Positions 1 through 41,131 of a stretch of DNA of 41,131 bases are shown here, one piece after another. This stretch comes from Crocinitomicaceae bacterium (GTDB lineage: Bacteria; Bacteroidota; Bacteroidia; Flavobacteriales_D; Crocinitomicaceae): contig SSGT01000035.1 of NCBI GenBank assembly GCA_008017065.1, forward strand, positions 1-41,131. The letters run 5' to 3'. Position 1 is the first letter of the stretch; every line of letters starts with the position of its first letter. Under the pieces are notes generated by a model, which was not told the DNA's origin, searched no databases, and was given only the letters and a program-made list of their open reading frames with translations. The position numbers and the translations under genes are program-made.

Positions 1-359
1 AACCGTACCTTGAAATGATGAATTACACATTTCACGCGGATTTAGGATTGACGTTGGATAAAGATACCAACCTCAATTACCGATTTTCATTGCCGAATAA
101 GGTGTTTGATTACATGCATACACAAACGCCAATTCTTGCTTCTGATTTGATCGAAGTGAAAAAAATAGTGCTTGGTTATTCCATTGGCGCGGTTATTACA
201 AGTCACCAGCCATCCGATTTGGCTAATGATATTCGCAAAATTCAAGAAAATCCTGCGCAATTGGAACAATGGAAACGAAATTGTGAACGCGCAAGTATGC
301 AGGCAAGTTGGGAAGGTGAAACACAAATTTTGGCTCAATTTTATCCCCGTATCGTATGA
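1..359 (+). CDS. Glycosyltransferase family 1-like, C-terminal part (5' truncated by window edge)
   Basis: Frame is open from position 3 upstream of the tracked ATG at 15. Contains ..LGLTLDKDTNLNYRFSLPNKVFDYMHTQTPILASDL.., typical of the GT-B C-terminal nucleotide-sugar site. Overlaps the next gene by ATGA. Confidence 0.75.
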   Translation, partial: PYLEMMNYTFHADLGLTLDKDTNLNYRFSLPNKVFDYMHTQTPILASDLIEVKKIVLGYSIGAVITSHQPSDLANDIRKIQENPAQLEQWKRNCERASMQASWEGETQILAQFYPRIV

Positions 360-1474
360 AGCTAACACACATTCATGTCGTTTCGCTCGACGTGCCTTTT
401 CCGCCCGATTACGGAGGAGTGATTGATATTTATTACCGCCTAAAAGCATTAAAAAATCTTGGAGTTTATGTGATTTTACATTGTTTCGAATACGGACGTG
501 GTACGGCGCATGAGTTTGGTGAGGTGGCCGATGAGGTGTATTATTACCCGCGAAAGAAATCGTTGTGGACGAATTTCAAGAGAGAGCCATTTATAGTCGC
601 TTCTCGAAAGTCAGAAATATTGGTCAACCGGCTGTTGGAGAACGATTATCCGATTTTAATGGAAGGCTTGCACTGTACGTCAATTTTGCAAGACGAACGT
701 TTTGCGGACCGCATCAAGTGGGTTCGGGTACACAACATTGAATGGCACTATTATGAAGCGCTTTCGCATGCAACCAAGTCGACGTGGAAAAAAGCGTTTT
801 TTAAAACCGAAAGTAAAAAGCTTAAAAAATACGAAGGAGAGTTGCGTAAAGCAGACGCTCTTTTTTGTTTGTCTGAAAATGATTTAGCGTATTACCGTTC
901 CAAAAATTACACTGTCCACTATTGGCCTGTTGGTTGCGCATTTGAGCCAAATGTTGGAGAACATACGGGTGATTTTGCGCTGTTTCATGGTAATTTAAGC
1001 GTAGGAGAAAATGAAAAGGCACTCCGATGGGTGATTCAAACATGGCAGGAAAAACAGCTAAAAATGCCCCTCGTGATCGCCGGTAAAAACCCGAGTATAC
1101 AGTTGAGGAAATACCTCGAAGAGTTTCCGTTTGTGACGTTGCGGGCCAATCCATCCCAAGAAATCATGAAAGAGTTGATTCAATCGGCAGCAGTCCATGT
1201 GTTGATTACGTTTCAATCTACTGGAGTAAAACTCAAATTGATCAACGCATTGTTGCAGGGAAGTCGTTGTATCGTAAATCCGTTGATGGTAGAAGGCACT
1301 GCGCTTGAGGCGTTTTGTGAAGTGGTTGACGACCAACAGGAATTGGCAGATGCAATAACAAATTCGCCTCAAAACGGCGTCTCAAAAACGGATCGAATTG
1401 CTTTTTTGAAAGCGCATTTTGAACCGACTGAAGCAGCGAAAAAGGCACTTGAGTCTGTTGGCTTTATTCGTTAA
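356..1474 (+). CDS. Glycosyltransferase (GT-B-like, mannosyltransferase-type)
   Basis: 372-aa ORF with ATGA overlap to the upstream GT. Contains HIHVVSLDVPFPPDYGGVIDIYYRLKALKNLG N-terminus and GVKLKLINALLQGSRCIVNPLMVEGT. Confidence 0.75.
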   Translation: MKLTHIHVVSLDVPFPPDYGGVIDIYYRLKALKNLGVYVILHCFEYGRGTAHEFGEVADEVYYYPRKKSLWTNFKREPFIVASRKSEILVNRLLENDYPILMEGLHCTSILQDERFADRIKWVRVHNIEWHYYEALSHATKSTWKKAFFKTESKKLKKYEGELRKADALFCLSENDLAYYRSKNYTVHYWPVGCAFEPNVGEHTGDFALFHGNLSVGENEKALRWVIQTWQEKQLKMPLVIAGKNPSIQLRKYLEEFPFVTLRANPSQEIMKELIQSAAVHVLITFQSTGVKLKLINALLQGSRCIVNPLMVEGTALEAFCEVVDDQQELADAITNSPQNGVSKTDRIAFLKAHFEPTEAAKKALESVGFIR

Positions 1475-2177
1475 AAAGCGTTTTGAACGGATCAAAACGA
1501 TTCAAATTGTCGACTTCTTTCATTCCTCCATTTTCGACGCGGAATACCCGACCCGGAAATTTTTCGACCATCGACATGTCGTGGGTTGCCATGATGACGG
1601 ACGATTTCTCTTCTTTCGCCACAGCAATTAGTAAACGCATGATTTCTTCCGACGTTTCAGGATCTAAATTTCCCGTGGGCTCGTCGGCTAAAATCAATTC
1701 GGGTTTGTTGACCAAAGCGCGAGCGATCGCTACACGTTGCTGCTCACCACCTGAAAGTGTGTGTGGCATTAAGTTGGCTTTCGTTTCTATACCAACCATT
1801 TTCAATACATCGGTTGCTCTTTTTTCCATCAAATGCTTGTCGGTCCAACCCGTTGACTGCATCACAAAAAATAAATTTTTGATTACCGAGCGGTCCATGA
1901 GCAACTGAAAATCTTGAAACACAATTCCAATTTTGCGGCGGAGCATGGGGATATCCTTGCGTTTTAGGTTTACCAAATCAAATCCGGCAACTTCGCCGCG
2001 GCCATCTTTCAATTGCAATTCACCGAAGAGTGTTTTCAGTAAGCTACTTTTTCCACTTCCAGTTTTTCCAATCAAATAGATGATCTCGTTGTCTTGCAAT
2101 TCGAAATTGATGTGATTTAACACCAATTCTTGTTGCTGATATATTTTTGCGTCTTTTAATTGAATTACGTGTCCCAC
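1464..2177 (-). CDS. ftsE: ABC transporter ATP-binding protein, FtsE-like
   Basis: Walker A GKTGSGKSS, signature LSGGEQQRVAIARAL, Walker B LILADEPTGNLDP. FtsE-like size (237 aa). No ftsX adjacent. Confidence 0.75.
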   Translation of the reverse strand: MGHVIQLKDAKIYQQQELVLNHINFELQDNEIIYLIGKTGSGKSSLLKTLFGELQLKDGRGEVAGFDLVNLKRKDIPMLRRKIGIVFQDFQLLMDRSVIKNLFFVMQSTGWTDKHLMEKRATDVLKMVGIETKANLMPHTLSGGEQQRVAIARALVNKPELILADEPTGNLDPETSEEIMRLLIAVAKEEKSSVIMATHDMSMVEKFPGRVFRVENGGMKEVDNLNRFDPFKTLFNE

Positions 2178-2335
2178 GGATGAAAGATTTGATGTAAAGT
2201 TCTCTTTTTATTCCGCATGACGCCTTTTCAATCCAAAATAATTTGAACAGAATCACGTTTAAAACTTTTCAAGGCACGTCCGTTAAACAGCAAGATCACG
2301 CTTAATTTTACTCTCTTAAAATAACACACGCAATT

Positions 2336-5300
2336 ATGAACCGATTATTGGTCATATTTTCAGTTTTTGCTGCGCTTACATTGCGTGCGCAAACTTCTGA
2401 AAAATACAACAGTGAATACGCCGGATTTTTTCGTGGAGAGGAGTTGTTTGAGAAAGAACAATATGGTGCAGCCCGTCAGGAATTTCGAGCGTTTGTAGCT
2501 AGTTTCCCTCAAAAAAACGATCCAATGTACCAAAAAGCGCTCTATTACGAGGGAGTTTCCGCACTGGAATTGTTTAACAACGATGGTGTTACCTTACTCG
2601 AAGCGTTTAACCGAAATTATCCCGAAAGCATCTACCGTTCCAAAATCTATTACAAATTAGGAAGGTATTATTACCAGAAAAAGGAATTTGAAGCGGCCTT
2701 GAGTTGGCTCAATAAAATCAGTGCTTACGACGTTGACGCAGACGACAAGGATGAGTTTTATTTTAAGTTGGGTTACGCGAATTTTCAAGAAAATAATTTT
2801 CCAGAAGCGCGGTCGGCGTTTTACGAGGTCAGAAACAGTTCGTCGCAATACGGAGCGCCTTCGTTGTATTACTATTCGCACATTGCCTACAATGAGAAAT
2901 CGTATCAAATCGCGCTCGAAGGATTTGAAAAGCTGTTGACTGACAAACGATTCAAGGAGGTCGTTCCGTATTACATCACCCAGATTTATTATTTGCAAGG
3001 CAGATACAACGACGTAACGAAGTTTGCACCCGCGTTTGCAGATAGCGTGAAGTCGACCAGTTTGAGCAACATGAATCATTTGATAGGCGATGCTTTTTTT
3101 AGAGTTGGGAAATACGATGAAGCGGTTTTGTATTTGGAAATGTACAACCTCAAATCAAACACAACGCGCGAAGAGGACTACCAACTTGGGTATGCACATT
3201 ACAGAAGTTCAAACTACGACAAAGCAATCCAATTGTTTGATCGTGTGTCGCAAGTGAAGGACACATTGGGTCAAATCGCGCTGTATCACATCGGAGAGTG
3301 TTACCTCAAAAAAGGCAACAATGCGTATGCACGAACGGCATTTGAAGCGGCTTCGTTTATCAACGTAGATCCAAAAATTCAGGAAGATGCGTTGTACAAC
3401 TATGCAATTTTGTCGTACAAACTCGATATCAATCCGTATGATGAAGCGGTTGAGGCCTTGCAATTGTACCTGAGGAAATACCCGAATTCAGACCGCAAAA
3501 ACGAAGTATATCAATACCTCGTGAATGTGTTTACATCAACCAACAAATACGAAGCAGCGTTAAAATCGCTGGATGAATTGGCTGTTAAAGACATTCGGCT
3601 GAAAACGGCGTACCAGATTGTGGCATTTAATCACGGGGTGGAGTTGTTTCAAAAAGCAAATTATGCCAAAGCGATCGAAGCATTTGGGTTGGTGGATAAA
3701 TTTCCGATCGACGCGGAGATTTCAGCGAAAGCGAGCTATTGGGTAGCCGATGCAAATTACCAATTGAAAAATTATAAAAAAGCAATTCAAGGGTACAAAA
3801 CATTTTTGTCGCTTCCCGGAAATTACGTGTCGAGTTTGCGTGCAGATGCATATTACAACTTGGGGTATGCGTATTTGAATACCGCTGAAAATCAGCTTCA
3901 AAATCCGTTATTGGAATCCGCGTTTAAAGATTTCTTGCAACTTTCTAGTCCAAAAAACAAGGTGAAACGCGCCGATGCATACATGCGTCTAGCAGATTAT
4001 TATTACATCACCAAGAAAAATGATGCGGCAATCAAAAATTACCGTGAAGCGTATGAATTGAAATCGGGAAATGAAGATCAAGCATTGTTTTACATGGCAT
4101 TGGCACACGGATTCAACTCCAAAGGAACCGACGACAAGATCAAAAACTTGCAAGACATTGTCAATAATTACCCAAGATCTCAGTATTTAATGGCTTCCGT
4201 TTACGAGATCGGGATCAGTTTCCGTTCCAAAGAGCAAGATGATAAGGCGCTTCCGTATTTTCAGCAATTGGTCAAAGATTATCCTACATCGACCCTCGTG
4301 CCGGATGCGTCAATCAACATTGCAGATATTTATTTCAAGCGAAAAGAATTTGCCAAAGCGGAGGATTTGTACCAAAAAATAGTGAAGGATTATGGAACCG
4401 ATTTATCCATTTGTAGCAATGCGGTGAAAGGATTGAGTGCGATCTACAAAGCCCAAAAACAATTGGAAAAACTGGAAGGATTGAGTGTGTACAATTGTTC
4501 GGACGACATCGTTGATGACTTGGAAGACAGTTACTACAACGCGGCGTTTGACCCGTATGACGACAGTTCGTTTGTGGAAGCAATTCCCGATTTGGAGAAA
4601 TACTTGCAAAAATATCCGAACGGAAAATACCATGTAGAGATCACGGCTTATTTGGCAAATTCAATTTACCGAACAGGCGACATTCCACGCGCGATCGAAA
4701 AGTACAAATTGATGCTTGAAAAGCCAACTTCGCCGTATTCAGAATTGGCTGCGATCCGTGTTTCACGTTATTTATACAACGAGGGAGATTATGAATCGGC
4801 GTTGGTTTATTACACCAAATTGGAAACGATCTCGTCACGCCCTGAGATTATTAACAACACCCGAATCGGGTTGATGCGAAGTCATTTTTTACTTGAAAAT
4901 TGGGCCAATGCGGCAGATTATGCTAAAAAAGTACTTTCCACGAGTGTTGCAAACTCGACCATTAAATTGGAAGCAGAATTTGTAAAAGGAGTTTCGCTGT
5001 ATCACGAGGAGAATTATGCAGAAGCCAAAACATCGTTGGAATGGATTGTTAAAAATACCACAACAATTATGGCGCCCGAAGCGAAGTTTTACATCGCGGA
5101 AATGTATTACAAACAAAAAGACAACGTGAAAGCGGAAGCAGAAATTCGCGCCTTGTTGAAAATGAAGCCTGCGTATGATTATTGGACGGCGAAAGCGTTG
5201 ATTCTACAATCCAAAGTGCTGATTGCTAAAAAAGATTTGTTTCAAGCAGAACATACCTTAAGTTCGGTAATCGATAATTACCAAGAGCAAGAAGACGGTA

Positions 5301-5413
5301 TTCTATTGGAAGCAAATCAACTTTGGGATGAACTGATGCAATTGAAAACGATCCCAAAAACAGTAGAGGAAAAGAAATCTACGGTCATCGAAATTAACGA
5401 AAAAGGAAAATAA
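2336..5413 (+). CDS. Large exported TPR-repeat protein (1025 aa)
   Basis: N-terminal signal peptide MNRLLVIFSVFAALTLRAQ; many TPR-like motifs (e.g. Y..A...F......P......A.Y..G). Confidence 0.85.
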   Translation: MNRLLVIFSVFAALTLRAQTSEKYNSEYAGFFRGEELFEKEQYGAARQEFRAFVASFPQKNDPMYQKALYYEGVSALELFNNDGVTLLEAFNRNYPESIYRSKIYYKLGRYYYQKKEFEAALSWLNKISAYDVDADDKDEFYFKLGYANFQENNFPEARSAFYEVRNSSSQYGAPSLYYYSHIAYNEKSYQIALEGFEKLLTDKRFKEVVPYYITQIYYLQGRYNDVTKFAPAFADSVKSTSLSNMNHLIGDAFFRVGKYDEAVLYLEMYNLKSNTTREEDYQLGYAHYRSSNYDKAIQLFDRVSQVKDTLGQIALYHIGECYLKKGNNAYARTAFEAASFINVDPKIQEDALYNYAILSYKLDINPYDEAVEALQLYLRKYPNSDRKNEVYQYLVNVFTSTNKYEAALKSLDELAVKDIRLKTAYQIVAFNHGVELFQKANYAKAIEAFGLVDKFPIDAEISAKASYWVADANYQLKNYKKAIQGYKTFLSLPGNYVSSLRADAYYNLGYAYLNTAENQLQNPLLESAFKDFLQLSSPKNKVKRADAYMRLADYYYITKKNDAAIKNYREAYELKSGNEDQALFYMALAHGFNSKGTDDKIKNLQDIVNNYPRSQYLMASVYEIGISFRSKEQDDKALPYFQQLVKDYPTSTLVPDASINIADIYFKRKEFAKAEDLYQKIVKDYGTDLSICSNAVKGLSAIYKAQKQLEKLEGLSVYNCSDDIVDDLEDSYYNAAFDPYDDSSFVEAIPDLEKYLQKYPNGKYHVEITAYLANSIYRTGDIPRAIEKYKLMLEKPTSPYSELAAIRVSRYLYNEGDYESALVYYTKLETISSRPEIINNTRIGLMRSHFLLENWANAADYAKKVLSTSVANSTIKLEAEFVKGVSLYHEENYAEAKTSLEWIVKNTTTIMAPEAKFYIAEMYYKQKDNVKAEAEIRALLKMKPAYDYWTAKALILQSKVLIAKKDLFQAEHTLSSVIDNYQEQEDGILLEANQLWDELMQLKTIPKTVEEKKSTVIEINEKGK

Positions 5414-5415
5414 TT

Positions 5416-7134
5416 ATGTCAAAATATCTGCTTTTATTATCGTTTATTTCTTCAGGAATCTTTGTTTTTGGACAACAGAAACCTGGCGATGAAGAGACCA
5501 TTATGTTGACAGCGATTCGAAAAATTCCGACTGCAACACGCATTCCAACTGCTCCTTCGATTATCGACACGGTGATTCCACAGTCGGAAGTGCAGTATCC
5601 GCTGTTGTCGTTGAAATACAACACCTTGATTCGCTTGGATACGATTGCACCAGCAACCGTGAAGTTGATCGATAAATTGCCGCAGCTCTACAGCACGTAT
5701 GTGAAGGTAGGAATTGGTTCTACATTTATGCCATTGGGAGAGGTGTATTACAACAACATGCGTTCCCGAAAGTACATGTACGGAGCAAGTTTGAAACATT
5801 TGAGTTCGTTCGGAAACATCAACGGATATGCACCCGCACAATTTGACCGCACGGCATTGAATTTGAATGGTGGGTTGAATGAAAAGAAATATACATTGCG
5901 CGGCGAATTTGTGCTGAACAACCGTGGCTTGCATTGGTATGGATTCCCAAATGAAAATGCGGACCGCGACAGCATCCAAAACCGATTCAATGAAGTTGGT
6001 ACACGGTTATCGTTTGCTTCGCATCAAAAAGACAGTGCACACTTGAATTACAAAGTAGGAATAGAATATTTTAATTTCCACAGTAAAAAGTCGAAGATCG
6101 ACAGCTTGGCAACGTGGCGAGGTCGAGAAAATTATCTTGCCGTTACGAGTTCATTTTGGTACCAACTCGGTAAAGAGGTGTTTGCCGCGGATTTTAATAT
6201 CCGTTACAACGGCTACAAATACGGTGAGAAAGATGCTGGAATCACTTCGCTTGATACCGGAATTGTTTCCAACAATACCGTTGTCAATTTAAAACCAACG
6301 ATTACCACGTTTGCATTTGATAACAAATTGAAAGCGCAAGTTGGATTGGATATTACGATCGATGCCGCTGCCAAAACGAAATTTTACTTGTATCCAATTG
6401 CGGAGGTAAAATATGCGATGTTTGACGACATTCTGATCCCGTACGCTGGAATCAAAGGAAGCTTGAAACAAAATACGTTTCGATCCATGAGTTTTGACAA
6501 CGAGTTTATTCTGTCGAATCAGCAATTGCAGAATGAGAGTAATGCAATCAATGCCTTTGTGGGAATCAAGGGTACACTGACCAAACGCATCGCATTCAAT
6601 GCAAGTGCTAGTTTTTCGAATCACAAAGGAAAAATGTTGTTTGTAACAGATACCGTTTACGCCAAAGGGCGCAATCAGTTTCGTGCGATTTATGACACAA
6701 TGAACATCACGACGTTGGAGGGTTCCATTTCGTATCAGTTGGCGGAGAAATTGAAAATTGATGGAATCGGACGATTTTTCTCCTACAATACGCGCAATGA
6801 ATCCTACGCATGGAATTTGCCACAATTGCAAATCCTAGTGCGCGGAACGTATAATTTATACGACAAATTTTTGGTGCGTTTGGAGATGAACTACGAAGGA
6901 GGCAGAAGAGGTTTAGTCTTTGAACAAGAGGAAAATACAGTATTCGAAAACGGTCAGTACGCCAAAAAAATGGGATTTATTGCAGATGTCAATTTAGGAG
7001 TTGAGTACCGTTACAACAAACGGATTTCTGCCTTTCTTGAATTCAACAACTTAGCAGCGCAACGCTATCAACGTTGGTATCACTACCCCGTACAAGGTTT
7101 CCAAGTGATGGGAGGAGTGACGTTCCGCTTTTAG
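5416..7134 (+). CDS. Outer-membrane beta-barrel protein (TonB-receptor-barrel-like)
   Basis: Signal peptide MSKYLLLLSFISSGIFVFGQ, amphipathic beta-strand pattern, C-terminal GGVTFRF ending in Phe. Starts 2 nt after the TPR gene. Confidence 0.75.
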   Translation: MSKYLLLLSFISSGIFVFGQQKPGDEETIMLTAIRKIPTATRIPTAPSIIDTVIPQSEVQYPLLSLKYNTLIRLDTIAPATVKLIDKLPQLYSTYVKVGIGSTFMPLGEVYYNNMRSRKYMYGASLKHLSSFGNINGYAPAQFDRTALNLNGGLNEKKYTLRGEFVLNNRGLHWYGFPNENADRDSIQNRFNEVGTRLSFASHQKDSAHLNYKVGIEYFNFHSKKSKIDSLATWRGRENYLAVTSSFWYQLGKEVFAADFNIRYNGYKYGEKDAGITSLDTGIVSNNTVVNLKPTITTFAFDNKLKAQVGLDITIDAAAKTKFYLYPIAEVKYAMFDDILIPYAGIKGSLKQNTFRSMSFDNEFILSNQQLQNESNAINAFVGIKGTLTKRIAFNASASFSNHKGKMLFVTDTVYAKGRNQFRAIYDTMNITTLEGSISYQLAEKLKIDGIGRFFSYNTRNESYAWNLPQLQILVRGTYNLYDKFLVRLEMNYEGGRRGLVFEQEENTVFENGQYAKKMGFIADVNLGVEYRYNKRISAFLEFNNLAAQRYQRWYHYPVQGFQVMGGVTFRF

Positions 7135-7215
7135 TTCTCACGCAACGTTATGTGGTCGTGGAAAATGAAAAGTGGGCTTTGCAGCCCAATGTACGTTTGA
7201 ATAGATTGAATTCAC

Positions 7216-7223
7216 TATCTTTG
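7216..7223 (+). promoter_or_regulatory. Putative -7 element for metF
   Basis: TATCTTTG 27 nt upstream of ATG 7251, with TTTG at 7196-7199 upstream. Confidence 0.4.
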
Positions 7224-7250
7224 AATTCTCAACAATAATTGTTTACATCC

Positions 7251-8201
7251 ATGAAAGTTATCGATCATTTAAATGCTTCTAAATCAACGTTATTTTCTTT
7301 TGAGATTTTACCGCCGTTGAAAGGAAAAAGCATTCAGTCGATATACGATGGCATTGATCCGTTGATGGAGTTTAAACCCAAATACATTAATGTAACCTAC
7401 CACCGCGAGGAGTTTATCTACAAAGAGCGAGAAAACGGATTACTCGAAAAAATTGCGATTCGCAAACGTCCCGGAACAGTTGGAATTTGTGCCGCAATTA
7501 TGAATAAATACGATGTAGATGCCGTTCCTCACCTGATTTGTGGCGGATTTAGCAAGGAAGAAACTGAAAATGCGTTGATCGATTTACAATTTTTGGGTAT
7601 CGATAATGTGTTGGCGTTGCGTGGAGATTCTATTAAAACGGAAGCTTCTTTTCGACCGCATCCAGAAGGACATCGGTATGCAGTAGAATTGATTGGTCAA
7701 GTGGTAGACATGAACAACGGAAACTACTTGACAGAAGATTACCAATTGGAGCCGACGGATTTTTGCATCGGCACCGCAGGATATCCGGAAAAACATTTTG
7801 AAGCGATGAATTTGTCAACCGACTTGATGCATTTGAAAAACAAGGTAGATGCGGGTGCGTCTTACATTGTGACTCAAATGTTTTTTGACAATCAAAAGTA
7901 TTTTTCCTTCGTACGGGCATGCCGTGAAATTGGAATTACTGTGCCAATTTTGCCGGGATTGAAGCCCATTAAAACCCTGGAACACGCGTCGTTTTTACCT
8001 AAGTTTTTTCACATTGATTTGCCGGAAGATTTATCGAAGGAAATTTTGAAGTGTAAAGACAATAAAGCAGTAGCAGAGGTTGGAATCGAATGGGGAATCC
8101 AACAATCCAAAGAATTAAAGGATGCGGGAGTTCCCGGAATTCATTATTACACCATGTCAAATTGTAGCTCAGTGAAAGCAATTGCTGCTGAAATTTTTTA
8201 A
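7251..8201 (+). CDS. metF: Methylenetetrahydrofolate reductase
   Basis: SFEILPPLKGKSIQSIYDGIDPLMEFKPKYINVTYHRE, LALRGD, FDNQKYFSFVRACREIGITVPILPGLKPI. ATG at 7251 preferred over the tracked upstream start. Confidence 0.92.
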   Translation: MKVIDHLNASKSTLFSFEILPPLKGKSIQSIYDGIDPLMEFKPKYINVTYHREEFIYKERENGLLEKIAIRKRPGTVGICAAIMNKYDVDAVPHLICGGFSKEETENALIDLQFLGIDNVLALRGDSIKTEASFRPHPEGHRYAVELIGQVVDMNNGNYLTEDYQLEPTDFCIGTAGYPEKHFEAMNLSTDLMHLKNKVDAGASYIVTQMFFDNQKYFSFVRACREIGITVPILPGLKPIKTLEHASFLPKFFHIDLPEDLSKEILKCKDNKAVAEVGIEWGIQQSKELKDAGVPGIHYYTMSNCSSVKAIAAEIF

Positions 8202-8217
8202 AAATAAATTAGTCCGT

Positions 8218-8754
8218 ATGAAATGTATCGTTTTCTTCCTAACACTGTTTGTTTGTGGTGTTAGCTTTGCTCAAACAAACAACGTCAAGCTAAACAATGT
8301 GTTGGTCGTTGGTCAATTGGATAAATCGGAGGATCGATTTACCTTGGAAATAAACTTTACGGAATTGTTGGCTAACGCTGGAATCAAATCAATGGCTTCA
8401 TTGAACGTGTTGAAACAAGGCTCGAACCCCGCAATTTTAGCAACAGATTCCATTCAAAATATGCTGAAATTGAAAGGAATTGACACCTACGTGTTGGTTT
8501 CTGTTCGCGGCTACGATCGCAAATTTAAACCGGCAAAGAATCACGATAGTTTGTCGGTGGAATTAGCAAGTGGACATTTGTTTCCACTTTACCGTGACGA
8601 GATTTCGTCAATCACCTTTGAGTTTAAATTTTACCGAAACGGAGTTTTTGTAGGCTACGACTTAGTAAAATTGGGTTCCGTAAACTCGAGAGAAGCGGTG
8701 CTGAAAAAATTCCGAAAAAAGATTGGAAAGCGTATTTTGAGTCATTGGAAATAG
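8218..8754 (+). CDS. Hypothetical exported protein
   Basis: ATG at 8218 gives signal peptide MKCIVFFLTLFVCGVSFAQ; no family recognised. Confidence 0.6.
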   Translation: MKCIVFFLTLFVCGVSFAQTNNVKLNNVLVVGQLDKSEDRFTLEINFTELLANAGIKSMASLNVLKQGSNPAILATDSIQNMLKLKGIDTYVLVSVRGYDRKFKPAKNHDSLSVELASGHLFPLYRDEISSITFEFKFYRNGVFVGYDLVKLGSVNSREAVLKKFRKKIGKRILSHWK

Positions 8755-8876
8755 TCAGCAACACAAATTAGTGTGCCGATTTTCAGTCGCTATTTCTCGT
8801 TCATTTTGAATTGAATCCTAGAGATATTGCGTCTTGTTGGCAATAAAATCCCTACTTTTACTGAAATTATTGGAAT

Positions 8877-9743
8877 ATGTTGCATTCAATGACCGGCTAT
8901 GGAAAAGCGACCGGTACTTTCGAAGGAAAAAAAGTCAGTGTTGAGATCAAATCACTCAACAGCAAGAGTATGGACTTGTATGTTCGTACAGCGCCGTGCT
9001 ACCGCGACAAAGAATTGGAAATTCGGCAGCGAATTACTGCACTTTTAGATCGGGGCAAGGTAGAGGCAAACATCAACATTGAAAGCACGGGAGCGTCTAA
9101 ATCGGTCGAGATCAATAAAGATTTGGCAGTTGCCTATTTCCAGGATTTGAAGCAAACCAACGAATTGATTGGACAATCTAGCGACGATTACCTGTCGTTG
9201 ATTATGAAAATGCCCGATATTTTTATGCAATCCAAAGAAGACATTTCAGAAGCTGAAACGCAGTTTTTGTTTGATTTAGTGGATGAAGCGGCTTCAAAAC
9301 TCAATGATTTCAGAAAACAAGAAGGAGAAGCGTTGGAGAAAGAATTCAACGAACGCATTGCGGAAATAAAATCATTACTCGATCGGGTACCTGAGTTTGA
9401 AAGTTTGCGTATCGAAACGATTCGTGAGCGTATGCGCAAGGGACTTGAAGACATGGATAATCCCAATTTTGATGAAAATCGTTTTCAGCAAGAGTTGATT
9501 TTTTACATCGAGAAATTGGATATTTCGGAAGAAAAAATGCGTTTGGCAAATCACCTCGACTATTTCTTAGAAACCATGGTGCTGCCTTCGGCGGGGAAAA
9601 AACTGGGATTCATCACGCAAGAAATCGGGCGTGAAATCAATACGTTGGGAAGCAAAAGTTATCATGTTGAATTACAGAAAATGGTGGTTGACATGAAAGA
9701 CAGTTTAGAAAAAATCAAAGAGCAAGTTCTCAACACATTGTAA
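8877..9743 (+). CDS. yicC: YicC/YloC family endoribonuclease
   Basis: MLHSMTGYGKATG N-terminus and C-terminal GKKLGFITQEIGREINTLGSKS are family hallmarks. Confidence 0.93.
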   Translation: MLHSMTGYGKATGTFEGKKVSVEIKSLNSKSMDLYVRTAPCYRDKELEIRQRITALLDRGKVEANINIESTGASKSVEINKDLAVAYFQDLKQTNELIGQSSDDYLSLIMKMPDIFMQSKEDISEAETQFLFDLVDEAASKLNDFRKQEGEALEKEFNERIAEIKSLLDRVPEFESLRIETIRERMRKGLEDMDNPNFDENRFQQELIFYIEKLDISEEKMRLANHLDYFLETMVLPSAGKKLGFITQEIGREINTLGSKSYHVELQKMVVDMKDSLEKIKEQVLNTL

Positions 9744-9755
9744 TCATTCATTCGC

Positions 9756-10337
9756 ATGACAAGCGTAAACAAAACCGGAAAATGTATCATTTTTTCTGCT
9801 CCATCCGGAGCCGGAAAAACGACGATTGTACGCCATTTACTCACCGTAGAAAACCGATTGGAATTTTCCATTTCTGCGTGCAGTAGAGACCCAAGAATTA
9901 ACGAAGTAGATGGAAAAGACTACCATTTTTTGGGAGTTGAAGGTTTCAAACAAAAAATTGAAGAAGGCGCATTCATTGAGTGGGAAGAAGTGTATAAAGA
10001 CAATTTTTACGGAACGTTAAAGAGTGAAATCGAACGCATTTGGGCAGCAGGAAAATCAGTTGTTTTTGATGTGGATGTGGTTGGCGGATTGAACTTAAAA
10101 AGGCAATTAGGAGATCAAGCACTCGCTGTTTTTGTGCAACCTCCTTCAGTAGAAGAGTTGGAAAACAGGTTGCGCAGTAGAAGTACTGAAACAGAGGAAA
10201 AAATTCAATTGCGCATGAGTAAAGCGCGCCAAGAATTGGCTCAGTCGAGCGGTTTTGATGTTATTCTACACAACGTACATTTGGATCAAGCATGCGCAGA
10301 AGCAGAAGTGTTGGTCAACAAATTTTTGAATGTATGA
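9756..10337 (+). CDS. gmk: Guanylate kinase
   Basis: P-loop IIFSAPSGAGKTTIVRHLL; SACSRDPRINEVDGKDYHFL; EWEEVYKDNFYGT. Confidence 0.95.
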   Translation: MTSVNKTGKCIIFSAPSGAGKTTIVRHLLTVENRLEFSISACSRDPRINEVDGKDYHFLGVEGFKQKIEEGAFIEWEEVYKDNFYGTLKSEIERIWAAGKSVVFDVDVVGGLNLKRQLGDQALAVFVQPPSVEELENRLRSRSTETEEKIQLRMSKARQELAQSSGFDVILHNVHLDQACAEAEVLVNKFLNV

Positions 10338-10954
10338 AAGTAGGATTGTATTTTGGTACGTTTAATCCAATTCATGTTGGACATTTGGTCATCGCAAATT
10401 ACATGGCTGATTACACCGATTTGGATCAAGTTTGGTTGATGGTTACACCGCAAAATCCATTGAAGGTAAAATCTTCGTTGCTTGCAGACTACCACCGATT
10501 GGCATTGGTCAAAGTGGCGATTGACGACAACGACAATTTACGTGCTAGCGATATCGAATTTAAACTTCCAAAACCCAGTTATACAGCTACAACCTTGGCT
10601 TTTTTGAAAGAGAAATATCCGAACAACGAATTTTCATTGATTATGGGTGAAGACAATTTGCGAACGTTTCACAAATGGTACAACCATGAATCGATTATCA
10701 AGAATCATAAGTTTTATGTGTATCCGCGTGTGTTGACGCTTCAAGAAGAGGAAGAAGTACAAGAGATTGGAAATCGCCACGAAAATTTATTCAAAGATCA
10801 TCCCAATGTGATTTTTTGCAACGATGCACCGGTGATGAAGGTATCATCGAGTTTTGTTCGAAACGCAATCAAGGAGGGAAAAGATGTGCGGTATTTGCTC
10901 ACCGAACCTGTACAACAATACATCGAAGAAATGAACTTTTACAAACAAAAGTAA
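10334..10954 (+). CDS. nadD: Nicotinate-nucleotide adenylyltransferase
   Basis: MKVGLYFGTFNPIHVGHLVIANYM (GTFNPxHxGH) and VSSSFVRNAIKEGKDVRYLL. ATG at 10334 overlaps gmk stop (ATGA). Confidence 0.93.
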   Translation: MKVGLYFGTFNPIHVGHLVIANYMADYTDLDQVWLMVTPQNPLKVKSSLLADYHRLALVKVAIDDNDNLRASDIEFKLPKPSYTATTLAFLKEKYPNNEFSLIMGEDNLRTFHKWYNHESIIKNHKFYVYPRVLTLQEEEEVQEIGNRHENLFKDHPNVIFCNDAPVMKVSSSFVRNAIKEGKDVRYLLTEPVQQYIEEMNFYKQK

Positions 10955-11050
10955 TTCGGCATGAAAGCAATAAATTACCGAGTTATCTGTTAACTTCATT
11001 GATTTAAGAAATAAAAATTAGCATTAAATTCGCACCTGAAATTAAAGGAA

Positions 11051-12046
11051 ATGGAGCAAGAGCATATTGAATTTCAACAGCAAAGACAGAATTTGTTGTT
11101 ATTTGTTTGGAAAAAAAGAAAAATCATTGGAATTGTAACAGCAGCAGCAGCGGTGATTTCTTTGATTATCTCCTTCATGTTGACCCCTTTGTATCTTTCT
11201 ACGGCGATTGTGTTTCCAACCGCAACGAGTACCGTTTCTTTTTCTGAGCAGCGAAACGCAAAGGCATCTTCGATGGATTTTGGGGAAGAAGAGCAATCCG
11301 AACAATTGGTTCAAATCCTACAATCTTCGCGGATTCGTGACATCTTGGTAAAACGGTTTGATTTGTTTAATCACTACGAGATCGAGCCAACAGATCCCAA
11401 CAAATTTTACAAATTAGGAAAAGCATACGAGCAACACATTCAGTTTACCCGTACACGTTACGGTTCAATTCAGATTGATGTGTTGGATAAAGACAAGGAA
11501 TTGGCTGCTGAAATGGCAAATAAAATTGTCGATTTGATTGACACCGTGAAAAATGACATGGTAAAAGAGCGTACGATCCCCGCGTTTGAAATCAACTTGC
11601 GAAAGAAAGAGTTGATTGAAAAAAGTTTGCGAGATATTCGAATGAAATTGGACAGTTTGTCGGCCTTGGGTGTGGTAACGTCAGAAGGTAGAGCAACACT
11701 TTCTGCGGCCTACAATGAAGCGAAAGGCGCAGCAGATCGCGCTTTTTTCAAAGACAAACTTGAAATCAATATGAAACATGGCGCTGAGTTTGATGGATTG
11801 GCCATGTTACGGGACGAAAAGATCGTAAAATTGTCCGAGTTTGAGGTGGCGTTTGAGCAAGCTGAATCGGACGCATATGCTAATTTCAACCATAAATTTG
11901 TGGTGGAACGAGCAGTTGTCGCCGACAAAAAAGAAAAACCCAAAAAAGCCATCATCATTTTGGTTTCGACCATGGCAACATTCATTTTTATGGTATTTGC
12001 CTTGTTGATTCAAGATCGAATTCAAGAATTGAGAAAAATCGCTTAA
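11051..12046 (+). CDS. Wzz-like polysaccharide chain-length determinant / co-polymerase
   Basis: N- and C-terminal TM helices flanking a coiled-coil periplasmic region; LLLFVWKKRKIIGIVTAAAAVISLIISFMLTPLYLSTAIVFP. Confidence 0.75.
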   Translation: MEQEHIEFQQQRQNLLLFVWKKRKIIGIVTAAAAVISLIISFMLTPLYLSTAIVFPTATSTVSFSEQRNAKASSMDFGEEEQSEQLVQILQSSRIRDILVKRFDLFNHYEIEPTDPNKFYKLGKAYEQHIQFTRTRYGSIQIDVLDKDKELAAEMANKIVDLIDTVKNDMVKERTIPAFEINLRKKELIEKSLRDIRMKLDSLSALGVVTSEGRATLSAAYNEAKGAADRAFFKDKLEINMKHGAEFDGLAMLRDEKIVKLSEFEVAFEQAESDAYANFNHKFVVERAVVADKKEKPKKAIIILVSTMATFIFMVFALLIQDRIQELRKIA

Positions 12047-13486
12047 GTGTCTGCCGAACGCACAAATAATTGGATGTTTCTTGTTGGAGCATTTTTCATT
12101 GCTTTACTTTCGTATTTCATCTGGAAAGACCAATTGTATTTTGCGGCCTTGCCTCTTGTTTTACTCGCAATATATGCAGCGATTTTTCATACCCAGTTTA
12201 CGTTTTTACTTTTGTTTTTGTTGACTCCTTTGTCGGTCAATATTGAGGAGTATGTCAATGGCTTTGGATTATTTGTGCCTACCGAGCCGCTTCTCTTTGG
12301 CACAATGATTCTACTGCTGATGCAGCACGTTCGAACCGGCGTTTTCCCAACATACGTATGGAAAAATGAAATAACAATCGCTTTGGGTTTATACTTGTTG
12401 TGGGTGTTTTTTACTTCTGTGACGAGTGCACAGCCGCTTGTTTCGTTTAAATTTTTGTTGGCGCGCTTGTGGTTCATGATTCCGATGATTTTGTATGGAT
12501 CACGGGTCTTCTTTCAGGAAAAAAACATCAAGATAGCACTTTGGTTGTTTACGATCGGAATGGTTATCGTGATGGTGTACACCGTTTTTCTTCATGCAGG
12601 ATACAGTTTTGGAGAAAAGGAAAGTCATTGGGTGATGTGGCCTTTTTTCAAAGATCATACGATCTACGGAGCGATGGTAGCGTTTTTAGTTCCTCTATTG
12701 ATCGGAATTTATTTCTCGAAGAAACACGGTCCGTTGGTTCAGGCGATTTTGTTGGTTTTTATCCTTGTAAATTTTGTTGCGTTGTATTTTTCGTACACAC
12801 GAGCAGCTTGGTTGAGCGTGGTTGCAGCGCTGGGCGTCTGGGGTTTGATTGCTTTCAAAATTAAGTTCTCTTGGGTTGCTAGTGTTGTTGCTGCATTGGG
12901 AGTAATTGTGTTTCTGTCGTGGACCTCTATCGAGCAATCATTGGCGAAAAACAAGTCGGAACATACAACAGAAGATTTTGGAAAGCGACTTCAAAGTGCG
13001 GCGAACGTAACTACGGATGCTTCGAATTTAGAACGAATCAACCGGTGGTCTTGTGCGATTGAAATGTTTAAAGAACGCCCTTTTTTGGGATTCGGACCAG
13101 GAACTTACGCTTTTGAATATGCACGGTTTCAGGAGCCCGAAAACATGACCATCATTTCAACCAATTTTGGTGATGGTGGAAATGCACATAGCGAATATTT
13201 GGGTCCGATGGCGGAAATGGGTGTGTTGGGATTGGTGACTTTCCTGTTGGTTGTTGCCGCTGTTTTTTACAAGGGAATCACGCTTTATATTCAATGGCCC
13301 AAGGAAAACCGTGAAATGAAAGTATTGCTGTTGTCGATGAACCTTGCGTTGGTAACGTATTTTGTTCACGGAGTACTAAACAATTATTTGGATACTGACA
13401 AAGCAGCCATTCCAATTTGGGGAATTTGTGCATGCTTTATTGCATTGGATTTCCGATTAAAATCGGGCCAGGTTCAAAAAGTTTAA
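12047..13486 (+). CDS. O-antigen ligase/polymerase family membrane protein (GTG start)
   Basis: Multi-TM; RPFLGFGPGTYAFEYARFQ and NAHSEYLGPMAEMGVLGL are typical of the Wzy/WaaL C-terminal domain. GTG directly follows the wzz-like stop. Confidence 0.82.
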   Translation: MSAERTNNWMFLVGAFFIALLSYFIWKDQLYFAALPLVLLAIYAAIFHTQFTFLLLFLLTPLSVNIEEYVNGFGLFVPTEPLLFGTMILLLMQHVRTGVFPTYVWKNEITIALGLYLLWVFFTSVTSAQPLVSFKFLLARLWFMIPMILYGSRVFFQEKNIKIALWLFTIGMVIVMVYTVFLHAGYSFGEKESHWVMWPFFKDHTIYGAMVAFLVPLLIGIYFSKKHGPLVQAILLVFILVNFVALYFSYTRAAWLSVVAALGVWGLIAFKIKFSWVASVVAALGVIVFLSWTSIEQSLAKNKSEHTTEDFGKRLQSAANVTTDASNLERINRWSCAIEMFKERPFLGFGPGTYAFEYARFQEPENMTIISTNFGDGGNAHSEYLGPMAEMGVLGLVTFLLVVAAVFYKGITLYIQWPKENREMKVLLLSMNLALVTYFVHGVLNNYLDTDKAAIPIWGICACFIALDFRLKSGQVQKV

Positions 13487-14751
13487 TGCTTCTTCCAAGC
13501 AATTGCCTTCGTCAGGCGTAGATTGTAGCTAACAAAAAATGCTTTGTTATCGAAGGCACTTTCTATGAAGGTGGTTTTTGATCGGTAAATACCGGAAAGA
13601 ATTGCGGAAAGCGCCATTGGGTTTTCCGAATTACCGAACGAAAATGGGAATACAAATCCTCCGTTGAATTTTAATTGATTGTCGATACTTTTTGGGTGAA
13701 ACAACATGTCTATCCCCAGAATAACTCCAACATTATACGTTTGTGCTCGGAGAGGTAAATAGGTCATATCGTATGCGATTCGCAGATAATGAATGTTTGC
13801 ATAGTCGAGCGAATTATACGCGGTAAAAAAACGAGCTTCTTTTTCCTGTGTACTGATACCCGTTTCTTGTCGAATAAACGAAGGATTCAAATCGGCGACG
13901 TTGTTTTTTTGACTAAACGAAAGTCGAAGTCCGTGGATGATCGCACGTTGTTTTTCTGAATTGTGAATTACATGGTTGTATTGATAAAACAATTCCCAGC
14001 CGACGTATTTTCTGGCCGATATGTTTGTGTCTGTTCCGATTTCGGTAGGAAGAAAGTCGTATTTTGATGTCTCAATATTGGCACCTAACGTATTGTATGA
14101 AAATGCGTAGCGGTGAAAATTCAAGTTGGATTGTTTCACCATGAAACTGAAATTTAAAGAATCCAATTGGAGTTGTTTTTTCACCATCAATTCGGATAAT
14201 TTTTCGCTTGTTTCAGATGTTTTTCCAGCTTTTTGAAGTGCTTCGATTGCGGCATTTGTATTTTTTAATTGTTGCTCAATCAAACGTTCACGCTCTATTT
14301 CTTGCTGTGCATAAACAGTAGTTGAAAGGGTGTTTTTGAATTCAATTTTCGTTTTGTTGGCAAAATGCATTTGCAATCCAGCCATCGCTTTGGGGTTAAT
14401 TCCTGCGCCAAGAAAAAGGTTTTTGAATTGATTTTCGTTGGCTACACCGGCATTTCCAGTGAGCATAAATCCGGAGGATTGATTTTGTGCGATCAACCCG
14501 TTGGCAACAAATTGTTGTTTGTCAAAATCGAGCGCAAAAGTGGTAACAGAAGGATTCTCGCCCAAAACACGTCCAAATGTACTTGGAACGAGGTCTTTGT
14601 TTTGGAGCAGTTTGATTGTGTATTGGTGCGGACTGTTCAACGCATTCAACCGCTTGGTTTCACTAGTTGCAGTCGGATTTGTTTCAATTTGAGCAACTAA
14701 AAATGTTGGCAATAGGGCTAAAGCAGAAACAATAGAGGGAATAAATTGCAT
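13483..14751 (-). CDS. Hypothetical exported/outer-membrane protein
   Basis: Signal peptide MQFIPSIVSALALLPTFLVAQ; beta-rich C-terminal half. Stop shares TTAA with the convergent gene's stop. Confidence 0.6.
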   Translation of the reverse strand: MQFIPSIVSALALLPTFLVAQIETNPTATSETKRLNALNSPHQYTIKLLQNKDLVPSTFGRVLGENPSVTTFALDFDKQQFVANGLIAQNQSSGFMLTGNAGVANENQFKNLFLGAGINPKAMAGLQMHFANKTKIEFKNTLSTTVYAQQEIERERLIEQQLKNTNAAIEALQKAGKTSETSEKLSELMVKKQLQLDSLNFSFMVKQSNLNFHRYAFSYNTLGANIETSKYDFLPTEIGTDTNISARKYVGWELFYQYNHVIHNSEKQRAIIHGLRLSFSQKNNVADLNPSFIRQETGISTQEKEARFFTAYNSLDYANIHYLRIAYDMTYLPLRAQTYNVGVILGIDMLFHPKSIDNQLKFNGGFVFPFSFGNSENPMALSAILSGIYRSKTTFIESAFDNKAFFVSYNLRLTKAIAWKKH

Positions 14752-14778
14752 AAATAATGGGGTTAAAATAAAGGGAAG

Positions 14779-15654
14779 TTAGAGTTGGCCGTCCGAATGA
14801 TAGATTCCATTTTTGAAAACTTTCACTTTCAGCAGGATTCCGTCGCGGTCGTATACATATACTTTTCCGTTGTGTAATCTTCCATCTTTGAAATCACCGT
14901 CTTGCCAAATTTCATCGTCAGAATTGTACACTTTGTTGTACCCATTCGGTTGAAATTTTCCGCCTTTTACAATTGGTTTCGCAATTTTTGGCGCTTGTTC
15001 CGCAGATGCAGCAGGTGGCGTTACAACCACTTTTGGACTCGACATCTCTTTTATTTCACTGCTTTTCAAAGAGCCATCGGCGTTGTAAACAATAATTTCT
15101 TTCACGTCACCATTTTCGTAATAGCGGGTTGCTTTTCCGGAAACGGTACCATTTTCAGCGGCGTATTCAAATTCGACCTGTCCGTTGGGATAGAAGAAGC
15201 GCACTTTTCCTTGTTCCTTTCCTTGATTGTTGTAATTTGCTTCGTAGCTCAACACGCCGTTTGAATGATATCTTTTGAGCGAATCGGCATATTCTCCCGC
15301 ATTGAAAGTACCTTCTTCTTTGATTTTGCCGTTCATGTGGTACTTTACATACTTGCCATTCGGACGGTTATTCACGTATTCGCCTTTGAGTTTGGGTGTT
15401 ACTCCGTCGTTGTGATACATGATCCAAAGTCCTTCTCTTCGGTCGTCTTTGTAGTTTCCTTCTTCGATTTTTCCTTTAGCAGGATATCCTTCCGTGGGGC
15501 GGTCTTTCCCATAGATAACCCAGCGACCTTGTTTTTTCCCATCAGCGCTACGTTGATTGATTTTATCTTTTTGGTCTATTCCCACGCCAGTAAATGCAAA
15601 ATTACTGAAGAGTAAAAATAAACAGCATACTGAAAAAACAAGTTTCCTAAGCAT
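14779..15654 (-). CDS. YwqK/MORN-repeat-variant exported protein
   Basis: Repeated GxWxxYxxDG / GKYVKYHMNGKIKEEGTF / G.VRFFYPNGQVEFEYAAENG motifs. Internal ATG at 15654 gives a signal peptide (MLRKLVFSVCCLFLLFSNFAFT). Confidence 0.78.
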   Translation of the reverse strand: MLRKLVFSVCCLFLLFSNFAFTGVGIDQKDKINQRSADGKKQGRWVIYGKDRPTEGYPAKGKIEEGNYKDDRREGLWIMYHNDGVTPKLKGEYVNNRPNGKYVKYHMNGKIKEEGTFNAGEYADSLKRYHSNGVLSYEANYNNQGKEQGKVRFFYPNGQVEFEYAAENGTVSGKATRYYENGDVKEIIVYNADGSLKSSEIKEMSSPKVVVTPPAASAEQAPKIAKPIVKGGKFQPNGYNKVYNSDDEIWQDGDFKDGRLHNGKVYVYDRDGILLKVKVFKNGIYHSDGQL

Positions 15655-15759
15655 TAATCTCGTAGTTAATAGCCTTGAAGATAGAAATAAAATTCGTTGA
15701 TGCACATGGAAAATAAAAAAAATCGTTTTCAAAATCGTTCAAAAAGTGCTATCTACAAT

Positions 15760-16713
15760 TCAATCAGTCAGTTTTGAAATATCTACATTATCAAGCATGA
15801 CCTTCACCATCCGTTGCAAATCGTAGTTAGCTTTCCAACCCCAATCCGCTGTTGCTGACTTATCGTCTATTGAGTTGGGCCAACTATCCGCAATTGCCTG
15901 ACGAAAATCAGGTGCATACGACATCTCGAATTCAGGCATTTCTTGCTGAATAGCTTGGGCAAGTTCGGCAGGGGTAAAGCTTATTCCCGCCAAATTATAA
16001 CTTGAGCGGATGTGGATATTTTCACTCGGTGCTTCCATCAATTCAATTGTAGCACGGATTGCGTCTTCCATATACATCATCGGTAAAGCCGTTTCTTCTG
16101 ATAAGAAAGAAGTATACTTGCCTGATTTTTTTGCATTGTAAAAAATGTCCACCGCATAATCGGTTGTGCCTCCGCCGGGTAAACTCGTATAGGAGATCAG
16201 CCCGGGATAACGAATACTGCGGACATCAACGCCAAATTTGTTGTGGTAATATTCACACCATCGCTCACCTGCTTGTTTTGAAATCCCATAAACGGTCGTT
16301 GGCTCCATGATGGTATATTGTGGTGTCATGTCGCGCGGAGTCGTCGGTCCAAAAACGGCGATTGAACTTGGCCAAAAGATTTTTTGAATGTGTCCTTCTT
16401 TTGCTAAATCTAAAATGGTAAACAGCGCTTCCATGTTTAATTTCCAGGCAAAATCAGGATTTTTTTCAGCCGTAGCAGAAAGGAGTGCAGCCAATAAATA
16501 GACTTCATTTATTTGGTTGTCAATAATATATTCTCTCACTTTCTCCTTGTCTAAGGCATCTAGTTGCACGTAAGGTCCATCTTCCAAAAGGGGTATTGCT
16601 TCAGGTTTCACATCTGCTGCAACGACTTGACTTTTTCCAAAACGGGTTCGAAGCGCCAATACAAGCTCGCTTCCAATCTGTCCGCAAGCACCGATAACAA
16701 GTATTTTTTTCAT
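15760..16713 (-). CDS. NAD-dependent epimerase/dehydratase, SDR-type L-threonine 3-dehydrogenase-like
   Basis: Rossmann motif ILVIGACGQIGSEL; FWPSSIAVFGP; YGISKQAGERWCEYY (YxxxK); RYPGLISYTSLPGGGTTDYAV. Confidence 0.82.
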   Translation of the reverse strand: MKKILVIGACGQIGSELVLALRTRFGKSQVVAADVKPEAIPLLEDGPYVQLDALDKEKVREYIIDNQINEVYLLAALLSATAEKNPDFAWKLNMEALFTILDLAKEGHIQKIFWPSSIAVFGPTTPRDMTPQYTIMEPTTVYGISKQAGERWCEYYHNKFGVDVRSIRYPGLISYTSLPGGGTTDYAVDIFYNAKKSGKYTSFLSEETALPMMYMEDAIRATIELMEAPSENIHIRSSYNLAGISFTPAELAQAIQQEMPEFEMSYAPDFRQAIADSWPNSIDDKSATADWGWKANYDLQRMVKVMLDNVDISKLTD

Positions 16714-16985
16714 TTTTTTCGATTGTGCCACAAATTTAAAGGAATCCTTGATTTGAGCGTATATTTAGAAAGAATCTAACAAATTAAATTTGTTTTGAAT
16801 CAATTCAAATTTTAACTTTGTCTAAAAGCACTCCGATGATGTGGAATGGGTTATTGAGTTATTTAAAGTTTTTAATCAAAAGAAATCCCGAGTGATTTTT
16901 GTTTCTCAACGAGATAGTTATTTATCGAGCCCTATCGTGAAGGCGAGCGCGGCTCGTTATTGAAAATTTTAAAATCTTAGTATTT

Positions 16986-18146
16986 ATGCCATTTTATCAT
17001 AAACTTGGTCAGATTCCGACCAAAAGACACATTACATTTGAAAAAAAATCCGGAGGTTATTACTACGAGCAGTTGTTTGGAACGGAAGGTTTCAGCGGTT
17101 TTTCCTCGTTGCTGTATCACGTGCATCGCCCAACGCAAATTAAGTCGATCGCTGAACCAATCGATTTAACGCCAAAAGCAGCGATCAACAAAAATATCAA
17201 GTCGCACATGCTACGCGGTTTTGATGTTGCGCCGAAAGATGATTTCCTGGAAAGTAGAGTGACGGTGTTGTTTAACAACGATTTGAATATTGTATGTGCT
17301 GCGCCGCGCAAATCCTTGACGAGCTACTTTTACAAAAATGCCGATGCCGACGAAGTCATTTTTATCCACAAAGGAAGCGGAAAGCTGCGCACCTTGGTTG
17401 GAAACATTCCTTTTTCGTACGGCGATTATTTGGTCATTCCTCGGGGAATAATTTACCAAATTGAGTTTGATTCGGAAGACAACCGTTTGTTCATCGTGGA
17501 GTCGTTTAGTCCGGTCGTGACACCGAAGCGATACCGCAATGATTTTGGACAATTGTTGGAACATTCTCCTTTTTGCGAGCGCGATTTTAGAGGACCATCG
17601 GAGTTGGAAACGCACGATGAGAAGGGAGATTTTGTTGTGAAATTGAAAAAAGAAAATCAATTGCACGAGATTGTTTACGCAACGCATCCTTTTGATGTTG
17701 TTGGTTGGGATGGATACAACTATCCATACGCTTTTTCCATTCATAATTTTGAACCAATTACGGGTCGTGTGCATTTGCCACCGCCGATTCACCAAACGTT
17801 TGAAGCACACAATTATGTAATCTGTTCGTTTGTGCCGCGTTTGTACGATTATCATCCACAAGCAATTCCAGCGCCCTACAACCACAGCAACATCGACTCA
17901 GATGAAGTATTGTACTATGTAGACGGAGATTTTATGAGTAGAAATCACGTTGAAAAAGGATACATTTCGCTGCATCCAGGCGGAATTCCTCACGGACCAC
18001 ATCCTGGTGCTATGGAGCGGAGTATCGGTCAAAAAGAAACCGGAGAGTTGGCTGTCATGGTGGATACCTTCAAACCACTGAAGGTGACGCAAGCAGCATT
18101 AGACATTTCGGATGCGGATTACTACAAATCCTGGTTGGAAGCCTAA
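16986..18146 (+). CDS. hmgA: Homogentisate 1,2-dioxygenase
   Basis: MPFYHKLGQIPTKRHITFEK; VGWDGYNYPYAFSIHNFEPITGRVHLPPPIHQTFEA; SLHPGGIPHGPHPGAMERSIG. Confidence 0.93.
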   Translation: MPFYHKLGQIPTKRHITFEKKSGGYYYEQLFGTEGFSGFSSLLYHVHRPTQIKSIAEPIDLTPKAAINKNIKSHMLRGFDVAPKDDFLESRVTVLFNNDLNIVCAAPRKSLTSYFYKNADADEVIFIHKGSGKLRTLVGNIPFSYGDYLVIPRGIIYQIEFDSEDNRLFIVESFSPVVTPKRYRNDFGQLLEHSPFCERDFRGPSELETHDEKGDFVVKLKKENQLHEIVYATHPFDVVGWDGYNYPYAFSIHNFEPITGRVHLPPPIHQTFEAHNYVICSFVPRLYDYHPQAIPAPYNHSNIDSDEVLYYVDGDFMSRNHVEKGYISLHPGGIPHGPHPGAMERSIGQKETGELAVMVDTFKPLKVTQAALDISDADYYKSWLEA

Positions 18147-18211
18147 TTTGAAACAAAAAAATTAATTTTAGTCACAAAGCTCTTTCCTAGAAAGAGAAAA
18201 TAATATTGAAT

Positions 18212-19372
18212 ATGAGCAAAGAATTAAAAAACGTAGAATACGGTTTAGAAAAAATTTTTGAGGGTGCCCAAGACTTTTTGCCACTGTTGGGTACAGATTA
18301 CGTAGAGTTTTATGTAGGAAACGCCAAACAAGCGGCGCATTTCTACAAAACAGCTTTTGGTTTTCAATCGCACGCGTATGCTGGATTAGAAACAGGTTTG
18401 AAAGACCGTGCTTCGTATGTATTGAAACAAGATAAGATTCGCTTGGTTTTAACAACTGCGTTGAACAGTGAATCACCAATTGGAGAGCACGTTAAAAAAC
18501 ACGGAGATGGCGTTAAAATCGTAGCGTTGTGGGTGGACGACGCTCGCTCTGCGTATGCAGAAACAATGAAACGAGGAGCGGTTTCTTTCATGGAGCCAAC
18601 CGTTGAGACGGATGAATTCGGAGAAGTAGTTCGAGCGGGAATTTATACTTACGGTGAAACGGTGCACATGTTTGTAGAGCGTAAAAATTACACGGGTGAA
18701 TTTTTGCCAGGTTACAAAAAATGGGAATCAGACTATAATCCAGCTCCAGTAGGGTTAAAATTCATCGATCACATGGTTGGAAATGTGGGCTGGAATGAAA
18801 TGAATACGTGGGTAAAGTGGTACGAAGATGTCATGGGATTTGTTAATTTCTTGTCGTTTGACGACAAACAAATCACAACGGAATACTCGGCGTTGATGTC
18901 GAAGGTAATGTCGAACGGCAATGGACGAATCAAATTTCCGATCAACGAACCTGCCGAAGGGAAAAAGCGTTCACAAATTGAAGAATATTTAGATTTTTAC
19001 GAAAGTCCGGGAGTACAACACATTGCCGTTGCAACTGATGATATCATCACAACCGTAGCCGATATGCGTTCGCGTGGAGTTGAATTTTTGAGTACACCAC
19101 CACAAGCATACTACGATGCAATTCCAGAGCGTTTGAAAGAGCACATGTCAAAATTCAAGGAAGACATCAATGAATTGCAAAAATTAGGTATCATGATCGA
19201 TGCGGATGAAGAAGGGTATTTGCTGCAGATTTTTACCAAACCGGTTGAAGACCGTCCGACTTTGTTTTTCGAAATCATTCAACGAATGGGTGCGCGTGGT
19301 TTTGGTGCTGGAAACTTCAAGGCGTTGTTTGAATCAATTGAGCGGGAACAAGAAAAAAGAGGTACTTTATAA
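18212..19372 (+). CDS. hppD: 4-hydroxyphenylpyruvate dioxygenase
   Basis: DYVEFYVGNAKQAAHFYKTAFGF; FIDHMVGNVGWNEMNTWVKWYEDVMGF; VQHIAVATDDI; TLFFEIIQRMGARGFGAGNFKALFE. ATG at 18212. Confidence 0.95.
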   Translation: MSKELKNVEYGLEKIFEGAQDFLPLLGTDYVEFYVGNAKQAAHFYKTAFGFQSHAYAGLETGLKDRASYVLKQDKIRLVLTTALNSESPIGEHVKKHGDGVKIVALWVDDARSAYAETMKRGAVSFMEPTVETDEFGEVVRAGIYTYGETVHMFVERKNYTGEFLPGYKKWESDYNPAPVGLKFIDHMVGNVGWNEMNTWVKWYEDVMGFVNFLSFDDKQITTEYSALMSKVMSNGNGRIKFPINEPAEGKKRSQIEEYLDFYESPGVQHIAVATDDIITTVADMRSRGVEFLSTPPQAYYDAIPERLKEHMSKFKEDINELQKLGIMIDADEEGYLLQIFTKPVEDRPTLFFEIIQRMGARGFGAGNFKALFESIEREQEKRGTL

Positions 19373-19386
19373 TTGAATTACGATAC

Positions 19387-19440
19387 AAGGTACGAAGTTG
19401 CAAGTCGCTCGTGTTGATTTGCTAACTTCGTACCTTTTTT
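19387..19440 (+). terminator. Intrinsic terminator / long hairpin downstream of hppD
   Basis: Arms aaggtacgaagtt (19387-19399) and aacttcgtacctt (19424-19436), perfect 13 bp, extendable with gcaa/ttgc across a 1-nt bulge; followed by T run. Confidence 0.75.
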
Positions 19441-19460
19441 AATGCGTATATTTTTTTGCC

Positions 19461-19931
19461 ATGAAATACAGATTGCTCACAAACGAAGAATTGGAATTGC
19501 TCGAAAATGATTTGAAACAGTTTTTAGTAGTTAACCACGTCTACAAAGAAGAATGGGAAGAAATCAACAAAAGCAATCCAAAATTGGCAACTGAATTGGT
19601 TGAATTGTTTAGCGACCACGTATTGCAAATCGTATACGAAAAAGTAAAGTTTTTGGAGCACCGAAGCGTTGATAGTTGTTTTGTGTTTCAATGCCATCCT
19701 GAAAAATTAGAATTAATTGCGATTCAAAAGAAGAACGCGGATTCAACCGTCGATTTGTCTACACCCGAGTCGATCCACGATGCGCTGACGAACTTCCCGA
19801 AGGAATTGACTTTTTTCAGAACAGAAAAACCGTATGCAGATCCGCGTGAACTTGAAATCCACAAGATGTTGGAGCAAGGGTGTGTCAATTCAACTGCTGC
19901 TTTTTGGGACGCATTGGTTCAAGTATTGTAG
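19461..19931 (+). CDS. DUF6495-like small conserved protein
   Basis: 156-aa ORF; pattern MKYRLLT.EEL..LE.....FL.. / FSDHVLQIVYEKVKFLEHRS / LELIAI. recalled as similar to a Flavobacteriia DUF6495 family; not searched. Confidence 0.6.
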   Translation: MKYRLLTNEELELLENDLKQFLVVNHVYKEEWEEINKSNPKLATELVELFSDHVLQIVYEKVKFLEHRSVDSCFVFQCHPEKLELIAIQKKNADSTVDLSTPESIHDALTNFPKELTFFRTEKPYADPRELEIHKMLEQGCVNSTAAFWDALVQVL

Positions 19932-19933
19932 TG

Positions 19934-20788
19934 ATGGCCTTCGTTCGAAAAATAGAGACTCAATCGTTGTTGGTAAATGGGAAGCCTGTTCATTTTGCGT
20001 TAAAGAAAATTCAAGACGTGTTGCTGACTTCGTCACACGTTTCGGAAGTGCCGCATCGACATGATTTTTACACCGTTATTTGGATACAAAAAGGAAGCGG
20101 AAATCATCGGATTGATACACACGTTTTCCCAGTAATTCAAAATTCACTTTTTTTCATCCATCCAGAGCAAGTACATCAATTGACGACTTCGGAGGATTCA
20201 ACAGGAATAGCACTGCTTTTTACCCATGATTTTTTAGTTGAAAATGGAATTATTGACGCGTTTATGATGCGCCTGAATTTATTTCACGAAAAAGGAGCCG
20301 CAACACGAATTACCGTTTCAGAAAATGACGCGTACTTGCAGAATTTACGCACGCAAATGGAGCAGTTTTATGTATTAGACGACACTTTCCGATCCGAAAA
20401 ACTGAGTGCTTTGTTGAAGCTATTTTTAATTTATTGCAGTGAGCTAGCGAAAGATCAACTTCCAGCAGCGTGGAAAGAGATGGATGAATATCCGAAAGTA
20501 GTGAACAAGTTTAAAAAATTGGTCGATCAAAAGTACTCGGAGTGGCACAAGGTCAATCAATACGCAGAAAAACTGTTGACTTCTCCAAATTATTTGAACG
20601 AACTCGTCAAAAAACACACGGGAAGATCTGCAAAAGCACATATCCGTAACCGCTTGGTATCGGAGGCAAAGCGGCTGGCGTATTTCACCCATTTATCGAA
20701 TAAGGAAATCGGGTTTCAGCTCGGATTTAATGATCCTTCTCACTTTGCAAAATTTTTGCGTCAGTTTGTTTTGAGCGATAATATTTAA
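19934..20788 (+). CDS. AraC family transcriptional regulator
   Basis: Cupin N-terminus (PHRHDFYTVIWIQKGSGNHRID) and C-terminal HTH (YAEKLLTSPNYLNELVKKHTGRSAKAHIRNRLVSEAKRLAYFTHLSNKEIGFQLGFNDPSHFAKFLRQF). Confidence 0.9.
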   Translation: MAFVRKIETQSLLVNGKPVHFALKKIQDVLLTSSHVSEVPHRHDFYTVIWIQKGSGNHRIDTHVFPVIQNSLFFIHPEQVHQLTTSEDSTGIALLFTHDFLVENGIIDAFMMRLNLFHEKGAATRITVSENDAYLQNLRTQMEQFYVLDDTFRSEKLSALLKLFLIYCSELAKDQLPAAWKEMDEYPKVVNKFKKLVDQKYSEWHKVNQYAEKLLTSPNYLNELVKKHTGRSAKAHIRNRLVSEAKRLAYFTHLSNKEIGFQLGFNDPSHFAKFLRQFVLSDNI

Positions 20789-21650
20789 AAATGCCATTGC
20801 CAAGTACGACAGCAATGATAATGCCTGCCCCGATGTAAAAATTGACATCTAATTTTTGATTTTCTTTCAATATCAAAATCGCCAGAATGATCGTGTAAAC
20901 AGGTTCCAAGTTGATGCTAAGTGAAACGGTAAACGCCCCTAGTTTTTTGACCACATCGATCGTGACTAGAAAAGCGATTGAGGTACAAACAATCCCCAAA
21001 AATAGCAGCCAGCCAAAATCCTCCCACGTTATTTGAAACAGGTGTGCGTTGATTTGATCGTCGAAAAACAAGACGACGGTAAGCAACAGCAATCCAGTAC
21101 CCATTTCGTGAAGCGTTATTGCTGAAGAAGGGACACCGTCCTTGGCCAATCGGGCGTTGAAGACGGAAAAAAATGCCGCGCAAAGCGCAGAAGTCAAACC
21201 AATTCCCAACGCTAGAAAATCTTCGTTTGTAAATTTTTTGGAAACGACGAAGATTCCATAAATCACGATCGCGCCCAAGCCAAATTCAAACCAGGAAAAC
21301 TTCTTTTTCATTACCAACGGCTCAAGCCATGTGACGTGTAAGGTAGTCGTTGACAGACACAAAACGGCGAGTGAAGCAGTTGAGAGGTCGATGGATTTGT
21401 AGAAAGTTACCCAATGTGCAGCTACAATTACCCCGATCAGTAGGGTTGCCAAAAGCTGTTTTTTGTTGGGTATTTTTGTTGGTAAATTCAAGAACTTCAA
21501 CCCGATCATCAACGAAACGAAAGCGATTAAAAAACGGTACCACACGATGTTGAGCGGCGGTAGATCGATTAGTTTACCGAGAATACCCGTAAAACCCCAA
21601 ATAAAAATGATGGAGTGTAATAATATATAGTATTTGTATTTGGCAAACAT
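20727..21650 (-). CDS. EamA/DMT-superfamily permease
   Basis: About 10 TM segments; HSIIFIWGFTGILGKLIDLPPLNIVWYRFLIA; SINLEPVYTIILAILILKE. ATG at 21650 preferred because the tracked start lies inside ispD. Confidence 0.88.
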   Translation of the reverse strand: MFAKYKYYILLHSIIFIWGFTGILGKLIDLPPLNIVWYRFLIAFVSLMIGLKFLNLPTKIPNKKQLLATLLIGVIVAAHWVTFYKSIDLSTASLAVLCLSTTTLHVTWLEPLVMKKKFSWFEFGLGAIVIYGIFVVSKKFTNEDFLALGIGLTSALCAAFFSVFNARLAKDGVPSSAITLHEMGTGLLLLTVVLFFDDQINAHLFQITWEDFGWLLFLGIVCTSIAFLVTIDVVKKLGAFTVSLSINLEPVYTIILAILILKENQKLDVNFYIGAGIIIAVVLGNGIFKYYRSKQTDAKILQSEKDH

Positions 21651-21655
21651 AGCCA

Positions 21656-21663
21656 CAAAATTA
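21656..21663 (-). promoter_or_regulatory. Putative -7 element for eamA, containing the ispD stop codon
   Basis: Minus strand TAATTTTG-TGGCT-ATG; the first three nt are the ispD TAA stop. Confidence 0.45.
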
Positions 21664-22332
21664 GTATAATCTTGCTTGCAGGATTGCTTCGGCAAAAATC
21701 AAATCGGAAGGACTTGTAATTTTGATATTTTCGTCGTTGCCTTCCACGAGATGAATTTGCTCGCCCAATGTTTCTACAAGCGAAGCATCGTCGGTGATCC
21801 CGTCGTGAAATGCTTGTTGGTAGGCCCGTTGGAGCAAGTTTGCTTCAAATACTTGGGGTGTCTGTACCAACCGGTATTCGCTGCGAAGGAGCGCGATTGA
21901 TTGCGTTTGGTCGATTTTTCGAATCGATTCTTTTACGGCAACGACCGGGATGGCATTACCCTTTTCTTCAGCGGTTTGAAAACACCTGGAGAGTGTTGTT
22001 TGACTTGGAAAAGGACGAACGCCGTCGTGCACTGCAATCCATTTTCCGCGCGCGTGAGCCAAGGCATTTTGAATGGAATGGAAACGTTCTTTTCCGCCGG
22101 AGACGACCGTGTGAGGCACCGAAAATTTGTTTTTTTCGCAAATTTCAATCCAATATTGCTGCCAATCTATGGGTAAAGAAACCAAAATTTGTGCCGTGGG
22201 ATCAAATGTATGAAAACAAGAGAGGGTATGAAACAAGATTGGTTTTCCGTTTAGTTCCAGAAATTGTTTGGGAAGTGTGCCGCCCATCCGTTTCCCCATT
22301 CCTCCAGCTGTAATGATGATTGTACGTAACAT
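21661..22332 (-). CDS. ispD: 2-C-methyl-D-erythritol 4-phosphate cytidylyltransferase
   Basis: TIIITAGGMGKRMGGTLPKQFLELNGKPILFHTL; VHDGVRPF; RLVQTPQVFEA; TDDASLVE. Confidence 0.93.
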   Translation of the reverse strand: MLRTIIITAGGMGKRMGGTLPKQFLELNGKPILFHTLSCFHTFDPTAQILVSLPIDWQQYWIEICEKNKFSVPHTVVSGGKERFHSIQNALAHARGKWIAVHDGVRPFPSQTTLSRCFQTAEEKGNAIPVVAVKESIRKIDQTQSIALLRSEYRLVQTPQVFEANLLQRAYQQAFHDGITDDASLVETLGEQIHLVEGNDENIKITSPSDLIFAEAILQARLY

Positions 22333-22360
22333 AGAAATCTAATTTCAAGAATTAAAACCC

Positions 22361-22390
22361 ATAAAAAAAGGTTGCCAATTCTGACAACCT
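22361..22390 (-). terminator. Intrinsic terminator downstream of the DUF6341-like gene
   Basis: Minus strand AGGTTGTCAGAATTGGCAACCTTTTTTT. Confidence 0.75.
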
Positions 22391-22415
22391 AATCTTACTA
22401 TGTGTATCGAATGGA

Positions 22416-22607
22416 TTACTTGATTTTGTTTGGATCTTTTGCAGCAGCTTCATTAAACTTACGTTGCAAATTCAACCAATAGAACAAACCTACGAATCCA
22501 AGAACAATGCATGAGTAATTAAAAATGTTACCAACATTGTCGTAAATCATACCTAAGAAGGATTCTAAACCTCTACCAACGGACCACCAAATTTCTCTTG
22601 AATTCAT
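22416..22607 (-). CDS. Small DUF6341-like membrane protein (about 63 aa)
   Basis: MNSREIWWSVGRGLESFLGMIYDNVGNIFNYSCIVLGFVGLFYWLNLQRKFNEAA: one TM plus charged tail, with an intrinsic terminator downstream. Family name from recall. Confidence 0.6.
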   Translation of the reverse strand: MNSREIWWSVGRGLESFLGMIYDNVGNIFNYSCIVLGFVGLFYWLNLQRKFNEAAAKDPNKIK

Positions 22608-22734
22608 AATTTCTAAATTTTTCCTACCGCAAAGTAAAACAATTTTTGAATAGTAGCTTGCATTTGCGACCAAAAAAATAGAAAAAAACCGATTTCAAAT
22701 TACGGGCGAAGTCGAGCGGGTAGTGAGTTTTCAT

Positions 22735-22742
22735 TAACTTTG
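22735..22742 (+). promoter_or_regulatory. Putative -7 element for the DUF6427-like gene (leaderless candidate)
   Basis: TAACTTTG followed by 5 nt then ATG at 22748. Confidence 0.5.
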
Positions 22743-22747
22743 TCGAA

Positions 22748-23716
22748 ATGATTCGTTTTTTTCTAGGAAATCAGATTTTATCGCTTCTGTTTTTACCATT
22801 GGTAATTGCGGGTTATTCGTTGTTGAACACAGGTGTTCTGGGTATTGAAACGATGTATTTTGAGCTATCAAAATTTGTTGATTTAGGATTGTGGGGAAGA
22901 TTCGAATTGCCCAGTTTTGAATGGATGAAATGGATATCTGGCGTGTTGGTGTTGGTCAATGCGTTGACATTAAATTTCTTGTTCAACACGAATGCGTTTT
23001 ATGAGCGAAACAGTTATATCGTTTCGATCTTGTATATCGTGTTGATGAGTTTTTATCATTCGTTTTACCAGGTTGATGGCGTTTTAATCGCTCATTTTTG
23101 GCTGATTCTTTCTTTGTTTCAGCTGTTTCGACTCGAAAGTAATTTAGACGGTCGCAGAATAGCATTCAATGCGGGATTCTTTTTCGGTTTAGCGGCTAGT
23201 TTTCACCCGTCTTTGATTTTTACTATTCCGCTGCTCTGGATGATGTTGACCCGAATCCGACCGTTCGTGTTTCGAGAAATTCTGCTCGCAACGACTGGTT
23301 TTTTGGTTCCCCTGATTTATGGATTTATTTTGGTTTTTTGGAACGAGAAACAAATTAATTGGAATTTCATCGAAACGGCTGTCAACTATTCGCAAAAGCA
23401 ATTCATTTTTTTGAGTTTCACTGTTTTGTTTTCGATTTCGGCTGTATTGAGCATTTTCGGAATGCGAATCAAGAACGCCAAAAGCTCGATTCGTTTTCGC
23501 AAATTGACAGCGATTATATTTGTGTTTTTGTTGATCGGAATCGCACTCGGAACGGTAGAAATTATTTTTCTGAAACAATACGAATGGTTCAGTTTTAGTA
23601 TGGTTTCGCTCGCGTTGTTTTTGCCGTTTTCGTTTTTTCACAAGTCAACCAATGTTTTTGCAACGTTACTATTTTATGTAACGCTCATTATTTCAGTCAC
23701 GAAATTTTTTATTTAA
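22748..23716 (+). CDS. DUF6427-like polytopic membrane protein
   Basis: 322 aa, about 10 TM segments, N-terminus MIRFFLGNQILSLLFLPLVIAGY; next to DUF6341-like and pur genes. Confidence 0.6.
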   Translation: MIRFFLGNQILSLLFLPLVIAGYSLLNTGVLGIETMYFELSKFVDLGLWGRFELPSFEWMKWISGVLVLVNALTLNFLFNTNAFYERNSYIVSILYIVLMSFYHSFYQVDGVLIAHFWLILSLFQLFRLESNLDGRRIAFNAGFFFGLAASFHPSLIFTIPLLWMMLTRIRPFVFREILLATTGFLVPLIYGFILVFWNEKQINWNFIETAVNYSQKQFIFLSFTVLFSISAVLSIFGMRIKNAKSSIRFRKLTAIIFVFLLIGIALGTVEIIFLKQYEWFSFSMVSLALFLPFSFFHKSTNVFATLLFYVTLIISVTKFFI

Positions 23717-23886
23717 CATAGGGCAATTGTGCCTTTGAAATGACTACTTTTGTAACGATTTTGAGAGCAATTCTTGCTTTGTGAAATAGTTAAAAATAAA
23801 TCGTGTAGATTGACAAGTTCTGAACGTTTTGGTGGGTTCATTGTCGACAGTTGATTGCACAAATAAGATAAAAAATAGATACGGTT

Positions 23887-24573
23887 ATGAAATTTGGTGT
23901 TGTAACTTTTCCTGGTTCGAATTGCGATGAAGACATGGTTTACGTATTGGAAACCTTGATGGGACAAAAAGTAGAAAGACTTTGGCACAAAGATTCAGAT
24001 TTAAAAGGTGTTGATTTTGTGGTGCTTCCCGGAGGATTTTCCTACGGAGATTATTTGCGCTCTGGAGCGATTGCCAAACTTTCTCCAATTATGGGAGAAG
24101 TAATCAAACATGCCAACAAAGGCGGGTATGTTTTGGGTGTATGCAATGGATTTCAAATTTTAACCGAATCCGGATTATTAGACGGTGCGTTGTTGCACAA
24201 CAACAACCAAAAATTCATTTGCAAAAATGTCTTTTTGAAGCCAGCTTCAAACAGCAGTGCCATTACCAAAGACTTGGATTTGAACCGCACGTACCAAATT
24301 CCAATTGCACACGGTGAAGGACGTTTTTATGCATCCGAAGACACGATGAAGAAAATCTACGACAACGATCAAGTGATTTTTAACTACGCTTCTCACGATG
24401 GAATTATAGCGGATGAGTTTAATCCGAACGGTGCGTTGAACAACATCGCAGGTATTCGCAACGTTGGCAAAAATGTTTTCGGAATGATGCCACATCCTGA
24501 ACGAGCGGCAGATGAGGTGTTGAACAACATCGACGGTAAATTGATCTTTGAATCGCTTTTGAAAAACTGCTAG
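23887..24573 (+). CDS. purQ: Phosphoribosylformylglycinamidine synthase subunit PurQ
   Basis: MKFGVVTFPGSNCDEDM; VVLPGGFSYGDYLRSGAIA; VLGVCNGFQIL (catalytic Cys); MMPHPERA. Confidence 0.94.
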   Translation: MKFGVVTFPGSNCDEDMVYVLETLMGQKVERLWHKDSDLKGVDFVVLPGGFSYGDYLRSGAIAKLSPIMGEVIKHANKGGYVLGVCNGFQILTESGLLDGALLHNNNQKFICKNVFLKPASNSSAITKDLDLNRTYQIPIAHGEGRFYASEDTMKKIYDNDQVIFNYASHDGIIADEFNPNGALNNIAGIRNVGKNVFGMMPHPERAADEVLNNIDGKLIFESLLKNC

Positions 24574-24611
24574 TTTTCGCACCGTTACACGTATTATTTC
24601 CAACAAAAATT

Positions 24612-25886
24612 ATGAAAGTTTTATTATTAGGATCAGGAGGAAGAGAACACGCGTTGGCATGGAAAATGGCCAAAAGTTCACAATTGGACACCTTGTTTAT
24701 CGCGCCTGGAAATGCAGGAACTCGAGCTCATGGCACTAATGTTGCGCTGAAACCGACTGATTTTGAAGCTGTAAAAGCATTTGTGCTTGAAAACCAGATT
24801 GAAATGGTGGTTGTTGGACCAGAAGACCCATTGGTTGCAGGGATTTATGATTTTTTTGTAAACGACCCGCAATTGTCCAAAACAGCGGTTATCGGTCCTT
24901 CGAAAGCGGCCGCACAATTGGAAGGAAGCAAGGATTTTGCGAAGGAATTCATGATGCGCCACAACATTCCAACTGCAAAGTATGCTACGTTTACCAAAGA
25001 CACGTTAGAAAAAGGATATGCATTCTTAGAATCCATGAAACCGCCGTATGTTTTAAAAGCAGATGGTTTGGCGGCTGGAAAAGGGGTGTTGATTTTAGAT
25101 ACATTAGCAGAAGCAAAGAAGGAGCTCAAAGCCATGCTTGCCGACGCAAAATTTGGAGATGCGAGTTCACGTGTTGTGATCGAGCAATTTTTGAAGGGAA
25201 TCGAAATGTCATCGTTCGTTATTACCGATGGAGAATCGTACAAAATTTTGCCGGAGGCGAAAGATTACAAACGCGTAGGAGAAGGTGATAAAGGATTAAA
25301 CACCGGAGGTATGGGAGCAATTTCACCCGTTCCATTCGCAGATTCAACTTTTAAAGATAAAATCGAAAACCAAATCATTATTCCAACGGTCAAAGGATTA
25401 AAGGCAGAAGGATTGGTATACAAAGGATTTATTTTCTTTGGAATCATCAATGTGAAAGGTGAACCGTATGTGATTGAATACAATTGCAGAATGGGTGATC
25501 CGGAAACGGAAGTTGTTATTCCGCGTTTGAAGTCAGATTTACTTGATCTGTTTGAAGGTGTTGCTTCCAATACGCTTTCAGAAAGGGATGTTCAATTCGA
25601 CGAGCGAAGTGCAGCAACCGTGATGATGGTTTCTGGAGGATATCCAGAGGCATACAAAACTGGAAAAGTGATCTATGGATTAAATGGAATTACAGACAGT
25701 TTGGTTTTTCACGCAGGTACAAGTGCTGACGGCCCAGCGATTATGTCGGCAGGTGGACGTGTATTGGCGGTTACGTCGTACGGAAAAAATGTTGATAGTG
25801 CTGTTTCACGTTCATACAGAACGATTGAAAACATAGAATTTGAAGATGCATATTTCCGAAAAGACATTGGTTTTGATGTTATTTGA
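24612..25886 (+). CDS. purD: Phosphoribosylamine-glycine ligase
   Basis: MKVLLLGSGGREHALAWKMA; VLKADGLAAGKGVLI; NTGGMGAISPVPF; EYNCRMGDPETEVVIPRL. Confidence 0.96.
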   Translation: MKVLLLGSGGREHALAWKMAKSSQLDTLFIAPGNAGTRAHGTNVALKPTDFEAVKAFVLENQIEMVVVGPEDPLVAGIYDFFVNDPQLSKTAVIGPSKAAAQLEGSKDFAKEFMMRHNIPTAKYATFTKDTLEKGYAFLESMKPPYVLKADGLAAGKGVLILDTLAEAKKELKAMLADAKFGDASSRVVIEQFLKGIEMSSFVITDGESYKILPEAKDYKRVGEGDKGLNTGGMGAISPVPFADSTFKDKIENQIIIPTVKGLKAEGLVYKGFIFFGIINVKGEPYVIEYNCRMGDPETEVVIPRLKSDLLDLFEGVASNTLSERDVQFDERSAATVMMVSGGYPEAYKTGKVIYGLNGITDSLVFHAGTSADGPAIMSAGGRVLAVTSYGKNVDSAVSRSYRTIENIEFEDAYFRKDIGFDVI

Positions 25887-25947
25887 TGCCATGAATAGTT
25901 CGCTTCTTTCAGATTTTTTAGTAACTTTCCACTTGCAAGAATTGTAA

Positions 25948-27207
25948 ATGGACCCTTCTGATCTGATATTAATTTTAAGTACACTCATTTTATCTGCGTT
26001 TTGTTCAGGACTTGAGATCGCTTTTATTTCATCCAATCGTTTAAAAATTGAGTTAGACCGAACAAAGGGATCTTTGAGCGGCAGAATTGTTGGTTATTTT
26101 TACCAAAAAGAGGTCAATTTTATCGCTTCCTTGTCGTTTGGAAATAACATCGCGCTTGTTCTTTTTGGGATTTCTATTGCACGGGTGTTAGACCCTGTTT
26201 TGACGAATTGGGGAGTGACTAACGATACCTTAAGTTTGTTTTTGGAAGTCGTTATCTCCACCATTATCGTACTTATTACCGTTGAATTTTCTCCCAAAGC
26301 AATTTTTCAATTGAACCCCAACGGTTTTATGAAAACATTGGCAGTTCCTGCATTTGTGCTGTATTGCTTGTTGTATATTCCAACTTCGGTTATTTTGTTT
26401 TTTAGCGTTCAGTTTTTGAAACTGTTTCGTATTGAAACAACCAATTCGGAAAAAGTCTTTTCGAAGGTCGATTTGGAGCATTATGTCCAAGATTTGAACC
26501 AACGTTTGAAAGAGGAAGAAGATTTTGGAAACGAAATGCAAATTTTGCAGAATGCATTGGATTTCTCCAAAATACGCGGACGAGATTGCATGGTACCGCG
26601 ACCCGAAATGATTTGCATTGAAGTCAACGACCCGATCGAAAACCTGAGTAAATTATTCATCGAAAAAGGGTTTTCCAAGTTAATTGTTTACCGCGACACC
26701 GTCGACAACATCATCGGCTATGTCCATTCGTTTGAAATGTTTAAGAAACCGACAGCGATTCACCAAATCATGCGGCCAATTGCTTTTGTACCCGAAGCGA
26801 TTCCAGGAAAAGAACTGTTGGAAATGTTTACTAAAAACGCAGCTAACATCGCGGTTGTCGTAGATGAATACGGCGGAACAGCAGGATTGGTAACGATTGA
26901 AGATGTGATCGAAGAAATTTTTGGTGACATTGAAGATGAGCACGACGTGGAAGAGTGGTTGGAAGAAAAAATCAGCGACAACGAGTATCTTTTTTCAGCC
27001 CGTGCGGAGATTGATTACATCAATGATCATCACCAATTAAACTTGCAAGAGTCGGATGAATACGATACGCTTGGTGGACTTGTGATCCATCATTTAGAAT
27101 CGATTCCCGAAGCAGGAACGACATTTAAAATCCCTGGATTTAGCTTCGTAATTGAGGAGGTTTCTGACCGACGAATCGAAGTTGTGCGGCTTTTTGTTGA
27201 AAGTTAA
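25948..27207 (+). CDS. CNNM/hemolysin-family protein (DUF21 + CBS + CorC domains)
   Basis: N-terminal DUF21 TMs (SAFCSGLEIAFISSNRLKIE), CBS region, AVVVDEYGGTAGLVTIEDVIEEIFGDIEDEHD, CorC_HlyC C-terminus. Confidence 0.9.
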   Translation: MDPSDLILILSTLILSAFCSGLEIAFISSNRLKIELDRTKGSLSGRIVGYFYQKEVNFIASLSFGNNIALVLFGISIARVLDPVLTNWGVTNDTLSLFLEVVISTIIVLITVEFSPKAIFQLNPNGFMKTLAVPAFVLYCLLYIPTSVILFFSVQFLKLFRIETTNSEKVFSKVDLEHYVQDLNQRLKEEEDFGNEMQILQNALDFSKIRGRDCMVPRPEMICIEVNDPIENLSKLFIEKGFSKLIVYRDTVDNIIGYVHSFEMFKKPTAIHQIMRPIAFVPEAIPGKELLEMFTKNAANIAVVVDEYGGTAGLVTIEDVIEEIFGDIEDEHDVEEWLEEKISDNEYLFSARAEIDYINDHHQLNLQESDEYDTLGGLVIHHLESIPEAGTTFKIPGFSFVIEEVSDRRIEVVRLFVES

Positions 27208-27284
27208 GCAGCGAAATCCCGTGGTTTTGATTCACAACTTTTGCTAAATCAATCACTTAATTTTTCGTTTCGAGATGAAGTTCC

Positions 27285-27292
27285 TACCTTTG
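27285..27292 (+). promoter_or_regulatory. Putative -7 element for purN (leaderless candidate)
   Basis: TACCTTTG followed by 4 nt then ATG at 27297. Confidence 0.5.
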
Positions 27293-27296
27293 CGCC

Positions 27297-27881
27297 ATGT
27301 CAAAAGTCAAAATTGCCATATTTGCCTCAGGTCAAGGGAGTAACGCCTTGAACATCATCGAACATTTCAAAAATCATCCGCAGATTGAAGTTGGTTTTGT
27401 CTTATCAAACCGATCAGACGCCAACGTGTTGATTGTTGCTGAAAAACGAGGAGTACCAACTTTTTTCGTTCCGAATGGAGCGGTCGAAGCAGGTGCGGAA
27501 CTTGTTGAGATTTGTCGTCAAGCATCGATAGACTTTATCGTTTTGGCTGGATTTCTGCGAAAAATCCCTGCGTGTTTAATTGCATCATTTCCCAATCGAA
27601 TTATGAATATTCATCCTGCCTTATTGCCCAAATTTGGCGGAGTGGGGATGTACGGCAAGCACGTGCACGAAGCCGTATTTCAAGCCCGTGAAGTTGAGAC
27701 AGGGATTACCATCCATTTTGTAAACGAGGTGTTTGACGCAGGACGAAAACTCGCACAATTTCATTGCCGCGTTGAAGCAACAGATACAGTAAACGAAATA
27801 CAACAGAAAGTACAATTGCTCGAGCACATGTATTTTCCAGTTGTCATCGAAAAAACAATTTTAAATTATACCCATGTTTGA
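27297..27881 (+). CDS. purN: Phosphoribosylglycinamide formyltransferase
   Basis: KIAIFASGQGSNALNIIEHF; VLAGFLRKIP; MNIHPALLPKFGGVGMYGKHVHEAV; TGITIHFVNEVFDAG. Confidence 0.95.
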   Translation: MSKVKIAIFASGQGSNALNIIEHFKNHPQIEVGFVLSNRSDANVLIVAEKRGVPTFFVPNGAVEAGAELVEICRQASIDFIVLAGFLRKIPACLIASFPNRIMNIHPALLPKFGGVGMYGKHVHEAVFQAREVETGITIHFVNEVFDAGRKLAQFHCRVEATDTVNEIQQKVQLLEHMYFPVVIEKTILNYTHV

Positions 27882-28467
27882 TTTTTTTGCAGAGTTTGAT
27901 ATCGCCGAGATTTTCAAAGCCGGAATGGTTTTGTTTGCCGTAATAGACATCGTTGGTTCGATTCCAATAATCCTTAAAATCAAAGAACAAGCGGGTGAGA
28001 TCCATGCGTTTCACGCGAGTTCGGTGGCACTTACCATCTTGATTGGTTTCTTGATTTTGGGAGAAAGTATTTTGAGTTTGTTTGGTGTCAATATCGAATC
28101 GTTTGCGGTGGCGGGTTCATTTATCCTGTTTGCGATGAGTTTGGAAATGATTTTAGGAATCCATTTGTTCCGCGACAACACGATTGGTAAAACAGCAAGT
28201 ATTGTTCCGCTTGCATTTCCGATTATCGCTGGAGCGGGAAGTATGACCACCATCATCTCGTTGCGTGCCGAATACGATGCGATCAATATCGTGTTCGCAA
28301 TTTTCATCAACATCACCTTGGTTTATATCGTTTTGAAACTCACCAAACGCATCGAATTGATTTTGGGAGAGGGTGGAATCGCAATCTTGAAAAAAGTGTT
28401 CGGAATCATTCTTTTGGCAATCGCCGTCAAGTTGTTTACAACAAATGTAAAAGCACTTTTCGTGTAG
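27874..28467 (+). CDS. MarC family membrane protein
   Basis: FAVIDIVGSIPIILKIKEQ; PLAFPIIAGAGSMTTIISL; about 6 TMs. Overlaps purN stop by 8 nt. Confidence 0.88.
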   Translation: MFDFFAEFDIAEIFKAGMVLFAVIDIVGSIPIILKIKEQAGEIHAFHASSVALTILIGFLILGESILSLFGVNIESFAVAGSFILFAMSLEMILGIHLFRDNTIGKTASIVPLAFPIIAGAGSMTTIISLRAEYDAINIVFAIFINITLVYIVLKLTKRIELILGEGGIAILKKVFGIILLAIAVKLFTTNVKALFV

Positions 28468-28581
28468 TTTAAATCAATTGATTATCAAGCGTTAACATTT
28501 CCATTTCAGCAGTGCAGTTTTCAGTACTCAATTATCCGAAGAATTCTCCGTTTTTATAGTAGAATTCTCAGTTTTTTGGGC

Positions 28582-28589
28582 TAATTTTG
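28582..28589 (+). promoter_or_regulatory. Putative -7 element for purH
   Basis: TAATTTTG 23 nt upstream of ATG 28613, preceded by a direct repeat (28540-28576). Confidence 0.4.
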
Positions 28590-28612
28590 CACCCTATTTC
28601 ACAACACACATT

Positions 28613-30148
28613 ATGAGTACTTCCAAAACAATCAAAAGCGCATTAATTTCCGTTTACGACAAGTCGGGTTTAGAGCCAATTATTCACCGATTGAATGCAT
28701 TGGGTGTAACGATTTATTCGACCGGAGGCACGCAAGCGTTTGTGGAAGGACTTGGTGTGGCAGTTGAACGAGTGGAAGATTTAACTTCGTATCCGTCCAT
28801 TTTGGGAGGACGCGTAAAAACATTGCACCCGAAAGTTTTTGGTGGGATATTGAACCGAAGAGATTTGACCGAAGATCAACAACAAATCGCAGAATTTGAA
28901 ATTCCGGAGATTGATTTAGTGATTGTTGATTTGTATCCTTTTGAAGCAACTGTGGCTTCGGGAGCATCACACGAGGACATCATTGAAAAAATTGACATCG
29001 GTGGGATTTCCTTGATTCGTGCAGCTGCGAAAAATTACCAAGATGTTGTGATTATCCCTTCGCAAGCGCAGTATGCGGAGTTTTTATCCATTTTGAATGC
29101 GAGTGAAAACGGAGCAACGTCTTTGGGTCAACGCAAGTCATTTTCAAGAGATGCCTTTGAGGTGTCGTCACATTACGATACACAGATTTTCAATTACTTC
29201 AATCAAGAAGGGACGAAAGAAATTTTCAAACAAAGCATCAAGCCAGCTCAAGTGTTGCGTTACGGTGAAAATCCACACCAAAAAGGAATTTTCCACGGAG
29301 ATTTGGATGCAATATTCACCAAATTACATGGCAAAGAACTCTCTTACAACAATTTGTTGGATGTAGATGCAGCGGTTAATTTGATGGGAGAGTTCAAGAA
29401 CGACGGACCAACATTCGCGATATTGAAACACAACAATGCGTGTGGTGTAGCAACACGACCAACGATCAAAGAAGCATACGAAGCAGCGCTAGCAGGGGAT
29501 CCTGTTTCTGCGTTTGGTGGGATTTTGATTTCCAATACGGAAATCGATTTGGCAACCGCTGTAATCATGAACGAATTGTTTTGTGAAGTGGTGATCGCAC
29601 CAAGTTATGAGACGGCTGCGCTTGAATTGTTGCAAAGCAAAAAAAACCGCGTAATCCTTGTTCAAAAAGAAGTAGCGCTTCCAAAGCGTCAATTCAGAAC
29701 GATTTTGAATGGCGTGTTGGAACAAGATAAAGATTTAATCACCGAAACGGTTGCTGATTTTAAAACGATCACAAAAGTTGCTCCAACAGAACAAGAAATT
29801 CAAGATTTTATTTTCGCCAATAAGTTGGTGAAACATACCAAATCAAACACCATTATTTTGGCCAAAAATGGTCAATTGTTGGCAAGTGGTACCGGACAAA
29901 CATCCCGTGTAGATGCGCTGCGACAAGCGATTCACAAAGCACAGTCGTTCCAGTTTGATTTGAAAGGTTCGGTGATGGCTTCAGATGCATTTTTCCCCTT
30001 CCCAGATTGTGTTGAAATTGCACACGAAGCAGGGATAGACGCGGTGATTCAACCAGGAGGATCGATCAAAGATGAACTTTCAATTGCGTATTGCGATGCT
30101 CACGGAATGGCCATGGTAATGACCGGGAATCGCCACTTTAAACATTAA
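28613..30148 (+). CDS. purH: Bifunctional AICAR transformylase/IMP cyclohydrolase
   Basis: ALISVYDKSGLEPI; IYSTGGTQAFVEGLGV; GGRVKTLHPKVFGGIL; LRYGENPHQKG; KHNNACGVA; SDAFFPFPDCVEIAHEAGIDAVIQPGGSIKD. Confidence 0.97.
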   Translation: MSTSKTIKSALISVYDKSGLEPIIHRLNALGVTIYSTGGTQAFVEGLGVAVERVEDLTSYPSILGGRVKTLHPKVFGGILNRRDLTEDQQQIAEFEIPEIDLVIVDLYPFEATVASGASHEDIIEKIDIGGISLIRAAAKNYQDVVIIPSQAQYAEFLSILNASENGATSLGQRKSFSRDAFEVSSHYDTQIFNYFNQEGTKEIFKQSIKPAQVLRYGENPHQKGIFHGDLDAIFTKLHGKELSYNNLLDVDAAVNLMGEFKNDGPTFAILKHNNACGVATRPTIKEAYEAALAGDPVSAFGGILISNTEIDLATAVIMNELFCEVVIAPSYETAALELLQSKKNRVILVQKEVALPKRQFRTILNGVLEQDKDLITETVADFKTITKVAPTEQEIQDFIFANKLVKHTKSNTIILAKNGQLLASGTGQTSRVDALRQAIHKAQSFQFDLKGSVMASDAFFPFPDCVEIAHEAGIDAVIQPGGSIKDELSIAYCDAHGMAMVMTGNRHFKH

Positions 30149-30243
30149 TTGCATTTATTTTTTGAAAATTGAAACAAAAAATGCAGTTTTACGAAGAAAA
30201 GAGATATTAATAAAGTCTTCTTGTAAAAGAAGCAAACGATAAA

Positions 30244-31269
30244 ATGAGGTTATTTAGTTTTTTAACACAAGAAATCGCAATAGATTTAGGTACTGCAAAC
30301 ACCTTGATTATCATGAATGATAAGGTGGTTGTAGATGAGCCCTCGATTGTTGCGAGAGACATTCAAACCGGCAATATTGTTGCCATTGGGAAGAAAGCGC
30401 AGCAAATGCATGGGAAAACGCACAAGTTGATTGAAACGGTTCGTCCTTTGCAAGATGGGGTAATTGCTGATTTTCAGAGTGCAGAAGCGATGATTCGCGG
30501 CATGATTAAAATGATTAACCCGGGTAAAAGTTTATTCACCCCAACCTTGAGAATGGTTGTTTGTATCCCTTCTGGAATTACAGAGGTGGAGAAAAGAGCA
30601 GTGCGCGATTCGTGCGAGCATGCAGGAGCGAAAGAAGTTTACTTGATTCACGAGCCGATGGCAGCTGCAATTGGTATTGGAATCGACGTGGAAGAACCGA
30701 TGGGAAACATGATCATTGATATCGGTGGTGGAACTTCTGAAATTGCCGTAATTGCGCTTGGTGGAATCGTTTGTGACAAATCTATTCGTATTGCGGGTGA
30801 TGATTTTACAGCAGATATTGAAGATTACATGCGTCGTCAGCATAATATTTTGGTGGGTGAGCGTACAGCTGAACAATTGAAAATTGAGGTAGGTGCTGCG
30901 ATTCCAGAATTGGATAATCCGCCACCCGATTTTGCGGTTCGTGGTCGTGATTTGATGACCGGAATTCCGAAAGAAATCATTGTTTCGTACACTGAAGTGG
31001 CGCATGCGTTGGACAAAACAATCTCCAAAATCGAAGAAGCAATTTTGAGTGCCTTGGAGATGACACCACCAGAACTTTCAGCGGATATCTACAAAACAGG
31101 AATTTATCTTGCGGGAGGAGGATCCATGTTGAGAGGGTTGGATAAACGAATTTCTGCTAAAACAAAATTGCCAGTTCATATTGCTGAAGATCCGTTGAGA
31201 GCGGTTGCAAGAGGAACAAGTATTGCGTTGAAAAACATCGATCGATTCCAGTTTTTAATTAAAGATTAA
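30244..31269 (+). CDS. mreB: Rod shape-determining protein MreB
   Basis: IAIDLGTANTLI; VCIPSGITEVEKRAVRDS; MIIDIGGGTSEIAVIALGGIV; GIYLAGGGSMLRGLD. Confidence 0.96.
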   Translation: MRLFSFLTQEIAIDLGTANTLIIMNDKVVVDEPSIVARDIQTGNIVAIGKKAQQMHGKTHKLIETVRPLQDGVIADFQSAEAMIRGMIKMINPGKSLFTPTLRMVVCIPSGITEVEKRAVRDSCEHAGAKEVYLIHEPMAAAIGIGIDVEEPMGNMIIDIGGGTSEIAVIALGGIVCDKSIRIAGDDFTADIEDYMRRQHNILVGERTAEQLKIEVGAAIPELDNPPPDFAVRGRDLMTGIPKEIIVSYTEVAHALDKTISKIEEAILSALEMTPPELSADIYKTGIYLAGGGSMLRGLDKRISAKTKLPVHIAEDPLRAVARGTSIALKNIDRFQFLIKD

Positions 31270-31287
31270 TACAATTTTATAGCGTGG

Positions 31288-31307
31288 AGTCCTGAATTTT
31301 CAGGACT
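31288..31307 (+). promoter_or_regulatory. Perfect hairpin in the mreB-mreC intergenic region
   Basis: AGTCCTGAA-TT-TTCAGGACT, 9-bp perfect arms; no strong T tract follows. Confidence 0.6.
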
Positions 31308-31324
31308 TTGTGCGTTTTATAACC

Positions 31325-32161
31325 ATGCGTAATCTCATTGCATTTTTCAAGCGTTTTCGTGTATTCATGCTTTTTGCCATGTTGCAGGTTTTTGCGTTGT
31401 CTACCTATTTTACGTATGTTAGTTTCCCAAGATCACAGTACCTGACAAGTGCGTCGCAGGTAAATGGGAAAATATTGACCGTAAAGCATGAAGTGACAAA
31501 GCATTTCAACCTTTCGTTTAATAATCAGAAATTACAGTACGAAAACATCGCGTTGAGAAAGCGTTTGCCACAAAGTTTTATTCAAGTGCAATCGCGGGTT
31601 GTCAAAATTGATGACACCTTGTTTCATCAGCAGTACGATTACATCCCTGCGCTTGTAATCAACTCAACGGTTGACAAGCGAAACAATTACTTTACGTTGA
31701 ATGTAGGTTCACTAGAGGGCATAAAACCAGGCATGGGTGTTTTCAGTGATCGCGGAATTGTGGGGATAATTCACAATGTCAGTCAACATTTTGCCGTCGT
31801 AAAGTCAGTCCTGACGGAATCAATCAATATCCCGGTGATGATCGAGTCTTCTGGTGCAGTAGGATTGTTGAAGTGGGACGGTCAGAACGCAAAGATCGGG
31901 TATATCGAAGGAATTTCGAACGACATGAAAGTGAAGCGTTGGTCAAAAGTGGTAACACGCAACGGTTCAGGTATCTTTCCTGGCGGAATGCGTGTCGGAA
32001 AAGTCATGAAATTGGAAGCTGTGGAAGGAAAACCTTTGTGGAAGATTTCGATGTATTATTCCGAGGATTATCGAAAAATACAACGTGTGTATGTGATCAA
32101 AAATTTATTGAAAACAGAGCAGGAAAAGTTAGAATCACAAATTCCAATTGAAGAAGAGTAA
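31325..32161 (+). CDS. mreC: Rod shape-determining protein MreC
   Basis: Single N-terminal TM, coiled coil, then VNSTVDKRNNYFTLNVGSLEGIKPGMGVFSDRGIVGIIHNVS (MreC beta domain). Position after mreB. Confidence 0.92.
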   Translation: MRNLIAFFKRFRVFMLFAMLQVFALSTYFTYVSFPRSQYLTSASQVNGKILTVKHEVTKHFNLSFNNQKLQYENIALRKRLPQSFIQVQSRVVKIDDTLFHQQYDYIPALVINSTVDKRNNYFTLNVGSLEGIKPGMGVFSDRGIVGIIHNVSQHFAVVKSVLTESINIPVMIESSGAVGLLKWDGQNAKIGYIEGISNDMKVKRWSKVVTRNGSGIFPGGMRVGKVMKLEAVEGKPLWKISMYYSEDYRKIQRVYVIKNLLKTEQEKLESQIPIEEE

Positions 32162-32679
32162 TGCAAGTTTTTATCATTCATACAATCCGATTTGTGCTGT
32201 TTCTTTTTGCGCAGGCGTTGCTTTTAAATCAATTGGAAGTTGGTTTTGGAATTCACGTGATGATCTATCCATTGTTTATTCTGCTGTTGCCCTACAATAT
32301 CAATATCTTCTTGGCGATGTTGATTTCATTCGCGTTGGGAATGGGAATCGATTCAATTTCAAACACCTATGGTTTACATGCTTCTTCCGCATTGCTGTTG
32401 GCCTATTTGCGACCTACAATTTTTAAGATGTTTGAGCCGAGAGACGGGTATGAAAATGTGCAAGAATTCAACATGTATGAAATGAATCGTTCGTGGTTGT
32501 TTTCTGTATTTGGTATCATGTTGTTGGTACACCATCTTTGGTTTTTTTCGTTGGAGTTGTTCAAATTCAATGAAATAGGATTTATCCTTCAGAAAACAAT
32601 TCTCAGTGTTCCGTTTTCGATGTTGGCGTGTATATTGATTCAATTGATTTTTATCCGAAGACCTGCATCGTCTCGTTAG
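32161..32679 (+). CDS. mreD: MreD-like membrane protein
   Basis: 172-aa multi-TM protein directly after mreC; LFLFAQALLLNQLEVGFGIHVMIYPLFILLLP. Confidence 0.75.
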   Translation: MQVFIIHTIRFVLFLFAQALLLNQLEVGFGIHVMIYPLFILLLPYNINIFLAMLISFALGMGIDSISNTYGLHASSALLLAYLRPTIFKMFEPRDGYENVQEFNMYEMNRSWLFSVFGIMLLVHHLWFFSLELFKFNEIGFILQKTILSVPFSMLACILIQLIFIRRPASSR

Positions 32680-32693
32680 TCGAACGATCGCGC

Positions 32694-32717
32694 ATAAAAA
32701 AAGCACCTCTCGGTGCT
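32694..32717 (-). terminator. Intrinsic terminator for the SIS-isomerase gene
   Basis: Minus strand AGCACCGAGAGGTGCTTTTTTTA: 6-bp stem, 4-nt loop, T7 tract. Confidence 0.7.
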
Positions 32718-32735
32718 CGTAGTTGATGAATGCAA

Positions 32736-33719
32736 TTAAAATTTGGAAAGCGTGTCTTTCAACGAATCGATCACCACAATGTCCATTGCATCTACATTTT
32801 TTAGTTCCGACAAATACCAAGAAGCCCAATCCACGAGGTGAATTAAGTAAATAGAACGTTGAACTTGCGTGTTCCCTTGGGCTTTCAAGACATAGATAAA
32901 ATCGGTTTTTTTGCGAATGACATCCAAACTAAATTCTAATCGTTTTGCATTTCGTGGATTGAAATCAGTGGTATCCAAAAACAGCGCTCCAAATCGGTTA
33001 TCGCCGCCTCCCCAGCCCACAAGCTCGTTGTGATTCATTTCAGGGATTACATGATGCCAACAAAGTAATTTTCCATTTTCGTTGAATTGTTGCCTCGCTC
33101 TCACCGCGACCGCTTCGTAATTGGATGCTGCGTAGATTGCAATGACTTTATCTTTCAAAAAAGCAGCTAATTTTTTTGCTTCTTCTTGAATTACGTTTTC
33201 TTGTTCGACGATCAGCAGTTTTCCGGTTTCAATTTCTTTGCGTACTGAATCGGAGATAAATCCGAGCTTCTCGAGCAAATTAACAATTTGTACAACTGAA
33301 AACGCAACAGCAGAGCGGGGAGGATTTCCTCCTGGAACAAGTACGCAATCGTAGGTATTGCGTTCACAAAATGAAGCTACTTCACCACCCGAGCAAATCC
33401 CGATGATGTGTGCACCTCTCGTGCGTGCTTCATGCAAAGTTGAAAGCGTTTCTTCTGTATTTCCAGAATACGATGAGCCAATAACAAGCGTGTGTTTGTT
33501 CACAAAATGGGGAAGTGAATAATCTTGCGCAAACAAAATAGGCACATTGATTTCATTTTCAACCCATTGCGCTACTAATTTTCCGCCAATTCCTGAGCCT
33601 CCCATTCCACAAACGACAATGTGCTGGATTTCGTTGGATGGTGTTTTAAACGAAGCGTTTTTTGCAATTGCCAAAGCATCTACAATGTTTTGCGGGAATG
33701 CAGAAATTAGTTTGTCCAT
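32736..33719 (-). CDS. SIS-domain bifunctional phosphoglucose/phosphomannose isomerase
   Basis: VVCGMGGSGIGGKLVAQW; VIGSSYSGNTEETLSTLHEA; WHHVIPEMNHNELVGW. Confidence 0.88.
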   Translation of the reverse strand: MDKLISAFPQNIVDALAIAKNASFKTPSNEIQHIVVCGMGGSGIGGKLVAQWVENEINVPILFAQDYSLPHFVNKHTLVIGSSYSGNTEETLSTLHEARTRGAHIIGICSGGEVASFCERNTYDCVLVPGGNPPRSAVAFSVVQIVNLLEKLGFISDSVRKEIETGKLLIVEQENVIQEEAKKLAAFLKDKVIAIYAASNYEAVAVRARQQFNENGKLLCWHHVIPEMNHNELVGWGGGDNRFGALFLDTTDFNPRNAKRLEFSLDVIRKKTDFIYVLKAQGNTQVQRSIYLIHLVDWASWYLSELKNVDAMDIVVIDSLKDTLSKF

Positions 33720-33873
33720 AGTGATTTATAATGTTGGTTCAAATATAATGATTAACGTTGAAATATTGATTTTACTGTGTGATTCTAAAAAATAATTTTA
33801 CTGGCTTCAAAAGTGCTGTCGACACGTTAAACTGCATCTTTTTATGTAACTTTGAATTCAAATATTGTAGACC

Positions 33874-34389
33874 ATGAAAGCAAAGAAAGCCTCAGAAACA
33901 GTCGCTATTACTACTAAAATAGTACTTCCAAATGACACCAATACACTTGGAAATTTGTTTGGAGGACAGTTGCTTGCTTGGATGGACGTGATCGCAAGTG
34001 TTTCAGCACACAGACATTGTCGAAGAGTTGTAGTTACTGCAGCGGTGAATAACGTTTCGTTTAAAGAACCTATTTTACATTCGTCAATTGTGACGTTGGA
34101 AGCGAAGGTATCCCGTGCGTTCAGTTCGTCGATGGAAGTCATCGTAGATGTGTATGTGGAAGATCCCGTATCGGGAAAAATGAAAAAGTCCAACGAGGCA
34201 ATTTACACCTTTGTTGCCGTTGATCAAAATGGAGGACCGATCCAAGTTCCAGATTTAATTCCGGAAACGCCAGAAGAGAAAACACGGTACGAAGCTGCTT
34301 TGCGCCGAAAACAATTGAGTTTAATTATTGCTGGTAAAATGAAACCTTCTGATGCAACCGAGTTGAAGGCATTATTCATGGGAGAATGA
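33874..34389 (+). CDS. Acyl-CoA thioesterase (hotdog fold)
   Basis: PNDTNTLGNLFGGQLLAWMDVIASVSAHRHC and VTLEAKVSRAFSSSMEV. Confidence 0.88.
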   Translation: MKAKKASETVAITTKIVLPNDTNTLGNLFGGQLLAWMDVIASVSAHRHCRRVVVTAAVNNVSFKEPILHSSIVTLEAKVSRAFSSSMEVIVDVYVEDPVSGKMKKSNEAIYTFVAVDQNGGPIQVPDLIPETPEEKTRYEAALRRKQLSLIIAGKMKPSDATELKALFMGE

Positions 34390-34412
34390 TAAGCATCCTC
34401 CCATGCTTTTTT
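34377..34412 (+). terminator. Intrinsic terminator overlapping the thioesterase 3' end
   Basis: CATGGGAG (34377-34384) pairs with CTCCCATG (34398-34405), followed by CTTTTTTT; the stop codon TGA lies in the loop. Confidence 0.65.
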
Positions 34413-36208
34413 TAATCATTTAGTTTTAATACCGCCATGAATGCTTCTTGTGGTACTTCTACACGTCCCACTTGACGCATTCGTTTTTTACCTTCTTTTT
34501 GCTTTTCTAACAATTTACGTTTTCGGGAGATATCTCCACCGTAACATTTCGCTGTAACGTCTTTTCGCAATGCTTTGATCGTTTCTCGAGCAATGATTTT
34601 TGCTCCAATTGCTGCTTGAATTGGAATTTCGAATTGTTGTCGTGGGATCAATTCTTTCAATTTGATACAGATTTTTTTCCCCAAGTCAAAGGCATTACTG
34701 CGGTGAACCAATGCAGAAAGTGCATCGAGAACTTCTCCGTTTAGCATCAAGTCCATTTTGACCAGATCCGAAGTTTTGTAACCAATCGGGTGGTAGTCAA
34801 ACGATGCGTAACCTCTGGAAACAGACTTCAATCGGTCGTAGAAATCGAATACAATCTCAGCTAATGGCATTTCAAAAGTGATTTCAACGCGATCTTGTGT
34901 CAAATACACCTGGTTTTTAAGTTCACCTCGTTTTTCAATACACAAACTCATTACTTGTCCAATGTATTCCGATTTGGTAATCACTTGTGCTTTGATATAC
35001 GGTTCTTCAATACGCTCAACGGCAGAAGGATCTGGAAGTTCAGATGGGTTGTTTACAATAATCGCTTTGTCTGGATCTTTTCGCATGTAGGTGAAATACG
35101 AAACGTTTGGTACGGTAGTAATCACCGTCATGTTAAATTCTCTTTCCAAGCGTTCTTGGATAATTTCCATGTGCAACATTCCAAGGAATCCACAACGGAA
35201 ACCAAAACCAAGCGCTGCTGAAGATTCTGGTTCAAAAACCAAGGAAGAATCATTCAGTTGCAATTTTTCCATGGAATAACGTAATTCTTCGTAGTCATCC
35301 GTTTCAACAGGGTAAATTCCGGCAAATACCATCGGTTTGACATCTTCAAATCCTTTAATCGGTGTGTCGCACGGATTTGCAGCCAAGGTAATTGTATCTC
35401 CTACTTTTACTTCATTCGCTTGCTTAATTCCAGAAATGATGTAACCAACGTCGCCGGCGCGCACCTCATTTCGAGGAGACAAATCCATACGAAGTATTCC
35501 AATTTCATCGGCGTTGTAGGTTTTGCCGGTATTGAAAAATTTGACTTTATCTCCTTTTTTGATAACCCCATCTTTGACACGGTAATAGGCAATGATTCCG
35601 CGAAAAGCATTGAATACAGAATCAAAAATCATCGCTTGTAAAGGCGCATTTTCATCACCTGTTGGTGGTTTGATTCGTTCAATGACTGCTGCGAGAATTT
35701 CATCTACACCCATTCCTGTTTTACCACTTGCTGGAATTACGTCAGAAGGATCACATCCGATTAAGTCCACAATTTGATCGGTCACTTCTTCAGGCATTGC
35801 CCCCGGAAGATCCATTTTATTTAAAATTGGAATGATTTCTAAATCGTGTTCCAAGGCCAAATACAAGTTTGAAATTGTCTGAGCTTCAATTCCTTGAGAC
35901 GCATCTACGATCAGCAAGGCTCCTTCACATGCAGCAATTGATCTCGAAACTTCGTAGGAAAAATCGACGTGTCCGGGAGTGTCAATTAAATTAAGTACAT
36001 AGTCTTCACCTTTGTACTTATAATTCATTTGAATGGCATGACTTTTTATAGTAATTCCTCGTTCACGCTCCAAGTCCATATTATCCAATGCTTGATTTTG
36101 CATGTCACGGTCTGCGATGGTGCCAGTGGTTTGCAACAATCGATCCGCCAAGGTACTTTTACCGTGGTCGATATGTGCGATAATACAGAAATTTCGTATG
36201 TGCTTCAT
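34412..36208 (-). CDS. lepA: Translation elongation factor 4
   Basis: [74 protein letters not shown]-terminus. Confidence 0.97.
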
Positions 36209-36248
36209 GTTGTTTTTTAAAACTGTTGATTTCCCATTCAAGGGAATG

Positions 36249-36278
36249 CAAAATTAAGCTAAAAAGTTGGTATATCAA
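36249..36278 (-). promoter_or_regulatory. Bacteroidota-type promoter upstream of lepA
   Basis: Minus strand TTG-N19-TAATTTTG, matching the -33/-7 consensus (TTG / TAnnTTTG), 40 nt before the ATG. Confidence 0.55.
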
Positions 36279-36416
36279 ATCAATTGTCAATTATGCTTTT
36301 CATCCGTTCACTGTTAAGCTCTGGATGTCTATTTCGATTTTCAATTTGAATTAATTCAACTTTGATTGCTTGTATTTCGGCTTTTTATTTGTAATTTCAA
36401 TTTCAAATTTATTTTA

Positions 36417-38711
36417 ATGTCACACATTTCAGACCCAGCAGAATTTACAACGCGCTTTATCAACCAAACCCAACGTTCTGTTTTTTTAACCGGAAAAGCA
36501 GGTACAGGAAAAACGACGCTACTTCACAAAATAATCGCTTCAACACACAAGCAAGCTGTAATTGTAGCGCCAACTGGAATTGCGGCCTTGAACGCTGGCG
36601 GCACTACTATTCATTCCATGTTCCAGTTACCCTTCGCAGGTTTTATTCCTGATTTTGGTGCAGCACCTAGTTTTTCAGAGCGTGTAAAGCTGGAAAACAA
36701 AGAAACGTTGATGCGCCATTTCAATATGAATAAACAACGCAAAAATGTGTTGACCGGAATGGAGCTATTGATCATCGACGAAGTCAGCATGTTGCGCGCA
36801 GATTTGTTAGATGCGATTGATTGGACGCTTCGAAATGTGCGAAAAACGAATTCACCTTTTGGCGGTGTTCAGGTACTTTACATTGGAGATTTATTGCAGT
36901 TACCTCCCGTTGTGAAACAAGAAGAGTGGAATGTACTGCGAAATTACTATGCTGGAATTTTTTTCTTCAATGCGCAAGTGATTCGTGAAAGTCCGCCTGT
37001 TTACATCGAATTGAACAAAATCTATCGGCAAACCGATGATAAATTTATCTCGATTCTGAACAACCTCCGCAACAATTCAATTTCAAAGGCGGATGTTGAA
37101 ACGATGAATGCGTTTGTGAAACCAGATTTTGATATCAAATCGAATTTGGGTTATATCACGCTCACGACGCACAATTCGAAAGCCGATGAAATGAACGCTA
37201 AAGCATTGAAAGAATTGGCTGGCACGAGTTATTTCTTTGAAGCGAGTATTACGGGTGAGTTTCCGCCACACATGTTCCCGCTTGAGTCAACGCTTGAACT
37301 GAAAGAAGGTGCGCAGGTGATGTTTGTTAAAAACGATCCTTCGTTTGAAAAAAATTATTTCAATGGAAAAATGGGGGTTGTGAAAGCACTTTCCGAAGGT
37401 GAAATTTTGGTGTATTTCGAAGAAGAAGATAAAACCATTGAAGTGGAAACGCACGAGTGGCAAAATATTCGGTACACCTTGGATGAAAACACGAAGGAAA
37501 TCAAAGAAGAAATTTTAGGAACATTCGTCCATTTTCCATTAAAACTCGCATGGGCAATCACGGTTCATAAAAGTCAAGGTTTAACATTTGATAAAGCAGT
37601 TTTGGACGTCTCACAAGTATTTGCACCAGGACAAGCGTATGTGGCTCTTTCGCGATTAAGATCGCTTGATGGCTTGGTTTTGCTTGCACCGATGCGAATG
37701 AATGGATTGACCAACGATCAAAATGTGATGCAATTTGCAACCAATAAAGCCGATGAAAAGCAGCTTGTGCATAGCTTGGAAACCGAAACGAAAGTGTTTT
37801 TATTGGAGTTTTTAAAGAAAGCATTTGAATGGCGAGACTTGAATGACATGTGGCGTATCCACGAAGCAAGTTATTTGATGGCGGGTTCAAAAACGGAAAA
37901 AAGCAAGCATAAAGTGTGGGCACTGCGTCAAGCGACTTCAATTCAAGACATGATGGATTCTTCTCAAAAATTTACGGTTCAGCTCGATAAAATTTTCCGA
38001 AGACCACATTTTGAATTAAACTTTGTTGTTGAACGATTCAACGCAGCCTACGATTATTTTTACAAAACGCTCGACAACCTTGTCTATAGTACTTTGAAAA
38101 AAATTGAGGAGGTTAAAAAACAAAAACAGGCAAAAGCGTATTTGGAGGAACTAGAAGCGATTGACGAGCAACAAATTGCCGTTGTGATCAACTTGAAACG
38201 AGCGAAATTGTTGTTGGAAAACGTTCAAAATGGCAGAGAAATCACCAAAGAAAATAGTTACAACAGTGAAATCCTTAACTACAAACTGACTAAAATCGCA
38301 TTAATCAAGCAAGAAATGCGACAAAACCCTTCGTTGATGGATCTTCACGCAACATTTGAACAAACGGAAACGATCGAGTTGAAAGTAGGCAAAGGAGCAA
38401 ATGAGCGTGAAGCGAGAACCCGAAAAAGTACAACCGATGTTACGCTTGAGATGATTCAAACAAATCATTCAATAGAGGAAATTGCTACGCTACGGAAAGT
38501 TTCACCGACAACAATTATGAGTCATGTTACAAAATTGATTAAACAAGAATTACTGACGCTTGACGAGGTACTTTCTAGTGAAAAAATTGATGCATTACAG
38601 GAAGCTTTCGATGGCTACGATGAAGAATCATTAACCCCACTGAAGGAAAAATACGGCAATTTATTTACGTGGGATGAATTGAAATTATACCGTGCAAGTT
38701 TGTTGAAGTAG
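36417..38711 (+). CDS. Pif1/RecD2-like SF1 helicase with C-terminal helix-turn-helix
   Basis: Walker A FLTGKAGTGKTTLLHKI; LIIDEVSMLRADLLDAID; HKSQGLTFDKAVLDV; YVALSRLRSLDGL. C-terminal SIEEIATLRKVSPTTIMSHVTKLIKQELLTLDEVL resembles HTH_40. Confidence 0.88.
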   Translation: MSHISDPAEFTTRFINQTQRSVFLTGKAGTGKTTLLHKIIASTHKQAVIVAPTGIAALNAGGTTIHSMFQLPFAGFIPDFGAAPSFSERVKLENKETLMRHFNMNKQRKNVLTGMELLIIDEVSMLRADLLDAIDWTLRNVRKTNSPFGGVQVLYIGDLLQLPPVVKQEEWNVLRNYYAGIFFFNAQVIRESPPVYIELNKIYRQTDDKFISILNNLRNNSISKADVETMNAFVKPDFDIKSNLGYITLTTHNSKADEMNAKALKELAGTSYFFEASITGEFPPHMFPLESTLELKEGAQVMFVKNDPSFEKNYFNGKMGVVKALSEGEILVYFEEEDKTIEVETHEWQNIRYTLDENTKEIKEEILGTFVHFPLKLAWAITVHKSQGLTFDKAVLDVSQVFAPGQAYVALSRLRSLDGLVLLAPMRMNGLTNDQNVMQFATNKADEKQLVHSLETETKVFLLEFLKKAFEWRDLNDMWRIHEASYLMAGSKTEKSKHKVWALRQATSIQDMMDSSQKFTVQLDKIFRRPHFELNFVVERFNAAYDYFYKTLDNLVYSTLKKIEEVKKQKQAKAYLEELEAIDEQQIAVVINLKRAKLLLENVQNGREITKENSYNSEILNYKLTKIALIKQEMRQNPSLMDLHATFEQTETIELKVGKGANEREARTRKSTTDVTLEMIQTNHSIEEIATLRKVSPTTIMSHVTKLIKQELLTLDEVLSSEKIDALQEAFDGYDEESLTPLKEKYGNLFTWDELKLYRASLLK

Positions 38712-38725
38712 TTTCGTGGTCACAA

Positions 38726-38762
38726 AAAAAAGGATTGTCAATCGAAATCAACAATCCTTTCA
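38726..38762 (-). terminator. Intrinsic terminator for the bacilliredoxin gene (possibly bidirectional)
   Basis: AAAGGATTGT (38731-38740) / ACAATCCTTT (38753-38762); T8 on the minus strand. Confidence 0.75.
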
Positions 38763-38780
38763 ACATAAATTCATTAAAAA

Positions 38781-39194
38781 CTAGCAGAATTCGTTGTATG
38801 CTTCTGTCAAGTTATCTGCGATCATTTGTGCTGTTCCACCCTCGATGTGGTGTCTTTCCAAGAAGTGAACCAATTCACCATCTTTGAAAAGCGCTATCGA
38901 CGGAGAAGAGGGAGGGTATGGTAAAAAATACTTACGTGCTTGTGCTACTGCTTCGCCGTCAACACCTGCAAAAACAGTCGTCAAATTTGCTGGGATTTTA
39001 TCATTCGCCAAGGATAATTTAACACCTGGACGCATATTCCCCGCTGCACAACCACAGACAGAATTTACAACAACCAATACCGTGCCTTTTGAATTAGGAA
39101 TGGTGGCATCAACTTCTTCTGGAGTTACTAATTGTTTAAAGCCCACTTTAATAAGATCTTCTTTCATTGGGGCAACTAATTGTTCTGGATACAT
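38781..39194 (-). CDS. BrxA/BrxB family bacilliredoxin
   Basis: MYPEQLVAPMKEDLIKVGFKQLVTPEEVDATI; CxC motif VNSVCGCAAGNMRPG; YPPSSPSIALFKDGELVHFLERHHIEG. Confidence 0.93.
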   Translation of the reverse strand: MYPEQLVAPMKEDLIKVGFKQLVTPEEVDATIPNSKGTVLVVVNSVCGCAAGNMRPGVKLSLANDKIPANLTTVFAGVDGEAVAQARKYFLPYPPSSPSIALFKDGELVHFLERHHIEGGTAQMIADNLTEAYNEFC

Positions 39195-39342
39195 ACTTTC
39201 TAAATTTGATTAACACCGAATTTGTAAAATCGATGTGTTTTATTATTACATACAAAAGTAATCAATTCTCAAATCAAAACGAATTTTTGTTGGTATCGAT
39301 TTACCGCAAAAAATACAAATGCATCAACTAGATTGTAGCACG

Positions 39343-39714
39343 CTAGAGAATTATTCTTCGATAGATTAAACCGACTTCTCCAAAATTCACCAATAGTGCC
39401 ACTTTTAAGCCAGATACTTTGAGGTAATTGATCGTCTGTGCGATATGTATTTCGTGCAAACATTTGACACTTTTGATTTCCAAGATAATCTTTCCAAAAA
39501 CAACCATATCGGCGTAAAAGTGATGGTCGAGAATGATGTCCTTGTATTTGACTCTGTATCGCTTTTCAACTTCACAGTCAATATGATTTTCTCTAAATTC
39601 ATGCACTAATGCATCCTTATAAACAACTTCTAAAAATCCAGCCCCTAAATGCTTATGGATCTCCATACAAATCCCGATAATTTTGTAGGTCTCTGATTCA
39701 TAAATTAAATTCAT
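39343..39714 (-). CDS. GxxExxY protein (putative PD-(D/E)XK nuclease superfamily)
   Basis: HKHLGAGFLEVVYKDALVHEF (GFLEVVY = GxxExxY); HHFYADMVVFGKIILEIKSVK (D-x(n)-ExK); AQTINYLKVSGLKVALLVNFG. Confidence 0.92.
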   Translation of the reverse strand: MNLIYESETYKIIGICMEIHKHLGAGFLEVVYKDALVHEFRENHIDCEVEKRYRVKYKDIILDHHFYADMVVFGKIILEIKSVKCLHEIHIAQTINYLKVSGLKVALLVNFGEVGLIYRRIIL

Positions 39715-39805
39715 ACGCGTGTAAATTGGTAGTTAGATTGAAGTTACAAATAAATTTTCAATTAAACGAATAAATTTTTGTTCTACCAATTTTTTCTCAT
39801 TTCAC

Positions 39806-40007
39806 GTTCCCCAACCATCCGTGTCATCCGCGCCATCCGTGGTTCCCTTTCCCCCACCATCCGTGCAATCCGAGCCATCCGTGGTTCCCTTTCCCCCCAA
39901 AGCATCCGTGTCATCCGAGCAATCCTTGGTTCCCTTCCCCCAACAATCTGTGTAATCCGTGCAATCCGTGGTTCCCTTTCCTCAACCATCCGAGCAATCC
40001 GTGGTTC
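39806..40007. repeat. Degenerate tandem array, 42-45-nt units built from 9-mer ATCCGTGNN sub-repeats plus a C/T-rich spacer
   Basis: Units begin at 39814 (42 nt), 39856 (45), 39901 (42), 39943 (42) and 39985 (truncated), with a partial tail before the first. Each full unit is three ATCCGNGNN-like 9-mers followed by TCCCTTTCCCCCAnn. Confidence 0.9.
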
Positions 40008-40035
40008 TAATTCCATTTTTTCTTACTTTTACACC

Positions 40036-40569
40036 ATGGATTTATTAACAGTCAAGTCGCTGCATATTATCTTCGTTGTAAGTTGGTTTGCCGGATTATT
40101 TTATATCGTTCGGTTATTCATTTATCATGTTGAAGCGCAAGAAAAAACAGATGTTGAAAAATCAATTCTTTCCAATCAGTTTATCATCATGCAAAAGAAA
40201 TTGTGGTGGATAATCACAACGCCGGCAATGGTATTGACTGTCATTTTTGGAACATGGATGGTGGTAATTAATCCAAGCTATTTGTATGCTCCGTGGTTTC
40301 AAATCAAGTTGGTATTTGTCTGTTTGTTGCTGATTTACCATTTTTTGTGTCAACGCATCATGATGGAATTCAAGCGTGGTGTTTTCAAATGGAAATCAAC
40401 CCAATTGCGTTTGTGGAATGAATTAGCTACTTTATTTTTGGTAGCTATCGTGTTTTTAGTAGTCTTGAAATCTACCTTCAATTGGATCACGGGAACACTC
40501 GGATTTTTCGGCGTTGCGGTTGGCTTGATGCTTGGAATTCAACTTTACAAAAAGCTGAGATCAAAATAG
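40036..40569 (+). CDS. hemJ: CopD-family protein, protoporphyrinogen oxidase HemJ-like
   Basis: MDLLTVKSLHIIFVVSWFAGLFYIVRLFIYHVEA with four later TMs. ATG at 40036 follows the repeat; the tracked start at 39778 would translate the repeat array. Confidence 0.85.
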   Translation: MDLLTVKSLHIIFVVSWFAGLFYIVRLFIYHVEAQEKTDVEKSILSNQFIIMQKKLWWIITTPAMVLTVIFGTWMVVINPSYLYAPWFQIKLVFVCLLLIYHFLCQRIMMEFKRGVFKWKSTQLRLWNELATLFLVAIVFLVVLKSTFNWITGTLGFFGVAVGLMLGIQLYKKLRSK

Positions 40570-41131
40570 TGTTGGATTCACTTCAACATATAAATTCAAT
40601 ATCGCAGATTTTATTGGGATGTTGGATGTTGTTTATCGTGTTTTCCATCGTTTCATTTTACAAATCACCGAAATTTACTTCCCTTTTTCTTTTTTTATCG
40701 GCTGTTTCGATTGCGGCGGCGGTTGCCAATTTCACGACCTATTTTTTTCCGTGGGATGAGCAATTTCATGCATTGGTTGGAAAAAATTTGGCTGAAAATC
40801 CGTTGTTTCCCAAGTTGTATCCTTCCAATCCATTGGGATTGAAATCAAGTATTTGGGCAGATTCTGTCATTTGGTTGCACAAACAACCCCTTTTTATGTG
40901 GCAAATGGCGTTGAGCATCAAACTTTTTGGAAATACGGTTTTTGCGGTTCGATTTCCATCTGTTATTTTTCATGGATTATTGGTTGTTTCAGTGTATCGA
41001 ATTGGAGTTTTGATACTCGATCGGAACGTTGGTTTTATCGCGGCATTGTTGGTGATGCATTCGACGTTTTTATTGGGATTATTAAGCGGAAGAATTGGCA
41101 CCGATCACAATGATTTTGTCTTTTTGGGGTA
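40569..41131 (+). CDS. GT39/ArnT-like glycosyltransferase, N-terminal part (truncated by window end)
   Basis: Open frame from GTG at 40569 (TAGTG overlap with hemJ stop; alternative ATG 40626) to the window end: FFPWDEQFHALVGKNLAENPLFPKLYP..IWLHKQPLFMWQMALSIKLFGNTVFAVRFPSVIFHGLLV..RNVGFIAALLVMHSTFLLGLLSGRIGTDHNDF. Confidence 0.78.
   Translation, partial: MLDSLQHINSISQILLGCWMLFIVFSIVSFYKSPKFTSLFLFLSAVSIAAAVANFTTYFFPWDEQFHALVGKNLAENPLFPKLYPSNPLGLKSSIWADSVIWLHKQPLFMWQMALSIKLFGNTVFAVRFPSVIFHGLLVVSVYRIGVLILDRNVGFIAALLVMHSTFLLGLLSGRIGTDHNDFVFLG

Follow-up and report, generated by a model that had tools for sequence, protein, structure and literature searches.

RAYT transposases with their REPs and REPINs form the described system with which the locus reported here can best be compared. 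The GxxExxY genes studied here resemble it in forming a single-gene element with inverted repeats at the gene, in having dispersed geneless palindromes in intergenic regions, and in a repeat flavour that is specific to the genome. REPs are 20–40-nt palindromes tagged with GTAG/CGTC (PMC3733652), whereas the repeats at GxxExxY genes (hereafter arms) consist of tandem 9/10-nt units and not of such tagged palindromes; RAYTs are Y1/HUH transposases, whereas the GxxExxY cassette carries a PD-(D/E)XK nuclease. Because both the enzyme class and the repeat type are different, the cassette was regarded as analogous to RAYT/REP and not as a member of that group. The RAYT-type layout, in which the inverted flanking repeat is also dispersed without the gene, was found for the GxxExxY family but not for the copy in the window, by which we mean the whole analysed stretch of 41,131 nt from a Crocinitomicaceae bacterium.

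Several other systems are similar in part. BrickBuilt MITEs of Porphyromonas gingivalis are composed of 23-nt units with an internal minisatellite, and the abstract of that report names no partner nuclease (PMC4596501). MITEs such as BrickBuilt are alike in carrying no gene, in lying between genes of Bacteroidota and in having inverted ends, but the geneless hairpins described below share their kind of arm with gene-bearing copies. Rpn/transposase_31 proteins, which carry transposase-like annotations and have been connected with gene transfer (PMC5350276, PMC10327210), are small nucleases like the GxxExxY protein, but they belong to Pfam PF04754, whereas the window protein matched PF13366 only. 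DDE insertion sequences are comparable in being short units with terminal inverted repeats (at the family level), same-genome copies and empty sites, but the ∼480-bp cassette holds the nuclease gene only, with no DDE transposase, and its arms are tandem iterons. A homing endonuclease of an intron or intein differs in its location, since GxxExxY copies sit between genes and not inside a host gene. To our knowledge, no inverted iteron arms have been described for Rpn, and no function for GxxExxY proteins. In the open-access literature the family is rarely mentioned, no mention concerns repeats, and no account was found of a GxxExxY–repeat association or of such nuclease-plus-inverted-repeat elements. 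One lead for CACGGATT (PMC4060949) was rejected, as the match was an unrelated example string.

The preliminary description of the window had proposed a GxxExxY gene, and this gene, at 39343..39714 on the minus strand, was confirmed by matches of its 123-aa product to TIGR04256 GxxExxY (E = 3.9e-39, 133.6 bits, cut-off 35) and PF13366 PDDEXK_3 (E = 1.3e-35, 122.7 bits, cut-off 22), the only matches in the family scan. Alignment of 66 proteins gave the invariant columns G26, E29, Y32, D69, E79, K81, Q93 and Y97, and E79 was kept in 81/82 members of a larger protein set. The active-site residues E29, D69, E79-x-K81 and Q93-x3-Y97 are all present in the window protein, and judged from the alignment these residues make up a predicted PD-(D/E)XK site that includes the Q-x3-Y motif of the RecB type. 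Its AlphaFold2 model had a mean pLDDT of 96.6 and matched Cas4 SSO0001, LHK-Exo, ACE1, MGME1 and lambda exonuclease, the TM-scores being modest at about 0.4–0.6 (for the Cas4 structure 4ic1, E = 6.6e-4). The likeness to nucleases of the Cas4/RecB/lambda-exonuclease type (SSO0001, LHK-Exo, ACE1, MGME1) extends to the fold, the active site and the Q-x3-Y motif; in contrast to Cas4, the GxxExxY protein has 123 aa only, and none of its invariant or nearly invariant columns is a cysteine that could bind an iron-sulphur cluster. According to the model, the protein has a minimal fold of the Cas4/lambda-exonuclease kind with a predicted intact active site. No solved homologue of the window protein was found by sequence. 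With one protein as query, phage records and viral contigs gave no match, and a few plasmid records contained distant homologues.

The five-unit array that had been noticed upstream of the gene was also recovered, at 39806..40007, with unit starts at 39817, 39859, 39904, 39946 and 39988 (spacing of 42, 45, 42 and 42 nt); its distance from the start codon, given previously as about 90 nt, was measured to be 92 nt. The units, degenerate ATCCGTGNN 9-mers plus a C/T spacer, are on the plus strand ATCCGTGTCATCCGCGCCATCCGTGG (39817..39842), ATCCGTGCAATCCGAGCCATCCGTGG (39859..39884), ATCCGTGTCATCCGAGCAATCCTTGG (39904..39929), ATCTGTGTAATCCGTGCAATCCGTGG (39946..39971) and the truncated fifth, ATCCGAGCAATCCGTGGTT, with two 9-mers only (39988..40007). 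Tandem Repeats Finder reported a period of 42 with 4.6 copies and a score of 251 at 39807–40001. The source assembly has 2.4 Mb and is 73% complete; in it the pattern of three 9-mers (≤2 mismatches) occurred four times, each time inside the window array, and the reversed control 0 times. Read on the minus strand, the unit is AACCACGGATNNCACGGATNNCACGGAT followed by a G/A-rich spacer, which is the canonical orientation of an upstream arm by the rule obtained from other GxxExxY loci. The segment missing in three congeners spans approximately 39280..40012, with ends uncertain by about 20 nt, and lies between a bacilliredoxin gene (BrxA/BrxB family, 38781..39194, minus strand) and hemJ (protoporphyrinogen oxidase HemJ, 40036..40569, plus strand). 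Past unit 5, similarity to the congeneric genomes returns within a few nt. An open frame on the plus strand (39778–40569) runs from the array into hemJ, with the repeats translated as IRVIRAIRG; hemJ may thus be wrongly extended through the array by automatic annotation.

On the other side of the gene, ATTTACCGCAAAAAATACAAAT (39299..39320, plus strand), with the tip ACCGC and two degenerate units 9 nt apart, is a candidate decayed downstream arm. It lies near the end of the similarity to the congeners, and the tip-like match is weak, being seen in 34/2000 shuffles. A search for the right arm by its similarity to the left arm gave a score of 8, below the shuffle mean of 9.5, and an intact second arm is therefore not claimed. 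The best explanation is that the window copy is a partly decayed cassette, with the downstream arm missing or unrecognisable and the upstream arm expanded five-fold, and it is in these two respects atypical.

The assembly contains a second GxxExxY gene, which had not been mentioned before, flanked on both sides by further tandem arrays whose units are different (G000:C67:265-591, within locus L007 at G000:C67:1-1330). One side carries an array of a 50-nt unit containing GGCATATGAG twice and the other side an array of a 109-nt unit, and the two sides are mutually inverted (score of 16.5, 0/500 shuffles). This was the first hint of a rule that is independent of the CACGGAT sequence. The arms, of which the 50-nt array has CATATGAGG units, are thus inverted but follow a grammar other than CRCRRAD. 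Inverted repeats flanking GxxExxY in L046 (∼1900–2900) and L110 (∼7900–8500), CGAAAAACGAAA and CGTGTTCAGAC, hint at further arm grammars.

Tandem Repeats Finder applied to GxxExxY loci of unrelated Bacteroidia revealed 9/10-nt tandem repeats adjoining many of the genes. Their sequences differ, but a common grammar was recognised, C-R-C-R-R-A-D combined with two or three free bases; units tallied by a regular expression with some positions fixed were most often CGCAAAG, CACAGAG, CGCAGAG, CACAGAT and CACAAAG, mostly spaced by 8–11 nt. Across 82 Bacteroidia regions with 86 GxxExxY genes, 31 array clusters fell upstream and 26 downstream of the genes at distances of up to 250 nt, as against 11 in the about 1 Mb at distances of 1–8 kb. 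This corresponds to 1.2–1.4 clusters per kb within 250 nt of a gene versus ∼0.011 per kb at 1–8 kb, an approximately 100-fold difference, and the reversed control found one cluster in total in the same regions. The clusters are unevenly distributed, with a strict array within 300 nt of 27/83 full-length genes. Genome-wide, 5/81 of the clusters listed were within 1.5 kb of a gene when 0.15 were expected (p = 5e-7). In 247 genomes of the class, the generalised pattern had hundreds of matches versus a handful for the reversed control. A GxxExxY gene was detected in 159/247 of these Bacteroidia genomes, with up to about 20 matches per genome. Strict arrays were present in 47/247, and the gene was found in 42/47 genomes with arrays compared with 117/200 of the others (p = 3.5e-5). 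In L089, L095, L052 and L060 the cassettes are located roughly 1 kb or less from where a contig ends; assemblies seem to break at the repeats, so that copy numbers are probably underestimated.

The typical arms, which the preliminary description had not recognised, are inverted and placed on both sides of the gene, with C-R-C-R-R-A-D units upstream and their reverse complement downstream. A typical cassette is ∼480 bp long; three to four degenerate 9/10-nt units form its upstream arm, which is followed by the gene and the inverted downstream arm, as in L057, which reads TTAACCACAGAGAACACGGAGGAGGCACAAAGGACACAAAGAA-ATG...TAA-AACTCCGTGTTCTCTGTGAAATTCTTCGTGAACTCTGTGGTTAAA in the orientation of the gene. 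In the 83-gene set the left and right arms of the same locus matched each other with a mean score of 14.05, compared with 8.48 when partners were swapped and 7.6 when flanks at a distance of 1.2 kb were used, and this mean was reached by 0/20,000 permutations, although only 36/83 genes had an arm score of ≥14. The result was replicated at 77 loci of named records (15.5 vs 11.0 vs 7.8; 0/20,000 permutations), which are mostly from Bacteroidota but include individual MAGs assigned to Acidobacteriota, Planctomycetota, Marinimicrobia and further groups, assignments that may be erroneous for MAGs; the two data sets come from different collections with some species possibly common to both. Left and right arms covaried at unit positions 2, 5 and 7 (r = 0.94, 0.85 and 0.82; permutation maxima of 0.39–0.52), but not at position 4 (0.27). 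When the arm flavour (CAC or CGC) was mapped on the protein tree, 12 changes were required, as against a mean of 28.4 and a minimum of 22 in 300 shuffles. All 26 inverted pairs with a gap of >200 nt enclose GxxExxY and no other gene, a biased count, given that the presence of GxxExxY was the criterion for sampling these regions.

From these observations and those that follow, the GxxExxY gene and its inverted repeat arms are probably a single mobile nuclease cassette, represented in the window by a copy in partial decay. The supporting points, i.e. the enrichment, the match of the arms within a locus, presence and absence, the unrelated flanks of copies and purifying selection, all come from comparison among loci and genomes.

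Occupied and empty sites, which may reflect gain or loss, were found in three settings. In the aldehyde-dehydrogenase gap, the two genes are 1–2 nt apart and have no cassette in three genomes (L125, L128, L129), whereas the gap is 479–550 nt long with a cassette in four genomes (L123, L124, L126, L127, L132). The empty aldehyde-dehydrogenase sites showed no residual palindrome, which means that gene and arms come and go together. The proteins encoded in this gap are scattered over several places of the protein tree, and this suggests, judging from the tree of a short protein, repeated and apparently independent insertion. L123 (G212:C55) and L132 (G212:C12), which have different flavours, occupy the same aldehyde-dehydrogenase gap in one genome bin with an estimated contamination of 4%, so the pair could reflect either repeated insertion or bin contamination. 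The gap before a paaG-like gene contains a cassette in G133 (L153), and among the 30 loci listed the paaG-like gene follows a short gap without a cassette at, e.g., L154, L156, L158–L163 and L165, with L154 and L158–L161 among the congeners of G133 whose site is empty; because some loci have a different downstream gene and L157 is cut by a contig end, we speak of several empty sites and give no fixed number. At the window site, bacilliredoxin and hemJ are adjacent in the congeners L119–L121, and the gene and the array are both absent. The gap in L119–L121 contains a different repeat-like stretch, AGACATTAGAC... and CCGACGAAGTCA..., which is why the ends of the window segment are uncertain; repeats of more than one kind may be drawn to this gap. 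Neither a target-site duplication nor an excision footprint could be defined at the occupied and empty sites read, where tips like TTAACC/GGTTAA merge with the AT-rich targets.

The suggestion made in the preliminary description, that protein and repeats form one unit comparable to RAYT and REP, is supported by the enrichment and by the joint absence of gene and arms. It had named two outcomes that would speak against it, arrays without enrichment near GxxExxY genes and loci that keep the gene but never the repeat, and neither of them occurred. The repeat unit, which it had described as CACGGAT-type, belongs to a variable CRCRRAD family and is not CACGGAT alone.

Dispersed copies were analysed in G007, where two copy pairs share 88% identity over 460 nt and 90% over 484 nt; the similarity stops at the arms and the flanks are unrelated. 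The dN/dS values of these pairs were 0.09 and 0.15, indicating purifying selection that has kept the nuclease functional. Gene and arms are conserved about equally in the L210/L220 pair. In L207/L212 (G007:C46, G007:C1) the nuclease region is 88% identical, but the arms are CACAAAG-type in one and CGCAAAG-type in the other, changed at both ends. Such a joint change is not predicted by a simple fixed specificity between protein and arm, and suggests conversion between arms or entry of the gene into a different palindrome.

Arms were also found without the gene. In G123, G211 and G107 there are dispersed hairpins made of two inverted arms and a short loop with no gene; inspection showed three to four 9-mers per arm and tips like GCCGCAGAT. 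Being short, geneless and dispersed with inverted ends, they have the properties of MITEs. The near-perfect hairpins of G107, a genome in which no GxxExxY gene was detected, gave a DNA folding energy of −53.8 kcal/mol for the example folded, compared with −12.2 for shuffles. Altogether, five genomes contain arrays but no detectable gene, implying that arms can also be maintained or disseminated in some other way. G170, also with arrays and no detectable GxxExxY gene, has mainly a CACAAAAGT microsatellite, which is probably unrelated.

These hairpins, and the L207/L212 pair with its gene far better conserved than its arms, raise the alternative that the arms are independent intergenic palindromes of the REP or MITE kind, spread by another enzyme of the host or of an element, with the GxxExxY gene as a passenger or homing gene in the loop. 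The flavour switch and the arrays in gene-free genomes leave it some weight, but on the whole we consider it unlikely: the empty aldehyde-dehydrogenase sites lack a palindrome, the arms and gene of L210/L220 are about equally conserved, flavour tracks the protein tree, and the wide inverted pairs, in the GxxExxY-chosen regions, enclose this gene only.

The arms might instead form an RNA stem around the gene in the transcript, controlling its translation, stability or processing in a host operon, with no function in mobility. It was observed that 65/69 genes between tandem neighbours are co-directional with both of them (p = 3e-15), that the arms adjoin the start and stop codons of the GxxExxY gene, and that the first arm unit begins no more than 15 nt from the stop codon before it in 35/49 cases, all of which would suit such a stem. 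Nevertheless, the orientation bias is equally explained by selection for transcription from the host operon, which is its simplest reading. G-U-compatible mismatches on the mRNA strand numbered 114 versus 190 of the A-C type (a count that A-rich left arms may bias), and the RNA-stem reading is weakened by these counts. It also leaves unexplained the empty sites, the dispersed copies with unrelated flanks and the geneless hairpins, and we judge it improbable. In a third alternative, the nuclease gene would serve phage defence or DNA repair, and the repeats would be an ordinary intergenic tandem expansion that stands beside it in the window by coincidence. This would agree with the window copy's lack of a significant inverted partner arm and with its minisatellite-like five-fold amplification, but it is contradicted at the family level by the same grammar at GxxExxY genes of many families, by permutation tests far beyond chance and by the inverted arrays of the second gene of the genome, and is very improbable.

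Under the mobile-cassette explanation, the cassette would enter short intergenic gaps, usually directly behind a stop codon and along the host transcript. The nuclease would recognise arms of its own flavour, either as duplex iterons or as single-stranded-DNA hairpins during replication, and would cut at the element, while joining would be performed by host replication or repair. The geneless hairpins with the same kind of arms would be non-autonomous relatives. We tentatively put forward the further possibility that these are autonomous elements in which a solitary Cas4/lambda-exonuclease-like PD-(D/E)XK nuclease recognises terminal inverted 9/10-nt iteron arrays, inserts its own gene between other genes and disseminates geneless hairpins in trans, without a DDE, HUH, tyrosine, serine or Cas1-type recombinase.

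The GxxExxY family thus has the appearance of a minimal mobile element of a kind not described before. If its members are mobile cassettes, a large and common family would gain a role, and widespread intergenic repeats of Bacteroidota would gain a partner enzyme. The mobilisation of DNA by a lone Cas4-like nuclease would then become directly testable with a unit of ∼480 bp.
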